Assembly (NCBI RefSeq): GCF_003352045.1
Contig: NZ_CP025815.1
Location: forward strand, 1,302,001 to 1,366,000
Source: Sulfitobacter sp. JL08
GTDB taxonomy: Bacteria; Pseudomonadota; Alphaproteobacteria; Rhodobacterales; Rhodobacteraceae
Direction: 5' to 3'
DNA: 64,000 nt
Shown: piece by piece, positions 1 through 64,000 of the stretch
Layout: the number at the start of each line of letters is the position of its first letter
Numbering within the stretch: position 1 is the stretch's first letter
Made by a program: the position numbers and the translations under genes
The notes under the pieces: model-generated
What the model was told of the DNA's origin: nothing
Databases searched by the model: none
Seen by the model: the letters and a program-made list of their open reading frames with translations, nothing else

Positions 1-1
1 G

Positions 2-109
2 CGCGCACTGGGCGATCAGGCAGGGTTGCATCCGTTCGGGCAGGTCCTGTTCAAAGGGTTTTCCGACCCGCAGGACGTTCACGCAATCGGGGCCGACAAC
101 GGCGCATGA
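2..109 (+). CDS. C-terminal end of a class III adenylate/guanylate cyclase (partial)
   Basis: Frame 2 is open from the window edge to a TGA at 107-109. The peptide ends with LFKGFSDPQDVHAIGADNGA. A short beta strand reading F-x-L-K-G-F-S-D/E-P-x-x-V is the usual last element of class III nucleotide cyclase domains. Only about 36 residues are visible, so the catalytic residues cannot be checked. The call rests on this tail alone and could also fit a cyclase-like regulatory domain. The gene ends about 190 bases before tupB and is probably unrelated to it. Confidence 0.55.
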   Translation, partial: RALGDQAGLHPFGQVLFKGFSDPQDVHAIGADNGA

Positions 110-151
110 CGCGGCGGGCGGCGTTATGTTTGCTCGGTCGGACGCATGACC

Positions 152-301
152 TGTAAATTTTGCAGTGATCTGAAGAACGCCCACGCAATCAGAATGCTGG
201 ATTTTGCGGTTTCTTGCATGGAAATAGGCACTTGCGGTTTTTGTCAACTTCATATTAGATGAAATGAGTGCATAATTTCCGTGGGGATTGTAAATTTTGC
301 A
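152..301. promoter_or_regulatory. Paired 13-bp direct repeats upstream of and overlapping the tupB start
   Basis: TGTAAATTTTGCA occurs at 152-164 and again, base for base, at 289-301. The second copy covers the TTG proposed as the tupB start. The 110-296 region is otherwise gene-free and AT-richer than its surroundings. A repeated site at the head of a metal-oxyanion transporter operon that also carries its own DNA-binding regulator is a reasonable operator candidate. This is inference; no binding motif for this regulator type was matched. Confidence 0.35.
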
Positions 302-1004
302 AAACATCTGGGAGTCTCTGGGTATCGCTTTCGCGCTGGTTCTGTCCGGTGACGCCGACCTGATCGAAATCGTCGGGCTGTCATTGCGTGTCAGTTTGAC
401 CGCGACTGCGCTGGCGTGCCTGATCGGGTTGCCGGTTGGTGCCTTGGTGGCTGTCGCGCGGTTTCGCGGGCGCAGTGCGGTTCTGATCCTGATGAATGCC
501 CTGATGGGATTGCCGCCTGTCGTTGTCGGTTTGCTGGTCTATCTGCACCTGTCACGGTCCGGCCCGCTGGGTTTTCTGGGGCTGCTTTACACGCCCACGG
601 CGATGATCATCGCGCAGACAATATTGATCGCGCCGATTGTTGCCGCCTTGTCGCGGCAGGTGCTGGAAGACCTTTATGCAGAATACGCAGAGCAGTTCCG
701 CTCGCTCTGGCTGACGCGCTGGCAGGTCATACAGGCGCTGTTGTGGGATGCGCGCTATTCCCTGCTGACGGTCGGGCTGGCTGGGTTCGGGCGCGCCGTT
801 GCCGAAGTGGGCGCGGTGATCATCGTGGGCGGCAATATTGATCATCTGACGCGGGTCATGACCACGGCCATCGCGCTTGAAACCTCCAAGGGCGATCTTG
901 GTCTGGCTCTGGCGCTGGGCATTATCCTTTTGGCCATTGCGCTGGGGGTGAATGCCGCCGTACAGGCGCTGCGCCTGACGGCCGTCCGGCAGGCCTATGT
1001 CTGA
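297..1004 (+). CDS. tupB: Tungstate ABC transporter permease TupB
   Basis: A 235-residue inner-membrane permease with five or six hydrophobic segments and the binding-protein-dependent permease loop (EVGAVIIVGGNI near residue 170) that contacts the ATPase. The SGDADLIEIVGLSLRVS start and this short length are typical of TupB/WtpB-type permeases rather than ModB. The proposed start is TTG at 297, with GGGG about ten bases upstream; no in-frame ATG fits better. The stop overlaps the tupC start by 8 bases, so the two are translationally coupled. Gene order is permease, ATPase, binding protein. Tungstate is preferred over molybdate because of the downstream TupA-type binding protein. Confidence 0.85.
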   Translation: MQNIWESLGIAFALVLSGDADLIEIVGLSLRVSLTATALACLIGLPVGALVAVARFRGRSAVLILMNALMGLPPVVVGLLVYLHLSRSGPLGFLGLLYTPTAMIIAQTILIAPIVAALSRQVLEDLYAEYAEQFRSLWLTRWQVIQALLWDARYSLLTVGLAGFGRAVAEVGAVIIVGGNIDHLTRVMTTAIALETSKGDLGLALALGIILLAIALGVNAAVQALRLTAVRQAYV

Positions 1005-1752
1005 CGCGGTATCGATCACGCCGCGGAAAGGCGCCCAAGCACAGGCGGCATCTGCCCTGCTGCCGCTGCGGGTACGTGATCTGACGCTTAGGTTCGGTGA
1101 GGTGGCGATCCTGAAACAGATCAATCTTGATCTGGGGGCAGGGGGCTGCACGATCGTGATGGGCCCCAACGGTGTTGGCAAAAGCCTGTTTTTGAAACTG
1201 TTGCACGGGCTGATCCCTGCCACGTCCGGAACGATTGACTGGAATGGCAACGCCCCGCAGGACGCGACCGCGCGGCAGGCTTTCGTGTTCCAGAAACCGG
1301 TTTTGTTGCGTCGTTCGGTGGCGGCCAACATCGATTTTGTGCTGCAGGCGCGCGGCAAGGACAAAAGCGAATGTACCGCTCTTCTTGAACTTGCCGGGCT
1401 GGCGCACAAGGCCCGACAGCCGGCCCGCTTGCTTTCGGGGGGCGAACAGCAGCGCCTTGCGCTGGCACGCGCGCTTGCCACAGACCCGGAAGTTCTGTTT
1501 CTGGACGAACCGACGGCCAGTCTTGATCCCCGCTCTGTGCTGGCGATCGAACGGATCGTCCGCGATGCCTGCGCCCGCGGTGTGCGGGTGATCTTTATCA
1601 CCCATGATATCGGGCAGGCGCGCCGTCTCGCGGATGACGTGGTGTTTCTGCACCATGGACGCGTGGCCGTTCATGCCGCTGCGTCTGATTTCTTTCCCGA
1701 TCCGCCCGATCAGACGGCACGGGATTATCTGAATGGAAAAATCGTTTTGTGA
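997..1752 (+). CDS. tupC: Tungstate ABC transporter ATP-binding protein TupC
   Basis: A 251-residue ABC ATPase. Visible motifs are Walker A GPNGVGKS, the Q-loop in VFQKPVLLRRSV, the signature LSGGEQQRLALARAL, Walker [14 protein letters not shown] and the switch histidine in FITHD. It lacks the C-terminal oxyanion-binding extension of ModC, as expected for TupC. It starts at an ATG inside the end of tupB and is followed 21 bases later by tupA, so the three form one operon that energises tungstate import at the inner membrane. Confidence 0.86.
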   Translation: MSDAVSITPRKGAQAQAASALLPLRVRDLTLRFGEVAILKQINLDLGAGGCTIVMGPNGVGKSLFLKLLHGLIPATSGTIDWNGNAPQDATARQAFVFQKPVLLRRSVAANIDFVLQARGKDKSECTALLELAGLAHKARQPARLLSGGEQQRLALARALATDPEVLFLDEPTASLDPRSVLAIERIVRDACARGVRVIFITHDIGQARRLADDVVFLHHGRVAVHAAASDFFPDPPDQTARDYLNGKIVL

Positions 1753-1773
1753 TCGCGAATAAGGGAGATTGGC

Positions 1774-2595
1774 ATGATCAACAGCAAAATCGTTTACGCA
1801 ACTGGCATCGCAGTGGTTCTGGCCTCCTCCGCGTTGGCGCAGGATCAATCCATTATCGTGCAGTCGACAACGTCTACTGCGAATTCCGGGCTTTATGATC
1901 ATCTGCTGCCTATCTTTCAGGATGCAACCGGTATTCAGGTGAATGTGGTTGCAGTCGGCACCGGCCAGGCGATCAGGAACGCGCAAAACTGCGATGGTGA
2001 TGTATTGCTGGTGCACGCAAAGGCGGCCGAGGAAAAATTTGTGGCAGACGGGTACGGCATCGGTCGCACCGATCTGATGTACAATGATTTCGTCATCGTC
2101 GGTCCGGTTGCAGACCCTGCGGGGGTTGACGGAATGCAGGATGTTCAAAGCGCGTTGTTGAAAATTGCGGAAACGGGCGCGCTGTTTGCATCGCGCGGGG
2201 ATGATTCAGGAACCCACAAGAAGGAACGCGCCTTGTGGAACGATGCGGGCGTCGATCCTTCTGAACATTCGGGCGGCTGGTATCGCGAAACCGGGTCGGG
2301 CATGGGGGCAACGCTGAACGCGGGCATCGGAATGGGGGCCTATGTCATGACAGACCGCGCCACATGGATCAGTTTTGACAACAAACAGGATTTCGAAATT
2401 CGCGTGCAGGGGGACGAGGATATGTTCAACCAATACGGCGTGATCCCGATCAATCCGGCGAAATGTCCGGATGTGAACGTGGATGCGGCGCAGGCGTTTG
2501 CCGACTGGTTGCTGTCGCAGACCGGACAGGACGCGATTGCCGCCTACCGGGTGGACGGCCAGCAACTGTTCTTTCCGAACGCACCGCAAAGCTGA
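1774..2595 (+). CDS. tupA: Tungstate-binding periplasmic protein TupA
   Basis: A 273-residue protein with a Sec signal peptide (hydrophobic segment ending ASSALAQ near residue 23). The mature part starts with the oxyanion-pocket motif QSTTSTANSGLYDHLL, and the Thr/Ser-rich loop with NSGL is characteristic of TupA-type binding proteins. A second ligand segment, SRGDDSGTHKKE, is also visible. An AAGGGAG ribosome-binding site lies upstream of the ATG. It delivers tungstate, needed for W-dependent formate or aldehyde oxidoreductases, to TupBC. A molybdate-binding role cannot be fully excluded. Confidence 0.87.
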   Translation: MINSKIVYATGIAVVLASSALAQDQSIIVQSTTSTANSGLYDHLLPIFQDATGIQVNVVAVGTGQAIRNAQNCDGDVLLVHAKAAEEKFVADGYGIGRTDLMYNDFVIVGPVADPAGVDGMQDVQSALLKIAETGALFASRGDDSGTHKKERALWNDAGVDPSEHSGGWYRETGSGMGATLNAGIGMGAYVMTDRATWISFDNKQDFEIRVQGDEDMFNQYGVIPINPAKCPDVNVDAAQAFADWLLSQTGQDAIAAYRVDGQQLFFPNAPQS

Positions 2596-2604
2596 TAGGA
2601 AACA

Positions 2605-2631
2605 GGGGCGGTCCGATCCTGTGACCGCCCC
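2605..2631 (+). terminator. Stem-loop after tupA
   Basis: GGGGCGGTC and GACCGCCCC form a perfect 9-bp stem around a 9-base loop between tupA and the next gene. No T-run follows, so it may act as an mRNA 3'-end stabiliser or partial terminator that sets the regulator's level below that of the binding protein. Confidence 0.5.
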
Positions 2632-2647
2632 GGATCGACGGAATGTA

Positions 2648-3535
2648 ATGAACGCGCAAGACCATCACACGCATGAATATCTGACGGTTCACGAACTGGC
2701 CGATCTTTTGCGGATCAAGGAACGCAAGGTCTATGATCTGGCCGCGTCCGGCGCATTGCCCTGTTCGCGGGCCACAGGCAAACTGTTGTTTCCGGCGGCC
2801 GAAATTCGTGACTGGATCGAAGGCGCGAAATCTGGCGGAACGGCGCACAAGGCCGCCCGCACCGATATCATACTGGGAAGCCACGATCCGCTTCTGGATT
2901 GGGCGATACGGGAATCGCGCTGCGGGTTGGCCACCTATTTTGATGGATCACATGACGGGCTGGGGCGGTTTTGCAGCGGTGAAGGCATTGCGGCCGGTCT
3001 GCACATTTTTGATGCCGCGGATCAGAGCTGGAATGTGCCTGCGGTCCGTCGGGTGGCGGCAGAGCAGAATGCCGTTCTGATGAGGTTTGCAACACGGCGG
3101 CGTGGTATTGTCCTGCGCCCGGATGCGCTATCTGTCGGCGGGATTGGCGATTTGAAAGGCATGTCGATCGTACCCCGACAGGCGGAATCAGGCACAGCCG
3201 GTCTGTTTCGCGAGATGATGAAGGGCGCGGGGCTTGACCCATCAGAGGTGACATTCACAGACGTCGCCCGAACCGAAGATGACGCTGTTCAGGCCGTCAG
3301 CCGCGGTGAAGCCGATGCAACCTTTGGCCTTGAATCCGTGGCGCAGATGTTCGGGCTTGCCTTTGTGCCGGTGATCAAGGAGCACTTTGACCTGTTGGTC
3401 GACAGAAAGGCCTATTTCGATCCGGCCCTGCAATCTCTTGTGGCCTTTTTCGCAAGCGAAAAATTCCTGCGCCGTGCCACAGCCCAGGCCGGATATGATG
3501 CGTCCAACGCCGGCAGGATCATCTGGAACGCTTGA
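2648..3535 (+). CDS. HTH regulator with periplasmic-binding-protein-like sensor domain (COG1910 type)
   Basis: A 295-residue cytoplasmic protein with no signal peptide. Residues 10-65 are an excisionase/MerR-like helix-turn-helix (LTVHELADLLRIKERKVY). Residues about 75-290 resemble the molybdate/tungstate-binding domain, with SIVPRQAESGTAGLF in the pocket position. Proteins of this layout usually sit beside tup or mod operons and sense the oxyanion inside the cell. An upstream in-frame extension overlaps tupA in another frame, so the ATG at 2648 is the likely start. It probably regulates tupBCA; the repeated TGTAAATTTTGCA sites are candidate targets. Confidence 0.75.
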   Translation: MNAQDHHTHEYLTVHELADLLRIKERKVYDLAASGALPCSRATGKLLFPAAEIRDWIEGAKSGGTAHKAARTDIILGSHDPLLDWAIRESRCGLATYFDGSHDGLGRFCSGEGIAAGLHIFDAADQSWNVPAVRRVAAEQNAVLMRFATRRRGIVLRPDALSVGGIGDLKGMSIVPRQAESGTAGLFREMMKGAGLDPSEVTFTDVARTEDDAVQAVSRGEADATFGLESVAQMFGLAFVPVIKEHFDLLVDRKAYFDPALQSLVAFFASEKFLRRATAQAGYDASNAGRIIWNA

Positions 3536-3565
3536 ACTTCTTCCACTAGGGTAACGGATTAGGCG

Positions 3566-4381
3566 CTAGATAATCGCGCCGCGCACCTTGGCCGAAACCC
3601 ATTCCGAAATCACCACTGCGGCCAGAATGACCAGCAGAATAAGCGACACCTGAGGCCAGGCCAGCACGTTGAGCGATGAAGAGAGCTGCAAGCCGATGCC
3701 GCCCGCGCCAACAAGGCCCAGGACCGTGCTTTCCCGAATGTTGATGTCCCAGCGGAATACGGCGATACCGGCGAAAGCAGGCATGATCTGCGGCACAATC
3801 CCGTAGGCCATAACCTGCCAGCGCGATGCGCCTGTGGCGGTGATTGCCTCGACCTGTGAATGATTGATTTCCTCGATCGCTTCGTAAAGCAACTTGGCAC
3901 AGAACCCGATCGAGCGGATGGCAATGGCAATGACGCCGGCAAACACACCCGGTCCGATGATCGCGATCAGCAACAACGCCCAGATCAATGAATTGATCGA
4001 ACGGGTCGAGACGATGATCAGCAGCGCGATCGGGCGGATAAAGTATCGCGACGGGGTGGTGTTGCTTGCTGCCAGAAACGCCACAGGCACGGCAAGAAAC
4101 AGCGAAATGATGGTGCCCAGCGTCGCGATGTTCAGCGTGTCCCAGATGGGTTTGCCCAGTTGTGTGATATATTCCCATTTGGGCGGGGTTGCGCGTGTCC
4201 AGATATCATCGGCGATGCGCGGCGCGTCCCAGACGAAAAACCATGTGGTTGCCTGCGAAATCTGCTGCCAGCAATAGGCAAAGATCGCGATCCCGATCAG
4301 CCACAACACCCAGTGGAACAGGCTTTCGCGCCCGGTGCGGCGCTGCCATAACTTCAATCCCTGTGCATCACGTACCGGCAT
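3566..4381 (-). CDS. phnE: Phosphonate ABC transporter permease PhnE (second copy in operon)
   Basis: A 271-residue permease with six predicted membrane segments. The coupling loop EAITATGASRWQVMAYGIVP and the later [17 protein letters not shown] are hallmark PhnE sequences. Its ATG shares one base with the stop of the upstream phnE (TAATG). Two consecutive phnE genes are common in Rhodobacterales and rhizobia and are thought to form a heterodimeric channel. It is the last gene of the phnD-C-E-E operon and converges on the tup regulator. Confidence 0.9.
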   Translation of the reverse strand: MPVRDAQGLKLWQRRTGRESLFHWVLWLIGIAIFAYCWQQISQATTWFFVWDAPRIADDIWTRATPPKWEYITQLGKPIWDTLNIATLGTIISLFLAVPVAFLAASNTTPSRYFIRPIALLIIVSTRSINSLIWALLLIAIIGPGVFAGVIAIAIRSIGFCAKLLYEAIEEINHSQVEAITATGASRWQVMAYGIVPQIMPAFAGIAVFRWDINIRESTVLGLVGAGGIGLQLSSSLNVLAWPQVSLILLVILAAVVISEWVSAKVRGAII

Positions 4382-5202
4382 TACTGAACCCTCGCGCGGA
4401 TCACGCCGGACAGGTATTCCAGTGCCATGACGATCACGATGATCAGCAACAGGATCGCGGCAGCCGTATCGTATTCGTACCGGTCAAATGCCGTGTTCAG
4501 CGTGGCGCCGATACCGCCCGCACCGACCAGCCCCAGGATCGCGCTTTCGCGAAAGTTGATATCAAGCCGGTACATGCTTAGCCCGATCAGGCGCGGCATC
4601 ACCTGCGGCTGGACGCCGTAGTTGATCCACTGCATCCAGCTGGCCCCCGACGCCTTGATCGCTTCGGCCTGCACGCGATCCATGCTTTCGATATCTTCGG
4701 CCAGCAGCTTTGAAAGAAAGCCGATGGTCGCGAAACTCAGCGTCAGGAAACCGGCCAGCGGGCCAAATCCGAAGATGGCAACCAGCAAGATCGCCACGAT
4801 GATTTCCTGCAAGGCCCGACTGACTGCGATGATCGACCGGCAGATCAGATAGATCGGCAGGGGGGCCACGTTGCGCGCAGCCCCCAAAGCGATCGGGATC
4901 GATATGATAATGCCCAGAACAGACGAGGCGACTGTCATGATGATGCTTTCGGCCATGCCTTCCCAGATGTCGGATGACCGCGATGTGAAATCGGGGCTGG
5001 TGAATGCCAGAACAAACTGTTTGCCGCGTTCCAGACCTTCGTAAACGCGCGACCAGTTGACCTCGATCGTCATGAAGGATGCGATCAGATAGGCAATGAA
5101 ACCCAGTATCAGAACCCAGCGCAGCCAGGTGCGTTGCACGAAAGGCGGTTTTTTCCAGGGCTTTCCCAAACGTTGCGAGACATCGAACTCGGCGGCGCTC
5201 AT
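4381..5202 (-). CDS. phnE: Phosphonate ABC transporter permease PhnE (first copy in operon)
   Basis: A 273-residue inner-membrane permease with the coupling loop [20 protein letters not shown] and the motif [17 protein letters not shown]. It is homologous to the following gene but clearly diverged from it, so this is an old duplication. Its start overlaps the phnC stop as ATGA, indicating translational coupling. The N terminus carries about 30 charged residues before the first hydrophobic segment. Confidence 0.9.
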
Positions 5203-5999
5203 ACTTCAACCTTTTCTTCGATACCTTCCTCGTCCTCGACCTTTTCGATGGTCGCTTCCCAATTTTCTTCGCCGTAGATCGTGGTCAGAACATCGGGGGT
5301 CAGACCTTCGGGCGGGCCGTCAAACTCTACTGCGCCAACCCGCAGGCCGATCACGCGTTGTACGAACATCTGCGCCAGCGCGACATCGTGAATGTTGATG
5401 ATCGCAGCCAGGCCGCGTTCCTTGCACAGTTCACAGATCAGACGCATGATCTGGCGCGATGTCTTGGGATCAAGTGACGCGGTCGGTTCATCCACCAGCA
5501 ACAGGGCGGGGTTCTGGATCAGCGCGCGGCAGATACCGACACGCTGGCGCTGTCCGCCCGACAGTTCGTCGGCACGTTTATCCGCCATATGGGCCAGCCC
5601 GACACGATCCAGCAGGCGAAAGGCTTCGTCGACATCTGCTTGCGGATAACGGCGCAGGAAGCTGCGCCAGAACCCGACATAGCCCAACCGGCCCGACAAC
5701 ACGTTTTCCATCACGGTCAGCCGTTCAACCAGTGCGTATTCCTGAAAGATCATCCCCATGCGGCGGCGTTCGCGGCGCAACGCACCTGCCGACAATCCGG
5801 TCAGTTCCACATCGTCCAGATAAACATTGCCCGAGGTCGGTTCGACCAACCGATTGATGCAGCGGATCAGCGTTGATTTACCGGCGCCGGATGGACCGAT
5901 CAATGCCAGAACCTGACCTTCGGGAACGTCCAGATCAACGGCTTTCAGGGCCTGATCGCCAGTTTTATAAGTCTTTACAAGCTTCTCAAGCCGCAGCAT
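5199..5999 (-). CDS. phnC: Phosphonate ABC transporter ATP-binding protein PhnC
   Basis: A 266-residue ABC ATPase with Walker [10 protein letters not shown], signature [15 protein letters not shown], Walker [14 protein letters not shown] and switch histidine INIHD. The [16 protein letters not shown] segment is typical of PhnC. The start at 5999 is preferred over an upstream codon because AAGGAG lies seven bases before it. An acidic tail after residue 245 ([15 protein letters not shown]) is longer than in most PhnC proteins. It energises phosphonate or phosphite import with the two PhnE permeases. Confidence 0.92.
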
Positions 6000-6033
6000 G
6001 AAGTCTCCTTGCCTCACCTTTTGTTTTTGGAAA

Positions 6034-6055
6034 GGGCGGGCGCAAAGGCCCGCCC
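6034..6055 (-). terminator. Stem-loop between phnD and phnC
   Basis: A perfect 8-bp GC-only stem (GGGCGGGC / GCCCGCCC) with a six-base loop, followed on the transcribed strand by TTTCC and an A/T stretch. Such elements after a binding-protein gene usually reduce read-through or protect the upstream mRNA, giving more PhnD than PhnC/E. Confidence 0.6.
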
Positions 6056-6064
6056 GATCATGTC

Positions 6065-7039
6065 TTATTCACACGCATAGCTGACGCCGTTTGCGGCGTC
6101 GATCTTGCGGATCACATCCCAGAATTCCTTGTAGGTCATCGGCAGGAACTGGCCCTCGTTCGATTTCTCGAATTCGGCTTTCAGTGAACTGCCTTCCCAT
6201 TCAAAATTGAAGAACGCGTTGCGAATTGTCTCTTTCAGTTCCGGGGTCAGGTTGTGGGCGGTGCCAAATCCTGTTGTCGGAAAGGTTTGTGATTTGTAGA
6301 TCGAAACGACCTGATCGGGTTTGATCACGTCCCGCTCGATCATCCGGCTCATCACGGAATTGGCGATGGCGGCCGCGGGATAATCCTTGTTCGCCACGCC
6401 AAGAATCGAATTGTCGTGCTTGCCCGAAAACACCGGCTCGAAATCCGTTTCCGCTTCCAGACCGAAATCAGCCTTGAGAATCGCAGACGGTGCCTTGAAG
6501 CCGGAATTCGACGTCGGTGAGGTAAAGGCCAGTTGCTTGCCCTTGATATCCGCGGGCGTTTCGATGCCGGAATCAGGATAGGTGATGATCTCCATCTCGT
6601 ATCCGAAATTGCCATCTTCCGAGGCCATGATGGTGAACGGATTGAAACCTGCGCAGTTTACAGCCAGCGGGTTAGATCCGGTGTTGAACCCTGCGATATG
6701 CAGACGTCCGGACCGCATCGCCTCAATCTGTGCCGCATTGCTTTGCACTGGAAAGAACACCACGGATTTTCCGGTTTCTTTTTCCAGATGCGTCAGGAAA
6801 TCAGACCATGCTTCCTTGTAGACGGCGGGATCTTCGACCGGTGTATAGGCAAAGATCAGAGTGTCTGGATCAACCTGTTGTGCGGGATCTGTTGGTGTAT
6901 CCGCAAGCAGATCACCATCAGCGTCGCAGAACATTTTATCAAGATCGCCGCGCGGGCAATCCTGGGCTGCAGCAGGGCCGGCCAAAGACATGACAAGGGC
7001 CAGTGCCGCACCAGACAAGAGTGTATTTGTGTGTTTCAT
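6065..7039 (-). CDS. phnD: Phosphonate-binding periplasmic protein PhnD
   Basis: A 324-residue secreted protein with signal peptide ending AGPAAAQ. The mature part contains the PhnD pattern FAYTPVEDP near its start and the [17 protein letters not shown] ligand loop. The start at 7039 is chosen because GGGAGG precedes it by about six bases and the signal peptide begins there. It is the first gene of phnDCEE. No phosphonatase or C-P lyase genes are in the window, so the imported compound and its fate are not shown. Confidence 0.9.
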
Positions 7040-7102
7040 GTGTAATCCTCCCAATCCGGACACGCTAGCGTCATGAACCGGATTCACAAGACAAATTTAC
7101 GG

Positions 7103-7761
7103 TCACTTGGATGGCAGCAGCCCGTGTTGTGCCCAACTGGCAAAGCGCTGTTCGGGTGGCAGGGGCAGGGGCGGGCCATTCAGATATCCGCCTTCGAACA
7201 GGACAAATGTAACCGACGCATTGCGCGCGGTTTCAAAGTCCACCGTACTGTCCCCGACATAGACAACCTCGTGCGCCGCACATCCCAGCGCGTCGACGCA
7301 TTGCAACAGCGGGGTCGCATCCGGTTTTTTGGGCTTGCCCTCTTCGGCGCCGGCGACAATGTCGAAATACTGTGACAACCCCATTTCATCACAAATGGCG
7401 CGTGCCGGGCCCGCGGGCTTGTTCGTGCAAACCCCCATCGCAGCCCCGCCGCCCGGAAGGCGTCAAGGGCTGCCATGACGCCGGGATAGGGTCGGGTCAG
7501 CGTTGTCATGTTTTGCCGATAATAACCGTGAAACCGGTCAAGCGTCTGGCGCATCAGACCATCATCGAAATCCCCGGTTGCGCGCAAGCTGCGTTCGACC
7601 AGCTTATCCACGCCATTGCCGATAAAGGATGTGACGGTTTCCAGATCAAGCGGGCCACGACCCAAGGGTGCAAGGGCTGCATTGGCGGCAGAGTGCAGGT
7701 CTGGCGCGCTGTGGATCAGCGTGCCATCAAGATCGAAAATAATCGCTTTTGTGTTTTGCAT
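7103..7761 (-). pseudogene. gph: Phosphoglycolate phosphatase (HAD family), frameshifted
   Basis: The N-terminal part (7761 to about 7440) has HAD motif I in FDLDGTLIHSAPDL. The C-terminal part, in another frame down to 7103, has GKPKKPDATPLL and VGDSTVDFETA (motifs III and IV). The two join if one base is restored near 7438-7440, where CTGCGATGGGG would read leucine-arginine-methionine-glycine with one more base. The whole would be about 219 residues, normal for Gph, which removes 2-phosphoglycolate. The single-base loss may be a real mutation or a sequencing error. It lies just downstream of no other gene in its strand group and is 63 bases beyond phnD's start. Confidence 0.8.
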
Positions 7762-7925
7762 GGGGCATTCTTACTGCGCGGTGCGGGGCAACGCCATCCC
7801 GCAAAACGAGTGGTCTCGGTGTCCCAAGTCAGGAAGGTTTGTCTTGAACAGATCATAGTCCTGAACGTTCTGATCTGTAGGACAGGGGCGAAGATAGGTT
7901 AGGCCGTGTGCCAAAGGGCCTTCTA

Positions 7926-7942
7926 TTTTGTATAGACATAAT
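7926..7942. promoter_or_regulatory. Possible GntR/HutC-type operator ahead of hutI
   Basis: TTTTGTATAGACATAA lies about 55 bases before the hutI ATG. It contains TGT-N4-ACA around an AT centre, the loose form of HutC operators. No hutC gene is in the window, and the site is imperfect, so this is a weak call. The rest of 7762-7993 shows no gene. Confidence 0.3.
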
Positions 7943-7993
7943 AACATTAATCGCATAACCAATTTGACATCACCAAAATCGAAAGCTTCCCCC

Positions 7994-9208
7994 ATGTCCC
8001 AGACAGAACCCTATGTTCTTACCGATGCCCGGATTGCGACACTGGCTGACGGGGCCGATGGCTACGGGATGATCGAAGGTGGTGCCGTTGTCGTAAATGA
8101 TGGACGGATCGCGTGGGCCGGTGCGCTAAGCGATTTGCCAGATGAATACGCAGCATGGCGCCATCTGCCGCAACAGGGCAGACTGATCACGCCGGCGCTG
8201 ATTGATTGTCATACCCATATCGTGTTTGGCGGCAACCGCGCGCTGGAGTTTGAAATGCGCCTGAACGGCGCAAGCTATGAAGAAGTTGCGCGCGCTGGCG
8301 GCGGTATCGTGTCGACCGTGCGTGATACGCGCGGCGCGTCCGAGGAAGAACTGACAGCGTGGGCCTTGCCCCGGCTGGACGCGCTGATCGCCGACGGCGC
8401 AAGCGTTGTCGAGGTGAAATCCGGCTACGGGCTGGATATCGAAACCGAACTGCGGATGCTGCGTGCAGCGCGCGCGCTTGGGACGGTGCGCACGGTGCAG
8501 ATCAAAAGCACATTTCTGGGGGCGCATGCCACAGCGGCCGAATATGCAGGCCGTAACGACGCCTATATTGATGAGGTGTGCATTCCCGCCCTGCGCGCTG
8601 CCCATAGCGAAGGATTGGTGGATGCGGTGGACGGATTCTGCGAAAACATCGCCTTCAACCCCGACCAGATCGAACGCGTGTTCAAGGTGGCCCGTGAATT
8701 GGACCTTCCGGTAAAGCTGCACGCCGAACAGCTAAGCCATCAGGGCGGCACAGCCCTTGCCGCACGGTATAGCGCGCTGTCGGTCGATCATGTGGAATAC
8801 GCAACCGAACAGGATGCGCGGGCGATGGCGGCAGCAGGGTCGGTTGCAGTGATCCTGCCGGGCGCATTTTACACCATCCGGGAAACGCAGGCACCCCCGA
8901 TCGCGGAATTTCGCAAGCACAACGTGGCGATGGCGCTGGCCACGGATTGTAACCCCGGATCATCGCCGCTGACATCGCTGTTGCTGGCGATGAACATGGG
9001 CTGCACCCTGTTCCGGATGACACCCGCAGAAGCGCTGGCCGGTGTCACGTGCCACGCTGCAAAGGCGCTGGGCATCCCGGACAAGGGGTGTGTTGCCGCC
9101 GGATATTGCGCCGACCTGGCCATCTGGAATGTGCAGGCCCCGGGTGAATTGGCCTATCGCATAGGGTTCAACCCGTTGCACAAACGGATCGTCGGAGGCG
9201 CTATATGA
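7994..9208 (+). CDS. hutI: Imidazolonepropionase HutI
   Basis: A 404-residue amidohydrolase that opens 4-imidazolone-5-propanoate to N-formimino-L-glutamate. Metal-site sequences are visible: [10 protein letters not shown], the HAEQ segment ([13 protein letters not shown]), the DHVEY histidine and [12 protein letters not shown]. The ATG at 7994 is favoured because upstream sequence shows no family similarity. The gene end overlaps hutH by 4 bases. It is the first gene of hutI-H-G-U, all on the plus strand with overlapping ends. Confidence 0.95.
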
Positions 9209-10728
9209 TCGTTCTGGAACCGGGCGCGGTGACGCTGGAAACATTGCGCGACCTTTATCGCGATGGCACAGCGACGCGGCTGGCGGACAGCGCGCGCGCA
9301 GGTGTCGAGGCGTCGGCGGCGGTGGTGGCAAGGGCCGCAGCAGGGGAGGATGCCGTCTATGGCATCAACACCGGCTTTGGCAAACTGGCCAGCAAGAAAA
9401 TCGCCCCCAAGGACACGGCGACCTTGCAGCGCAATCTGATCCTGTCCCATTGCTGCGGTGTCGGTGATCCGCTGCCTACGGACAAAACCCGCCTGATGAT
9501 GGTCCTGAAATTGCTGTCGCTGGGGCGCGGGGCATCCGGTGTGCGCTGGGATGTGATCGCCCAGATCGAAGTGATGCTGAAACACGGCGTGATCCCTGTA
9601 ATTCCGTCTCAGGGTTCGGTTGGGGCATCGGGCGATCTGGCCCCGCTGGCCCACATGGCCGCAACCATGATCGGCGCGGGCGAGGCGCAGTATCAGGGCC
9701 AGCGCATGTCCAGTGCCGATGCTTTGACCAAAGCGGGCCTGCAGCCCATTGTGCTGGGCCCGAAAGAGGGGTTGGGCCTGATCAACGGCACCCAGTTTTC
9801 TACGGCCTGCGCGCTGGCGGGCCTTTTTGAAAGCTGGCGCATGGTCGAAGCATCGATGGTAATCGCATCGCTGACCACCGACGCGATCATGGGTTCCACA
9901 GCGCCGCTGATGGCGGGCATCCACGATCTGCGCGGCCACGCCGGACAGATTGATGTGGCCCGCGAAATGCGCGCCATCATGGACGGGTCCGAAATCCGCG
10001 AAAGCCATCGCGAAGATGACACCCGCGTGCAGGATCCGTATTGCATCCGCTGCCAGCCACAGGTTGTCGGGGCCGCGCTGGATGTGTTGCGCGCCGCTGC
10101 CCGCACCTTGCAGATCGAAGCCAACGCCGTAACTGACAATCCGCTGGTTCTGGTGGACGAGGGCCAGATCGTATCGGGTGGAAACTTTCATGCTGAATAT
10201 GTCGGTTTCGCCGCCGATCAGATCGCGCTTGCCGTGGCTGAAATCGGGGCCATTGCCCAACGCCGCGTCGCGTTGATGGTGGATCCGACGCTCAACCATG
10301 ATCTGCCGCCGTTTCTGACGCCCGATCCCGGGCTGAACAGCGGTTTCATGATCGCCGAAGTGACAACAGCGGCGCTAATGAGTGAAAACAAACACCTCGC
10401 GAATCCCTGCGTGACAGACAGCACCCCAACCTCTGCCAATCAGGAGGATCACGTAAGCATGGCGGCCCATGGTGCGTTGCGCCTTGGGCGGATGACGCAA
10501 AACCTGTCGGTCATTCTGGGGGTCGAAGCGATGTGTGCAGCGCAAGGGATCGAAGCGCGCGCGCCGCTGGTCACATCGCCCCCCTTGCAGGCGGTGCTTG
10601 CGATGGTGCGCACCCGCGTTCCCAGTCTGAAGGAAGACCGCTATCTTGCGCCCGACATAGAAGCGGCCAGCGCGATGGTACGATCCGGCGATTTTGCCAG
10701 AACCGCCAATGTCGCGGTGCCGTTTTGA
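9205..10728 (+). CDS. hutH: Histidine ammonia-lyase HutH
   Basis: A 507-residue enzyme that deaminates histidine to urocanate. The Ala-Ser-Gly that cyclises to the MIO prosthetic group is in [17 protein letters not shown]. Other family landmarks are [12 protein letters not shown] and [18 protein letters not shown]. Length and motifs are normal. It starts within the end of hutI and overlaps hutG, so expression is coupled. Confidence 0.96.
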
Positions 10729-11516
10729 GCGTGGACATCGAAATCCTGCGCGGGGACAGCCCGCTGATTTTGGGCCTGCCGCATACCGGCACGATCCTGC
10801 CGGATGCGGTGCGAACAGCGCTGAACGACACCGGTTTGGCGATGGCTGATACCGACTGGCACATTCACGATCTTTATGACGGTCTGGTCGAGGGCGTGAC
10901 CACCGTGCGTACGCCGGTGCACCGCTACGCCATCGACGTGAACCGCGACCCGACCGGGGCCAGCCTTTATCCGGGGCAGAAAACCACCGGTCTGTGCCCG
11001 CTGACCGATTTTGACGGCCACGCGATCTATCAGTCGGGTGCAGAGCCTGACGCGGACGAGGTTGAACGCCGCCGCCTTGCCTATCACGCGCCCTATCATG
11101 CCGCGCTGAAAGCGGAATTGACCCGCCTGCGCGCGCTTCACGGTTTTGCCCTGCTATTTGATTGCCATTCGATCCGATCCCGCATCCCGTTCCTGTTTGA
11201 CGGCACGCTGCCGGATTTCAACATCGGCACCAATGAAGGGGCAACCTGCGATACCGCCATTCAATCGGCGGTGCTGGCGCGATGCACTGCCGCCAAAGCC
11301 TATAGCACGGTGTTGAACGGCCGGTTCAAAGGCGGCTGGACAACGCGCCATTATGGCCGCCCCGAACAGGGGTGGCATGCCATTCAGATGGAACTGGCGC
11401 AATCGACCTACATGATCGAAAGCCCCCCGTGGAGCTATCTGCCCGATCGTGCCCGGACAACACGCGCGATCCTGAAACCCATCCTGACCGATCTGACCCA
11501 ATGGAGGCCCGCATGA
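10725..11516 (+). CDS. hutG: N-formylglutamate deformylase HutG
   Basis: A 263-residue N-formylglutamate amidohydrolase. It has [30 protein letters not shown] and GGWTTRHYG, which supply the metal and substrate residues. The start is probably the TTG at 10725 that overlaps the hutH stop (TTGA); GTG at 10731 is the alternative. The product removes formate from N-formylglutamate, which implies the five-step hut pathway with a formiminoglutamate deiminase (HutF). HutF is not present in this window. Confidence 0.9.
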
Positions 11517-13198
11517 GCGATCCAAGACACAATATCCGTGATGTTTTCCCCGCCACCGGCACCGAAATCACCGCAAAAAGCTGGCTGACCGAGGCCCCGA
11601 TGCGGATGCTGATGAACAATCTGCATCCCGATGTGGCCGAAAACCCGCATGAGCTGGTGGTTTATGGCGGCATCGGGCGCGCGGCACGTACATGGGCCGA
11701 TTTTGACCAGATCGTGGCGTCCTTGAAATCACTTGAAGCGGATGAAACCCTGCTGGTCCAGTCGGGCAAGCCGGTGGGGGTGTTCAAGACCCATGAAAAC
11801 GCCCCCCGCGTGTTGATCGCGAATTCTAATCTGGTGCCGCACTGGGCCAACTGGGACCATTTCAACGAACTGGATAAGCGCGGGCTGGCGATGTACGGCC
11901 AGATGACGGCCGGATCGTGGATTTACATCGGCACGCAGGGCATCGTGCAAGGCACCTATGAAACCTTTGTCGAGGCAGGGCGCCAGCACTACGGCGGCGA
12001 TCTGACCGGCAAATGGATTCTCACAGGCGGTCTGGGTGGGATGGGCGGTGCGCAGCCGCTGGCGGCGGTCATGGCCGGCGCGTGCTGTCTGGCGGTGGAA
12101 TGCAATCCCGACAGCATCGATTTCCGCCTGCGCACGAAATATCTGGACGAAAAGGCCGAAACGCTGGACGAAGCACTGACGATGATCGAGCGCTGGACCA
12201 AGGCGGGCGAGGCGAAATCCGTGGGCCTTCTGGGCAATGCGGCGGATGTGTTTCCCGAACTGGTCAAACGCATGAAAGCAGGCGGCATCCGCCCCGACAT
12301 CGTGACAGATCAGACATCGGCGCATGATCCGCTGAACGGCTATCTGCCGCAAGGCTGGAGCATGGGCGAGTGGCGGGCAAAACGCGAAAGCGATCCCAAG
12401 GCCGTTGAAAAGGCGGCACGCGCCAGCATGAAAGTGCATGTCGCCGCGATGGTCGATTTCTGGAATGCGGATGTGCCGACACTGGATTACGGCAACAACA
12501 TAAGGCAGGTCGCACTGGAAGAAGGGCTGGAAAACGCTTTTGCGTTTCCGGGATTCGTACCCGCCTATATCCGCCCGCTGTTCTGTCGCGGGGTAGGGCC
12601 GTTCCGCTGGTGTGCCCTGTCGGGTGATCCCGAAGACATTTACAAGACGGATGCCAAGGTCAAGGAACTGATCCCGGATGATCCGCATCTGCACAAGTGG
12701 CTGGATATGGCGCGCGAGCGCATCAGCTTTCAGGGCCTGCCCGCGCGCATCTGCTGGGTTGGTCTGGGCCAGCGCGACAAGCTGGGTCTTGCGTTCAACG
12801 AAATGGTGCGCACCGGCGAGTTGAAAGCACCGGTGGTCATCGGGCGCGACCATCTGGACAGCGGTTCGGTGGCCAGCCCCAACCGCGAAACGGAAAGCAT
12901 GAAGGACGGATCGGACGCGGTCAGCGACTGGCCGTTGCTGAACGCGTTGCTGAACACCGCAAGCGGGGCAACTTGGGTATCCCTGCATCACGGCGGCGGC
13001 GTGGGCATGGGGTTCAGCCAGCATTCGGGCATGGTGATCTGCTGTGACGGCACAGCCGAGGCCGATGCCCGCATCGCACGGGTTCTGTGGAACGATCCGG
13101 CAACCGGCGTCATGCGTCACGCGGATGCAGGGTATGACATCGCGCTGGACTGCGCGCGCGAGAACGGGTTGAATTTGCCGGGGATTCTGGACCGGTAA
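11513..13198 (+). CDS. hutU: Urocanate hydratase HutU
   Basis: A 561-residue NAD+-dependent enzyme converting urocanate to imidazolonepropionate. It contains [18 protein letters not shown] for the dinucleotide fold and [18 protein letters not shown], the highly conserved active-site stretch. The ATG at 11513 overlaps the hutG stop (ATGA). Size matches the family. It closes the hut operon; a Rieske oxygenase gene follows 19 bases later on the same strand. Confidence 0.96.
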
Positions 13199-13217
13199 AG
13201 TCACGAAAGGTGTGCGG

Positions 13218-13988
13218 ATGTTTCTGAAGAACGCGTGGTACGTCGCAGCATGGGATCACGAGATCACGCGGGATCTGCAACAGATCACCGTTCTGGGTGA
13301 AAAGATTTGCGTATTTCGTCTGGAATCCGGTTATCTTGTCGGGCTTGGGGACGCGTGCCCGCACCGCAAGCTGCCCCTCTCCAAAGGCCGGATCAAGGGC
13401 GATCATGTGGAATGCGGCTATCACGGGCTGACATTTGATTGCGCCGGGCAATGTGTGTGGGCGCCGGGCACCGGGCGCATCCCGTCCGAGGCGCGCGTGC
13501 ATGCCTATCCTTTGCACGAAAAATACGGGCTTGTCTGGATCTGGATGGGCAATCCCGCGCTGGCGGATGCGTCCGAAATATTCGAGATTGAAAACTATGA
13601 TCAACCCGATTGGGGCATCAATCGTGGGGCCGCGATGGAGCTGGACTGCAATTGTCTGCTGATGTGCGACAATCTGCTGGACCCGACCCATGTGGCCTGG
13701 GTGCACGAAGGCAGCTTTGCTAGCGCCGCCACCAAGGACACGCCGTTGCGGGTGACCAAGACAGACAGCGGCGTGATCTTGCGCCGCTGGATGATGGATC
13801 ACGAACCGGCGCCGTTTTATAAGAAGGTGATCGGCTTTCAGGGCAATTGCGACAGGCTTCAGCATTACGAAGTGCGCTATCCGTCCCATGCGCTAACCAG
13901 GGCGGTGTTTACCCCGGCCGGACCCTGCGGGCCGGATGGCCCGCGGCGACCTTTGTCATGGACAGCTATAATTTCATGACCCCACGGC
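13218..13988 (+). pseudogene. Rieske non-haem iron oxygenase, VanA-like, truncated and frameshifted
   Basis: The N-terminal 230 residues are a vanillate-demethylase-type oxygenase: Rieske ligands in CPHRKLPL and CGYHGLTFD, then DNLLDPTHVAWVHEGSF with the mononuclear-iron histidines. Near 13925-13945 one base is missing; the other frame continues as TFVMDSYNFMTP. Similarity then stops at about 13988, where foreign sequence and an insertion-sequence remnant begin. About 100 C-terminal residues are lost, so the enzyme should be inactive. It lies 19 bases after hutU and may have been co-transcribed with hut. Confidence 0.85.
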
Positions 13989-14117
13989 TGTTTAAGTGTA
14001 TAGTCCGGCATCTGCGGCCCGCGAAGTTGCTGGGAGCAAATGCCCAATATATTTTCTCCTCTGGGTCTCTGAAAGATACGGAGAGCTACATTGAATTGTG
14101 AAATGCCGCTATTCTAG

Positions 14118-14378
14118 GACCGCGGATATGATGCCGACTGGTTCAGAGAAGCGTTAAAAGACAGAGGGATACGCGCATGTATCCCCGGCAGGAAACAACG
14201 GAAGAAAACCGTCAAGTACGACAAGCGCCGATACAAACGGCGCAACCGGATCGAGATCATGTTCGGCAGGCTCAAGGATTGGCGGCGTGTGGCAACCCGC
14301 TACGACCGCTGCCCGAAGGTCTTCCTCTCGGCCGTCGCCCTCGCCGCAACCGTCATCTATTGGCTATGAGTCCTGACC
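14118..14378 (+). mobile_element. IS5-family (IS427-like) transposase C-terminal remnant
   Basis: An open stretch of about 83 codons ends at a TGA at 14367-14369. It encodes DRGYDADWFREALKDRGI, KYDKRRYKRRNRIEIMFGRL and ATRYDRCP, the conserved C terminus of IS427-group DDE transposases, including the catalytic Glu region. A stop codon immediately precedes it, so only the 3' part survives. GAGTCCTGACCC at 14369-14380 matches the usual terminal repeat of these elements. The 13985-14117 stretch before it is unassigned. Confidence 0.75.
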
Positions 14379-14383
14379 CTAGC

Positions 14384-15395
14384 TGTTTGATCCCACGGTT
14401 TGATGGTGCGATCCTTTCTCAGGAATGGAAGGAAGCACTATGGGACAAGTTCGTCACGGGAGCGCCACGACCACGCACGCCGTCAGAGCTGCAATACAGC
14501 GATCGCAAGCTTCGCTCGCGCAACTGAGCCAGGAACTTGGCATCAATCCCAAGACGGTAGCGAAGTGGCGCAAACGCCAGTCCGTTGAAGACCTGAAGAC
14601 GGGGCCGAAGGAGCCACGCTCGACGGTTCTAACCGAAGCCGAGGAAGCGACCATCGTCGCATTCAGACGGCATACATTGTTGCCGCTGGACGATTGTCTC
14701 TATGCTCTGCAGCCGTCCATCCCACATCTGACGCGTTCGGCGCTGCATCGGTGCCTGCAGCGACATGGCATCTCTCGATTGCCTGACGTGGAAGGCGACA
14801 AGCCGAAGCGCCAGAAGTTCAAGCGCTACCCTATCGGCTTCTTCCATATCGACATCGCCGAGGTGGAAACCGCTGAGGGCAAGCTTTACCTGTTCGTCGG
14901 CATTGACCGCACAAGCAAATTTGCCGTGACCCAACTTGTCGAGAAGGCAGACAGGAAGACAGCCTGGGAGTTCTTGCAGCACATGCTCGAAGGTGTGCCT
15001 TATCAGGTGCATACCATTCTGACAGACAACGGCATTCAGTTCGCAGAGCAGCCTAGAAACCGCAACACCATCTATTCCCGGGCAATGCGCTTCGACATGA
15101 TTTGCGAGGCCAACGGGATCGAACATCGCCTGACGAAGCCCAACCACCCGTGGACCAACGGCCAGGTCGAGCGGATGAACCGGACGATCAAGGACGCGAC
15201 CGTCAAACGCTTCCACTACGAAAACCACGATCAGTTGCGAACACACCTCGCCGACTTCATGGCGGCCTACAACTTCGCACGCAGGCTGAAGACCCTCGGC
15301 GGTCTAACGCCCTACGAATACATCTGCAAAATCTGGACATCAGAGCCAGATCGATTCATCATCAACCCGATCCACCAGATGCCGGGACTGAACAC
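14384..15395 (+). mobile_element. Complete IS481-family insertion sequence
   Basis: Imperfect terminal repeats TGTTTGATCCC and GGGACTGAACA bound a single transposase gene. CTAGC lies directly at both edges (14379-14383 and 15396-15400), consistent with a 5-bp target duplication. The element sits between the IS5 remnant and the glycosyltransferase gene. A decayed relative is at 21284-21560. Confidence 0.75.
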
Positions 15396-15399
15396 CTAG
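14440..15399 (+). CDS. IS481-family transposase
   Basis: A 319-residue transposase with an N-terminal helix-turn-helix (SLAQLSQELGINPKTVAKW) and an rve integrase core: FHIDIAEVETAEGKLYLFVG for the first Asp, TILTDNGIQFAE for the second, and NGQVERMNRTIKDAT for the Glu. All three catalytic positions are present, so it is likely active. The ATG at 14440 follows an AAGGAAG sequence. The stop codon falls in the target-duplication sequence. Confidence 0.88.
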   Translation: MGQVRHGSATTTHAVRAAIQRSQASLAQLSQELGINPKTVAKWRKRQSVEDLKTGPKEPRSTVLTEAEEATIVAFRRHTLLPLDDCLYALQPSIPHLTRSALHRCLQRHGISRLPDVEGDKPKRQKFKRYPIGFFHIDIAEVETAEGKLYLFVGIDRTSKFAVTQLVEKADRKTAWEFLQHMLEGVPYQVHTILTDNGIQFAEQPRNRNTIYSRAMRFDMICEANGIEHRLTKPNHPWTNGQVERMNRTIKDATVKRFHYENHDQLRTHLADFMAAYNFARRLKTLGGLTPYEYICKIWTSEPDRFIINPIHQMPGLNT

Positions 15400-16589
15400 C
15401 ATTGCTCCACGGCGCTCCAAATTTCATTACCCATTACTTCTCGCCTTGCGTTACCCTCGGAAATCAAAAGATCGACATCCACTGGTTTTGGCTTAGAAGC
15501 TAGCGCTATTCGCATGGCGCGTTCCAAATCTTCGGAATTGTTCAGCTCAAAAAACTGCGTCACCAAGCTCGATATTTCCCTATTAACAGGAATGTCGGAT
15601 ACAATCGTTTGAACACCTAAGGAAATTGCATCGAAAATGCTTCCGCCACCGGGGCCTCCTTCAAAAGAAGTGGGCTGAACAACTGAAATCGCTCCTCTCA
15701 TTATCGCTATCTGATCAAGTTTAGGGATTAGGCCCAAAATTCGAACAGATTTTTCTACACCGTGATTTGATATAAAGTTTTTCAATGTTCCCAATCGATC
15801 CGAAACCCGATGATCGTTAGTGCTACCGGTCAAAACGAGTTCCAAATCGGGGTGATCCCGTTTAACATTTGCAAAAGCTTCGACTGCAATTTCGTGATTT
15901 TTGTGAATCCAGAACTGATTGGAGATCAAAAAGTACTTTGGGGCTAAGCCATATTTTTTCTGAGCTATTTTAATGTCGGTTCTAAACCATTCCAATTTGG
16001 CAGAAGCAGAAAAACTCAATGGCGTGATTTTTTCCTCCTTACCTGGGAAAAATTTCTGCGCATCTTCCCTCACTGCCTTTGCGTTTACAAAAATTGTATC
16101 TGCATGCGACAAAAGTCGCAGAATACTCCGATCCCGACCTTCTCTCGCTTTAGCTGTGAAATTATCTGGCAAATGCTTGTGTTGAAAATCATAATGGTAT
16201 CCAAACCATGGGATGCCTAAGGGAGACTTCGGCGGTCGTGTAAACGGCCCCACGATTTCGACTGAATGTTGCTTGCATAGCCTTGCGAGCGCAGCATCCT
16301 TACGATAGCAAACAAGAACGGGAACTTCGGGAAGGCCCGCGTCTTTAAGACGCTTTAGACCGCCTCGCCAACCTTCATCAGAACCTTGAGGCATATACCG
16401 CTCTCTTAACCGGTTGAACGCATTTTGGCTTCGCTTCGTACGCATGATAACAACGACTTCCCGACCCTCGGAAGTTCTCACGAGAGCGTCGACAAATGCC
16501 ACGATGAAATCAGTAGCGCCCGACAGGTCGGAAAAATCCCCAGCCAATATACCGATCTTATTGATTTTTTTAATTGCTCCCTTCTGCAT
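15396..16589 (-). CDS. GT4-family glycosyltransferase
   Basis: A 397-residue protein with the GT-B fold expected for cytoplasmic polysaccharide glycosyltransferases. The nucleotide-sugar half shows YFLISNQFWIHKNHEIAVEA, LELVLTGSTNDH and VVQPTSFEGGPGGGSIFDA, the EX7E-like region of GT4. Donor and acceptor are unknown. It is the last gene of a four-gene polysaccharide operon, eight bases after the aminotransferase. The stop lies in the CTAGC next to the IS481 element, so its natural C terminus may have been a few residues longer. Base composition is clearly more AT-rich than the hut genes. Confidence 0.8.
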   Translation of the reverse strand: MQKGAIKKINKIGILAGDFSDLSGATDFIVAFVDALVRTSEGREVVVIMRTKRSQNAFNRLRERYMPQGSDEGWRGGLKRLKDAGLPEVPVLVCYRKDAALARLCKQHSVEIVGPFTRPPKSPLGIPWFGYHYDFQHKHLPDNFTAKAREGRDRSILRLLSHADTIFVNAKAVREDAQKFFPGKEEKITPLSFSASAKLEWFRTDIKIAQKKYGLAPKYFLISNQFWIHKNHEIAVEAFANVKRDHPDLELVLTGSTNDHRVSDRLGTLKNFISNHGVEKSVRILGLIPKLDQIAIMRGAISVVQPTSFEGGPGGGSIFDAISLGVQTIVSDIPVNREISSLVTQFFELNNSEDLERAMRIALASKPKPVDVDLLISEGNARREVMGNEIWSAVEQC

Positions 16590-17634
16590 AATTCGCTCTA
16601 CTTTTCATGAAAATTGTTAACTATGTCACAAATACGGGTCACGTCTAAGTCGGATAATCCCGGCCAACTTGGAAGGCTAATTCCACGAGAGGCTACTCCT
16701 TCAGCGATAGGAAGCGCCTGGCATTGTCCACTATACATGGGCATGGTGTGAATCGGGAAAAAGAGCGGCCGCGTTTCAATCATATGTTGCTTTAATACTT
16801 CCCTTAAGCCATCCCGGTTCGCTGGCTCCTGGGCCAGCAGTGAAACAATCCAATGACTATGATCAGTGTCGTCATTCGTGGCCTGAAAAACCCAAGACGA
16901 ACCTTCAAGCTGATTGCGGTAAAGCTCGGCAATTTGACGTTTTCGGTAGAGATATTGGTCGACCTTGGAAAGTTGGGCCAGTCCTATTGCCGCACAGATA
17001 TTGGTCATTCGGTAATTGAAACCGATCACATCATGCCAATACTCGCGACCTTCCGCGAGCCCTTGGCCTTTCATCCGAACGGCTTTTTCAAAGACGGACT
17101 TATTCTTTGCAATTAGCATTCCACCTTCGCCAGTCGTAATGGTTTTGTTTCCGAAAAAGCTGAAAGTCGCTACATCACCGAACGTGCCAACATGTTGCCC
17201 CTTGTGCAACGTGCCGATCGCCTCTGCGCAATCTTCGATAACGAACAAACTATGCTCTACGGACAAAGCTAAAATTGCGGTCATATCACACGCGCAACCA
17301 TATAGGTGAACCGGCATAATAGCCTTCGTTCTCGAGGTGATCTTGCTGCGGGCATCTTCTACAGAAAGTTGCCAGGTATCAGGTTCGCAATCGCAAAACA
17401 CGGGTTTCGCACCGGTGTAAGTAACAGCGTTTGCTGAGGCGATATACGTCAGCGTTGGCACCAAAACCTCGTCACCAGGTCCAATCCCAAGGGCGGCTAA
17501 GGCCAAGTGCAGCGCGACGGTACCGTTGCACACTGCAGTCGCGTGTTCGGCGCCTATGTATTCAGCGAATGCATCTTCAAAACGGAGAATAAATTCTCCC
17601 TTGGACGATATCCAAGTGGAATCCAAGCACTTAA

Positions 17635-18808
17635 GGAATCTCTGAAGAACTTCCCCATTTTGGCGTGATTTGGTATGGTTTCTGCGGATGAGAGAGGAGC
17701 CCGCCGATGCCCAAACAGCCTGCCATTCCCGGCCTTGGTGATGCGGTGAAGAAGAAGGTGACGCGCCGCGAGAAGTTCCTGTCGGAGATGGATGCGGTGG
17801 TGCCTTGGGGTCGTCTGTTGGCGCTGATCGAGCCGCACTATCCGAAGGTTGGGTCAAAGGGTGGTCGGCCACCGATGCCACTGGAGACGATGCTGCGAGT
17901 GTATTTCCTTCAGAGCTGGTACGCGCTGAGCGATCCGATGGCCGAAGAGAGCCTGTATGACAGCGAGGCCATGCGCCGGTTTGCCGGTATCGAGCTTGGC
18001 GATGACCGCATCCCCGACGAAACAACGATCCTGAACTTCCGGCACCTGCTGGAGAAGCATCAGCTGACCGAGAAGCTGTTTGCCGAGGTGAATGCCTATC
18101 TTGCCGACAAGGGCGTCACGCTGCGCTCTGGCACGTTGGTGGATGCGACGATCATCGATGCGCCGTCCTCGACCAAGAATGAAGCCAAGGCCCGCGATCC
18201 CGAGATGTCATCCACCAAGAAGGGTAATGACTGGTACTTCGGCATGAAGGCCCATGTTGGCGTCGATGCAGACAGCGGCATCGTCCACAGCCTGGAGACC
18301 ACCACTGCCAAGACCCACGATAGCCAGGTCTGGGACGAACTGCTGCACGGCAACGAAACATCCGTCTGGGCGGACAAGGGCTACGTGCATTCCGAACGAG
18401 AGGCGGCCTTCACCAAGGATGCAGGCCGGTTCTGGGGCGTGATGCGCAAGGCACCCAAAGGTGGCGAACTGGATCCGCTCGACGTGCAGATCAACCGGAT
18501 CATCGCAAAGGTCCGGGCCAAGGTTGAGCACCCGTTCCGGATCCTGAAGCGCCAGTTCGGCCACGTGAAGACGCGCTACCGTGGGCTGGCCAAGAACCGG
18601 GCGCATCTGTTCACGCTCTTCGCCCTCGGCAACCTGTTCATGACCCGGAGAAAGCTGGCAGCATGAGGCAGAGTCTGCCCAAAAACGCCGAAACCGCCAC
18701 TCAGGCGGCCGAAACAGCGGGAAAATCGCTGGAAATGGGACGTCTGACGCCCCAAACTACCTTCAAGCCGGCACGGCGGCGAAGCCGAAGGCGTTGATCA
18801 GACGTTCC
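17635..18808 (+). mobile_element. Complete IS5-family (IS5 group) insertion sequence with TTAA duplication
   Basis: About 1174 bp. The ends GGAATCTCTGAAGAAC and GTTGATCAGACGTTCC are imperfect inverted repeats, and TTAA flanks both sides (17631-17634 and 18809-18812), fitting the four-base YTAR target of this group. It carries one transposase on the plus strand, opposite to the operon it interrupts. Intact ends and duplication suggest a recent insertion. Confidence 0.9.
17707..18666 (+). CDS. IS5-family transposase
   Basis: A 319-residue DDE transposase. The N-terminal GRPPMPLETMLRVYFLQSWY and PDETTILNFRHLLEKH, the catalytic-Asp region VDATIIDAPSSTKN, GMKAHVGVDADSG and the C-terminal VEHPFRILKRQFG (Glu) are the standard IS5-group landmarks. 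It is full length with no frameshift, so probably active. Its GC-rich composition differs from the surrounding polysaccharide genes. Confidence 0.9.
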   Translation: MPKQPAIPGLGDAVKKKVTRREKFLSEMDAVVPWGRLLALIEPHYPKVGSKGGRPPMPLETMLRVYFLQSWYALSDPMAEESLYDSEAMRRFAGIELGDDRIPDETTILNFRHLLEKHQLTEKLFAEVNAYLADKGVTLRSGTLVDATIIDAPSSTKNEAKARDPEMSSTKKGNDWYFGMKAHVGVDADSGIVHSLETTTAKTHDSQVWDELLHGNETSVWADKGYVHSEREAAFTKDAGRFWGVMRKAPKGGELDPLDVQINRIIAKVRAKVEHPFRILKRQFGHVKTRYRGLAKNRAHLFTLFALGNLFMTRRKLAA

Positions 18809-18877
18809 TTAAGGACATTTTCTCGTTCCTCTGGACCGATATCGGGAACGTAGATTGGTATAGACTTGGTCATTGCT

Positions 18878-19831
18878 TTAAACTTCCACTCCGAATGCCC
18901 TCTTCCATCCATCGCTGAAAAGAGGTCCAAAATCGCTCAATGCTCCAGTGTCGCCAGTCAACACATTTACAACCTCGCAACTACCGATCAGTTCCGTCCG
19001 CCCAAACCCACCCAACAGAGTCAAACTTCCCTGCTTGTTTCGTGCTTCACGCACATGACACGGAAAAGCTTTCGTTTCTCCAATTGTATCAATAATTTCC
19101 CCAGCCCGATCTTCTCTAACGAAGAAGAGGTTACTGCCCGTTCGGTTGCTTCCCAAAAGTACGTAACCCTTTGATTTACCCAGCACCTCAAGCGCCTTGT
19201 ACGATGCGCCATAATAAAGATTGGAAAAGTGTGCCAATGTTCTCACAAAGTCATCTCTATACGGGATTGTGAGCGGCAACATGTCTCCGAAGTTGCTATT
19301 GTATTCCACGACTACAATATGAGGAGAGACATTTTTGATAGCATCCCAAACCCAATAGTCATTGCCATCGATGTCGATACTGAGAACTCCAATCTCACCG
19401 CTAAATCCTGCGGAAGCGATCAAATCTTCGATGTTGCTCCGTGTGATGAATGCAGCTACAGCGGTTAAATCGTGACGCCAGCTTATGGAATCATTCGTAA
19501 TCGTTGCAACCATTTCTTTCGAGCCGTCCAATACAAGGCCTCTCCAGTTTCTGTTTTTCAAAAGAAACCGTGTGTTACTCTCCCGATAATTCTCGACGCC
19601 GAATTCGATGAAATTTGGGGGAATGCAACCAAGCTTGAAAATCAGCCACTCTAAAATTCCGTCTTCGCCCCACTGCGAGAACACAGAAAACTCGACGTCG
19701 GCCAAAGACTTTACAGAATCTACCTGCGCTACTTGGCGCGCCGCGATTTGACCAAATAAAAATTTCTGATTTTCGGCTTCGATGCCGAACTTGGTGGCTA
19801 CCGTCTTTCGGCGAAATATACGCATTAGCAA
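18878..19831 (-). CDS. FkbM-like SAM-dependent methyltransferase of a polysaccharide cluster
   Basis: A 317-residue protein. NFIEFGVENYRESNTRFLL resembles the SAM-binding start of FkbM-family methyltransferases, and IGVLSIDIDGNDYWVWDAI is the conserved acidic strand after it. The likely role is O-methylation of a sugar or capsule residue. It sits 30 bases after the acetyltransferase gene and 4 bases before the aminotransferase start, so all are in one operon. The N-terminal 50 residues show nothing recognisable. Confidence 0.65.
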   Translation of the reverse strand: MLMRIFRRKTVATKFGIEAENQKFLFGQIAARQVAQVDSVKSLADVEFSVFSQWGEDGILEWLIFKLGCIPPNFIEFGVENYRESNTRFLLKNRNWRGLVLDGSKEMVATITNDSISWRHDLTAVAAFITRSNIEDLIASAGFSGEIGVLSIDIDGNDYWVWDAIKNVSPHIVVVEYNSNFGDMLPLTIPYRDDFVRTLAHFSNLYYGASYKALEVLGKSKGYVLLGSNRTGSNLFFVREDRAGEIIDTIGETKAFPCHVREARNKQGSLTLLGGFGRTELIGSCEVVNVLTGDTGALSDFGPLFSDGWKRAFGVEV

Positions 19832-19861
19832 GTGATTTCCCTAATTATCCACGCACGGATT

Positions 19862-20542
19862 CTAATTTCGGGCCATCGGACGCGCGGGATTTCCGACCAC
19901 GGTCGTATATGGCGGGATATCTTTGGTTACGACCGCTCCCATACCGACAACGGCACCCTCTCCGATCATGAGCGGTTGCCCACGTTTCCCGTGTCGTATC
20001 ACAGCACCGGTCCCAATATAGCTATGATCTCCGATCGAAACAAAACCGTTACAGCATACCGATGGCGCAAACGTGACAAAATCTCCTATTTCACAGTCAT
20101 GGGCAACGTAAGCATTTATGTTTAGATGGAAAAAACGACCTATTCGGCAATTCGAAGTAGCGATACTGTTGTCACAGAGCACAGCGCCCTCTCCAATATC
20201 TACAGCGTCATAGGTAACGGCACTTTTTGCCCTAAAATCCAATGGCTTTACACGCTGAGCCAGAAATTTCTCCGAGATTCTCTGCCTGATCTTTGAATCA
20301 CCTATTCCAACATTGAAGAACTTTTTCGATGCGGTATCTGCAAAAAACTCGTTTTCAGACAAGACGCCGTGTCCGTTAACAACAGCATCCGACAGGTCAC
20401 GATCTACAAATACCAGCTCGACGCTTTCTGAAATAGATTTTAGAGCTTCCGAACTGTACCGGGCTATGGGCATGATTTCCTTTGCGAAACCACCTGCTCC
20501 CACAACACCAACCAAAATTCTTTCGGTCCTCGCCAAAGCCAT
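19862..20542 (-). CDS. PglD/NeuD-type sugar O- or N-acetyltransferase
   Basis: A 226-residue protein with an N-terminal nucleotide-sugar-binding Rossmann segment ([12 protein letters not shown]) and a left-handed beta-helix of hexapeptide repeats from about residue 110 ([49 protein letters not shown]). This two-part layout is typical of PglD/NeuD enzymes that acetylate UDP-amino-sugars. Paired with the aminotransferase downstream, it suggests synthesis of an acetamido sugar. ATG at 20542 has GAGG five bases upstream; GTG at 20548 is an alternative. Confidence 0.8.
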
Positions 20543-20794
20543 CGGCACCTCGCTCCATCTTTACTGCCTCTTCTAAGTCTTTTTATTGGATAAGCAAGAC
20601 CACTACGGCCCTACATGTGGTGACCTGATTTCTGGGAAAGCCTTGATTTGCTGAATGTATTTTATTCTGTTGAATATTTTTCACCACCGGAAAATCATTA
20701 CAAATAATTGGAACCCTAGTTGTTTAATGTCCACTCTTTGGAGTAAACTCACCGACTTCCAGTCGGTATCGCTTTAGCGTGAATCGAAGAGCGG

Positions 20795-20862
20795 ATGTCC
20801 TTACCCTCCGGAAAATGAGCCGCAGCCGGGTCGAAGGCTCATTTTCCGGAGGGTAAGGACAT
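20795..20862 (+). repeat. Perfect 27-bp inverted repeat covering the tnpA ribosome-binding site and start codon
   Basis: Bases 20795-20821 pair without mismatch with 20836-20862 around a 14-base loop. The right arm includes GGAGGG and the first two bases of the ATG at 20861. If transcribed from upstream, the RNA would bury the start region. Start-codon occlusion is known for IS200, but its stems are shorter and imperfect. Confidence 0.9.
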
Positions 20863-21277
20863 GCAATACGACACCGGCAGCCACTGCGTTTTTTACCACC
20901 GTTACCACATCGTCTGGTCGACGAAGTATCGCTATAAGGTGCTCACGGGTGATATCCGGTTGCGCGTGTGGGATATATGCCGTCAGGTTTGCCGCGAGCG
21001 AGGCGTCGACATCATCCGTGGCGTGCTGTCGAGTGATCACGTCCACATGTTCGTGTCGGTGCCGCCGAAACTAGCCATCAGTGACCTGGTGCGGCTGATG
21101 AAGGGGCGATCCTCCCACAAGATCCAGCGCGAGTTCCCACAATTGAAGCGCAGGTATTGGGGCAGGCGCTTTTGGGGGCGCGGATACTCCTCGACGACCA
21201 ACGGTGCCATTAAAGAAGACATCGTACTTCAGTACCTTGAACAGCATATCGCAGATCCTACCGCCGCCAGCCGGTAG
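20861..21277 (+). CDS. tnpA: IS200/IS605-family transposase TnpA
   Basis: A 138-residue HUH single-strand transposase (Y1_Tnp). The metal-binding histidines are in SSDHVHMFVSVPP, and the catalytic Tyr is most likely in EDIVLQYLEQH. YHIVWSTKYRYKVL and LMKGRSSHKIQREFP are family signatures. It is full length. GGAGGG lies before the ATG but inside the hairpin arm, so translation should be limited unless the hairpin is melted or transcription starts within it. Confidence 0.92.
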   Translation: MQYDTGSHCVFYHRYHIVWSTKYRYKVLTGDIRLRVWDICRQVCRERGVDIIRGVLSSDHVHMFVSVPPKLAISDLVRLMKGRSSHKIQREFPQLKRRYWGRRFWGRGYSSTTNGAIKEDIVLQYLEQHIADPTAASR

Positions 21278-21283
21278 TCGTTC

Positions 21284-21560
21284 AGTTCCGGTCTCGGGTG
21301 GATCGGGTTCAGAATGAATCGATCTGGCTGCGAAGTCCAGATTATGCAGATGTATTCGTATGGCGTGAGGCCACTGAGTATCTTCAAATGACGAGCCTAA
21401 TTGCATGCATCGAGGAAGTTGGCCAGATGTGTGCAGAGTTGGTCGTGGTGCTAGTAGTAAAAGCGCTTCACAGTGGCGTCTTTAATCCTGGGGTTCATGC
21501 GCTCGACTTGGCCGTTGGTCCACGGGTGGTTTGGCTTGGTCAGCCAACAGCGGCCCCCAG
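21284..21560 (-). pseudogene. Decayed IS481 transposase C-terminal fragment
   Basis: The minus strand encodes LTKPNHPWTNGQVERMNPRI and, after frameshifts and stops, PYEYI...IWTS...NPIH, matching the last third of the intact transposase at 14440-15399. The alignment ends at CTGAAC, the IS481 terminal motif, exactly where the IS200 element begins. The 21561-21839 stretch beyond it has no recognisable gene. Confidence 0.8.
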
Positions 21561-21839
21561 CGCAGGCCAAAGCGTTCGCGTCAACCCCGACGTTCTGGTT
21601 GCATGTGCCATTGTCTTCCCTTTCAGTTCGTCCGCCGCCGCATCTGGCGTATGCACTCTGTGTGTGATGCCAAATCAGGCCGCACACACCCGTTTGTTCC
21701 GGATTAGAGGCACGCCTTGACCACGAAGGGAATAAAAATGCGGCACTCAGGGAAATTTAGCGGCCAAAACAATGACTGGCGATATCGCCGCTCAGCCATG
21801 CCATCCGTCACGTTGATAAGGAAAACAGTGAGGTGTCGT

Positions 21840-23171
21840 TCAGATATCCAGCGTGTTACTGCGTTCCCATTCGCTGAAATGGGCACAGAAATCATTCCAT
21901 TCCAGATGCTTCATTTTCAGGTAAGCGGCCGAGAATTCCGCGCCCATCGCCTGTTTCAGATCGGTATCGGCGTCATAGGCGCGCAGTGCATCCAGCATGT
22001 TCAGAGGCAGCTTTGGCGCATCCGTCACGGTGTGGCCTTCGGCATACATGTCTATATCGTGCCGCTTGCCGGGATCGGCCTTTGATGCCAGACCGCTTAG
22101 TCCGGCGGCGATGATGACAGCCTGCAAGAGATAGGGGTTGGCGGCACCGTCCGGCAGGCGCAGTTCAAACCGGCCGGGGCCGGGAACGCGCACCATATGG
22201 GTGCGGTTGTTGCCGGTCCATGTCACCGTATTGGGCGCCCAAGTCGCACCCGACATGGTGCGCGGGGCGTTGATGCGTTTATAGCTGTTGACCGTCGGAT
22301 TGGTGATCGCGGCCAGGGCGCTGGCATGTTTCATGATGCCACCCAGAAAATGCTTGCCACGTTCGGACAGGCCCAGTTCGCCCGTGGGGCTGCTGTCTTT
22401 TTCGCCGGCGAACACATTTGTCGTGGCTTCATGACCCGGCGCATCCCAGACCGAGATGTGGGCGTGGCACCCGTTTCCGGTCAAACCCTCGACAGGTTTG
22501 GGCATGAAGGTCGCGCGGAAGCCGTGCTTTTCGGCGACCGATTTCGTCATGAATTTGAAGAACGAATGTTTGTCGGCTGTTCCAAGGGCGTCGTCGAATT
22601 CCCAGTTCATTTCGAACTGGCCGTTCGCATCCTCGTGATCGTTCTGATAGGGGCCCCAGCCCAGTTCCAGCATGTAATCGCAGATTTCGCGCACCACATC
22701 ATAGCGCCGCATCACCGCCTGCTGGTCATAACAGGGTTTGGCGGCTGTGTCGTACGGATCAGACAATTCACGCCCGTCTGGCGTTAGAAGGAAAAATTCG
22801 GCCTCGATACCGGTTTTGACATGCAGTCCCTGCTGAGTTGCATCGGCAATCTGGCGGCGCAACACGTTACGCGGGGCCTGTGCGACATCTTCGCCTTCCA
22901 TGATGCAATCTGCGGCCACCCAAGCCACTTCGGGTTTCCACGGCAATCGGATCACCGATGCCGGGTCCGGTACGGCCAGCATATCGGGGTGGGCGGGCGT
23001 CAGATCAAGATAGGTGGCAAATCCGGCAAATCCGGCGCCATCCTTCTGCATGTCTTCGATGGCCTGGGTCGGCACCAGTTTCGCACGCTGGCCACCGAAC
23101 AGATCGGTAAAGGAAATCATGAAGTACTTGATATCGTTTTCCTCGGCGAACGCCGCGAGATCCTTGGTCAT
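21840..23171 (-). CDS. gmaS: Glutamine-synthetase-like enzyme; gamma-glutamylmethylamide synthetase GmaS or GlnT
   Basis: A 443-residue glutamine-synthetase-fold ligase. It has the Glu-rich metal site in KTGIEAEFFLL, YQNDHEDANGQFEMNW, GNGCHAHISVWD for the ATP/glutamate histidine, and RIEL-like FELRLPDGAANPYL. It lacks the Tyr-adenylylation tail of GlnA. Co-location with glutamate-synthase-like subunits mgsCBA matches the N-methylglutamate pathway, where GmaS joins methylamine to glutamate. The same arrangement occurs in glnT-glxBCD clusters of rhizobia, so the substrate is inferred. It is the last gene of the operon, 67 bases after mgsC. The pathway's mgdABCD dehydrogenase genes are not in the window. 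Confidence 0.75.
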   Translation of the reverse strand: MTKDLAAFAEENDIKYFMISFTDLFGGQRAKLVPTQAIEDMQKDGAGFAGFATYLDLTPAHPDMLAVPDPASVIRLPWKPEVAWVAADCIMEGEDVAQAPRNVLRRQIADATQQGLHVKTGIEAEFFLLTPDGRELSDPYDTAAKPCYDQQAVMRRYDVVREICDYMLELGWGPYQNDHEDANGQFEMNWEFDDALGTADKHSFFKFMTKSVAEKHGFRATFMPKPVEGLTGNGCHAHISVWDAPGHEATTNVFAGEKDSSPTGELGLSERGKHFLGGIMKHASALAAITNPTVNSYKRINAPRTMSGATWAPNTVTWTGNNRTHMVRVPGPGRFELRLPDGAANPYLLQAVIIAAGLSGLASKADPGKRHDIDMYAEGHTVTDAPKLPLNMLDALRAYDADTDLKQAMGAEFSAAYLKMKHLEWNDFCAHFSEWERSNTLDI

Positions 23172-23238
23172 GTAGATTGTTCCTTTTCCCTGTTGTCTGT
23201 TTTTTCGGGCGTGCCTTTTTGCGATGCCCTTTGTTTGG

Positions 23239-24579
23239 TTAAAACCCCGCCTTGCCGGGATACCAGTTTGTGCCTGCCAGCGGAACCTGAGCCATGGCGG
23301 CGGCTTCCATTGTCAGCGCCACCAGATCTTCGGGTTCAAGGTTGTGCAGATGGTTCTTGCCACAGGCGCGCGCGATGGTCTGCGCCTCTAGCGTCATGAC
23401 CTTGAGGTAGTTTTTCAACCGCCGCCCGCCTTCGATCGGATCAAACCGCGCCATCAGTTCGGGGTCTTGCGTTGTGATGCCCGCAGGATCGCGCCCCTCG
23501 TGCCAGTCGTCATAGGCGCCTGCTGTGGTGCCCAGCTTGTTATATTCGCTTTCCCATTTTGGATCATTGTCGCCCAGTGCGATCAGGGCGGCGGTGCCGA
23601 TAGCCACCGCATCCGCCCCCAGCGCCAGCGCCTTGGCCACGTCCGCACCGGACCGGATACCACCGGAGATCACCAACTGTACTTCGCGGTGCATACCCAT
23701 ATCCTGCAGCGCCTGAACCGCGGGACGGATGCAGGCCAGCGTGGGTTGACCCACATGTTCGATAAACACGTCCTGCGTTGCGGCGGTGCCCCCCTGCATC
23801 CCGTCCAGCACGACAACGTCAGCCCCGGCCTTGACCGCCAGAGTGGTATCGAAATAGGGCCGCGCACCCGCGATTTTCACATAGATCGGCACCTGCCATC
23901 CGGTAATTTCACGCAGTTCCAATATCTTGATTTCCAGATCGTCCGGCCCTGTCCAATCGGGGTGGCGACAGGCCGAACGCTGATCGATGCCTTTGGGCAG
24001 ATTGCGCATTTCGGCCACACGATCGCTGATCTTCTGGCCCAGCAACATGCCGCCGCCACCGGGTTTTGCACCCTGACCGACGACGATTTCAATCGCGTCG
24101 GCCTTGCGCAGATCATCGGGGTTCATGCCATAGCGGGATGGCAGGTATTGATAGACCAGTTTCGACGATTGCCCGCGTTCCTCGGGTGTCATGCCCCCGT
24201 CGCCTGTCGTGGTCGACGTGCCGGCCGCATTCGCGCCGCGCCCCAATGCCTCTTTGGCGGGGCCGGACAGCGCGCCAAAGCTCATGCCAGCGATAGTGAT
24301 CGGAATGTCCAACTGGATCGGCTTCTTGGCAAAACGCGTGCCCAGCGTGACAGAGGTGTCGCATTTTTCACGATACCCTTCCAGCGGGTAGCGCGAGATC
24401 GAGGCCCCCAGAAACAGCAGATCGTCGAAATGGGGCACCTTGCGTTTGGCACCGCCGCCGCGAATGTCGTAAATGCCGGTGGCTGCGGCGCGCCGGATAT
24501 CGCTGTTGATGTCCTGCGAAAAAGTTGCCGACTGGCGCGGTGTGGTGTGTGGAATGCGGGTGCGCGTTTCGTCGCTCAT
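23239..24579 (-). CDS. mgsC: FMN-binding glutamate synthase family protein (MgsC-like)
   Basis: A 446-residue protein equivalent to the FMN and iron-sulfur part of glutamate synthase large subunits. PITIAGMSFGALSGPAKEALG, GDGGMTPEERGQSSKLVYQ, GQGAKPGGGGMLLG and the barrel end LVISGGIRSGADVAKALALGA are the expected flavin-barrel segments. The start at 24579 has AGGGA seven bases upstream. It would accept the glutamyl/ammonia-transfer half-reaction from MgsA and reduce the intermediate. Ten bases separate it from mgsB. Confidence 0.82.
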   Translation of the reverse strand: MSDETRTRIPHTTPRQSATFSQDINSDIRRAAATGIYDIRGGGAKRKVPHFDDLLFLGASISRYPLEGYREKCDTSVTLGTRFAKKPIQLDIPITIAGMSFGALSGPAKEALGRGANAAGTSTTTGDGGMTPEERGQSSKLVYQYLPSRYGMNPDDLRKADAIEIVVGQGAKPGGGGMLLGQKISDRVAEMRNLPKGIDQRSACRHPDWTGPDDLEIKILELREITGWQVPIYVKIAGARPYFDTTLAVKAGADVVVLDGMQGGTAATQDVFIEHVGQPTLACIRPAVQALQDMGMHREVQLVISGGIRSGADVAKALALGADAVAIGTAALIALGDNDPKWESEYNKLGTTAGAYDDWHEGRDPAGITTQDPELMARFDPIEGGRRLKNYLKVMTLEAQTIARACGKNHLHNLEPEDLVALTMEAAAMAQVPLAGTNWYPGKAGF

Positions 24580-24589
24580 GGACATGTCC

Positions 24590-25273
24590 CTAATAGGCCG
24601 ACGCGTTGTCGACGTCGAAATTGTAAAGCTTGCGGGCTGATCCGTAGCGGGTGAAGTCTTCGGGGTTGGCATCGGCACCTGCGCGCGCCAGCAAATCCTT
24701 GAGGATCGCAATATGTTCGGGGCGCATTTCCTTTTCTTCGCAATCCGCCCCAAGGCTTTTGACACTGCCACGCACGAACAGGCGCGCCTCGTAGATGCTG
24801 TCGCCCAATGCATCGCCCGCATCGCCCAGCACAACCAGATTGCCTGATTGCGCCATAAAGGCCGACATATGGCCGATATTGCCGTGCACGACGATGTCGA
24901 TGCCCTTCATCGAAATACCGCAGCGCGAACTGGCATTGCCCTTGATCACCAGCAATCCGCCATGGCCGGTTGCACCGGCATACTGGCTGGCGTCACCTTC
25001 GATCACGATGGTCCCCGACATCATGTTTTCGCCCACCCCGGGGCCGGCAGATCCATGAATGTTGATCGTCGCCTGTTTGTTCATGCCGCCGCAGTAGTAC
25101 CCTGTTGATCCCTTCACCGTCACTTCGATAGGGGCATCCAGCCCAACGGCAATCGCGTGGCTGCCCCTGGCGTTCACGATTTCCCACGCGGTCTGGTTTG
25201 TCGTGCCGGTCTGCGCGTGCAGCGTTTCATTCAGCGCGCGCAGACCCTGCGCCTCAAGATCAAAGACCTGCAT
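24590..25273 (-). CDS. mgsB: GXGXG-domain glutamate synthase subunit (MgsB-like)
   Basis: A 227-residue right-handed beta-helix protein corresponding to the C-terminal domain of glutamate synthase. Repeated glycine-rich turns are visible (YYCGGMNKQATINIHGSAG, VGENMMSGTIVIEGDAS, ATGHGGLLVIKGNAS, MKGIDIVVHGNIGHM). It has no catalytic residues; in related enzymes this domain holds the other two parts together. It starts one base after the mgsA stop. Confidence 0.82.
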   Translation of the reverse strand: MQVFDLEAQGLRALNETLHAQTGTTNQTAWEIVNARGSHAIAVGLDAPIEVTVKGSTGYYCGGMNKQATINIHGSAGPGVGENMMSGTIVIEGDASQYAGATGHGGLLVIKGNASSRCGISMKGIDIVVHGNIGHMSAFMAQSGNLVVLGDAGDALGDSIYEARLFVRGSVKSLGADCEEKEMRPEHIAILKDLLARAGADANPEDFTRYGSARKLYNFDVDNASAY

Positions 25274-25274
25274 G

Positions 25275-26171
25275 TCAGTGGCTCCAGAAATAGACGGTTG
25301 CGGGTTCGGGTTCCCAGACGTGGGCGGCGTCTATGCCGGGCAGGTTAACCAGGGCGCGGTATTCGCTGCCAAAGGCCACATATTGTTCGGTTTCCGCCAT
25401 CACCGCGGGTTTGCAGGCAATCGGATCGCGCACCACACCGAACCCGTCCTTGGTGCCGACGACAAAGGTAAAGAAACCATCCAGGTCTTCCAGCGAGCTT
25501 TCCAGTGCTTCGCCCAATGTGCTGCCGGTCTGCATTTTCCAGCTGAGATAGGCGGCCCCGACCTCAGTATCGTTTTCGGTTTCGATCTGCATGCCCTGAT
25601 GGCGCAGTTTGCGACGCAGGCTGTTGTGGTTGGACAGCGAGCCGTTGTGCACAAGGCATTGATCCGCGCCGGTGGAAAACGGGTGAGCGCCCATTGTGGT
25701 TACTGCCGATTCCGTGGCCATGCGTGTGTGGCCGATGCCATGGGTGCCCTGCATCCGGTCAATGCCGAACCGGCGTGCCACATCTTTGGGCAGGCCGACC
25801 TCTTTATAAATCTCGATGGCATCACCCGCACTCATGATGCGCAGATCGGGGCGCAGTGCGCGCGCCGCGCGCCGCGCCGCATCCATCTGGGCGGCGGGCA
25901 CTTCAAGAACGGCGTGGGTGTCCAGTTTGCGCAAGGTGACGGGGGCGCCGATGGCTTCGCCCAGATCCTGATCCAAAGTTGCAAAATCTGCATCCGGTGC
26001 CGGCGATTGCACCGTCAGTTTAACGGTCTTTGCCATGCGATCCCCGTAAATCGCAATGCCGGCACTGTCGGGGCCGCGATCCGTCATCGTGATCAGCATA
26101 TCGGTCAGCAGGCCGCCCAGTTGCGGTTCAAGTGATTTGTCTTTCAGGAACAGCCCGACAATCCCACACAT
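25275..26171 (-). CDS. mgsA: Class II glutamine amidotransferase subunit (MgsA-like)
   Basis: A 298-residue Ntn-hydrolase. The start at 26171 leaves Cys at position 2 (MCGIVGLF), the catalytic nucleophile after Met removal, so longer starts are unlikely. GHTRMATESAVTTMGAHPF and LVHNGSLSNHNSLR are the glutaminase pocket sequences. It forms the amide-hydrolysing part of an N-methylglutamate or glutamate synthase with the two genes that follow. A palindromic operator lies 47 bases upstream. Confidence 0.85.
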   Translation of the reverse strand: MCGIVGLFLKDKSLEPQLGGLLTDMLITMTDRGPDSAGIAIYGDRMAKTVKLTVQSPAPDADFATLDQDLGEAIGAPVTLRKLDTHAVLEVPAAQMDAARRAARALRPDLRIMSAGDAIEIYKEVGLPKDVARRFGIDRMQGTHGIGHTRMATESAVTTMGAHPFSTGADQCLVHNGSLSNHNSLRRKLRHQGMQIETENDTEVGAAYLSWKMQTGSTLGEALESSLEDLDGFFTFVVGTKDGFGVVRDPIACKPAVMAETEQYVAFGSEYRALVNLPGIDAAHVWEPEPATVYFWSH

Positions 26172-26217
26172 TGCATTGATCCTTTTGCTTAACGGGGTGA
26201 CTCGGACGCTAGCATTA

Positions 26218-26234
26218 TTGAAGGCTGCCTTCAA
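26218..26234. promoter_or_regulatory. Palindromic operator candidate upstream of mgsA
   Basis: TTGAAGGC-T-GCCTTCAA is a perfect 8-bp inverted repeat with a one-base centre, 47 bases ahead of the mgsA start and just after the XRE-cupin gene. It is the natural candidate binding site for that regulator. Confidence 0.5.
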
Positions 26235-26270
26235 CTGACAAGAATAATACTTTCCTGTCAGGGATGGGCG

Positions 26271-26927
26271 TCATCCGCCTTGCGGGTACGAGATGATCGA
26301 AAGATAGCGGGCAGGCAGTTTGACCAGAATTTCGGGTCCGTGGGGCGCATCGGCATCGAAAAACAACGTGTCGCCCGGTTTCAGGGGATAGACCGTGTTG
26401 CCGTGCCGGTAATCCACTTCGCCTTCCAGCATGTAAATGGTTTCGATCCCGTCATGCTGGAACGTGGGAAACACATCGGATTCTTCGGTCAGTGTGATCA
26501 GATAGGGTTCCACGATCACCCCACTGGCGTTCGATCCGATATGACCAAGCAGGTTGTACTGGTGCCCCGCGCGCGTGCCCATGCGCTGGGTTTCCACACC
26601 TTCACCGGCTTTGGTCAGAACGGCAAAACGGTTTTCCTCGAACCCGCGAAAGAACGATGTCAGCGGCACGCTTAACGCATTGGCCAGCGCCTGAAGCGTG
26701 GTCAGCGATGGCGAGGTGTTGCCGTTTTCGATCTTTGACATCATGCCGACGGACAGGCCGGTTGCTTCGGCCAGTTCATTCACCGTCATGTTCTGTTGTT
26801 TGCGAAAGGCGCGCACCTCCTTGCCAATCGCCACCTCAAGCACCTTTTCGCGGCCATCGCGAACGCGATGCGGATCCTGACCAAGCGCGCTGTTGCCCGT
26901 GGTGCGTTTCGCCGATTGAGATGCCAT
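26271..26927 (-). CDS. XRE-family regulator with C-terminal cupin domain
   Basis: A 218-residue regulator. Residues about 30-85 are a Cro/C1 helix-turn-helix (MTVNELAEATGLSVGMMSKI). Residues about 145-215 are a cupin barrel (IETIYMLEGEVDYRHG, YPLKPGDTLFFDADAPHG). Such XRE-cupin proteins sense small amines, polyamines or amino acids. It is upstream of and co-directional with mgsA, consistent with local control. The start at 26927 is preferred because upstream codons lack family similarity. Confidence 0.82.
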   Translation of the reverse strand: MASQSAKRTTGNSALGQDPHRVRDGREKVLEVAIGKEVRAFRKQQNMTVNELAEATGLSVGMMSKIENGNTSPSLTTLQALANALSVPLTSFFRGFEENRFAVLTKAGEGVETQRMGTRAGHQYNLLGHIGSNASGVIVEPYLITLTEESDVFPTFQHDGIETIYMLEGEVDYRHGNTVYPLKPGDTLFFDADAPHGPEILVKLPARYLSIISYPQGG

Positions 26928-27180
26928 ATCAGTCTTTCGCCTTTTGTCCTGCAACGGGCGGGCAAACGATGCGCGCCGCGTTCGGGAAAAGGATAAACAT
27001 GACTTTGGGAAAAAGAACACCATCTTCCCCGTCAGTAGCCCCTGCGCTTAGTTGCGATGGCGGATCAGGCCCGGCACGGAAATGTGAAGCCGAAAATGTT
27101 TGACCCTCCAGCAGGGGGAAGGATTAGATGATCATAAAGCGGCGCACCCGTGCCCGCCCATTCGATACAGAAGGCTTGCG

Positions 27181-28488
27181 ATGAACAGACGCGATTTCCT
27201 GATGACCGGCAGCGCGCTGGCGGTTTTCCCCAGAACCGGTTTTGCTGCGGCCCCGTTTCTTTTGCGGGCCGAGCCTGTCACAGCGCAGATTTTGCCCTTG
27301 GGCGACGGGGCAACGGTCATGCTGGGCTTTAACGGGTCCACACCCGGTCCGGAAATGCGCGCGCGTCAAGGCGATACCCTGCGCGTCACGTTTGAAAACG
27401 GGATTGATCAGGATTCGGCCGTGCACTGGCACGGGATACGGTTGAACAATGCCATGGACGGTGTGCCGGGCATGACGCAACCGCCGGTTCTGCCCGGCAC
27501 AACTTTCGACTACGCGTTCAAAGTGCCCGATGCCGGCACCTATTGGTACCATTCGCACAACAGATCATGGGAGCAGGTGGCCCGCGGCCTTTACGGCCCC
27601 CTGATCATCGAGGAAGACGCGCCGCCGGACGTGGATCACGATATCACCGTGCAGATCGACGATTGGCGATTGTCGGAAATAGGCGAACAAGTCGGCGGCT
27701 ATGAAAACCTGCATGATTGGTCACATGCAGGGCGCATGGGAAATTTTGCGCGTGCCGTCTTTGATGATAGCATCACGTTGCGCCATGGTGATCGTGTGCG
27801 CCTGCGCCTGATCAACGTCGCGACCGCGCGGGTGTTTCCGATCGAAGTAACTGGCGTGGCGGGCAAAGCCGTTGCGCTGGATGGCATGCCCTTGGCTGCA
27901 CCCGAAGACATCGGCCAGATCACGCTGGCACCTGCACAACGCATGGACATCATTGCAGATGTCACCGCGCAGGGCGGGGTCGGTTTTGTGTTTCAGACGC
28001 GGCAGGGCCCATATGATCTGGGCATCATTCCCGTTGACGGTACACATCCCGCACCGCGTCAATCAGACATCGCCGCGCTGGCCCCCAATCGTATGCCGCC
28101 GCCTGATGTCGAAAACGCCATATCGCTTGATCTGCGGATGGAAGGCGGCGCGATGAGCAGCGTCGCCACCCGCGAGGCGATCTGGCTGTTCAACGGCCAG
28201 TCGGGCATGTCTGATGATCCGTTTTACATTTTTGAACGCGGGCAAACGGCGCGGGTCACGGTGCGCAACGACACACGGTTCGCGCATGGCATCCACCTGC
28301 ATGGACACCATTTTCACGAGGTTCAGCCGGACGGGTCGCTGGGGCACTATCGCGATACAACGCTGATCGGGCCGGACGAGACCCGCGATATTCTGTGCGT
28401 ATTTGACAATCCGGGGCAGTGGCTGATGCATTGCCACATGCTGGGTCATCAGGCGGCGGGTATGAAAACATGGTTCAAGGTGCTGTGA
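27181..28488 (+). CDS. Periplasmic multicopper oxidase
   Basis: A 435-residue three-cupredoxin oxidase with a twin-arginine signal (MNRRDFLMTGSALAVFP). All four copper motifs are present: VHWHGIRL, YWYHSHN, GIHLHGHHFHEV and MHCHMLGHQAAGMKTWF, with Met as type 1 axial ligand. There is no methionine-rich insert like that of CueO, so copper resistance is not shown; oxidation of a phenol, metal ion or FtsP-like role is possible. The stop overlaps the start of a cytochrome c gene (GTGA), so electrons may pass between the two products. Confidence 0.88.
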   Translation: MNRRDFLMTGSALAVFPRTGFAAAPFLLRAEPVTAQILPLGDGATVMLGFNGSTPGPEMRARQGDTLRVTFENGIDQDSAVHWHGIRLNNAMDGVPGMTQPPVLPGTTFDYAFKVPDAGTYWYHSHNRSWEQVARGLYGPLIIEEDAPPDVDHDITVQIDDWRLSEIGEQVGGYENLHDWSHAGRMGNFARAVFDDSITLRHGDRVRLRLINVATARVFPIEVTGVAGKAVALDGMPLAAPEDIGQITLAPAQRMDIIADVTAQGGVGFVFQTRQGPYDLGIIPVDGTHPAPRQSDIAALAPNRMPPPDVENAISLDLRMEGGAMSSVATREAIWLFNGQSGMSDDPFYIFERGQTARVTVRNDTRFAHGIHLHGHHFHEVQPDGSLGHYRDTTLIGPDETRDILCVFDNPGQWLMHCHMLGHQAAGMKTWFKVL

Positions 28489-28913
28489 AACGCGTCGGTG
28501 TCATACTGCTGTTGTGGGCCGGTCCCGCCGGTGCGGGCCACGAACTGGAAAACCGCGACCTGACAAACGGTGCCACGCTTTATGCGCAACACTGCGCCGC
28601 GTGCCACGGGACCAATCTGGAAGGGCAACCTGACTGGCGATCGCCGGGGGCGGACGGTATCTTGCCCGCCCCGCCGCATGATCGTACCGGCCACACATGG
28701 CATCACAGCAATGCGATGCTGTTCGATTACACAAAACTGGGCGGTCAAAGCGCGTTGGCGGCCCTTGGCGTGACGGATTTCACCAGCGGGATGCCGGCCT
28801 TTCAGGATGTGATATCTGATCAGGACATCTGGGATATTCTGGGGTACATCCGTTCAACATGGCCCGCGCGTGAACAGGCCGTTCAATCCGGCCAGAACCC
28901 ACCGCACGACTGA
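28485..28913 (+). CDS. Secreted c-type cytochrome
   Basis: A 142-residue protein starting with GTG at 28485, overlapping the multicopper oxidase stop. A signal peptide ending AGPAGAG precedes the haem motif CAACH; a later Met (SGMPAFQDV) can be the axial ligand. One haem is predicted, with the class I fold. Coupling to the oxidase suggests it delivers electrons to it or takes them from the same substrate. Confidence 0.85.
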   Translation: MKRVGVILLLWAGPAGAGHELENRDLTNGATLYAQHCAACHGTNLEGQPDWRSPGADGILPAPPHDRTGHTWHHSNAMLFDYTKLGGQSALAALGVTDFTSGMPAFQDVISDQDIWDILGYIRSTWPAREQAVQSGQNPPHD

Positions 28914-29026
28914 TCCCTGACAGAGACTGCCGCCCGACCGCGCGCCATTTGACTTTGGCCCCAAATCGCTGTTGGGTCGAAGTTTGCAAAACAGGCGATC
29001 AACGGCCCTGAAACGGAGTTTTACGC

Positions 29027-30187
29027 GTGCACATCAAACCCTTTGGCGTTGAAATATGGATGAACGAATTCGAAAATCACTGTGCGTTCAACCTTGCCGA
29101 AACCTGTGTGGAATCTCTGACCATCGGGCAATTGCTGCAAATGTCGGGCAAGAACGATACACTGGCAAACGACCTGGCGCAGATGAAAATGACCTATGGC
29201 GCGATTGAAGGGTCGGACCGGCTGCGCAGCAATATCTGCACCCTTTATGACAATCAGGCCGTTGAAAACGTTGTGGTCACGCACGGGGCGATCGGGGCCA
29301 ATGCGCTGTTATATGAAACCCTGATCCAGCCCGGGGATCACATCATTTCAGTGCTGCCCACGTATCAGCAGCATTATTCCATCCCCGAAAGCTATGGTGC
29401 CGAGGTCGAGGTGCTGCAATTGGAACCAGACAACGCGTTTCTGCCTGATCTGGACCGGCTTGCCACGATGATCCAGCCCGATACGCGGCTGATTGCCGTC
29501 ACCAACCCGAACAATCCGACAGGGGCCCTGATGGACAGGGCGTTTCTGGAAAGACTGGCTAATGTCGCGCGGGCGGGTAATGTGTGGGTGCTAAGTGATG
29601 AGGTTTATCGCGGCACCAATCAAAGCGGTGACGGCTTTGCGCCGGCCATTGCGGATGTCTATGAAAAAGGCATCAGCGTTGGTGGCATGTCCAAGACATT
29701 TTCGTTGGCGGGTCTGCGCCTTGGCTGGATCGCCGCGCCGGTTGAAGTCATTCGGGCGGTCTCGATCCACCGCGATTATAACACCATCAGCGTGGGTATG
29801 ATCGACGATTTTTTCGCGGCCATGGCGCTGGAGGCGAAAGACAAGATCATTGCGCGCAGCCAGCAGATTACCCGCGACAATCTGGCCACGCTGGATGCAT
29901 GGATCGCGCAGGAACCTGCGCTGTCTTATGTCCGCCCCAAGGCAGGAACAACCGCGCTGGTCCGGTATGATTTTGACATGCCATCGCGCGATTTCTGTGT
30001 GCGGCTGCTGAAGGAAACCGGCGTGATGTTCACCCCCGGTTCGGTGATGGAAATGGAAGGCTGGGTACGCATCGGATATGCCAACAATCCGCAGGTGCTG
30101 CGCGACGGGCTGAAGGAAACCAGCAGGTTTCTTGCGATGCTGGAGCAGGAACGGAGCACGACCGCAAAACAGGGACAGCTGACATGA
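29027..30187 (+). CDS. Class I/II PLP-dependent aminotransferase
   Basis: A 386-residue fold-type I enzyme. NPNNPTGALMD holds the cofactor Asn, LSDEVYRG the Asp/Tyr pair, and SVGGMSKTFSLAGLRLGW the Schiff-base Lys. It starts at GTG 29027 with GGAG about ten bases before. Its stop overlaps the next gene. The substrate cannot be told from sequence; the nearest named relatives in my memory are capreomycidine-synthase-like aminotransferases, but that is not evidence for the reaction here. Confidence 0.75.
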   Translation: MHIKPFGVEIWMNEFENHCAFNLAETCVESLTIGQLLQMSGKNDTLANDLAQMKMTYGAIEGSDRLRSNICTLYDNQAVENVVVTHGAIGANALLYETLIQPGDHIISVLPTYQQHYSIPESYGAEVEVLQLEPDNAFLPDLDRLATMIQPDTRLIAVTNPNNPTGALMDRAFLERLANVARAGNVWVLSDEVYRGTNQSGDGFAPAIADVYEKGISVGGMSKTFSLAGLRLGWIAAPVEVIRAVSIHRDYNTISVGMIDDFFAAMALEAKDKIIARSQQITRDNLATLDAWIAQEPALSYVRPKAGTTALVRYDFDMPSRDFCVRLLKETGVMFTPGSVMEMEGWVRIGYANNPQVLRDGLKETSRFLAMLEQERSTTAKQGQLT

Positions 30188-31149
30188 CCGACCCAAGCGA
30201 ACGCGTCCTGCGCCTTGCCGCGCAATCGGTTCTGGCCCGCAGACGGATCGGCGATGCGCTGGTGCAAACGCCGTGTTTGCAGTCTCGCGCGGCTGTGCCG
30301 TCCGGGACGCAACTGTATTACAAAACCGAAAACTTTCAGCATACCGGCTCTTTCAAACTGCGCGGGGCGTTGTCCAAGCTGTCGGGCCTGCCCACCGATA
30401 TGCCGGTGATCACCGCGTCATCGGGAAATCACGGCATCGCCTGTTCCCATGCCGCGATGACAACGGGGCACAAACTGACAGTCGTTCTGCCTGAAAACGT
30501 CGCAAAGGCGAAACTGGCCAAAATCGAAAGCTATGGCACCAATACAATTCTGCATCCGGGGGATTCCGGTATGGCCGAAGTGCACGCGCAATCGCTGGCG
30601 GCAACGGGCGAGTATGTTTATGTTTCGCCCTACAATGATCTTGATGTGATGGCAGGGCAGGGCACGATCGGGCTGGAACTGCTGGAACAATTGCCACAGA
30701 TCGACAATGTGTTCATTTCCATGGGCGGGGGCGGTTTGATTTCCGGTATCGGATCTGTGCTGCGGGCGTTTTCGCCGGGCGCAAGGATCATTGGTGTCAG
30801 CGCGACACATTCGGCGGCGCTGGCGGCAAGTATGGTGGCCGGCCATATCGTTGAAACCGAACATCTTGACACATTGGCAGATGGTTGTGCTGGCGGCGTG
30901 GACGAAGATGCGCTGACCCTTCCGATTGCGACAGAAGTTGTGGACCGGGTGATCCATTGCAGCGAAACGCAAATCGCCGACGCATTGCGGCAACTGGCAT
31001 GGACCGACACGATGATTGTCGAAGGGGCCGCCGCGCTGGCGCTGGCAGGGTACCTGTCCGACGCGCAGGGTTACGCCGGTCAGTGCAATGTTATCCTGCT
31101 GTGCGGCGGCAACTTTGATGTTGCCAGATTGCAGGCTGTGATCGGTTGA
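30184..31149 (+). CDS. Threonine/serine dehydratase-like PLP enzyme (EutB-like)
   Basis: A 321-residue fold-type II enzyme. The Schiff-base Lys is in HTGSFKLRGAL, the substrate loop is ASSGNHGIACSH, and the phosphate loop is SMGGGGLISGIG. No C-terminal ACT domain is present, so it is catabolic rather than feedback-regulated biosynthetic. The start overlaps the aminotransferase stop by 4 bases. Together they probably process one amino acid. Similarity to EutB of hydroxyectoine breakdown is possible, but no eutA, C, D or E genes are near. Confidence 0.78.
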   Translation: MTDPSERVLRLAAQSVLARRRIGDALVQTPCLQSRAAVPSGTQLYYKTENFQHTGSFKLRGALSKLSGLPTDMPVITASSGNHGIACSHAAMTTGHKLTVVLPENVAKAKLAKIESYGTNTILHPGDSGMAEVHAQSLAATGEYVYVSPYNDLDVMAGQGTIGLELLEQLPQIDNVFISMGGGGLISGIGSVLRAFSPGARIIGVSATHSAALAASMVAGHIVETEHLDTLADGCAGGVDEDALTLPIATEVVDRVIHCSETQIADALRQLAWTDTMIVEGAAALALAGYLSDAQGYAGQCNVILLCGGNFDVARLQAVIG

Positions 31150-31286
31150 ACAGGGCCATTCCCTCGAATTATTGCCGGTAACGACCGGAAAATTGGCCCG
31201 ACTGCCGAAACAAAGGCAACGTTCTGCCGAATATTGACCACATTTCGGCATCATTTGATCAACTGTCATTTCTTCAGGTTGGTCCC

Positions 31287-33487
31287 ATGAGCATTGCAAT
31301 TCCGGCAAAACCCCGCTCCGCGTCGCTGCTGGCTGCGCCGGTTTTTACCGCGACGATTTTTCTGAGCGCGTCGCTTTTGTTCTTTGTGCAGCCGCTGTTT
31401 ACCAAGATTGTTTTGCCCCATATCGGCGGCACACCCGCCGTCTGGACAACGGCGATGCTGTTTTTCCAATCGTTCTGATTGCAGGTTATGCCTATGCGCA
31501 TTTCAGCACCAAATACCTGAGCGTCAAGGCACAGATGATCCTGCATCTGGCGCTTTGGGCCGCAGCGCTGGCCTTTCTGCCGCTGACAATTTCCCAAGGC
31601 TGGCGTTATGACGCCGCCAGTTCGACGGTTTTACAAACGCTTAGCCTGTTTGCGCTGGGTGTCGGTGTGCCATTTGCGGTGTTGTCCGCCAATGCGCCGC
31701 TGATCCAGTCATGGTATTCCAAAAGCGGCGGACCGTCGGCGGATGATCCCTATTTTCTTTACGGGGCCAGCAATTTCGGATCGCTGCTGGCTTTGCTGGC
31801 CTTTCCGCTGGTTGCCGAACCGCTGTTCGGGGCAAGTGCCATCGGCGCCGGATGGGCCGCCGGATTTGTCGCCCTGGGCGGGTTCTTGTTGCTCAGCGGA
31901 TTGTTCGCGTGGCGCAACGGCAGATCCGCGCATGTAACGCGTGTTGAACACATGGAAGCCGCCGAACCTGTCACCGCCGCGCAGGTCGGCACATGGTTGC
32001 TGCTGGCTTTCATCCCGTCATCCCTGATGCTGGCCGTCACAACAAAGATCAGCACCGATATCGGTTCGTTCCCGCTGATCTGGGCGATTCCGCTGGCGCT
32101 GTATCTGTTGACCTTTGTGATGACGTTCACGCGCAAGCCGTGGATCAACGATCATTTTGTGCAACTGCTCTTTACGGTCGGATTGCTGGCGCTGATCTTT
32201 CTGATCACGATCTCGACCAAATTCGCCCTGTCCTGGACCACGGCAGGGGCATTGGTGACCGGATTTTTTGCTGTCGCCCTGATGTCGCATCGCAAACTTT
32301 ACCTGACGCGACCGGATGGGCGGCAATTGACGGTGTTCTATGTCACGATGTCCATTGGCGGTGCCTTGGGCGGGCTGTTCAATTCCATTATTGCGCCGAT
32401 TGTCTTTGATGGCCTGCACGAGGGGCGTTTTGTTCTTGTTCTTGCCGGTTTGCTGTTCCTGCCTGCGCTGATCCTGCCGAAACCGCGCGATCTGGCGGTT
32501 GGGGCGCTTGCCGGGGCGGCCTGTTTGCTGATCTTTGCCTTTGGCCTGAAATCGGGCGATGCGACGACCGGAAACCTTGCGCCTAGCGTGATTGCGGTGG
32601 CGCTGCTCGCGGGGATCTGGGCGTTTCGCGAACGCGGATATGCGCTTTTTGCGATGCTGTGCGTGGTTCTAGGCGCATCGCCGTTCTTGTTCACCAAACC
32701 CGGCCTGCACGAAGACCGCAGTTTTTTCGGAACGCACCGCGTGTTCGAAGAAGACACGGTGCGCAAATATTCAAACGGCACAACCCTGCACGGCGCACAG
32801 CGCATTCAGGATGACGGGCGCAAGCCCCTGCCGCTGTCCTATTACCACCCCAACGGTCCGATGGGGCAGATCATGGCATCCGATCAGGGGCGGTCTGCGC
32901 ACAGTGTCGGCGTTGTCGGTCTGGGTGTCGGATCGCTGGCTTGCTATCGCCAGCCACATCAATCCTGGGCATTTTACGAGATCGACAAACTGGTCGATGA
33001 TATCGCGCGCACGCCCGAATATTTTTCGTTCCTGTCGCAATGCGCACCGGACGCGCCCACCCATCTGGGGGATGCACGCATTGTTCTGGAACAGCAGAGT
33101 GACGTAAAATACGACATTCTGGTGATCGACGTCTACAGTTCAGATGCCGTTCCTGTCCATCTCAGCACGGTCGAGGCGATGGCGCTTTACGTTAACCGGC
33201 TGAACCCCGGCGGGTTGTTGGTGTTTCATATCTCCAACCGGTATTACAGCATCGATAAACCCTTGGGGCGGGGCGCCGAGGCGCTGGGTCTTGCGGCAAG
33301 GATTCAGACCTATCAACTGGACGAAAACGCCGATGTCGGTGAAACCGGATCGACCGTGGTTGTGATGGCGCAGACCGACGCACCGCTCGCAGCCCTGGCT
33401 GACGACGACCGCTGGCAGGTCTTGCAGTCCGATGGCGGGCGCGTCTGGACAGATGATTTCACCAACCTGATGGCAATCCTGCGCTAG
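31287..33487 (+). pseudogene. Membrane protein fused to a spermidine-synthase-like domain, frameshifted
   Basis: The N-terminal part (31287 to about 31473) reads SASLLFFVQPLFTKIVLPHIGG and WTTAMLFFQS. One missing base near 31471-31474 then switches to VLIAGYAYAH and the rest of the protein to 33487. Restored, it would be about 733 residues: ten or so membrane segments, then a Rossmann methyltransferase-like domain (VGVVGLGVGSLACY, FYEIDKLVDDIART, VIDVYSSDAVPVHL). This matches fused MFS/spermidine-synthase-like proteins, whose reaction is not established. It may be a true mutation or a base-call loss; no good slippery heptamer was seen. Confidence 0.8.
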
Positions 33488-33488
33488 C

Positions 33489-35948
33489 CTAGCACTTAAT
33501 CTTTTTCATGTCAGGATCGTAGAGCGGCTTTAACGAAGCAGTTGCCGCAAACCGTTCCCCAGCAATGTCGATCTGCCATGCCCCTTTAGCGACAATGTCG
33601 CCACTCAAAGGCCGGTCAAGCGTGACAAAGCCGATACCAACGGCCCCGCCTAGCGTGTGTCCGTAGCCGCCGATCTGGATGTATCCTACCTGTTCATCGC
33701 CCAGATAGATCAGTTCGTTCCCATATAGCAGCGGGTCCGGGTCATTGATCAGAAACTGCACCATGCGGGTTTTGGGAATCCCGCGCGCCTTGATCGCAGC
33801 CAGCGCGTCGCGCCCGATGAACCCGCCGGGCTTGTCCAGTTTCACAGCAAAGCCAAGGCCCGCCTCGATCGGGTTGTCGGTGTTGTCCACATCCAGCCCA
33901 AAATCGCGGTATGCCTTTTCCAGCCGCAAGGAATTCAGAGTTTGCATGCCGGCATTGCGCACGCCCAGATCGCGCCCCGCCTGCATCAGCAGATCATAGG
34001 TTTGCACCGCCTGCGTTGCAGGCACGTGCAATTCCCAACCCAACTCGCCGATGAACGTGACGCGGTAAGCCAGCACATCGGCATACCCGACGTCGATGTT
34101 GCGCGCTGTCATAAAGGGAAACCCGCTGTCGGACAGATCAGCGCCCGATACCCGTTGCATCAGGTCGCGCGCCTTGGGGCCATGCACGTTGATCTGTGTG
34201 CGCCCTGCAGTCACATCCGTGACGGTCACGCATTCTTCTGCGCCGATATGGCGGCGCATGCGCATTTCGGTGTGCCCATGTGAATTTTCACCCACCACCA
34301 CCATGAATTTGTCAGAGGCAAGCCGTGTGACCGTCAGGTCCGCCTCAAACCCGCCGCGCTCGTTGGTCCATGCAGTATAGACGACGCGGCCCGGTTCAAC
34401 ATCAACCTCGTTACAGGACAGGCGGGACAGCAGCGCGCAGGCATCGCGCCCCTGCACCAGAAAACAGGACATTGTGGTCATGTCCATAATCACCACATCT
34501 TCGCGCGCCGCGCGGTGTTCTTCGGCGTGCCAGTCAAACCAGTTCTGGCGGTGCCAGCTTAACCGTTCGATTCTGGCCTGTTCGGGAGACGGCGCGAACC
34601 AGTCTGGCTGTTCCCACCCGTTGCCTTCAGTGAAATACGCACCTGCCGCTTTCAGCCGGTCATAGAGGACCGATTGTTTTACATTGCGCGCGGTTTTGGG
34701 GCTTTCGTTGTGATAATGCTGGCCAAACAGCTTGCCCAGCAATTCGGGCGTGCGGTCGCGGCGAAAAGCGGGGGTGGCCTCGCATCTGGTAAAGCGGTTG
34801 ACGTTGATGCCGGTCACATCAATCGGGGGCAACTCGTCCACGATCCAGTTGGCCAGCACCATTCCGGTACCTGCGCCATTCAGAATGCCCAGCGAATTCA
34901 TGCCACATGCTACCCAGCAATTGCGCAACTCGGGTGTCGGCCCGACCAGCGGCGCCAGATCGGGTGTAAAGCTTTCGGGGCCACAAAACAGTTTCTTTAC
35001 GCCGTAGTTCATCGCCGCCGGGACGCGGCTATAGGCTTTTTCAAGATCGGGGCCGACGCGGTCCCAGTCGGGTTCGATCTCTCCGAACTGGAAATCATCG
35101 GGAATTCCGTCCAGCTTCCACGCAGCGGCACCGGGTTCGAACAGACCCAGCATCAGGCCGCCAACCTCTTCACGGTAATAGGTGTAGTTTGACGGGTCTT
35201 CCAATACCGGCAGATCGCGGGGCAGATCGGGTATGGTTTCGGTGATCAGATAATAGTGTTCGGCCGCCTGAAGCGGCAGGTTGATGCCAGCGCTGGCGCC
35301 CAGCTGGCGCGACCACATCCCGCCGCATATCACGACATTTTCAGCCGTAATCACATGCCCGTACTGTGTGTGCACGCCCGTTGCCGTGCCGTTTTTGGCC
35401 AGAATTTCGCTGACACGCACGCCTTCGAACACACGCGCGCCACCCATCCGCGCACCTTTGGACAGCGACATGGTGATATCCACCGGATTGGCACGCCCGT
35501 CTTCGGGGATGTAAAACGCGCCTTTCACGTCGCTTAAGTCCCCGATGGGGAACATATCCTGCGCCTCTTTGGGGGAAATTTCGTGACAGTTGATGCCAAA
35601 GCGGCGCATGAAGGGTGCGATGCGGCGCATTTCGTGCACGCGTTCGTCATTGTTGGCAATTTGCAGGTATCCGACATCGCGAAATCCTGTCGGAACTCCG
35701 GTTTCCTGTTCCAGATTGGCGTAAAGATCGCGCCCGTGCGTGTACATTTCACATTCGGCTTCGGATTTGAGCAATCCGGCCACGATCAGACCGGCAGCAT
35801 GCCATGTGGTGCCGGAAGTCAGTTGCCCCTGTTCCAGAACAACAACATCCGTGTGCCCCAGCTTTGTCAGGTGATAGGCCGTATTCATACCGATAGAACC
35901 GCCGCCGATGATCACGGTATGGGCATGGGATGGCATTGTGTCGGGCAT
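33489..35948 (-). CDS. Dimethylglycine/sarcosine dehydrogenase family flavoprotein
   Basis: An 819-residue two-domain enzyme. Residues 1-400 are a DAO-type FAD domain (VIIGGGSIGMNTAYHL) with SGTTWHAAGL, where the His is the usual covalent FAD attachment site. Residues about 430-810 are a GcvT-like folate-binding aminomethyl domain (GELGWELHVP, ETRIEAGLGF-like NPIEAGLGFAVKL). The family oxidatively demethylates dimethylglycine or sarcosine, passing formaldehyde to tetrahydrofolate. The TetR-type operator 65 bases upstream links it to the neighbouring amine genes. It converges with no gap on the membrane/spermidine-synthase gene. Confidence 0.88.
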   Translation of the reverse strand: MPDTMPSHAHTVIIGGGSIGMNTAYHLTKLGHTDVVVLEQGQLTSGTTWHAAGLIVAGLLKSEAECEMYTHGRDLYANLEQETGVPTGFRDVGYLQIANNDERVHEMRRIAPFMRRFGINCHEISPKEAQDMFPIGDLSDVKGAFYIPEDGRANPVDITMSLSKGARMGGARVFEGVRVSEILAKNGTATGVHTQYGHVITAENVVICGGMWSRQLGASAGINLPLQAAEHYYLITETIPDLPRDLPVLEDPSNYTYYREEVGGLMLGLFEPGAAAWKLDGIPDDFQFGEIEPDWDRVGPDLEKAYSRVPAAMNYGVKKLFCGPESFTPDLAPLVGPTPELRNCWVACGMNSLGILNGAGTGMVLANWIVDELPPIDVTGINVNRFTRCEATPAFRRDRTPELLGKLFGQHYHNESPKTARNVKQSVLYDRLKAAGAYFTEGNGWEQPDWFAPSPEQARIERLSWHRQNWFDWHAEEHRAAREDVVIMDMTTMSCFLVQGRDACALLSRLSCNEVDVEPGRVVYTAWTNERGGFEADLTVTRLASDKFMVVVGENSHGHTEMRMRRHIGAEECVTVTDVTAGRTQINVHGPKARDLMQRVSGADLSDSGFPFMTARNIDVGYADVLAYRVTFIGELGWELHVPATQAVQTYDLLMQAGRDLGVRNAGMQTLNSLRLEKAYRDFGLDVDNTDNPIEAGLGFAVKLDKPGGFIGRDALAAIKARGIPKTRMVQFLINDPDPLLYGNELIYLGDEQVGYIQIGGYGHTLGGAVGIGFVTLDRPLSGDIVAKGAWQIDIAGERFAATASLKPLYDPDMKKIKC

Positions 35949-36012
35949 GGTGGTCTCTTTCGCATTTCAGGGGCTGCACCTTGCGATATCAGCGCCGGAT
36001 GGATAAATCAAT

Positions 36013-36033
36013 TGATTGAATGTCCATTCAGTG
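36013..36033. promoter_or_regulatory. TetR-type operator, copy 1
   Basis: A palindrome TGAATG-TC-CATTCA lies 69 bases upstream of the DMGDH-like gene. The 21-bp block matches the site at 38971-38991 at 19 positions. The TetR regulator at 43210-43869 is the likely binder; the shape is like BetI-type sites. Confidence 0.65.
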
Positions 36034-36131
36034 GGTGAGGTTGAAAAAGAGGCAGGCGTGATCCGGAATGCCTTGCGTTGTAGCGGTAACGCACGCAGTT
36101 TGGCATGATCGAACGTGCGACGAGATCAGGT

Positions 36132-36785
36132 ATGACGAAACAAAATCAGCAGGGCAAAATCGCCAAAAGCCGGCAGAGCACACTTGTGGTCGATGGCGAT
36201 CTGCCCCCCGAAAGGCTGGTTCTGGAAACGCCGCGGCTTGTGCTGCGGCCATTCACGCCGGATGATGAGGATATTGCATTCGAAGTGCTGAGCAGCCCCG
36301 ATGTGATGCGCTACGTTTCAGATGCCATGACGGCGCATGAGGTGTCTGAACACATGCCAGATGCCACCCGGCGCGGGGCAGGTGGGCGCATTGGCATCTG
36401 GTGTGCGCAGATCAGGGAAACGGGTGAAAAAATCGGCGATGGCGTGCTGACGCCGATCCCGATCGAAGGTGAAGATACTGATTGGTCACAGGTCGTGCCC
36501 GACGCCTAACCCGATGACCGGATCGAAGTGGGCTATCTGTTGAAACCATCGGCTTGGTGGAAAGGGTACGCGACCGAGATTTGCAAAAGGTTGTTGCAAT
36601 TTGCCTTTGAGCAGACGGCCCTGGACGAGGTGGTGGCCTGCACTGATCCGGAAAATTTCCGATCGCAACATGTGCTGAAGAAATCGGGCATGCGTGATTG
36701 TGGAACGGGCCGTGCTTATGGCGAATCCGTTGCATGGTTCGAACTGACGCGGGCAGAGTGGATGGCGCAACACCCGGCATCGTGA
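36132..36785 (+). pseudogene. GNAT acetyltransferase (RimJ/RimL type) with an in-frame TAA
   Basis: The first half (RLVLETPRLVLRPFTPDDED) and second half (VGYLLKPSAWWKGYATEICK, FRSQHVLKKSGMRDCG) are in the same frame and together make a normal RimJ/RimL-type protein of about 217 residues. A TAA at 36507-36509 separates them where family members usually have Tyr-Pro (PDA-stop-PDDRIEVGY). The acetyl-CoA site lies after the stop, so a truncated product would be inactive. The target is unknown. It could be real decay or a base-call error. Confidence 0.78.
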
Positions 36786-36791
36786 TCGTGG

Positions 36792-38088
36792 TTAGCGCAG
36801 GGTTTTCGCAATCTTTTTGGCCGCAGCTTTTCCGCTGTTGTAAGCGCCGTTGACAAGCGCCGATCTGGCGCCCCCCATCGCTTCTCCGGCAAAGAATACG
36901 CGGCCTGCCAGGGGCTCTGCCAGGATGTCGCGTGCACCATCCGCACCGGGGCGCACCGCACCATAGGCTCCAAGCGTCAGGGGGTTTTCTGCCCAGTCCG
37001 TTGCAAAGCCCTTGATGAAATGTTTGCGCATCGCTGCCCACGATCCGCACCAGTTGGGTCAGCGCGTAATCCACGACGGCATCCGGCCCTTCACGCGAAA
37101 GCGCCCATCCGAAACGGCCGCCGATATTGCCGAACAGGTAATCATGCCCGCAGGGCCAGGCGATGAAGTAACAGGCTTCGCCGGCGCTATCTTCGGGAAT
37201 GCGGTATGTGACCCAGTTGTTTTCATCCAATCCCAGACGGGCGCCATCAAACAGCATCGGGACTTTCACCAGCAACCCCATCGGGATGTCGGCGGCAGCC
37301 TGTCTTTTCCGATCGGGCAGGTCGGGAACAAAGCGGATCTTGTTGGCGTTCAATACGCCGGTCGAAACCGTGACAAGACAGGCCTTGGCGGCAAGTGTTC
37401 CGCGTGATGTTTCAACCCTGACGCCTTGACCGGACCAATCGACAGTCGTGACGGTGGTTCCCAGTTTGATGGGCAACCCCCTGGCCTGTGTCGCGACGAC
37501 AGCGCCCAGACCTTCTGCCACAAAGGCACTGGGCTGATCATCGGCCGAGTCCCATAACTCCATCGTGGAAACCTGATCAAAATCAACGCCGTAATCCATC
37601 GCCCCCATCCATGACTGCACAGTCGCGCAATAGGGCATGCCCTTGATCACGGTCGAGGCCGGAACATCCTTGCCCTTTTTTCCGGCTTTGGTGGGTGCAC
37701 GTTCGGTTTCCCGTACTGCACGAAGATACGCGGCCCATTCGGTTTCGCTGGCCCTGTTGCCGTCCAGATCAAACAGATCAATTCCGGCATTGGTATGATC
37801 GATCAGGGTGAACCCTTTCTTTCGGGCCACTTTGGCAAATCGGTTTTTGTCTGATCCTGAAACCCAGGAACATCCGTGATCTACCGGAACCCCGAAGCTG
37901 ACACTTTCGGTATGGGCGCGCCCGCCGACGCGATCTGCGGCTTCGACGATCACACGGGATATACCTGCCTTTCGCAACGTGCGGCCGGCTGCCATTCCGG
38001 CGGCACCGGCCCCAATGATCACAACATCGGGATTCGTGGGTATTTCGTCTACACTGGCACCTGTGGCGTGGTCACGTACGGGGATCAT
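36792..38088 (-). pseudogene. Flavin-containing monoamine oxidase, frameshifted
   Basis: The N-terminal dinucleotide motif VVIIGAGAAGMAAGRTL, ADRVGGRAHTE and VDHGCSWVSG identify an amine oxidase. The first frame runs to about 37030; then GYG-like LTLGAYGAVRPG and GRVFFAGEAMGGARSALVNG continue in a second frame to 36792. One extra base (or two missing) near 37020-37030 explains it. The last part is essential for FAD binding. The ATG at 38088 overlaps the cupin stop (ATGA) and has AAGGACA upstream. Possible substrates are polyamines or other primary amines. Confidence 0.85.
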
Positions 38089-38846
38089 GGCGCTGTCCTT
38101 TGGGGGCGGATCGCGGGGTTCAGCGCCGCATAGTATTTGCGCAGGTAGCGGGGCACATGCCAGCTGCACAGGGTTCCTGCGGGCACAAAGAACACGTCGC
38201 CGGACTTGAAATGGTGTTCGGTCCCGTCAGCTTCGCGCAGCGTGACCTCTCCCTCCAGAACGTGGGCGAATTCATGGTATCCGAACGGTTCCAGTTCCGT
38301 TGACAGGGTCTGTGTATCCCATAAGCCGACTTCGAAATTCCCGTGCAGGTTTTCAAAAAACACCCTTTCCCGCTGGGGCGTGCTGGTGTTTTCCAGCAGG
38401 TCCGCATCTGACAGTTGCGTATCCGGATCAAGAACAATCACGCCGCCTGCGGCGCTTTCGATCTGCGGGGTGTCGGCACGCAGATCCATGTAGTTGATAT
38501 AGAATTTCTTAAGGTATCCATCCTGTTTCCAACTGGTCTGGATACCGTTGCGAAAGATCACGTTTTGTCCCTTGCGGGCGGGAACGCCATGCCCGTTTTC
38601 GTCGAGCATCTGAAACTGGCCATCCAGCACAAGAATGAATTCATCACCGGGTTAGGGGCCAAAAGCCTCTTGCATGGTGGTCGTGTTCCAGACGCCGGCG
38701 CTCATCCCCAGTTCGGGATCTTCGAAATAGACATGCACATTCTGTTCAGACGGCATGGTGTGAAAATCGTCCGCACTCAGCTCCATGCGGGTCAGCCCGC
38801 CAGGGCCGTTGGGTTCGAAGCAGATTATTCCGGTGGGCTGTGTCAT
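38085..38846 (-). pseudogene. Double-cupin protein with an in-frame TAA
   Basis: The frame from ATG 38846 reads LSADDFHTMPSEQNVHVYFE and stops at TAA (38652-38654). The same frame then continues PGDEFILVLDGQFQML and a second cupin barrel (EFAHVLEGEVTL, FKSGDVFFVPAGTLCSWHV) to 38085. Restored length is 253 residues. The stop sits where Tyr is expected before PGDE. It is translationally coupled to the amine oxidase. A role as a small-molecule-binding or processing partner in amine breakdown is inferred from position only. Confidence 0.75.
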
Positions 38847-38970
38847 CTGGTTTCGATCCTTTTGGCGCGGCGCAGTCTGATGTTTTCAAATGTGCCTGTT
38901 CTTTGAGCGCGCAGCGGAAACATCAAAGCACGGCGTCTAAATTTCTTGACTCAATCGGGTGATTACTCAA

Positions 38971-38991
38971 TGATTGAATGATCATTCAGTG
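38971..38991. promoter_or_regulatory. TetR-type operator, copy 2
   Basis: TGAATG-AT-CATTCA, a perfect palindrome inside a 21-bp block almost identical to that at 36013-36033. It lies between the divergent cupin/amine-oxidase genes and the ABC transporter operon, so it can control both. Confidence 0.7.
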
Positions 38992-39113
38992 AAGTATGTG
39001 CTAAATGATTTTTGCCGGCTGCGCAATGGCGATATGCGCAAACTGGGACTGAAAAAATTCAGAAGGGCCCCCGCCCAAAGGGAAAGCCCGCACCAAAGGG
39101 AGACCGAACTGTC

Positions 39114-40238
39114 ATGGATGTTGTCGATCAACTAGGCGCTGTGCGCGAAGGAAAACTAAGCCGTCGGGCGTTTGCCAAGGGGCTGCTGGCGTCGGGTGTC
39201 GCAATGGCGACCGTACCGGCGGCGTCGCGTCGAGCGATGGCCGCACCCGAAGATCAGGCATCGTATTTCACATGGGGAGGCTATGATATCCCCGAACTGT
39301 TCCAGCCTTATGAAGCCAAGCATGGCGAGATGCCGAATTTCGCGATCTTTGGCGGGTCTGAAGAAGCCCTGACCAAAATGCGCGGCGGTTTCGTCGTCGA
39401 TGTGGCGCACCCGTGCAATTCTGGCATGCCGCGCTGGGTGCAAACCGGGTTGTTCCAGCCGATCGATACATCCCGGATTTCGATGTGGGGCGATGTGATG
39501 CCCGAACTGATCGATCTTCCGGGCAATGATGCCGAAGGCGGCAACGTCTGGATGGCACCGTTCGACTGGGGCCAGACCTCGGTCACGTATCGCACCGATC
39601 TGTTCGAGCTGGAAGGCGAGGAAAGCTGGGACATGCTGTGGGACAAGCGGTATGCCGGGCGTCTGGGGTCTCTGGCGTCTGCCGGTGATGCATGGTGGTG
39701 CGGTGCGATTAAGGCGGGCGTACCAATGTCCGAGATCGCAACCGAAGAGGCATTTACCAAAATCGCGGCCGTGATGCGCGAACAGCGCCCGCTGATCCGC
39801 GTATACACCGATGACACAACCACGCTGGAACAGGCGTTGTCATCGGGCGAAATGGCGGCGGCCATGACGTGGAACAGTTCTGCCGTTCTGCTGCAATCCG
39901 AAGGGATACCCGTGAAATTTGCACGACCCAAAGAGGGCGCGCTGACATGGGTGTGCGGTGTGATGATTCACAAGGACGCGCCGAACATTGATCGTGCCTA
40001 TGACGTGATTGAATCGCTGCTGAGCGTTGAATCCGGAAAATTCATGATCAACGATTACGGCTACGGGCATTCCAACATCCGGTCTTTCGACGAATTTGAC
40101 GAAGAAACCCTGGCCGGGTTGGGACTAAGCAAGAATCCGAATGAAATCCTGTCGGCGGGTCACTTCCAGCTGCCGCAGACACAGGAAGTCGAAACCCGCA
40201 TGAACGAGACGTTCGAGCAGATCAAGGCCGGATTCTGA
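39114..40238 (+). CDS. PotD-type ABC transporter substrate-binding protein
   Basis: A 374-residue periplasmic protein with a twin-arginine-like signal (LSRRAFAKGLLASGVAMATVP, cut near AMA-APE). The start of the mature part, ASYFTWGGYDIPELFQPYE, is the pattern of spermidine/putrescine-type binding proteins. AFDWGQ-like APFDWGQTSVTYRTD and AMTWNSSAVLLQSEG are ligand-pocket segments. AAAGGGAGACC precedes the ATG. It is the first of four transporter genes. The ligand is probably a polyamine or quaternary/methylated amine, judged from the flanking catabolic genes. Confidence 0.85.
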   Translation: MDVVDQLGAVREGKLSRRAFAKGLLASGVAMATVPAASRRAMAAPEDQASYFTWGGYDIPELFQPYEAKHGEMPNFAIFGGSEEALTKMRGGFVVDVAHPCNSGMPRWVQTGLFQPIDTSRISMWGDVMPELIDLPGNDAEGGNVWMAPFDWGQTSVTYRTDLFELEGEESWDMLWDKRYAGRLGSLASAGDAWWCGAIKAGVPMSEIATEEAFTKIAAVMREQRPLIRVYTDDTTTLEQALSSGEMAAAMTWNSSAVLLQSEGIPVKFARPKEGALTWVCGVMIHKDAPNIDRAYDVIESLLSVESGKFMINDYGYGHSNIRSFDEFDEETLAGLGLSKNPNEILSAGHFQLPQTQEVETRMNETFEQIKAGF

Positions 40239-40253
40239 TCCCGTCTTTTCAAC

Positions 40254-40285
40254 CCCGCCGGTGTAAAACGCCGGCGGGTCTTTCT
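40254..40285 (+). terminator. Intrinsic terminator or attenuator after the binding-protein gene
   Basis: CCCGCCGG and CCGGCGGG pair around a nine-base loop, with two more inner pairs possible, and TCTTTCT follows. It would lower expression of the permeases and ATPase relative to the binding protein. Confidence 0.7.
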
Positions 40286-40311
40286 GACCCTTAGTCAAAG
40301 AACCCAACCGT

Positions 40312-41247
40312 ATGGCTGATACGTCCCTTTCGCGCACGACGACGGATGCCGCCCCGAAAAGGCGATCAGGATCGCGGTTGTCGGTTCTTCTGCACCGCAA
40401 TGAAACGCTGCGCGGCTATCTTCTGATGTCGCCCACAATGCTGATTATGACCGTCGGCATTCTTGTGCCATTCATTATCCTGCTGGTGATGAGTTTCTGG
40501 ACCCGCGAAGGGTTCGGTTTTGACACCACGATGACGGTCAACAACTACGCCCGTATCTGGAACGAACCGATTTTTGGCGCCTTGCTGACGCGGTCCTTCT
40601 GGATTTCCGGTGTCGCAACCGTGGCCACTGTCGCGCTTTGTTATCCGATGGCCTATTACGTCGCCTTTCACGTCCATCGCAACAAGATGATGTGGATCAT
40701 TCTGATGACCTTGCCGTTCTGGACCAGCTATCTGCTGCGGGTTTTCGCTTGGAAGGTGATCCTGGGGTACGAGGGTGTGATCAATTCCGGCCTGATGGGG
40801 CTGGGCTGGATCGAGGCGCCACTGGAATTTCTGCTCTACAGTCAAACGGCAGTGGTGATCACACTGGCCCATGCTTGGGCGGCGTTTGCCATCCTGCCGC
40901 TTTATGTGTCGCTGGAAAAAATCGACAAGTCGCTTCTGGAGGCCGCAACCGATCTGGGGGATGGTCCATTCTACCGCTTTTTCCGGATCACTTTGCCGCT
41001 GTCGATACCGGGCATCATCGCCGCCTCGTTCCTGATCTTTATCCCGACCACGGGCGATTACATCACACCCGCCCTTCTGGGCGGGCCGGACGGGGCGATG
41101 ATTGGCAACTTTATCCAGCTGCAATTCGGCGCAATCAACAACTGGCCGATGGGGGCCAGCCTGTCGATCGTACTGATGCTGTGGATTGCCGCAATCGCTC
41201 TGGTGTTCCTGTTTCTGACCCGCACCACGCAGGACAAAATCGCATGA
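40312..41247 (+). CDS. PotB-type ABC transporter permease
   Basis: A 311-residue inner-membrane permease with six predicted membrane segments and the coupling loop LLEAATDLGDGPFYRFFRITLPLS. VPFIILLVMSFW and SYLLRVFAWKVIL are typical of PotB/PotH. About 35 polar residues precede the first hydrophobic segment. Its stop overlaps the next permease start (ATGA). It pairs with the following gene to form the channel. Confidence 0.88.
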   Translation: MADTSLSRTTTDAAPKRRSGSRLSVLLHRNETLRGYLLMSPTMLIMTVGILVPFIILLVMSFWTREGFGFDTTMTVNNYARIWNEPIFGALLTRSFWISGVATVATVALCYPMAYYVAFHVHRNKMMWIILMTLPFWTSYLLRVFAWKVILGYEGVINSGLMGLGWIEAPLEFLLYSQTAVVITLAHAWAAFAILPLYVSLEKIDKSLLEAATDLGDGPFYRFFRITLPLSIPGIIAASFLIFIPTTGDYITPALLGGPDGAMIGNFIQLQFGAINNWPMGASLSIVLMLWIAAIALVFLFLTRTTQDKIA

Positions 41248-42050
41248 GCAACGGTACCTATATCAAACGGCCCAACCGGCCCCTGCAAATATACGCGGTG
41301 ATCTTTCTGATCGTGCTCTATGTGCCCGTGTTGTTCATCCCGCTGTTCAGCTTCAACGATTCAATCTATGTACGCTTTCCGCTCAAGGGTTTTACGCTGG
41401 AATGGTACGGGCAGTTGTGGCTGCGCGAACCGGTGTGGAACGCGTTGTGGAACAGCGTCAAGGTGGGCATTGTCGTTTCGGTCATATCGACATTGCTGGG
41501 GGTCGTGGCTGCCCGTGCCATTACCCGCTACCGCATGCCGGGGCGCAATGCGATCGTGACATTTATCATGATGCCGCTGGTGATCCCGGGGATCATTTTC
41601 GGCGTTGCCCTTCTGGTTCTGATGAGCCGTCTTGGCGTGCCGCTTTCGCTTTACACCGTGACGCTGGGCCACCTGATCGTGTGTCTGCCCTTTGCCGTTG
41701 CCGTGCTGCTGCCCCGCTTCGAAGGCTTTGACCGCTCGATGGAGGAAGCTTCGGCTGATCTGGGTGAAAACGGCTGGTGGACATTCTGGCGCGTCACCTT
41801 TCCGATGGTCTTGCCCGGCGTGGTGGCCAGCCTGTTGTTGACGTTCACCATCTCTTTCGATGAATTCATCATGGCATTTTTCCTGACCGGTACTGATCCG
41901 ACCCTGCCGATGTATATCTGGGGCCAGTTGCGGTTCCCGCAGGAATTCCCGTCAGTGCTTGCGCTGTCTTCACTGATCCTTTTTGTTTCTTTCTTGCTGG
42001 TGTTTTTCGCGCAATGGATCGGACGCCGGGGATTGGATTCTGACACATGA
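41244..42050 (+). CDS. PotC-type ABC transporter permease
   Basis: A 268-residue permease with PVLFIPLFSFNDS near the start, LVIPGIIFGVALLVL in the middle and the coupling loop MEEASADLGENGWWTFWRVTFP. FTISFDEFIMAFFLTG is a PotC/PotI hallmark. The ATG at 41244 overlaps the previous stop. It forms a heterodimeric channel with the PotB-like permease. Confidence 0.88.
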   Translation: MSNGTYIKRPNRPLQIYAVIFLIVLYVPVLFIPLFSFNDSIYVRFPLKGFTLEWYGQLWLREPVWNALWNSVKVGIVVSVISTLLGVVAARAITRYRMPGRNAIVTFIMMPLVIPGIIFGVALLVLMSRLGVPLSLYTVTLGHLIVCLPFAVAVLLPRFEGFDRSMEEASADLGENGWWTFWRVTFPMVLPGVVASLLLTFTISFDEFIMAFFLTGTDPTLPMYIWGQLRFPQEFPSVLALSSLILFVSFLLVFFAQWIGRRGLDSDT

Positions 42051-42063
42051 CAAGGCCAAAACA

Positions 42064-43167
42064 ATGACATCTCCTGACGCATTCATATCCATCCGGAACG
42101 TCAACAAATTCTTCGGTTCGTTTCAGGCCATAGACGATGTTTCGATGGACATCGCGCAGGGAGAGTTCTTTTCCCTGCTGGGCGCGTCCGGTTGCGGCAA
42201 AACCACGTTGCTGCGGATGCTGGCGGGTTTTGAATCCACTTCGGCGGGAGAGATTTTCATTGATGGCCAGCCTTCGGCCGATGTGCCGCCCCACCACCGC
42301 CCCGTTAATATGGTGTTCCAGAGCTATGCAATCTTCCCGCATCTGAATGTGCGCGACAACATTGCCTATGGCCTGCGCAAACAGAAACTGCCCAAGGCCA
42401 AACACGCTGCGCTGGTTGATGAAATGCTGGATCTGATCAAGCTGCCCGGATATGGCGATCGCAAGGCCACGGAATTGTCCGGCGGACAGCGTCAGCGGAT
42501 TGCCTTGGCCCGCGCCCTGATCCTGCGCCCCAAGGTTCTGCTGCTGGACGAACCTTTGGGCGCACTGGACAAGCAGTTGCGCGAACAGATGCAACTGGAA
42601 CTGCGCGCCTTGCAGCGCAAGGTTGGCATCACCTTCGTGTTTGTCACCCATGACCAGGAAGAGGCGCTGACCCTGTCGGACCGTATTGCCGTTATGGCGG
42701 GCGGGCGTGTGCTTCAGGTTGATACGCCTTCCGGGTTGTACGAACGGCCCCAAACCCGCGAAGTTGCCAGTTTCATCGGCAACATGAACTTTTTCAGGGG
42801 TACAGTCCGGCGCAACGGGTCGGCAATGGCGGCGATCGAAACCGAAGGGCTGGGTCAAATTCCCGTGCCTGCCAAAGATGTCGAATATCCAGATGGCGCG
42901 CATGTGCAGGTTGCGCTGCGACCCGAAAAATTTGCGCTTTCCGCGACCAAAACAGATGCCGCGCACAGTGTGGCTGGCACATTAAGCAACGCGGCCTATC
43001 TGGGAGAAAGAAGCCATTATTATGTGACTATAGAGGGCAAGGATGATCCGGTTGCCGTATCAAGCCCGCACTTGGCACTGGTGAATAACGACACATCACA
43101 ACAGACTGGTGCGCCCATGTGGTTATCCTGGTCGCCCGAGTCGATTGTGGTGTTGGATGCAGGATGA
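42064..43167 (+). CDS. PotA-type ABC transporter ATP-binding protein
   Basis: A 367-residue ATPase with Walker A GASGCGKTT, Q-loop NMVFQSYAIFPHL, signature [15 protein letters not shown] and Walker B VLLLDEPLGALD. A C-terminal TOBE domain follows residue 280 (VALRPEKFALS, YLGERSHYYVT), as in PotA/PotG. It powers the two permeases. The ATG at 42064 is 14 bases after the permease stop. Confidence 0.9.
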   Translation: MTSPDAFISIRNVNKFFGSFQAIDDVSMDIAQGEFFSLLGASGCGKTTLLRMLAGFESTSAGEIFIDGQPSADVPPHHRPVNMVFQSYAIFPHLNVRDNIAYGLRKQKLPKAKHAALVDEMLDLIKLPGYGDRKATELSGGQRQRIALARALILRPKVLLLDEPLGALDKQLREQMQLELRALQRKVGITFVFVTHDQEEALTLSDRIAVMAGGRVLQVDTPSGLYERPQTREVASFIGNMNFFRGTVRRNGSAMAAIETEGLGQIPVPAKDVEYPDGAHVQVALRPEKFALSATKTDAAHSVAGTLSNAAYLGERSHYYVTIEGKDDPVAVSSPHLALVNNDTSQQTGAPMWLSWSPESIVVLDAG

Positions 43168-43209
43168 AACGTCTAGAGCAAGGGGCGAAACGGAAAACGG
43201 AATGTTAAG

Positions 43210-43869
43210 ATGAACCAGACGGTCAGAGCATCAAAGCCCGACGTCAAGCCCAAGGCGCGCACGGCCTCGAAAGAGGTGCGGCGCGGTCAGTTGATCGCAG
43301 CCACGATAGAATCGATTTCCAAACACGGCATCGGTGGAACGACCATGTCGACCGTGACGGACATTGCCGGGCTGTCCATCGGCATCGTCAACTTCCATTT
43401 TCAAAGCAAGCAAAACCTGTTCGAGGAAACGCTGGTTTTTCTGGCTCGCCAGCATCACGATCACTGGCTGAACGGATACAAGGATGCAGGGCTAAGCCCA
43501 AAGGACAAGTTGCAGGCCATTGTGGATGCGCATTTTCATGCGAAAATCTGTACCCACAAGAATCTGGCCGTCTGGTTCGCCTTTTACGGAGAGGCGGGGC
43601 GCCGCGAAACCTATCGCAAACTGATCGAGGATATCGACTCCGAGCGGTTCGAGATTTCGGTCGATCTGTGCACCCAGATTGCGAAGGAGGGTGGATATAA
43701 CGCCATCCCGCCGCACCAGATCGCCAACCTGCTCGAGGCGCTGTACGACGGGTTGTGGCTGGATATCCTGACCTATCCCGGCAGTTATTCGCGCCAGACC
43801 GCCCGCGCCCATATCGGGGCGTTTCTGGCCAACGTGTTTCCAGGGCATTTTGACATGCCCGAATTCTGA
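43210..43869 (+). CDS. TetR-family regulator, BetI-like
   Basis: A 219-residue repressor-type protein. Residues about 20-70 are the HTH (RRGQLIAATIESISKHGIGG, VTDIAGLSIGIVNFHFQSKQ). The C-terminal ligand domain resembles BetI (HFHAKICTHKNLAVWFAFYGEAG, LLEALYDGLWLDIL). BetI-like proteins respond to choline or other amines. It follows the transporter and precedes the TMADH-like gene; the two matching palindromes upstream of DMGDH and the transporter are its probable targets. There is no copy of the site directly before its own gene. Confidence 0.87.
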   Translation: MNQTVRASKPDVKPKARTASKEVRRGQLIAATIESISKHGIGGTTMSTVTDIAGLSIGIVNFHFQSKQNLFEETLVFLARQHHDHWLNGYKDAGLSPKDKLQAIVDAHFHAKICTHKNLAVWFAFYGEAGRRETYRKLIEDIDSERFEISVDLCTQIAKEGGYNAIPPHQIANLLEALYDGLWLDILTYPGSYSRQTARAHIGAFLANVFPGHFDMPEF

Positions 43870-43950
43870 ACCGAACCCGCCAGCCGATCTGGTCTGCACC
43901 TGATGCGCTTTCATCGGGCCGGATATGCTGCACCCCGAAGGAGCAAGATA

Positions 43951-46041
43951 ATGACCCGCGACCCACGCTATGACATCCTGTTCGAGCCGGTCAAAATAGG
44001 CCCAGTCACAGCGCCCAACCGGTTCTATCAGGTGCCCCATTGCACAGGCATGGGTTGGCAGCGGCCCCGCACATTGGCGGCCATGCGCGGGGTCAAGGCA
44101 GAGGGCGGTTGGGGGGTTGTCTGTACCGAATACAATTCTATCCACCCCACGTCTGATGATCTGCCCCATGCCTATGCATCGCTGTGGGATGATAGCGATG
44201 TGCGCGCGCACAGTTTGATGACCGACGTGGTGCATGAACACGGTTCACTGGCAGGGGCTGAGTTGTGGTATGGCGGTGCAAGATCATCCAACCTGATGTC
44301 GCGCCTGTCCTCGATGGATGTAGACAGCGTGCCCAATCTGGCAGGCCATCCGTTTCAGACCCGCGCCATGGACAAATCCGATATCCGGACCTTTCGCCAC
44401 TGGCACAAGCGCGCGGCCCTGCGCGCGCGCGACGCGGGGTTTGATGTTGTCTATGTCTACGCCACGCACGGCTATCTGATTTCAAATTTCCTCAATCCAC
44501 GGATGAACACACGCTCGGACGAATACGGTGGTTCGCTTGAAAACCGTGTGCGTCTGGTGCGCGAACTGATCGAAGAAACCAAGGAAGCGGTGGGGGACCG
44601 CTGCGCCGTTGCCGTACGCTTTTCCGCAGATGAGGAAATCGGAGAAGACGGTCAGCCTATTCAGGGTGAACGCCGAGAAATGCTGGAAATGATGGCTGAT
44701 CTGCCCGATCTTTGGGATATCAACATTGCCGATTACTCGCTTGAAATGGGCGTGTCCCGCTTTGTCAAAGAGGCATCGCTGGAACCTTACATGACATGGG
44801 TAAAATCGGTCACGTCCAAACCCGTGGTCACAGTAGGGCGCTTTACCTCGCCCGATACGATGGTGTCTCAGGTCAAGCGCGGGATCACCGATTTCATCGG
44901 CGCGGCGCGTCCGTCGATTGCAGACCCGTTCCTGCCCAGAAAGATACAGGAAGGTCGCCTGTCTGCCATCCGCGAATGTATCGGCTGCAATGTCTGTTAT
45001 TCCGGTGACAGCCTTGGCGTGCCGATCCGGTGTACCCAGAATCCGACCATGGGCGAAGAATGGCGGCGCGGCTGGCACCCTGAAAGCATTGCCAAAAAGG
45101 CATCGGACAGCCGTGTTCTGATCGTCGGGGCCGGTGCGGCCGGGCTCGAGGCGGCGCGCGCCCTTGGCGAACGTGGCTATGACGTCATGCTGGCCGAGGC
45201 CACGCGCGATATCGGCGGACGGGTCACGCGCGAGGCCAGCCTGCCGGGAATGAGCGAATACATCCGAGTGCGTGACTACCGCGAGCAGCAACTGATCGAA
45301 ATGACCAATGTCGATATCTTCCGCGAAAGCCTGATGAGTGCGCAGGATGTCATGGCGGTCGAAGCGGATCATGTCGCGATCGCCACCGGCGCGCACTGGC
45401 GCAAGGAGCTGTTCAACGAAGAGATCTATGTGCCGATTGCCACAGGCGATGCAGCCACGCGCGTCCTGACCCCTGACGATATCATGGACGGCCGGATGCC
45501 GGATGGTCCGGTACTGGTTTATGATGGTGACGGGTATTACATGGGCGGCGTCATAGCCGAGCGGATACGTGCGGCCGATCTGGACGTAACCTATTGCACG
45601 CCCTCTGACAGCGTATCGCATTGGGCGGGCAACACGTCGGAACGCTGGCGCATTCGAACCCATATGATGGGTCTGGGTATCCGGATCGAAACGGCCCACA
45701 GTTTGCACATGTTCGACGGGGAACAGGCTGTTCTGGAATGCGCCTATAGCGGCGCGCAAAAAACACTGTCGGTGGCAAGTGTGGTGATGGTGACGGCCCG
45801 CAAACCGAACGACGCGATGTTTCATGATCTGCGGGCAGCCGCAGGACCCGATGGTTTGCCCTTTACACTGACACGGATCGGGGATTGCGAAGCTCCGGCA
45901 ATCATTGCCGCAGCGGTTCACGCCGGACATCGCTATGCGCAGGAACTCGACTGCGAAATCGATATCGATATGCCGCTGCGTCACGACAGGCTGGATGTGG
46001 GGTTTGATACTGGAGCGGTGGCACCGGCGCGGTGGAAGTAA
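43951..46041 (+). CDS. Trimethylamine/dimethylamine dehydrogenase-like flavoprotein (DgcA-like)
   Basis: A 696-residue old-yellow-enzyme/FAD fusion. Residues 1-380 are an FMN barrel (LFEPVKIGPVTAPNRFYQVP, NPRMNTRSDEYGGSLENRVR). CIGCNVCYSGDSLGVPIRC supplies the 4Fe-4S cysteines. From about residue 385 comes an ADP/FAD fold (VLIVGAGAAGLEAARALGERG). This layout fits trimethylamine, dimethylamine and histamine dehydrogenases and DgcA of dimethylglycine breakdown. GAAGGAG precedes the ATG. With the TetR gene upstream, the amine-degradation link is strong, but the exact amine is not determined. Confidence 0.85.
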   Translation: MTRDPRYDILFEPVKIGPVTAPNRFYQVPHCTGMGWQRPRTLAAMRGVKAEGGWGVVCTEYNSIHPTSDDLPHAYASLWDDSDVRAHSLMTDVVHEHGSLAGAELWYGGARSSNLMSRLSSMDVDSVPNLAGHPFQTRAMDKSDIRTFRHWHKRAALRARDAGFDVVYVYATHGYLISNFLNPRMNTRSDEYGGSLENRVRLVRELIEETKEAVGDRCAVAVRFSADEEIGEDGQPIQGERREMLEMMADLPDLWDINIADYSLEMGVSRFVKEASLEPYMTWVKSVTSKPVVTVGRFTSPDTMVSQVKRGITDFIGAARPSIADPFLPRKIQEGRLSAIRECIGCNVCYSGDSLGVPIRCTQNPTMGEEWRRGWHPESIAKKASDSRVLIVGAGAAGLEAARALGERGYDVMLAEATRDIGGRVTREASLPGMSEYIRVRDYREQQLIEMTNVDIFRESLMSAQDVMAVEADHVAIATGAHWRKELFNEEIYVPIATGDAATRVLTPDDIMDGRMPDGPVLVYDGDGYYMGGVIAERIRAADLDVTYCTPSDSVSHWAGNTSERWRIRTHMMGLGIRIETAHSLHMFDGEQAVLECAYSGAQKTLSVASVVMVTARKPNDAMFHDLRAAAGPDGLPFTLTRIGDCEAPAIIAAAVHAGHRYAQELDCEIDIDMPLRHDRLDVGFDTGAVAPARWK

Positions 46042-46049
46042 GGACAGGA

Positions 46050-46547
46050 ATGAACATGTCTGATCAAATCTATCTGGATACGCTGTTGCTGTATTACGAA
46101 GAAGAAATCGAAGGCGAAGCCTATTTCGCCGAACTGTCGCAGCTGTTTTCACAGCCGGATCACAAGGAAAAACTGACCCTTCTGGCCAAGGTCGAACGCC
46201 ACGCGGCAAACGCGATCGAGCCGCTGCTTGCGGGCCATGGCATGCAACCGCGGCCCCTCCAAATTCTGACGAAAAGCGGGCGGGATCAGGCGCGCGCCAC
46301 CGCTGCGGACTGGCCCGCGCTGCTGGCTGACATGAACCAGAACTATCCCGGATTTCTTGAGGATTTCAGAGCGTTGGAGACGATGGCGCCCGCACCTGAT
46401 CGTGACCGTCTGGGGTTTCTGACGGAACACGAGGTTGCCGCGATTGCCTTTCTGGCCCGCGAAGGGCAGGGCGATGCAAATAGTGTTCAACCGTTGAACG
46501 CCTATCTGGCTGCAGACCCCGCTACATGGTGCGCGGGCAGGGGATAA
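46050..46547 (+). CDS. Uncharacterised helical protein after the TMADH-like gene
   Basis: A 165-residue, probably all-alpha cytoplasmic protein with no signal peptide. YLDTLLLYYEEEIEGEAYFAEL and the Glu/His-rich pattern hint at a ferritin-like helical bundle (E-x-x-H in VERHAAN), but no family is recognised with confidence. It starts eight bases after the dehydrogenase stop, so a helper role in that pathway is possible. ATG at 46056 is an alternative start. Confidence 0.55.
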   Translation: MNMSDQIYLDTLLLYYEEEIEGEAYFAELSQLFSQPDHKEKLTLLAKVERHAANAIEPLLAGHGMQPRPLQILTKSGRDQARATAADWPALLADMNQNYPGFLEDFRALETMAPAPDRDRLGFLTEHEVAAIAFLAREGQGDANSVQPLNAYLAADPATWCAGRG

Positions 46548-46553
46548 CGACAG

Positions 46554-46826
46554 ATGTTGCGATGTTTGATTTTGGGAATGGCCTTGCTGGCAGCCACCAA
46601 AGGCATGGCACAGAGTGAAGCAAACCCGGACCCTGCAGAATGCCAAAGCTGCACGGCACGGCATCAAAGCCTGCAAGCGCTTCAGGCCGCGCGCACAAAG
46701 CCCGAACAGGGACACTGCGAAGCGGCCCCATCTGCCCAGAACGCAGAAGGATCAGAATCTGCACCACCAGATGAATGTGCAGACCAAGCCCCTGCGGGCC
46801 TGTTGCCGCCCAGCCCAGAAGATTAG
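46554..46826 (+). CDS. Small secreted protein of unknown function
   Basis: A 90-residue protein with a signal peptide (LILGMALLAATKGMAQ). The mature part is Pro/Ala/Glu-rich and has four Cys (CQSCTARH, C in QGHCEAA and DECADQ), so disulfides or metal binding are possible. No domain was recognised. It follows the previous gene by six bases and is probably in the same operon. It could be a spurious reading of a low-complexity stretch, but the signal peptide argues for a real gene. Confidence 0.45.
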   Translation: MLRCLILGMALLAATKGMAQSEANPDPAECQSCTARHQSLQALQAARTKPEQGHCEAAPSAQNAEGSESAPPDECADQAPAGLLPPSPED

Positions 46827-46839
46827 CTGATGCGGGCGT

Positions 46840-46995
46840 CTATTTCAGGAAATAGGACGTAATCCTGCCCACGCCCTTGACCACATGATCGCGCGCTTGC
46901 GCATCCCGTCCGTGTGGCCCCAGCGCGTCCTTGGTGGCCTTTGAAATCTGGATATGTCCGGCCTTGCCCGTGGCTTCCAGCCGGCTGGCCAGATG
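46840..46995 (-). pseudogene. Class III nucleotide cyclase C-terminal remnant
   Basis: The minus strand reads HLASRLEATGKAGHIQISKA and ends VVKGVGRITSYFLK before TAG at 46840-46842. This is the C-terminal part of an adenylate/guanylate cyclase domain (VNLASRLE...VKGKG...TYFL). It is cut exactly where the IS6-like sequence begins at 46995, so the gene was broken by that insertion or a later deletion. Confidence 0.75.
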
Positions 46996-47318
46996 GCATT
47001 GTCAGAGGAAACCGGGTTGAGCCGGGCAGGGCGGTTTCGTACCTTCCGGACATGACTAAATCTGATCCATTTCGCTATTTCAAAACAAGTCGTGAGATTA
47101 TCCGTCTGGCGGTGATGCTGTACGTCCGGTTTCCTCTGTCCCTTCGCAATGTGGAAGATTTGCTCCATGAACGGGGCATTGATGTCAGCCATGAAGCCGT
47201 TCGATTTTGGTGGCATCGGTTCGCCGAAAGGACTGTTGCCGGTTTCCTGAGTGCGCAAAAAGAGATATCAAACAACGTAGTCCCGTCGCCAGAACACCAT
47301 CTGGCCGCTCACCAATAA
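46995..47318 (+). mobile_element. IS6-family element remnant with truncated transposase
   Basis: GGCATTGTCAGAGG at 46995 resembles an IS6 terminal repeat. From ATG 47052 the protein MTKSDPFRYFKTSREIIRLA continues with FPLSLRNVEDLLHERGIDVS and FWWHRF, the conserved N terminus of IS6-family transposases. Similarity ends at about 47222, and the DDE core is absent; the frame closes at 47318. It marks the left edge of the region with altered base composition. No gene is seen between it and 47366. Confidence 0.75.
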
Positions 47319-47366
47319 GTGGGCGTGGTTCAATCAGATCGGGCTCCAAGGGAGGATCACTGGCGT

Positions 47367-47996
47367 ATGAGAAATATCATCAGAATTGGCGTATTGTCTC
47401 AACCAGAGTTGCCAAAGCAGATTGAGCCCATGATTGAAACCATATTTCGAGAGCAGTTCAGAAAACTGAATTCGATCATCGGGGCAAAAAACATCGCTAC
47501 GGTCAGCTCAGTCAATTGTAAAGTTAGTGAATTGGCTTGCATCTGTGCTTTGGAGGAGGGTTTGAATCTCGAGCTTGAGCCTTTGGATTCGAACGCAGTT
47601 CTTGATGAAGAAGAGTTGGAAGTCCGGGCCAAGATCCACGCTGTTCTTGAAAAGCAACCACAAACAACCCAACTGAATGAAAGCGTTTCAGAAGCAGCAC
47701 TGATCGAATTTTCTGACATAATTGTGCTGGTGTGCGATAGGTTAGATTCAAATCAGATGTCTAGATTTGACGGCATTCGAGAACTTTTTTTGGAAAATGA
47801 CGCGAAAGAAGCAAAGATGGGGAGGTTAATAATCGATGTGAGTTGCCCAATGCGCTGGGCTTCGGATGCCGATAGTGAGGTGTATTTTGATTACTTAACA
47901 CGGGCTGCCGGGCAATTCGACGTATCCTCTGAAGTTGAGATTCCAAATCAATTGATAAAGCAATGGAAAGATACAATTTCCGCTGCACCTCACTAG
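47367..47996 (+). CDS. Uncharacterised protein, possible SLOG-like Rossmann fold
   Basis: A 209-residue cytoplasmic protein, AT-richer than its left neighbours. No family is recognised. Its order of elements (IRIGVLSQPELPKQIEPM, then a long helix, NIATVSSVNCKVSELACICA, and LIEFSDIIVLVCDRLDSN) parallels the SLOG domain of the protein at 59823-61559 (FTIGLTGHRDI, VELVTGLAQGADTLATEVA, RRSNVLIALWDGE). The glycine-rich GLAQGAD is not conserved, so nucleotide binding is doubtful. GGAGG lies 13 bases before the ATG. It is on the strand opposite to the ten-gene operon and ends 66 bases from it. Confidence 0.6.
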   Translation: MRNIIRIGVLSQPELPKQIEPMIETIFREQFRKLNSIIGAKNIATVSSVNCKVSELACICALEEGLNLELEPLDSNAVLDEEELEVRAKIHAVLEKQPQTTQLNESVSEAALIEFSDIIVLVCDRLDSNQMSRFDGIRELFLENDAKEAKMGRLIIDVSCPMRWASDADSEVYFDYLTRAAGQFDVSSEVEIPNQLIKQWKDTISAAPH

Positions 47997-48062
47997 GAGC
48001 GCCATATACAAGCCGAAAAGGCTAAAAGTTTGGCCGCTTCAGCCGTTCATGATTGCCAATGG

Positions 48063-49370
48063 CTAATAATTTGATCTGATCTGAACGCAGGTATCGGTCT
48101 CGGTGTTGTACATCCCGCAGCCAAGGCCCGGCCAATCGGAAACCAGCACGGCCGAGTCCGCCAGAAAGTCGGTCCACGCATCACCCTGCACCGGATCGGT
48201 CTGGCTGATGATGTCGAACTGACCATCGGCGCGGATCTCGCCGATCAGAACCGGCTTGGCGAGGTGATGGTTCGGGAGCATCACGGCGGTTCCACCGGTC
48301 AGGTTCGGAACCTCAAGACCGTACATCTCGGCGCGCACAGCGTCGACATCGGTGGTGCCAGCCGCTTCCACCGCCTGAACCCACATGTGGAAACCGATGT
48401 AGTGGGCTTCCATCGGGTCGTTGGTCACACGGTCTTCGGTGCCGATGAACTCATGCCACGCAGCGATGAACGCCTCGTTCTCCCGGGTTTCAGCCGACTG
48501 GAAGTAGTTCCATGCCGCTAGGTGCCCTTCAAGCGGACCGGTGTCGACACCGGCCAGTTCCTCTTCGCCAACGGAGAAGGCCACGACCGGAATGTCATCA
48601 GCTTCGACGCCTTGTGCGGCCAGTTCGGAGTAGAAGCCAATATTGGCGTCACCATTAATTGTGGAGATCACGCCGACCTGTTCGCCGGTTTCCCCGAGGG
48701 CCACAACGTCTGCCACGATCGAGGACCAGTCGGAGTGCCCGAACGGGGTGTAGTTGACGAAGATGTTTTCCTGCGGAACGCCGGCATCCAGCAAGTATTG
48801 CTCAAGGATGCGGTTCGTGGTCCGCGGGTAGACGTAGTCGGTGCCCAGAAGCGCGAAGGATTCAACGCCAAGCTCTTCGAGGAAGTAATCGACCGCCGGG
48901 ATCGCCTGCTGGTTCGGCGCGGCGCCGGTGTAGAAGACGTTCCGCGAGCTTTCCTCGCCTTCGTACTGCACCGGGTAAAACATCAAGCCGTTCAGCTCTT
49001 CGATCACCGGAAGGACCGACTTTCGGCTCACCGAAGTCCATGCGCCAAAGATGACGTCAACCTCGTGCACAGTCAGCAGTTCCCACGCGCGCTCAGCGAA
49101 AAGCGGCCAGTCTGACGCCGGATCGACGACAACAGCCTCAAGCTCACAGCCCAGAACACCGCCGGCGGCATTCTGTTTGTCGATGAGCATTTCCATCGTG
49201 TCTCTGAGCGTCGTTTCCGAGATCGCCATCGTGCCCGATAGCGAGTGCAGGACGCCAACCTTGATTGGGCAGTCTTCGGCAGCAACAGGAGAAGACATGC
49301 CAAGCAAGACTGCAGCCAATTTGGCTAAGCTTTTGCGATTCAACGTTTGGCTCCAGATAGATCGTGGCAT
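48063..49370 (-). CDS. Orphan UrtA-like urea/amide-binding periplasmic protein
   Basis: A 435-residue type I binding protein with a signal peptide (LAKLAAVLLGMSSPVAAE). IKVGVLHSLSGTMAISETTL, FGAWTSVSRKSVLPVIEE and LFYPVQYEGEE-like LMFYPVQYEGEESSRNVFY are hallmarks of UrtA. Length is normal. None of urtBCDE is present, so it cannot import by itself; it may present urea or an amide to the membrane kinase encoded two genes upstream. GGAG lies eight bases before ATG 49370. It is the last gene of the operon. Confidence 0.85.
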   Translation of the reverse strand: MPRSIWSQTLNRKSLAKLAAVLLGMSSPVAAEDCPIKVGVLHSLSGTMAISETTLRDTMEMLIDKQNAAGGVLGCELEAVVVDPASDWPLFAERAWELLTVHEVDVIFGAWTSVSRKSVLPVIEELNGLMFYPVQYEGEESSRNVFYTGAAPNQQAIPAVDYFLEELGVESFALLGTDYVYPRTTNRILEQYLLDAGVPQENIFVNYTPFGHSDWSSIVADVVALGETGEQVGVISTINGDANIGFYSELAAQGVEADDIPVVAFSVGEEELAGVDTGPLEGHLAAWNYFQSAETRENEAFIAAWHEFIGTEDRVTNDPMEAHYIGFHMWVQAVEAAGTTDVDAVRAEMYGLEVPNLTGGTAVMLPNHHLAKPVLIGEIRADGQFDIISQTDPVQGDAWTDFLADSAVLVSDWPGLGCGMYNTETDTCVQIRSNY

Positions 49371-49374
49371 ATTG

Positions 49375-50400
49375 CTAACTCCGCCGAGCAATTGTGTTTG
49401 CGATAATCGAGAGAAGAAGGCCCAGAGTAAAATATCCCAAGACCACTTCGCTGATCACGAGGATCTCTCCGTAAACGTTCTCAGCTGTTACATCGCCATA
49501 TCCCAGCGTCGTATATGTAACCAACGAGACGTAGAAGGGTGTAAACCAGCTTTGCGCTGAGTTGGAATAATCCATCATTCCCCACCCCAGCCACATATCA
49601 AACGAATAAATGATCCCGTACAGCGTTGCGAGAAATAGCGCGTAAGCTCCCACTTTTAGAAGGCTGCGGCCGTGATCAAATAGTCCCCAAGCCTTGAACA
49701 AAATTTGCTCAACGGACTTCGCAAAACCGGCAGGCATATTTGAAATAGATGCTTCCAAGGTGTCTATGTAGTCCTGATCCCTAGCGTCTCTTACAAAAAG
49801 CGCGTTGCCGTAAACAGAGTCTATGCTGCGAATTCCAAGGTAGCGCCCGCTCATATCTTTTAAGTTGCCGTAGACAACGCCGGTCACATTGGCCCCTTCA
49901 ACCCGAGCGGTGCAGAATGACGCGCGCGAGATATTTGCGTTTTCCAGGCAGGTATCACGAAGGTCGGCGTTTGTTAGGTTTGCATCACGGAGGTCCGCGC
50001 CAGTGAGATCCGCCCCGGCAAGATTTGCTCCACGCAAATCTGCGCCAGAGAGATCGGCCTCCGTTAGATCGGCGTTCTGCAGATTTGCAGCCGTCAGTGT
50101 GGCAGCGCTCAGCGTCGCCTTGTAGAGTCCGGCATTCGAAAGATCCGCACCTGACAGTTCCGTGCGATCCATCTTGGCGTGCTTTAAGTTTGCAGATGAC
50201 AGCCTGGCTTCGAAGAGGTCTGCGCCGGTGAGGTCAAGTCCTGAAAGGTTGCGTTCCGATAGGTCCGCCTCGGAAAGGTCGGCCCCGGCGAAGACCGCCG
50301 GAGTATCAGGGTAACTTGAGAGGAAAAGCTCCCAGTCCGTCACTTCACCGTTAAGTGCCTGTAATGCCTCATCAAGCCCCGGAGCCTGTTTGCCAGCCAT
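49375..50400 (-). CDS. Pentapeptide-repeat protein fused to a K+ channel pore
   Basis: A 341-residue protein. Residues about 38-185 hold roughly 25 A(D/N)Lxx repeats (FAGADLSEADLSERNLSG, ADLTGADLRDANLTNADLRD), forming a right-handed beta-helix. Residues about 245-335 contain two membrane helices around the selectivity filter TYTTLGYGDVT (near residue 300), as in two-TM K+ channels. There is no RCK domain, so the cytoplasmic repeat region may do the gating. It starts 28 bases after the hybrid-kinase stop and is followed 4 bases later by the UrtA-like gene. Confidence 0.85.
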   Translation of the reverse strand: MAGKQAPGLDEALQALNGEVTDWELFLSSYPDTPAVFAGADLSEADLSERNLSGLDLTGADLFEARLSSANLKHAKMDRTELSGADLSNAGLYKATLSAATLTAANLQNADLTEADLSGADLRGANLAGADLTGADLRDANLTNADLRDTCLENANISRASFCTARVEGANVTGVVYGNLKDMSGRYLGIRSIDSVYGNALFVRDARDQDYIDTLEASISNMPAGFAKSVEQILFKAWGLFDHGRSLLKVGAYALFLATLYGIIYSFDMWLGWGMMDYSNSAQSWFTPFYVSLVTYTTLGYGDVTAENVYGEILVISEVVLGYFTLGLLLSIIANTIARRS

Positions 50401-50428
50401 TTCTTTCAAATTAAAAATTCCTAACGCT

Positions 50429-53400
50429 CTATCGATTAACCAGCGACAGTATTTCTTCCAATACGCCCTCCACATCTCCGCCAGATTTTTGCACGACATC
50501 GCTAACACTGGTCTGAAGGCGTTTTCGGTCTTCGGTGTTCAGTTCCATCGCTGTAACAATAATTATTGGAGTGTTGGCTGATGGATGGTCGCTTGATCTG
50601 AGCCTTTCCAGAAACTCAAACCCATCCATGACCGGCATCATGAGATCCAGCAGAATAAGTTCGAATTCATGCTGTTCTGTTTTCCCAAGCGCAATCTTTC
50701 CGTTCTCCGCTTCGTCGACCTCCCAGCCGTCGCCTTGAAGCGTGCGTACCATCGTTTCGCGAGCAGCCGGATCGTCTTCAACGACAAGCGCTGTCTTTTG
50801 ACCGCTCGACGCATACTTTTTAACAAGCCCTGACAGCCTGGCCTTATCAACAGGTTTTTGAAGGGATTCAACGGCACCAAGTGAGTAACTCATGGCCTTG
50901 TCTCCAACCATCGAAATCATCACAACCGGAATATCTTTCAATGTGTTGTCAGCCTTAAGTCGGCGGAGGACTGTCCAGCCGTCCATTCCGGGCATCATCA
51001 CATCCAGCGTTATAAGGGCGGGCATGTGTTCCGCTGCTAGAGCCAAACCTTCAGCGCCTGACTTGGCCAACAACACCGAACAGCCTTCTGCTTCCAGGCG
51101 TTTCTTCAGAAGCTCACGAGCCAATGCCTCATCATCAATGACAAGGACTGTGTTTCGATCAGAAGCGTCCTCAATTGGCTGACTTGAAGCCGTTTCCGTC
51201 CCTTGGTCCGGTGAGGAAGGCTCGGGCGTTGCGTCTGAAATGCGCGCCTCCTCTTCAAGACCTTGGTGCTTCTTTGCGGCTTTCTTGGGCAGTGTGACGA
51301 TAAAACTTGAACCCTGCCCAATTGTACTTTCGACACGGATGCTGCCGCCCATCATTTCGCAAAATCTCTTCACGAGGGCGAGCCCTAGACCGGTTCCACC
51401 GTAATCGCGTGTCGTAGATTCATCCGCTTGAGAGAATTCCGCGAATATGTGCTCAATCTTGTCTTCAGGGATTCCGATCCCGGTATCGGTGACCGCAAAC
51501 CGAATTGCCGGTTCATTAGATATGGAGGCCGCATTGGCAGAAAGAGTAATCTTTCCTTCCTTTGTGAACTTCGCGGCGTTGGAGATCAGATTGAAGAGGA
51601 TCTGGCGAACTTTCGTTACATCGCCGTGCATGGAGCCTAGTTCCTGATCGACATCCAGAACGAGCTCATTGGCGTTCTTTTCGATTAGGCTAAGTGCTGT
51701 ACTAGCAACGTCTTCTGCAATGTCCTTGACGGCGAAGTCTTCAAGGAACAAATCCATTTTTCCAGCTTCGATCTTGGAGAGGTCCAGCACGTCGTTAATC
51801 AGGGACAGAAGATGCTTACCAGCGTTGGTAATCTTGTTCAGATCGCCGAGCATGTCTTCTAGCCCGTCATCTTCAGCATCCTCCGCCAACATTTCTGAGT
51901 ATCCAATGATCGCATTCATCGGTGTGCGAAGTTCGTGGCTCATATTTGCAAGGAACGCGCTCTTTGCTTCATTCGCCCGTTCCGCCTGCTCACGCGCCTC
52001 CTCGGCTTTTCGTTCCAGTTCCAAGCGTTCCGTTATGTCTTCGACGAGCCCGATATAGAAGATTTCATCTCCGACTTGAACTTCCTCAACCCGCGCCTCC
52101 AGTTTGAATACCGATCCATCTTTTCGAACGGCGTTAACGATCCGACTTTGACCAACAACCGTTGACGATCCACCTTGAACCCGGCGCTCAAGATAAAGGT
52201 CGTGCTCAACGGCGACGCTTGTTTCCATCAAGATCTTGATGTTCTTTCCAAGAATGTCCGACGCATAGTAACCAAAAATTTGTTCAGCAGCCGAGCTGAA
52301 TGTCTCAATTGTTCCCTTTCTGTCAATAGAAAGGATACCAATGGGACTGGCTTCAATAATCTTCGATATTCTCTGCTCACTAAACGCGAGATCGCCTTGA
52401 ATCTTCTTTAAGTTTTCGTTCTGTGCAACGAGCTCAGCTTCGTTACGCTTGATCGTTGTGATGTCGGTAACGACCCCGACGAGTCCTCCTCCGCTGATTG
52501 GCGTTGTTCTGATTTCAATCGTCCGGCCAGCCGCCGTATTGAGGACAGCGTTTGAGGAGTGGCCCTCGGCGAGGGCTTCCATCCGCGTACGGATTAGCTG
52601 TTCAGTATCTCCAAGCCCGTAGTCACCGTTTTCCGCGTGCCAGCGAATGACCTCCTCTTCCGGCTGCCCCGGTTCGACCAGCCTTGAGGGCAGCGCAAGC
52701 ATCTCGGTGTAGCGCTCATTTGCCAGGACGTAATTCATGTCGGCATCAAGCATGTAGATGCCGTTCGACATCTTCGACAACGCAAGCTGAAGCTGGGCCG
52801 AAGCCTCGTTTAATTCGGTCGTCCGTGCAGCCACGGTTGATTCCAACATCGACTTTTGGTTTTCAACTTCCTCAAGAGACTGAATAATTGATAAGCGTAA
52901 TGCCTCGAAATTCTGCGCAAGCTCGCCAATCTCGTCGCTTGTTTGCACCTCAATGGGCTCGTCAAGTTCGCCAGCGGTTAGTCTCGCGGTGCTGCCAGAC
53001 AGCAGCCTTAGTGGACGGGTGAGTGAAATTGAAAACAGATAGGACGCATAGATTGCGATGGCCAGAACTATGGAAGCGACCAAGATCAATCGGTCGATCA
53101 GTTGATCCGCATCGTGCAGGGCTTCTTCGCGATCGATCTCGCTCATAATGACCCAATCTAGCCCCGACATCTCAAGCGGGCGATATGAGGACAAGACTTC
53201 GACATTTCTGTAGTCGGGGAAGATCTCTGTTCCGGTGCGTCCTGAGAGAGCTGCCCGCGTTCCAACGGTATCGACCTCTTGCAAGCCAACGGAACTGTTC
53301 GTCCGTTCAATTTGGTCGATGATCGAGCTTGAAAGGCCAACCTCACCGATCAATTCGAGATACTCTTCTCGATCTTCGATCAGAAATCTCGACTGATTGC

Positions 53401-54346
53401 GCAAGAGCTTGTCACGGCCAACAAGATATGCTTCGCCGGATTCACCCAAACCAACGTCGCTCCAAGCCTCGTTGGAAGTCATGATCGCGTTGATCCTGCT
53501 GAGAGGAAGTTGTACGGCAAGCACCCCAATCGGTATTGCTCCATCGTAAACGGGCAGAGCGGCGAAAGCCGCCGGTGCATCGAATGAGGGGACATACGGT
53601 TCGAAATCGGCGAGGATGACTTGACCAGGACTGGCAGCCATCGCTGCCGTTACTGCTTGTGCGAGGTTCGTGTTTGAATGCGGGCCGTCTAATAGGCTCG
53701 TGCCAAAATCGATTTCACGTTCAACGGAGTACACAATGCGGCCGTCATCAGGTTCAACCAGAAAGACGTCATAAAAACCGAAACGGTTCTGAAATTCGCT
53801 TAGTGGCTGATCCAATTTTGAAAATGCAGACCCAAAATATGTTTCAAATTGCGCCTCATCCACAAGTCGTGGATCGACGATGTACTGGTTCTGCAGAAAA
53901 ATCGCCAATCGGTCCTGGGGTAACAGTTCGTCGATCAGAGTATCATCTGCAGTGGAACCGGATTCCATCTCATACCGTTGTAGAAAATCCTCAAAGTAGT
54001 ATTTCGTTAATTTATCTTGAGATTGCGATGTTATGAGTTCATCGGACGTCTTTAGATAAACGACACCCCGTCGCAGTTTTTGGAGGTGCTCTTTCAGAGA
54101 TGCGCTTTCCGCAATGAAGTTAAGCTCATCCTCGACTTGGGAGAAATAGCCCTCAATTTGTTGCGCTTTGAGCTCACGAACGGCTGTCAGTCTTTCGAAC
54201 GCCGCACGCTTCAGGGCTTCATTGGACGAGTATCCAGCCAATACGGCCGCGATACAGACAGCAGCCATGGAAATGACTATGCTGATCGCCGCCAGTTTGG
54301 TGCCGATCGTCAATCCCATTTTTGAGATTGGCCTTTCAGTCTTCAT
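50429..54346 (-). CDS. Hybrid sensor histidine kinase: Cache-HAMP-PAS-PAS-HisKA-HATPase-REC-REC
   Basis: A 1305-residue inner-membrane kinase. TM1 is near residues 12-38 and TM2 near 420-445, enclosing a large Cache-like periplasmic sensor. HAMP follows (SLTRPLRLLSGSTARLTAGE), then two PAS domains (SNGIYMLDADMNYVLANERY; SPIGILSIDRKGTIETFSSA). The phospho-accepting His is residue 804 in NMSHELRTPMNAIIG. HATPase boxes NLISNAAKFT, DTGIGIPED and GTGLGLALVK are intact. Two receiver domains carry Asp 1115 (LDVMMPGMDG) and Asp 1234 (LDLMMPVMDG). The start at 54346, with GGGAGCAGG upstream, overlaps the PilJ-like gene by 11 bases. It is probably the phosphate source for the operon's other receivers. 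Confidence 0.93.
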   Translation of the reverse strand: MKTERPISKMGLTIGTKLAAISIVISMAAVCIAAVLAGYSSNEALKRAAFERLTAVRELKAQQIEGYFSQVEDELNFIAESASLKEHLQKLRRGVVYLKTSDELITSQSQDKLTKYYFEDFLQRYEMESGSTADDTLIDELLPQDRLAIFLQNQYIVDPRLVDEAQFETYFGSAFSKLDQPLSEFQNRFGFYDVFLVEPDDGRIVYSVEREIDFGTSLLDGPHSNTNLAQAVTAAMAASPGQVILADFEPYVPSFDAPAAFAALPVYDGAIPIGVLAVQLPLSRINAIMTSNEAWSDVGLGESGEAYLVGRDKLLRNQSRFLIEDREEYLELIGEVGLSSSIIDQIERTNSSVGLQEVDTVGTRAALSGRTGTEIFPDYRNVEVLSSYRPLEMSGLDWVIMSEIDREEALHDADQLIDRLILVASIVLAIAIYASYLFSISLTRPLRLLSGSTARLTAGELDEPIEVQTSDEIGELAQNFEALRLSIIQSLEEVENQKSMLESTVAARTTELNEASAQLQLALSKMSNGIYMLDADMNYVLANERYTEMLALPSRLVEPGQPEEEVIRWHAENGDYGLGDTEQLIRTRMEALAEGHSSNAVLNTAAGRTIEIRTTPISGGGLVGVVTDITTIKRNEAELVAQNENLKKIQGDLAFSEQRISKIIEASPIGILSIDRKGTIETFSSAAEQIFGYYASDILGKNIKILMETSVAVEHDLYLERRVQGGSSTVVGQSRIVNAVRKDGSVFKLEARVEEVQVGDEIFYIGLVEDITERLELERKAEEAREQAERANEAKSAFLANMSHELRTPMNAIIGYSEMLAEDAEDDGLEDMLGDLNKITNAGKHLLSLINDVLDLSKIEAGKMDLFLEDFAVKDIAEDVASTALSLIEKNANELVLDVDQELGSMHGDVTKVRQILFNLISNAAKFTKEGKITLSANAASISNEPAIRFAVTDTGIGIPEDKIEHIFAEFSQADESTTRDYGGTGLGLALVKRFCEMMGGSIRVESTIGQGSSFIVTLPKKAAKKHQGLEEEARISDATPEPSSPDQGTETASSQPIEDASDRNTVLVIDDEALARELLKKRLEAEGCSVLLAKSGAEGLALAAEHMPALITLDVMMPGMDGWTVLRRLKADNTLKDIPVVMISMVGDKAMSYSLGAVESLQKPVDKARLSGLVKKYASSGQKTALVVEDDPAARETMVRTLQGDGWEVDEAENGKIALGKTEQHEFELILLDLMMPVMDGFEFLERLRSSDHPSANTPIIIVTAMELNTEDRKRLQTSVSDVVQKSGGDVEGVLEEILSLVNR

Positions 54347-55301
54347 ATCCCTGCTCCCTTCCTGCGGCGGCCTCTTCATATAGCAGAACTATTGCGTTCA
54401 TCCTCTTGAGAAGATCTTCTGCTTGTTTGTCGACATCGAGGATGTCACCGGTAACCTGAGTTCCGGTGGACCTTGTGTTAGTTGAAATAAACTCCCTAAG
54501 CGCCGCCCAGTCACCTTGAACTGAGTTTAGACGTTCAATGACTGGCTGAGATTTTGCATCTTTCAGCGCTCCAGGTGTCACCCGGTTCAGAATATTCAGC
54601 GATATGCTAAACCTGTTCATGATTCTGAAGAGTTCCTGACGGGTATCAGGTGACGCTAATCCGCTACGAGAGAGGCATAGCAACAGAACCAGCCTTTGAG
54701 TAAACATGCGCTGTCGACCTGAGATATTGATGAGCATGGCCATTTGCTCGGAAAGCTCTGCGCTTTTGTAAACTCTCTCGATCAGGTTGACCGCGGCATC
54801 CATTTCGGCAAGCGCAGGACCGTTGAGGTCCGAAATCGCCTGCAGATGCGCTTGCTCGACGCGTCGGCGCTCGATCGCATCACGGATGGTCTGGCCATAC
54901 GGGGAGAAGGCATTGTTCGCGCGTGTCAGCGCACTCAAAACCGAGGCATTGGTTTCCGGCTCAAGTCCGAGCTCGTCGTCCCCGTCCTTCAACCCAGCTT
55001 CGGCTATCTGATGCAGCGCCACTGTCTCTGCAGCAGCCGCAAGAAGTGGGGCTGGATCGGGGTTCTGATAGGCAAGACAGACAAACTTTCCGGCTCGCTG
55101 GATCAGCATCCGCTGGCGGCCTGACAAGTTGATTCTGCGAGGCCCATCAGAACGCTCTGCTTGCGCGAGCAGATCCCTCGGATGTACCAAAAGCATCGAG
55201 GCAAAGACGCCGCCGCCCATAAGCAGCGCCCGGCGTTTGAAGAGCTTCTGGAAAGACTCCATTCCACCATATCCCGTTCTGTTGACAGAGTTCTTGTTCA
55301 T
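54336..55301 (-). CDS. Periplasmic protein with two PilJ-type (nitrate-sensor-like) domains
   Basis: A 321-residue protein with an RR-containing signal (FKRRALLMGGGVFASMLLV) and no other membrane segment. Two copies of the PilJ/NarX-like motif are visible: NLSGRQRMLIQRAGKFVC (near residue 59) and NISGRQRMFTQRLVLLLC (near residue 190). This motif binds nitrate in NarX-type sensors and occurs in type IV pilus chemoreceptors. Here it is free of any kinase or chemoreceptor output, so it may deliver a ligand signal to the hybrid kinase made next. Its ATG overlaps the amt stop (ATGA). Confidence 0.8.
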   Translation of the reverse strand: MNKNSVNRTGYGGMESFQKLFKRRALLMGGGVFASMLLVHPRDLLAQAERSDGPRRINLSGRQRMLIQRAGKFVCLAYQNPDPAPLLAAAAETVALHQIAEAGLKDGDDELGLEPETNASVLSALTRANNAFSPYGQTIRDAIERRRVEQAHLQAISDLNGPALAEMDAAVNLIERVYKSAELSEQMAMLINISGRQRMFTQRLVLLLCLSRSGLASPDTRQELFRIMNRFSISLNILNRVTPGALKDAKSQPVIERLNSVQGDWAALREFISTNTRSTGTQVTGDILDVDKQAEDLLKRMNAIVLLYEEAAAGREQGYED

Positions 55302-56545
55302 GGCCTTGTTCCAACGGGCGTTGATATTGAAGCTTGCAGTTCACTCTCCTGATGAATCCCGAGCTCAGAGATATTGAGCCCGGAGATTTCATCCTCCCTG
55401 GTCACCCTGAACCGGAAAATCGCGTTGCCAGCCGAGAAGACCAGAAAGGCCATTCCGAAGGTCCAGATGCCGTAGACAAGGACACCGAGCCCCTGAACTC
55501 CGACCTGTTCTAGGCGGCTCAGGCCTGTGTCGAGGGTGTCAAGATCCCCGTAGAGACCGGTTGCCAGTGTGCCCCATATCCCGGCCCCCAGGTGCACAGG
55601 GACTGCCCCGACCGCATCGTCGATCTTCAGGGTTTCGAGGACCTGGCTGACAAAGACGACGATCATGCCGCCAACCAGGCCAATCAGGGCAGCGGATCCT
55701 GTCGAGACGGCGAAACAATTCGCGGTAACGGCGACTAGCCCACCCAGTGCGCCATTGATGAACTGATCAACGTCGAGCCGCTGGTTGACCGCATAGCGAA
55801 GCCCACCGGCCGAAATGGCGCCGACGCATCCCCCGACAACCGTGTTGATCAGGATCGACGGCACAGTGTCATCCAGCACCAATGTGCTGCCACCGTTGAA
55901 GCCAAGCCAGCCGATGAAGAGAAGAAGAGCGCCAAGTGTGGCGGTGGGCATGTTTGACGGGGTGATGGCCTGGGCGTCCGAGCCGTCATCAAAGCGCCCC
56001 AAGCGCGGGCCGATAATCAAGACAAGCGCGAGCCCAGCCCAGCCGCCAACGCTGTGAACCACCGTCGAACCGGCAAAATCCACAAACCCCAAATCCGCAA
56101 GCCAGCCCGATCCTTCTGCTATGCGACCGGCCCAACTCCAGTGACCTGCAACGGGATAGAGAAGCCCGGACACGATTATAGCGGCGAAGAGATATGCGCC
56201 AAACTTCATCCGCTCGGCGACGATCCCCGATAGGATCGTGACCGATGTCACACATAACATCACTTGGAACAAGAATAAGACCGCAAGAGACGGGGTGGCC
56301 TTGGCGAAATCGAGTGCGAATAGATCCAACCCGATCCACCCTCGATAACTGAGACCATACATCAGCCCAAAGCCCACAAGCCAGAACGCCAGGACCGACA
56401 CACAGAAGTCACAGAAGTTCTTGATCGCGACGTTGATATTATTCTTCGAGCGGGTCATTCCCGTTTCGAGGCAAAGAAAACCCGCTTGCATCAAGAACAA
56501 CAAGGCACTGGCGATGACCACCCAAAGAAGATCAATGTCCTCCAT
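55298..56545 (-). CDS. amt: Ammonium transporter Amt (downstream tandem copy)
   Basis: A 415-residue Amt/MEP protein with eleven or so membrane helices. DFAGSTVVHSVGGWAGLA contains the conserved Asp and first pore His; PVHLGAGIWGTLATGL has the second pore His. FIGWLGFNGGSTLVLDD is a family signature. ATG at 56545 with GGAGG eight bases upstream is preferred over the TTG at 56548. No glnK accompanies it. It is a close tandem copy of the next gene, with tracts of identical DNA. Confidence 0.9.
   Translation of the reverse strand: MEDIDLLWVVIASALLFLMQAGFLCLETGMTRSKNNINVAIKNFCDFCVSVLAFWLVGFGLMYGLSYRGWIGLDLFALDFAKATPSLAVLFLFQVMLCVTSVTILSGIVAERMKFGAYLFAAIIVSGLLYPVAGHWSWAGRIAEGSGWLADLGFVDFAGSTVVHSVGGWAGLALVLIIGPRLGRFDDGSDAQAITPSNMPTATLGALLLFIGWLGFNGGSTLVLDDTVPSILINTVVGGCVGAISAGGLRYAVNQRLDVDQFINGALGGLVAVTANCFAVSTGSAALIGLVGGMIVVFVSQVLETLKIDDAVGAVPVHLGAGIWGTLATGLYGDLDTLDTGLSRLEQVGVQGLGVLVYGIWTFGMAFLVFSAGNAIFRFRVTREDEISGLNISELGIHQESELQASISTPVGTRP
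55925..56113. repeat. 189-bp tract identical between the tandem amt genes
   Basis: Bases 55925-56113 equal 57249-57437 at every position compared, at an offset of 1324. The flanking parts of the two genes differ, including at third codon positions. A further near-identical tract spans about 55650-55805 and its counterpart. The mosaic suggests recent gene conversion between the copies. Confidence 0.85.
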
Positions 56546-56621
56546 CAACCGATCCTCCGCCGGAAGAAGCGGTGGCTTTGCAGTTGCCCTTTAGTCGCGA
56601 CATATCGAGCGCGTAGAGGTT

Positions 56622-57872
56622 TCATCCGGCGCTCGCAAATGAATGTCGTTCTGCAGTCGTCATCTCACTTTCGTGCTGCATCCCATGTTCCGAGATATTG
56701 AGTCCGACGATCTCTTCTTCTCTGGTCACCCTAAAGCGGAAGACCGCGTTGCCAGCGGAGAAGACCAGAAAGGCCATACCGAAGGTCCAGATGCCATAGA
56801 CAAGCACGCCCAGACCTTGGGCGCCGATCTGTTCGAGGCGGCTCAGCCCTGTGCCAAGGGTTTCGAGATCACCGTAGAGCCCGGTTGCCAGAGTGCCCCA
56901 TATCCCGGCCCCTAGGTGCACGGGGATTGCGCCGACTGCGTCGTCGATCTTCAGGGTCTCGAGGATCTGGCTGACAAAGACGACGATCATGCCGCCAACC
57001 AGGCCAATCAGGGCAGAGGATCCTGTCGAGACGGCGAAACAATTCGCGGTAACGGCGACTAGCCCACCCAGTGCGCCATTGATGAACTGATCAACGTCGA
57101 GCCGCTGGTTGACCGCATAGCGAAGCCCCCCTGCCGACATAGCGCCGACGCATCCCCCGACAACCGTGTTGATCAGGATCGACGGCACGGTTTCGTCCAG
57201 CACCAATGTGCTTCCACCATTGAAGCCAAGCCAGCCGATGAAAAGCAAAAGAGCGCCAAGTGTGGCGGTGGGCATGTTTGACGGGGTGATGGCCTGGGCG
57301 TCCGAGCCGTCATCAAAGCGCCCCAAGCGCGGGCCGATAATCAAGACAAGCGCGAGCCCAGCCCAGCCGCCAACGCTGTGAACCACCGTCGAACCGGCAA
57401 AATCCACAAACCCCAAATCCGCAAGCCAGCCCGATCCACCAGCGCCGTCAAGGCCAGCCCAACTCCAGTGCCCGGCAATTGGATAGAGAAACCCCGATAC
57501 GATCACCGCGACGAAGAGATAGGCCCCGAACTTCATCCGCTCGGCGACAATCCCAGAGAGGATCGTGACCGCGGCCCCACAAAACATCACTTGGAATAAG
57601 AAGAAGACAGCAAGAGACGGGGACGCCTTTGCAAAGTCGATGGAGAACAGGTCCGATCCGATCCACCCTTGATAACTCAGCCCGAACATAAGACCGAAGC
57701 CGAGAGCCCAGAAGACCAGCGTGGACAGACAAAAATCAGCGAGGTTCTTGATCGCGACGTTGATGCTGTTTTTTGAGCGGGTCATCCCGCTCTCAAGGCA
57801 TAAGAACCCACCCTGCATCAGGAAGACCAGCGCACTGGCAAAGATGACCCAGAGCAGATCAATATTCGACAT
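56622..57872 (-). CDS. amt: Ammonium transporter Amt (upstream tandem copy)
   Basis: A 416-residue Amt protein with the same pore residues as the downstream copy (DFAGSTVVHSVGG, IPVHLGAGIWGT). It differs mainly at the N terminus (SNIDLLWVIFASALVFLMQGG), in the periplasmic loop near residue 130 (HWSWAGLDGAGGSGW) and in the cytoplasmic tail. The tails contrast (EHGMQHESEMTTAERHSFASAG against a shorter ELGIHQESELQASISTP), so the two may contact different partners. It follows the stand-alone receiver gene after 43 bases. Confidence 0.9.
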   Translation of the reverse strand: MSNIDLLWVIFASALVFLMQGGFLCLESGMTRSKNSINVAIKNLADFCLSTLVFWALGFGLMFGLSYQGWIGSDLFSIDFAKASPSLAVFFLFQVMFCGAAVTILSGIVAERMKFGAYLFVAVIVSGFLYPIAGHWSWAGLDGAGGSGWLADLGFVDFAGSTVVHSVGGWAGLALVLIIGPRLGRFDDGSDAQAITPSNMPTATLGALLLFIGWLGFNGGSTLVLDETVPSILINTVVGGCVGAMSAGGLRYAVNQRLDVDQFINGALGGLVAVTANCFAVSTGSSALIGLVGGMIVVFVSQILETLKIDDAVGAIPVHLGAGIWGTLATGLYGDLETLGTGLSRLEQIGAQGLGVLVYGIWTFGMAFLVFSAGNAVFRFRVTREEEIVGLNISEHGMQHESEMTTAERHSFASAG

Positions 57873-57915
57873 CAGACGAACTGCCAGAGGCAGCGAGTAT
57901 TGGTGCCTTGCAGCG

Positions 57916-58281
57916 TCACGCGTTTAGCCATTGTTCAACCTTTTCAAGAAGTCGCTTTATGTCGACCGGCTTGGTATCATAGTCATCGCAACCCGCACCC
58001 AGGGCCTTGTCACGATCACCCGCCATGGCATGTGCTGTCAGCGCGATAATCGGAATGCTCTTTGTTTGGTCACTGGCTTTGAGGTGCCGTGCCGCGTCCC
58101 AGCCATCCATGACCGGAAGGCTCATATCGAGCAGAATTATGTCGGGGCTTTCCTCTGACGCCATCTCGACACCGCGCTGGCCGTCAAACGCCATCACGAC
58201 GTCGTAGCCCTTCTTCTTGAGCCTGCGAGACAGCATGTCTCGGTTCATCTCATTGTCTTCAACCAGAAGAATTTTTGCCAT
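57916..58281 (-). CDS. Stand-alone receiver (REC) domain protein
   Basis: A 121-residue CheY-like protein with the acidic pocket in LLVEDNEMNRD, the phospho-accepting Asp in ILLDMSLPVMDGW, Thr in ALTAHAM and Lys in YDTKPVD. No output domain is present. AGGGAAG lies before ATG 58281. It probably shuttles phosphate between the hybrid kinase and the HisKA/REC/DUF4062 protein encoded just upstream, or acts on a channel by direct binding. Confidence 0.9.
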   Translation of the reverse strand: MAKILLVEDNEMNRDMLSRRLKKKGYDVVMAFDGQRGVEMASEESPDIILLDMSLPVMDGWDAARHLKASDQTKSIPIIALTAHAMAGDRDKALGAGCDDYDTKPVDIKRLLEKVEQWLNA

Positions 58282-58329
58282 CTTGTCTTCCCTTTCTTTT
58301 ATTCCTGACCAGAACATCGGTACGAAACC

Positions 58330-59826
58330 TTAAGCTGCGTCTGTTTCCGTCGATGTATCCGCTGCCAGCCGAGCCTCAACGAGTTTCCGTAGATGCATCT
58401 CGAGCATTGAATCGAGTTGTTCCTCTGTTTCAAACATATGAAAAGCTCCGATATAGGAGCCGTCTTCGCCAATCAGCCAGCGATCGAGATACCGGGTGAG
58501 CTTGTCGATCTGGTCGAGCCTGTCGAGAACAACGTCACGATCCTCGAGCGACAACGTCGGCGCCCCCTGCTTTCTGTAGAGAAGCATCTCCGGAGAGCCT
58601 TGCTGCTTAAAACCGCCTAGTGCGTCCTCGAATTCAAATGCCGTACCAGATTCGTATCGGGTCCCGTCAGGTCTCAGGATCGTATCAGGTAGAGGCGAGC
58701 CGATGCGAGACCAAAGAATACCAACGTAGATTTCCGTCTCATGCGGTGGGTGGATCTGAGCCTGGAAAGTCTCAGAAGCCAGCATGGGCTCCTCTTCCCA
58801 GAGAATTGGGATCAGATAGGCACGCCCAAAGAATTCCTCGTTAAGACGCCCAATCACAGTTTTTGCCACTCGCCGTTCGGGAATGACGTCGCCGGGTGAA
58901 GAAATGAATATTCTGAATTGCTTTGAGATGTTCTGGCGGAGGCGGACCTTTTCAAGACAAGCACTGATCCGCGCTTGAAGCAGGATCGGATTGAACGGCT
59001 TAAATATGTAGTCTTCGGCACCCTGAAGGATACAATCGACCATCATTTCAATATCGTCAGACGCAGACAGCATGATCACCGGGATCGTGCGCAGGCGAGA
59101 AGACGCCTTCATTCGCTGCAGGGTCTCAAGGCCAGTCAGGCCGGGCATCATGTAATCAAGCAGGACAAGGTCAAATCGATCGGTTTCGAGGAGGGCAAGG
59201 GCCTCCTCTCCGCTGGACACCGTCCGCGCCGAGTATCCCATGCGCTTAACACGCCGCCTTAATAGCTCGCGGTTTGACGGATCGTCGTCTACCAGCAAGA
59301 GTTCGCCCCCTTGGCCGATTTGACTGGTAATTATCGACATGTCTTGTTGCGGAGAGAATTTGCCTTTTTTCTTTGGCGCGGTTTTTTTGTTTGCGTTTTT
59401 TTCGAGCAAACGTTGCGGGATGTCATCTACGAGACTTAGCGCTGCTCGCCCCGCGTCGGCGATATTTTCCAGGTCAGATATGAACTCGGCTTCGTCGAGG
59501 TCTGTCGCCTCCTCGAAGATCATTTCCGAATAACCGTTTATGTGGTTGAGTTGCATTCGAAACTGAAACTGAGCGTCACCTACATTGACCTCCTCGGGCG
59601 AGTCCGTCGAAGCGCCCAAGAAATCTTCTATAAGGGCAAGCATTTTGTGACCTGCATTCTGGATTGCTTGAAGGTCTCCCGAAAATGTCTTCAGGAGATC
59701 AGGTGGCAGATCCTCCTCAATCATCTCGGCGTAGCCGATGATATGGCCTACCGGTGTGCGAATGTCGTGGCGCAACTTTGAAAGTTGCGCCTTGAAATCG
59801 CTGCTATCTTCCACCTCCTTGTTCAT
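58330..59826 (-). CDS. HisKA-REC-DUF4062-like fusion protein
   Basis: A 498-residue cytoplasmic protein. Residues 10-140 hold two HisKA-like helical hairpins: the first has a phospho-accepting His at 20 (LSKLRHDIRTPVGHIIGY), the second is degenerate (RMQLNHINGYSEMI). No HATPase follows. Residues about 172-290 are a receiver with Asp 224 (LVLLDYMMPGLTGLE). Residues about 300-480 match the DUF4062 pattern (FRIFISSPGDVIPERRVA, HETEIYVGILWSRIGSPLP), a TIR-like Rossmann domain seen in conflict and signalling proteins. Its start overlaps the SLOG gene stop (ATGA). I infer that it is a phosphorelay-controlled effector. Confidence 0.82.
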   Translation of the reverse strand: MNKEVEDSSDFKAQLSKLRHDIRTPVGHIIGYAEMIEEDLPPDLLKTFSGDLQAIQNAGHKMLALIEDFLGASTDSPEEVNVGDAQFQFRMQLNHINGYSEMIFEEATDLDEAEFISDLENIADAGRAALSLVDDIPQRLLEKNANKKTAPKKKGKFSPQQDMSIITSQIGQGGELLLVDDDPSNRELLRRRVKRMGYSARTVSSGEEALALLETDRFDLVLLDYMMPGLTGLETLQRMKASSRLRTIPVIMLSASDDIEMMVDCILQGAEDYIFKPFNPILLQARISACLEKVRLRQNISKQFRIFISSPGDVIPERRVAKTVIGRLNEEFFGRAYLIPILWEEEPMLASETFQAQIHPPHETEIYVGILWSRIGSPLPDTILRPDGTRYESGTAFEFEDALGGFKQQGSPEMLLYRKQGAPTLSLEDRDVVLDRLDQIDKLTRYLDRWLIGEDGSYIGAFHMFETEEQLDSMLEMHLRKLVEARLAADTSTETDAA

Positions 59827-61559
59827 CCTGCAGATGGCGGTTCGTGTTCGCGGTGGTAGCGGTGTGTGCTCCACTGGACCACGTCCATGAGCGAGCGTTC
59901 CGCCAAATCCGAAATCACATCCTGTGCGTGGATAGGGTCGGAGATTGCCTCGAGACGCCGCTCAGCGAGTTCAAAAAGCTCTCCCTGATTTGCGTACTGC
60001 CAGAGCAGCTCACGCGTCGCCATTTTCGTTTGGTAGATCTCCCATATTGCAAGCCAAAGCGGCAAAAGCCCCATGAGGAAGACGACAATGGTCTTCCCAT
60101 CAAGATCGCCGATATGAAAACCGTAGAGAGACTTCTTGAAAAAAAGCAGCGACACTGCACCGAGAAACGCAGCAAGAAACAGGAACTTCTTTACTGTTTC
60201 CAGACGTTCATGCTCACCGTGTAACTGGTGATGCTTTCGTGAAAAATATGCCGCTTGATCCTTGACCCATCTTTCTGATGCCGTCGCAACCCTATCTTTG
60301 GCAGGCACAGTGCTTTCGTAGGTCAAGGGTTCTGTGCATCGGATTGCATCGCCAATCCATCCGAAGCCTTTGAAACGCTCAATGCTGGTTAGTCGGAAAA
60401 GGCGCCTTGTCTGGCCTGTTGCACCACCTCCGGACAAGACGAGGAAAAATCGGATTCGGAGTGCCTCGGCCAGCGCGCGGAAGGCGAGGTGACGTCCAAA
60501 CCAGCCGCGCCTTGAGCCAATGGCGAAAAGTATGAAACCTCCCGCAAACAGAGCCACATAAGCGATGAGAAACAGTTTCAGTGCGGCAATCTTAGCATAG
60601 AGCAGAAATGTCAGCCCCATCAGGGCGGCCATGAGGCCGAAAAGCTTAAAGAGACGATCCGATTGACGCTGATTTGCGAGAGCAAGTTGATCCGCACGCA
60701 GGAAATCCACGTCGATCGAGGAAGCGACTTCTGATATCTTGATATCATCCGGGGTAGAGATCGGATAGGCGGTCAGATCGGTGCCTGTTTCTGTGTCCCG
60801 TTCGATGGCATACTGGTCAAACTCGCTCCAGCGCTCCAGTACGAAATCAGGGATTTGCGGCAGGCGACAGATAAGGCCGGTAGCACCCGCCTGTACCAGA
60901 TAGCTTGTCTGCACGTCGGCCTGCTCAACTTCGCCCGCCTGCCTAGGTGCTTTGATCCAAATCGCGAGGTCGGATCGATCATCGGCCAACTCGGCGTCAC
61001 CGACCGCTTCGAGTTTGCGAGCCTGCCGCGTTTGTGGCTCTAAACCGGAGAGGTAGCGAACGACCACGTCGGATGATCCACCAGTAAGCCCCGTCACCTC
61101 TCCATCCCAAAGCGCGATAAGGACATTTGAACGTCTAACAAGGTAATCCATGAGCCGCGCATAAAGGGCATCACGAGACGCGTCACCTTCGTAATTGTCC
61201 TCCACAGTGCCAAAGGGAAGAGGCAACTCCTGCACTTTGACGCGCGCGTCATTTAAAAGTCGAATAAAGTCCGAGTGCGCTTCGCCCTCAAAGTCTGCCT
61301 CGTAGAGAGCACGGGGCATTGGCAGAACCGCGCGCACGGGCAATCCTATCTCAATTGCAACCTCGGTCGCGAGTGTATCGGCGCCCTGAGCCAGTCCGGT
61401 CACAAGCTCGACCGGAAGGGCAGCAAACCGTTCTCTGAGAGCCTCAAGTTCATTTCGTAGTGCCGCACGTATGTGGGCGACAGCTTCAGGATGAATGTCA
61501 CGGTGCCCTGTAAGGCCAATGGTGAACACAAACCCTGATTTTGCCACTTCGTCACTCAT
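59823..61559 (-). CDS. SLOG-domain protein with two 2TM modules (SLATT-like)
   Basis: A 578-residue membrane protein. Residues about 8-210 are a SLOG Rossmann domain (FTIGLTGHRDI, VTGLAQGADTLATEVA, SNVLIALWDGEVTGLTGGS), a fold that binds or processes nucleotide-derived ligands. Hydrophobic pairs lie near residues 325-375 and 465-520. The second pair, preceded by AYFSRKHHQLHGEHERLE and followed by a long helix (RELLWQYANQGELFELAERR), resembles the SLOG-associated SLATT 2TM effector, which is thought to form pores. Start 61559 lies 4 bases after the MscS-like stop. It is the strongest link of this operon to conflict-type systems. Confidence 0.8.
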   Translation of the reverse strand: MSDEVAKSGFVFTIGLTGHRDIHPEAVAHIRAALRNELEALRERFAALPVELVTGLAQGADTLATEVAIEIGLPVRAVLPMPRALYEADFEGEAHSDFIRLLNDARVKVQELPLPFGTVEDNYEGDASRDALYARLMDYLVRRSNVLIALWDGEVTGLTGGSSDVVVRYLSGLEPQTRQARKLEAVGDAELADDRSDLAIWIKAPRQAGEVEQADVQTSYLVQAGATGLICRLPQIPDFVLERWSEFDQYAIERDTETGTDLTAYPISTPDDIKISEVASSIDVDFLRADQLALANQRQSDRLFKLFGLMAALMGLTFLLYAKIAALKLFLIAYVALFAGGFILFAIGSRRGWFGRHLAFRALAEALRIRFFLVLSGGGATGQTRRLFRLTSIERFKGFGWIGDAIRCTEPLTYESTVPAKDRVATASERWVKDQAAYFSRKHHQLHGEHERLETVKKFLFLAAFLGAVSLLFFKKSLYGFHIGDLDGKTIVVFLMGLLPLWLAIWEIYQTKMATRELLWQYANQGELFELAERRLEAISDPIHAQDVISDLAERSLMDVVQWSTHRYHREHEPPSAG

Positions 61560-61563
61560 TCTG

Positions 61564-63543
61564 CTATCCCTCGACTCCCAGTGCCCATTTCGGCGCTTCC
61601 AGGTCGAGTCGTTTCGAGATGTCCACAAGCGCCTCGCATTCCTTCTGGGTCGGCGTTCCGTGGACGCCTGTCATCCCGACGGCAATCGCGTGGGCGATCT
61701 GCGGTGCGCCCTTCATCTCGCTTGCCCGGTCGAGCATAGCGAAAACCTGACCGTTCCGCGCCATAACATCGTCTGAGGCCGCAAACTCGCGAAACAATTC
61801 CAACCCGTGATCAATATCCATGTGTCTGAGCAAGTCAGCCTCCGCCATAGTGCGTCGGAGAAACAGTTCTTCCTCCTCATCTACATCACCCCGGCAGGCT
61901 GCGATGATTGCAGCGCCTGCCATTGTTGCCTTGATAATATCTTCATGGCGCACCTTGGATGACAGAAGGCTCATGAAATGGTGCAAGGCCGGACGTTCCA
62001 GTAATTCTCCCACGTTCTGTCGTAGCTCTTCGGAAAGCTTTCGACGCTCTTCAGCATGCATAGCCGCCAGAAGTTCTTTGTGAGCAACCTTGGCATCCTT
62101 TTCGCGTTGCGGAGCACGCTGCGCGAGCGCGTCTTGTAGTTTGAGTTGGATTTCAGGGCTATCGGACATCAAGCTTCGGAGTGCGTCCTCGGGAAGATGT
62201 GCGACCACTGAATATTGTTCCGCCTGTGCTAGGTAATTTCGAGGTGTGCCATTCAGGAAGCTTTGCAGGCCAAATATCTCTCCACTCGGGCAATTCTCCA
62301 CTTTGACTTCGTTCACTCTGTCATCTTCTATGCGCTGATGAAGCGCGACATTTCCGCTAAGGACGAAATAGAGCCCATCTGACGGCTCGCCCGGCTCATA
62401 ATAGCAAGCCGGTGGATTGAGCGTTATAATTCTAGCGGCTTCGGCCAGCTGAACCAGATTTTCCTCAGTGCATTCCGAGAATATTTCTGATTTTCCGAGC
62501 TGGTCGGCGACCTTGTCTTTCCCGAAATCAGCGGCGCCTTCCCGGTCGAGTTTCTCCCACTCGTCGCCGGTACCCAGCCAATGTCGGTTGATCGCGATGC
62601 GCAGCCGATGCTTTCTCATCGCACTCCAGATAGCCATAACCATCTCATTCTGTGCATCCCACCAATGATCGTCATCATCGAAATGCCAACGAACCCTCAC
62701 TTCAATGCCCTCACTGGTATATCCAAGCATATTGAAGTCAGGTTTCGGGTCACGGCGAACGAACCTCGAGTTCTCAAGCTCTTTTGCGATCGCACGAATG
62801 GCGAGTTCCGGAGGACAGGACAGTTCCAAAGTAAAAGTGAGGTAATAGCGAAACCGACTAGTGGGTTCGCTGAAGTTCAGGATGGTTCGATCAGCGACAC
62901 CACTGTTGGGAAAGATATAAAGCGAGTTGGTATGGGGGTTTTTGACCGAGATCGAGCGCCAGTTGATCTCATGGACTTGACCATAAACTCCATCGATCTC
63001 GACATAGTCGCCGATACGCAAGGCCTGAGTGGCATTGAGAGCAACGCCGGAGAAGACCTCCTTGAGTGTTGATTGCGCCGCGAAGCCGAGCACCAGCGCC
63101 GCCACGCCCGATGTGGCCAGCAGACCTCCAACCGGCTCATCGTAGACGAAGTGCATAACCAGCAAGATTGCTGCAAGATAGAACGCAACCCCGACGCTTC
63201 CCGTAACAATGACTGGGACCTTCCTCTCGCCATGATCCGAGAGCAGTCCATCCCAAAGGACAACCCGAATCACACTATTTAACAGAAAGGCAAAACCGAT
63301 GGCTGTCGCAGCAATAACAGCTCTCTCTACAGGTGCGACAAGCGAATCTGCACCTAAAAAACGAAGCCCGGGGCCGATTGTGAAATCGAGCAACACCAGC
63401 AAGCCAATGAGTTCCGCGGATGCTCGGATGCGGTGAACGCGCCCGGACACATACACGGTCGCAATGCGCACCAATAAAAGGGTGGCGCAGGCCAGAAGCC
63501 CAAAAAGACCCAAGGCAGGTATCACCTGTTGTATGGCATCCAT
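61564..63543 (-). CDS. MscS-type channel with cyclic-nucleotide-binding and TerB-like domains
   Basis: A 659-residue membrane protein. Residues 1-170 have five hydrophobic segments. Residues about 150-260 are the MscS pore and beta domain (VLGFAAQSTLKEVFSGVALN, GDYVEIDGVYGQVHEINWRS, YIFPNSGVADRTILNFS). Residues about 350-470 are a cNMP-binding barrel (FSECTEENLVQLAEAARI, GEIFGLQSFLNGTPRNYLA). Residues about 515-650 resemble TerB (IIAACRGDVDEEEELFLRRT). MscS with a cNMP domain is known; adding TerB and the SLOG neighbour is unusual. It is the first gene of the operon, behind promoter 63587-63616. Confidence 0.85.
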   Translation of the reverse strand: MDAIQQVIPALGLFGLLACATLLLVRIATVYVSGRVHRIRASAELIGLLVLLDFTIGPGLRFLGADSLVAPVERAVIAATAIGFAFLLNSVIRVVLWDGLLSDHGERKVPVIVTGSVGVAFYLAAILLVMHFVYDEPVGGLLATSGVAALVLGFAAQSTLKEVFSGVALNATQALRIGDYVEIDGVYGQVHEINWRSISVKNPHTNSLYIFPNSGVADRTILNFSEPTSRFRYYLTFTLELSCPPELAIRAIAKELENSRFVRRDPKPDFNMLGYTSEGIEVRVRWHFDDDDHWWDAQNEMVMAIWSAMRKHRLRIAINRHWLGTGDEWEKLDREGAADFGKDKVADQLGKSEIFSECTEENLVQLAEAARIITLNPPACYYEPGEPSDGLYFVLSGNVALHQRIEDDRVNEVKVENCPSGEIFGLQSFLNGTPRNYLAQAEQYSVVAHLPEDALRSLMSDSPEIQLKLQDALAQRAPQREKDAKVAHKELLAAMHAEERRKLSEELRQNVGELLERPALHHFMSLLSSKVRHEDIIKATMAGAAIIAACRGDVDEEEELFLRRTMAEADLLRHMDIDHGLELFREFAASDDVMARNGQVFAMLDRASEMKGAPQIAHAIAVGMTGVHGTPTQKECEALVDISKRLDLEAPKWALGVEG

Positions 63544-63555
63544 TTTTCGCCGATT

Positions 63556-63563
63556 CCCCCCCC
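63556..63563 (-). repeat. Homopolymer of eight G (mRNA sense) in the operon leader
   Basis: Eight C on the plus strand, so GGGGGGGG in the mRNA, 13-20 bases before the MscS-like ATG. It doubles as the only purine-rich ribosome-binding candidate. A tract this long can change length by slippage and so alter translation. Confidence 0.55.
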
Positions 63564-63586
63564 AAATATATTGATTATTGAATGCT

Positions 63587-63616
63587 AGTATGTAACGTGT
63601 TGGTGAACGGTGTCAA
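63587..63616 (-). promoter_or_regulatory. Sigma70-type promoter of the ten-gene operon
   Basis: On the minus strand, a perfect -35 TTGACA (63611-63616) is followed after 18 bases by CATACT (63587-63592). It lies about 45 bases upstream of the first gene, and no comparable promoter was noticed within the operon. Confidence 0.6.
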
Positions 63617-64000
63617 TTTGCCGAGGGCTTTCGTAGGGAGCGGGCAGGTCGACGGAAGGCAACATAAAAAGGGAGAGGGATTTCGAGTTCAACTGGGATG
63701 ACGAAGCCGAAACCAAGGCGGGATACACCGCCGCTATTGAGGCTGTGCTTGGCTTGGCCGCACAAAAGATGCCAGTCACAGAGAAGGCCGTCGCTGAGCG
63801 GCATTGACGGACATAAGCACATCCGTAGTCATGCCATGGCGTACGCTATGCGGATGATCCGTGCGCCGATGCATCCGCCAAATTGAACTTGTATTTCGCA
63901 CGATCATTATTCTTTTTTTCTTTCAACTATTGGCCGCATAGACTGCAGGACATCAGGAGCCGCTACCGTCTACTTGATAAATCAGAGCATGTCGTTAGTT
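63617..64000. other. Window end without a confident gene
   Basis: A plus-strand frame open from 63637 to a TGA at 63805-63807 reads ERDFEFNWDDEAETKAGYTA and LGLAAQKMPVTEKAVAE but has no ATG, GTG or TTG in a plausible place. It may be a gene fragment. The last 190 bases are AT-rich with no visible feature. Confidence 0.4.

Follow-up and report, generated by a model that had tools for sequence, protein, structure and literature searches.

Which genes might two near-identical palindromes in the genome of Sulfitobacter sp. JL08 control, and which protein might read them? Both lie in the 64,000-nucleotide stretch of DNA analysed here (the window). From sequence comparisons, we give a probability of roughly 85% to the reading that both sites are bound by the TetR/BetI-like product of the gene at 43210, which co-represses an importer-tetR-flavoenzyme operon and a DMGDH-like gene and is released by an N-methylated amine or amino acid or a product of one. 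What we infer here are the binding, the repression with its direction of control, and the class of the effector. The features concerned are listed below in window coordinates.

33489..35948, minus strand: DMGDH-like gene, 819 aa, with domains DAO, FAO_M, GCV_T and GCV_T_C (profile and structure-sequence matches)
36013-36033, plus strand: predicted operator 1, core 36017-36030, 68 bp upstream of the DMGDH-like gene
36105..36770, plus strand: broken GNAT acetyltransferase gene, in-frame TAA at 36507
36795..38091 (limits approximate), minus strand: broken flavin amine oxidase gene, frame changes near 36990-37030
38085..38846, minus strand: broken cupin gene, in-frame TAA at 38652-38654
38946..38974, plus strand: promoter-like TTGACT-17-AATGAT, the second hexamer running into operator 2
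38971-38991, plus strand: predicted operator 2, core 38975-38988, upstream of the binding-protein operon
39114..40238, plus strand: ABC transporter binding protein, PotD-like (profile matches)
40312..41247, plus strand: ABC permease, PotB-like (profile matches)
41244..42050, plus strand: ABC permease, PotC-like (profile matches)
42064..43167, plus strand: ABC ATPase, PotA-like, over the TIGR01187 cut-off (profile matches)
43210..43869, plus strand: proposed regulator, 219 aa, TetR_N and BetI-type C-terminal domain (profile matches, model)
43903..46041, plus strand: flavoenzyme of the trimethylamine/histamine dehydrogenase family, 712 aa (profile and structure-sequence matches)
46032..46547, plus strand: 171-aa protein without a Pfam match, beside the flavoenzyme gene in many relatives; probably the last gene of the operon

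Operator 1 reads TGATTGAATGTCCATTCAGTG and operator 2 reads TGATTGAATGATCATTCAGTG. As an earlier note on this DNA had it, the two share their orientation, 19 of 21 positions and the core TGAATG-N2-CATTCA, and the coordinates it gave are right; direct comparison over the 21 positions places both differences at the two central bases.

Across relatives, the palindrome is kept ahead of the same two genes. The TetR protein was searched in 295 family genomes, each with its own genus label, of which 55 match at E 1e-20; stretches were fetched around 20 of the matches, and 80 named loci came from a second collection, mostly from Roseobacter-group genera (Roseovarius, Ruegeria, Aestuariivita, Shimia) with a few other alphaproteobacteria. 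Because the two sets share contigs (L034/L056, L035/L057, L037/L069 and L046/L107, for example, are identical) and the genomes are related, they are not independent samples. By our own count, the core occurs with at most one mismatch in 56 of the 80 named loci and is missing at that limit from 24, where several contigs end early. Within the 350 bp before gene starts, it is present with at most one mismatch in 27 of 34 binding-protein regions (15 exact; 7 lack it) and in 21 of 31 DMGDH regions (8 exact; 10 lack it), after stretches shorter than 300 bases and matches of low identity were dropped (DMGDH below 44%, binding protein (SBP) below 50%, first permease (PERM1) and ATPase (ATP) below 55%). 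As a control, 89 permuted palindromes reach at most one binding-protein region and no DMGDH region. Upstream of the other genes, the core is found at 0 of 93 flavoenzyme, 0 of 38 first-permease, 0 of 42 ATPase, 3 of 18 amine oxidase, 2 of 24 cupin and 11 of 80 tetR genes, the last an undercount, since the extrapolation of these gene starts ran beyond the site; for tetR, the locus-by-locus count is the better guide. One permuted palindrome matches 26 of the 42 ATPase regions, presumably through conserved coding sequence, so relatedness alone can produce such counts.

Conservation is concentrated in the core itself. In an alignment of 34 binding-protein and 27 DMGDH rows, window included and regions with more than two core mismatches or near an edge dropped, most columns of the core reach 1.2-2.0 bits, against 0.0-0.6 for most columns of the flanks, promoter elements excepted. 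Among DMGDH genes at least 67% identical to that of the window, the core stands upstream with at most one mismatch in 22 of 29, with two mismatches in 4 and with more in 3; leaving out five loci that had been fetched for their site gives 17 of 24 at the one-mismatch limit. The good DMGDH-side sites lie 63-103 bp from the gene start. At 45-47% identity the core is present in 4 of 6, and below 35% in 0 of 2 (matches shorter than 600 aa or with fewer than 150 bases upstream were dropped from this comparison). Strong sites outside the previously fetched stretches tell the same story, with 5 of 6 lying 63-76 bp upstream of DMGDH orthologs that are 78-85% identical to the window's.

The sixth such site, in genome G113 (L172:5023; G113:C18:28822), sits between other genes, a deacylase-like and aminotransferase-like pair on one side and a methyltransferase-like and GNAT pair on the other (labels assigned by eye), and is possibly an extra branch of the regulon. 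In locus L173, a site lies between the DMGDH gene and a methyltransferase-like gene that is followed by a GNAT gene. Distant TetR relatives, at 40-41% identity, have exact or one-mismatch palindromes upstream of a different binding-protein operon (L051:14728, L052:14359, L053:14458 and 14620), so this type of operator may extend past the clade.

The position of the sites relative to promoters suggests how they might act. Around operator 2, a promoter scan finds one candidate against a shuffle average of 1.7, no better than chance, so the case for this promoter rests on conservation: of the 34 aligned binding-protein promoters, that of the window among them, 30 have a TTGAC starting 27-33 nt ahead of the core; permuted pentamers average 1.1 (one reaches 27, presumably by overlapping the same conserved block). 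The 43210 protein would bind both palindromes as a dimer, with a consensus of about TGATTGAATG-N2-CATTCAATCA. At operator 2, the bound dimer would cover the -10 region, a simple occlusion that would repress the genes for the binding protein, two permeases, ATPase, TetR and flavoenzyme and so turn off uptake, an oxidative enzyme and the regulator's own gene; at operator 1, the DMGDH-like gene would be repressed. The effector might be an N-methylated amine or amino acid brought in by the importer, or a product of it; by binding the regulator it would free both sites and switch on import, oxidation and folate-linked demethylation together.

At operator 1 the arrangement is less plain. On the DMGDH strand, the core is followed by TTGATT, a possible -35, in 18 of 27 aligned sites (a count made without a shuffled control), and operator 1 does not plainly cover the -10 of the DMGDH promoter. 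Read the other way, the DMGDH-side sites lie beside the TTGAC of a divergent gene in 21 of 27 cases, against a mean of 0.8 and a maximum of 10 for permuted pentamers. With the site just upstream of a possible -35, repression of DMGDH is less evident and activation by the regulator becomes a rival for this operator. The geometry of operator 2 is that of occlusion, and most TetR proteins are repressors, which makes activation unlikely, if worth weighing, beside co-repression from both sites.

The proposed regulator belongs to the TetR family. Its helix-turn-helix matches PF00440 (TetR_N) at 38.8 bits against a cut-off of 24, and its predicted structure (pLDDT 90) is all-helical, with TetR-family proteins as the best PDB matches. 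The top 20 structural matches include choline-bound 4kwa and also 4nel, whose truncated title suggests bound trimethylamine; these model-based matches give a weak hint of an amine ligand. The tetR gene starts 42 bp after the ATPase gene and the flavoenzyme gene 33 bp after tetR, which places it within the transporter-flavoenzyme operon and the regulator inside one of its proposed target operons. Elsewhere, the tetR ortholog and DMGDH are transcribed divergently and have the core (at most one mismatch) between them, in 19 of 80 named loci by our own count and again in the 20 kb stretches L046-L049, whose contigs recur among the 80; this placement points to the 43210 protein as the regulator.

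The site also travels with the regulator. A strong site is found in 15 of the 295 genomes, and all 15 belong to the 18 in which the TetR match reaches 43% identity or more (P 1.4e-22, relatedness ignored), a limit set after the identities had been seen; without that limit, the site is in 15 of the 55 TetR-bearing genomes and in none of the other 240. The strong-site model was trained partly on sites from these genomes; the exact core, independent of training, is present in 10 of the 18 genomes and in 28 of the other 277 (P 8e-6). Three of the 18 are without a strong site, namely G062, G240 and G244, the contig of G244 ending inside the transporter genes. The earlier note's proposal of two operators in one regulon under the 43210 TetR is thus backed by conservation at the same genes across genera, by tetR genes that face DMGDH across the site, and by the co-occurrence of site and regulator; from conservation and co-occurrence, the 43210 protein would be the one that binds the palindrome. 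Shimia gijangensis DSM 100564 has two paralogs of the regulator (L089 and L125), one facing DMGDH, with the core at no more than one mismatch, and one in the transporter setting, where the core appears only at two mismatches.

A different TetR-family protein might instead bind both sites while the 43210 protein acts elsewhere, and candidates are at hand: many loci carry a second, BetI-type TetR (about 31-39% identical) near the cluster, and the genome holds 12 matches to the BetI model, mostly to its N-terminal part only. This is distinctly unlikely. The core is upstream of the second TetR in 0 of 24 regions. In L046-L049, no second TetR was seen, and yet the 43210 ortholog has the site next to it. 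Only one other protein in the genome matches the 43210 protein at E 1e-20 (29% identity, C1:3981144). On these grounds the second TetR was rejected as the regulator.

The 43210 protein had been described as BetI-like, and a BetI-type paralog it is, though BetI it is not. It falls under both BetI cut-offs (115.9 against 201.3 bits for TIGR03384; 113.8 against 118 for PRK00767), and no bet or cho genes are among its scanned neighbours. The true betI, over the cut-off at 231.7 bits, is at C1:981249, next to transporter genes and a sulfatase-like gene (labels by eye). Just upstream of it is the BetI box ATTGACGCGTCAAT, at C1:981182-981195, the only exact match to the searched pattern; in R. pomeroyi, this palindrome was footprinted with BetI1 (PMC12442346). 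The window palindromes are unlike this box, of ATTGACG-CGTCAAT type, in both sequence and spacing. Two BetI-type regulators, each with its own operator, therefore coexist in this genome. Two things might suggest that these are BetI boxes after all, and that the cluster is part of the choline-glycine betaine regulon: the likeness of the regulator to BetI, and the role of DMGDH as a choline-breakdown step in R. pomeroyi, where the enzyme named is SPO3400 (PMC4744692). This reading is very improbable, and the true BetI was rejected as the regulator because its gene and its box, different from the window palindrome, are elsewhere in the genome.

The earlier note's reading would fall if the palindrome were common across the genome. 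It is not: in 4,323,690 bases the exact core occurs at the two operators only, and a reversed-pattern control finds none. Loosely matched, it is common (99 matches with at most two mismatches, against 21 for the reversed control), and the window itself has two loose matches against a shuffle average of 4.1; only copies that are exact, or nearly so, therefore tell anything. The single one-mismatch core elsewhere (C1:3484054) lies inside an ORF resembling a cation/proton antiporter. A 26-position matrix built from 48 sites, all outside the window, scores the operators at 42.1 and 35.6 bits, the best non-overlapping place in the window at 6.1 and the maximum of 100 mononucleotide shuffles at 14.8. 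A genome-wide sequence model from 50 hand-chosen sites (48 from named loci and the two window operators; the choice passed over, among others, L066, L110, L116 and, for L069 and L076, the site on the DMGDH side) gives them 28.7 and 23.7 bits, the next place being C1:2542160 at 12.7 bits (E 0.83).

Over the family, 38 of the 295 genomes have the exact core anywhere, against 1 of 295 for the reversed control. For the background, a hand count over the 277 genomes whose TetR match, if any, stays below 43% identity gives 32 exact cores in 28 genomes. At that rate, and assuming a mean genome size of 3.75 Mb, this genome should have about 0.13 exact cores, and the expectation for two of them within 3 kb of each other is about 1e-5. 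In G277 (L177), an exact core falls within a coding frame and is put down to chance. Chance palindromes, for which only the abundance of loose copies speaks, are rejected as a practically negligible explanation on the uniqueness of the exact core, its upkeep ahead of the same genes, the permuted-palindrome control, the pair expectation, the matrix scores against shuffles and the co-occurrence with the regulator.

Which genes, then, would the two operators serve? The earlier note placed them ahead of the DMGDH-like gene and between cupin/amine oxidase and transporter operons; the positions ahead of the DMGDH-like gene and upstream of the transporter operon stand, while the cupin and amine oxidase genes are broken. 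Relatives have open frames for the GNAT, amine oxidase and cupin genes, and the genes flanking 36105-38846 are open in the window. Each of the three carries one lesion, and both stops are a TAA followed by CCC where relatives have Tyr-Pro. What is left as live targets is thus the DMGDH-like gene together with the operon of transporter, tetR and flavoenzyme. Leftward of operator 2 and rightward of operator 1, the regulon branches are probably dead here, provided that the lesions are not sequencing errors. Just past the cluster, the frame 46914-47318 contains MLYVRFPLSLRNVEDLLHERGIDVSHEAVR, a stretch that recurs in a longer, transposase-like frame at another place in the genome (L003:5025-5666); the frame past the cluster is probably an insertion-sequence remnant.

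The live targets suggest a class of substrate. The DMGDH-like protein matches human DMGDH over its full length (E 1.8e-132), and its domains follow the expected order. It is one of 12 DMGDH-family genes in the genome, the other 11 being 31-44% identical to it, a rich set for the breakdown of N-methyl compounds. In alignment with solved family members, the flavoenzyme keeps the motifs VPHC and CIGCNVC...C, which we take to be those of the FMN cysteine and the 4Fe-4S cysteines. Because characterised members of both the DMGDH and the TMADH families act on amines, the earlier label of an amine regulon is reasonable as to class, as far as enzyme sequences can tell; choline, dimethylglycine and polyamines, which it had listed for expression tests, are not established as substrates.

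We lean, slightly, towards a regulon not described before, present in the Roseobacter group and in some alphaproteobacteria outside it, in which a BetI paralog with its own operator would sense a non-choline N-methylated amine and couple a polyamine-type importer to TMADH- and DMGDH-family enzymes. This would be a distinct marine route for methylated amines, under separate control. In the open-access literature, no description of it was found among the matches listed for BetI, TetR, Roseobacter, DMGDH, histamine dehydrogenase and RegPrecise topics, nor any occurrence of the site strings TGAATGNNCATTCA and TGAATGATCATTCA among the matches listed; a link to homarine was sought there without result. 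An operator, a regulator and a target list are now in hand for a widespread marine gene set, and the question of which methylated amine is involved becomes directly testable as a search for the compound that releases the repressor from a known site. Two BetI-type regulators with separate boxes in one genome also warn against filing the cluster under choline metabolism.

As a kind of system, a repressor with twin operators is an ordinary mechanism, and each part has known counterparts. The DMGDH-like protein has the same full-length domain order as mitochondrial DMGDH (5l46, 4p9s) and dimethylglycine oxidase (1pj5), but is one paralog among 12, and its substrate assignment is putative. The flavoenzyme is similar over its full length to trimethylamine, histamine and dimethylamine dehydrogenases (best 3k30, 6de6, 6l6j and 1djn). 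Of the residues in the aromatic substrate pocket of TMADH, the Tyr of TEY is apparently kept and the two Trp apparently are not (by eye), so its substrate is not fixed by the comparison. The importer has the same four parts as the spermidine/putrescine transporter PotABCD, but only its ATPase passes a curated cut-off, at subfamily level (TIGR01187), which makes it a putative polyamine-type importer. BetI of E. coli and BetI1 and BetI2 of R. pomeroyi share the TetR_N and BetI-type C-terminal domains with the 43210 protein, and BetI, a choline-responsive TetR repressor, likewise uses palindromic operators at the promoters of uptake and oxidation genes (PMC12442346); the 43210 protein differs in its lower profile scores, its proposed operator and its place outside a bet cluster. 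Methylated-amine control is likewise coordinated in a roseobacter by TmaR and TmoR of R. pomeroyi trimethylamine catabolism; the genes involved are other ones, TmoR is a GntR-family protein, and TmaR has its DNA-binding part at residues 211-316, unlike the N-terminal helix-turn-helix of the 43210 protein (PMC13390433).
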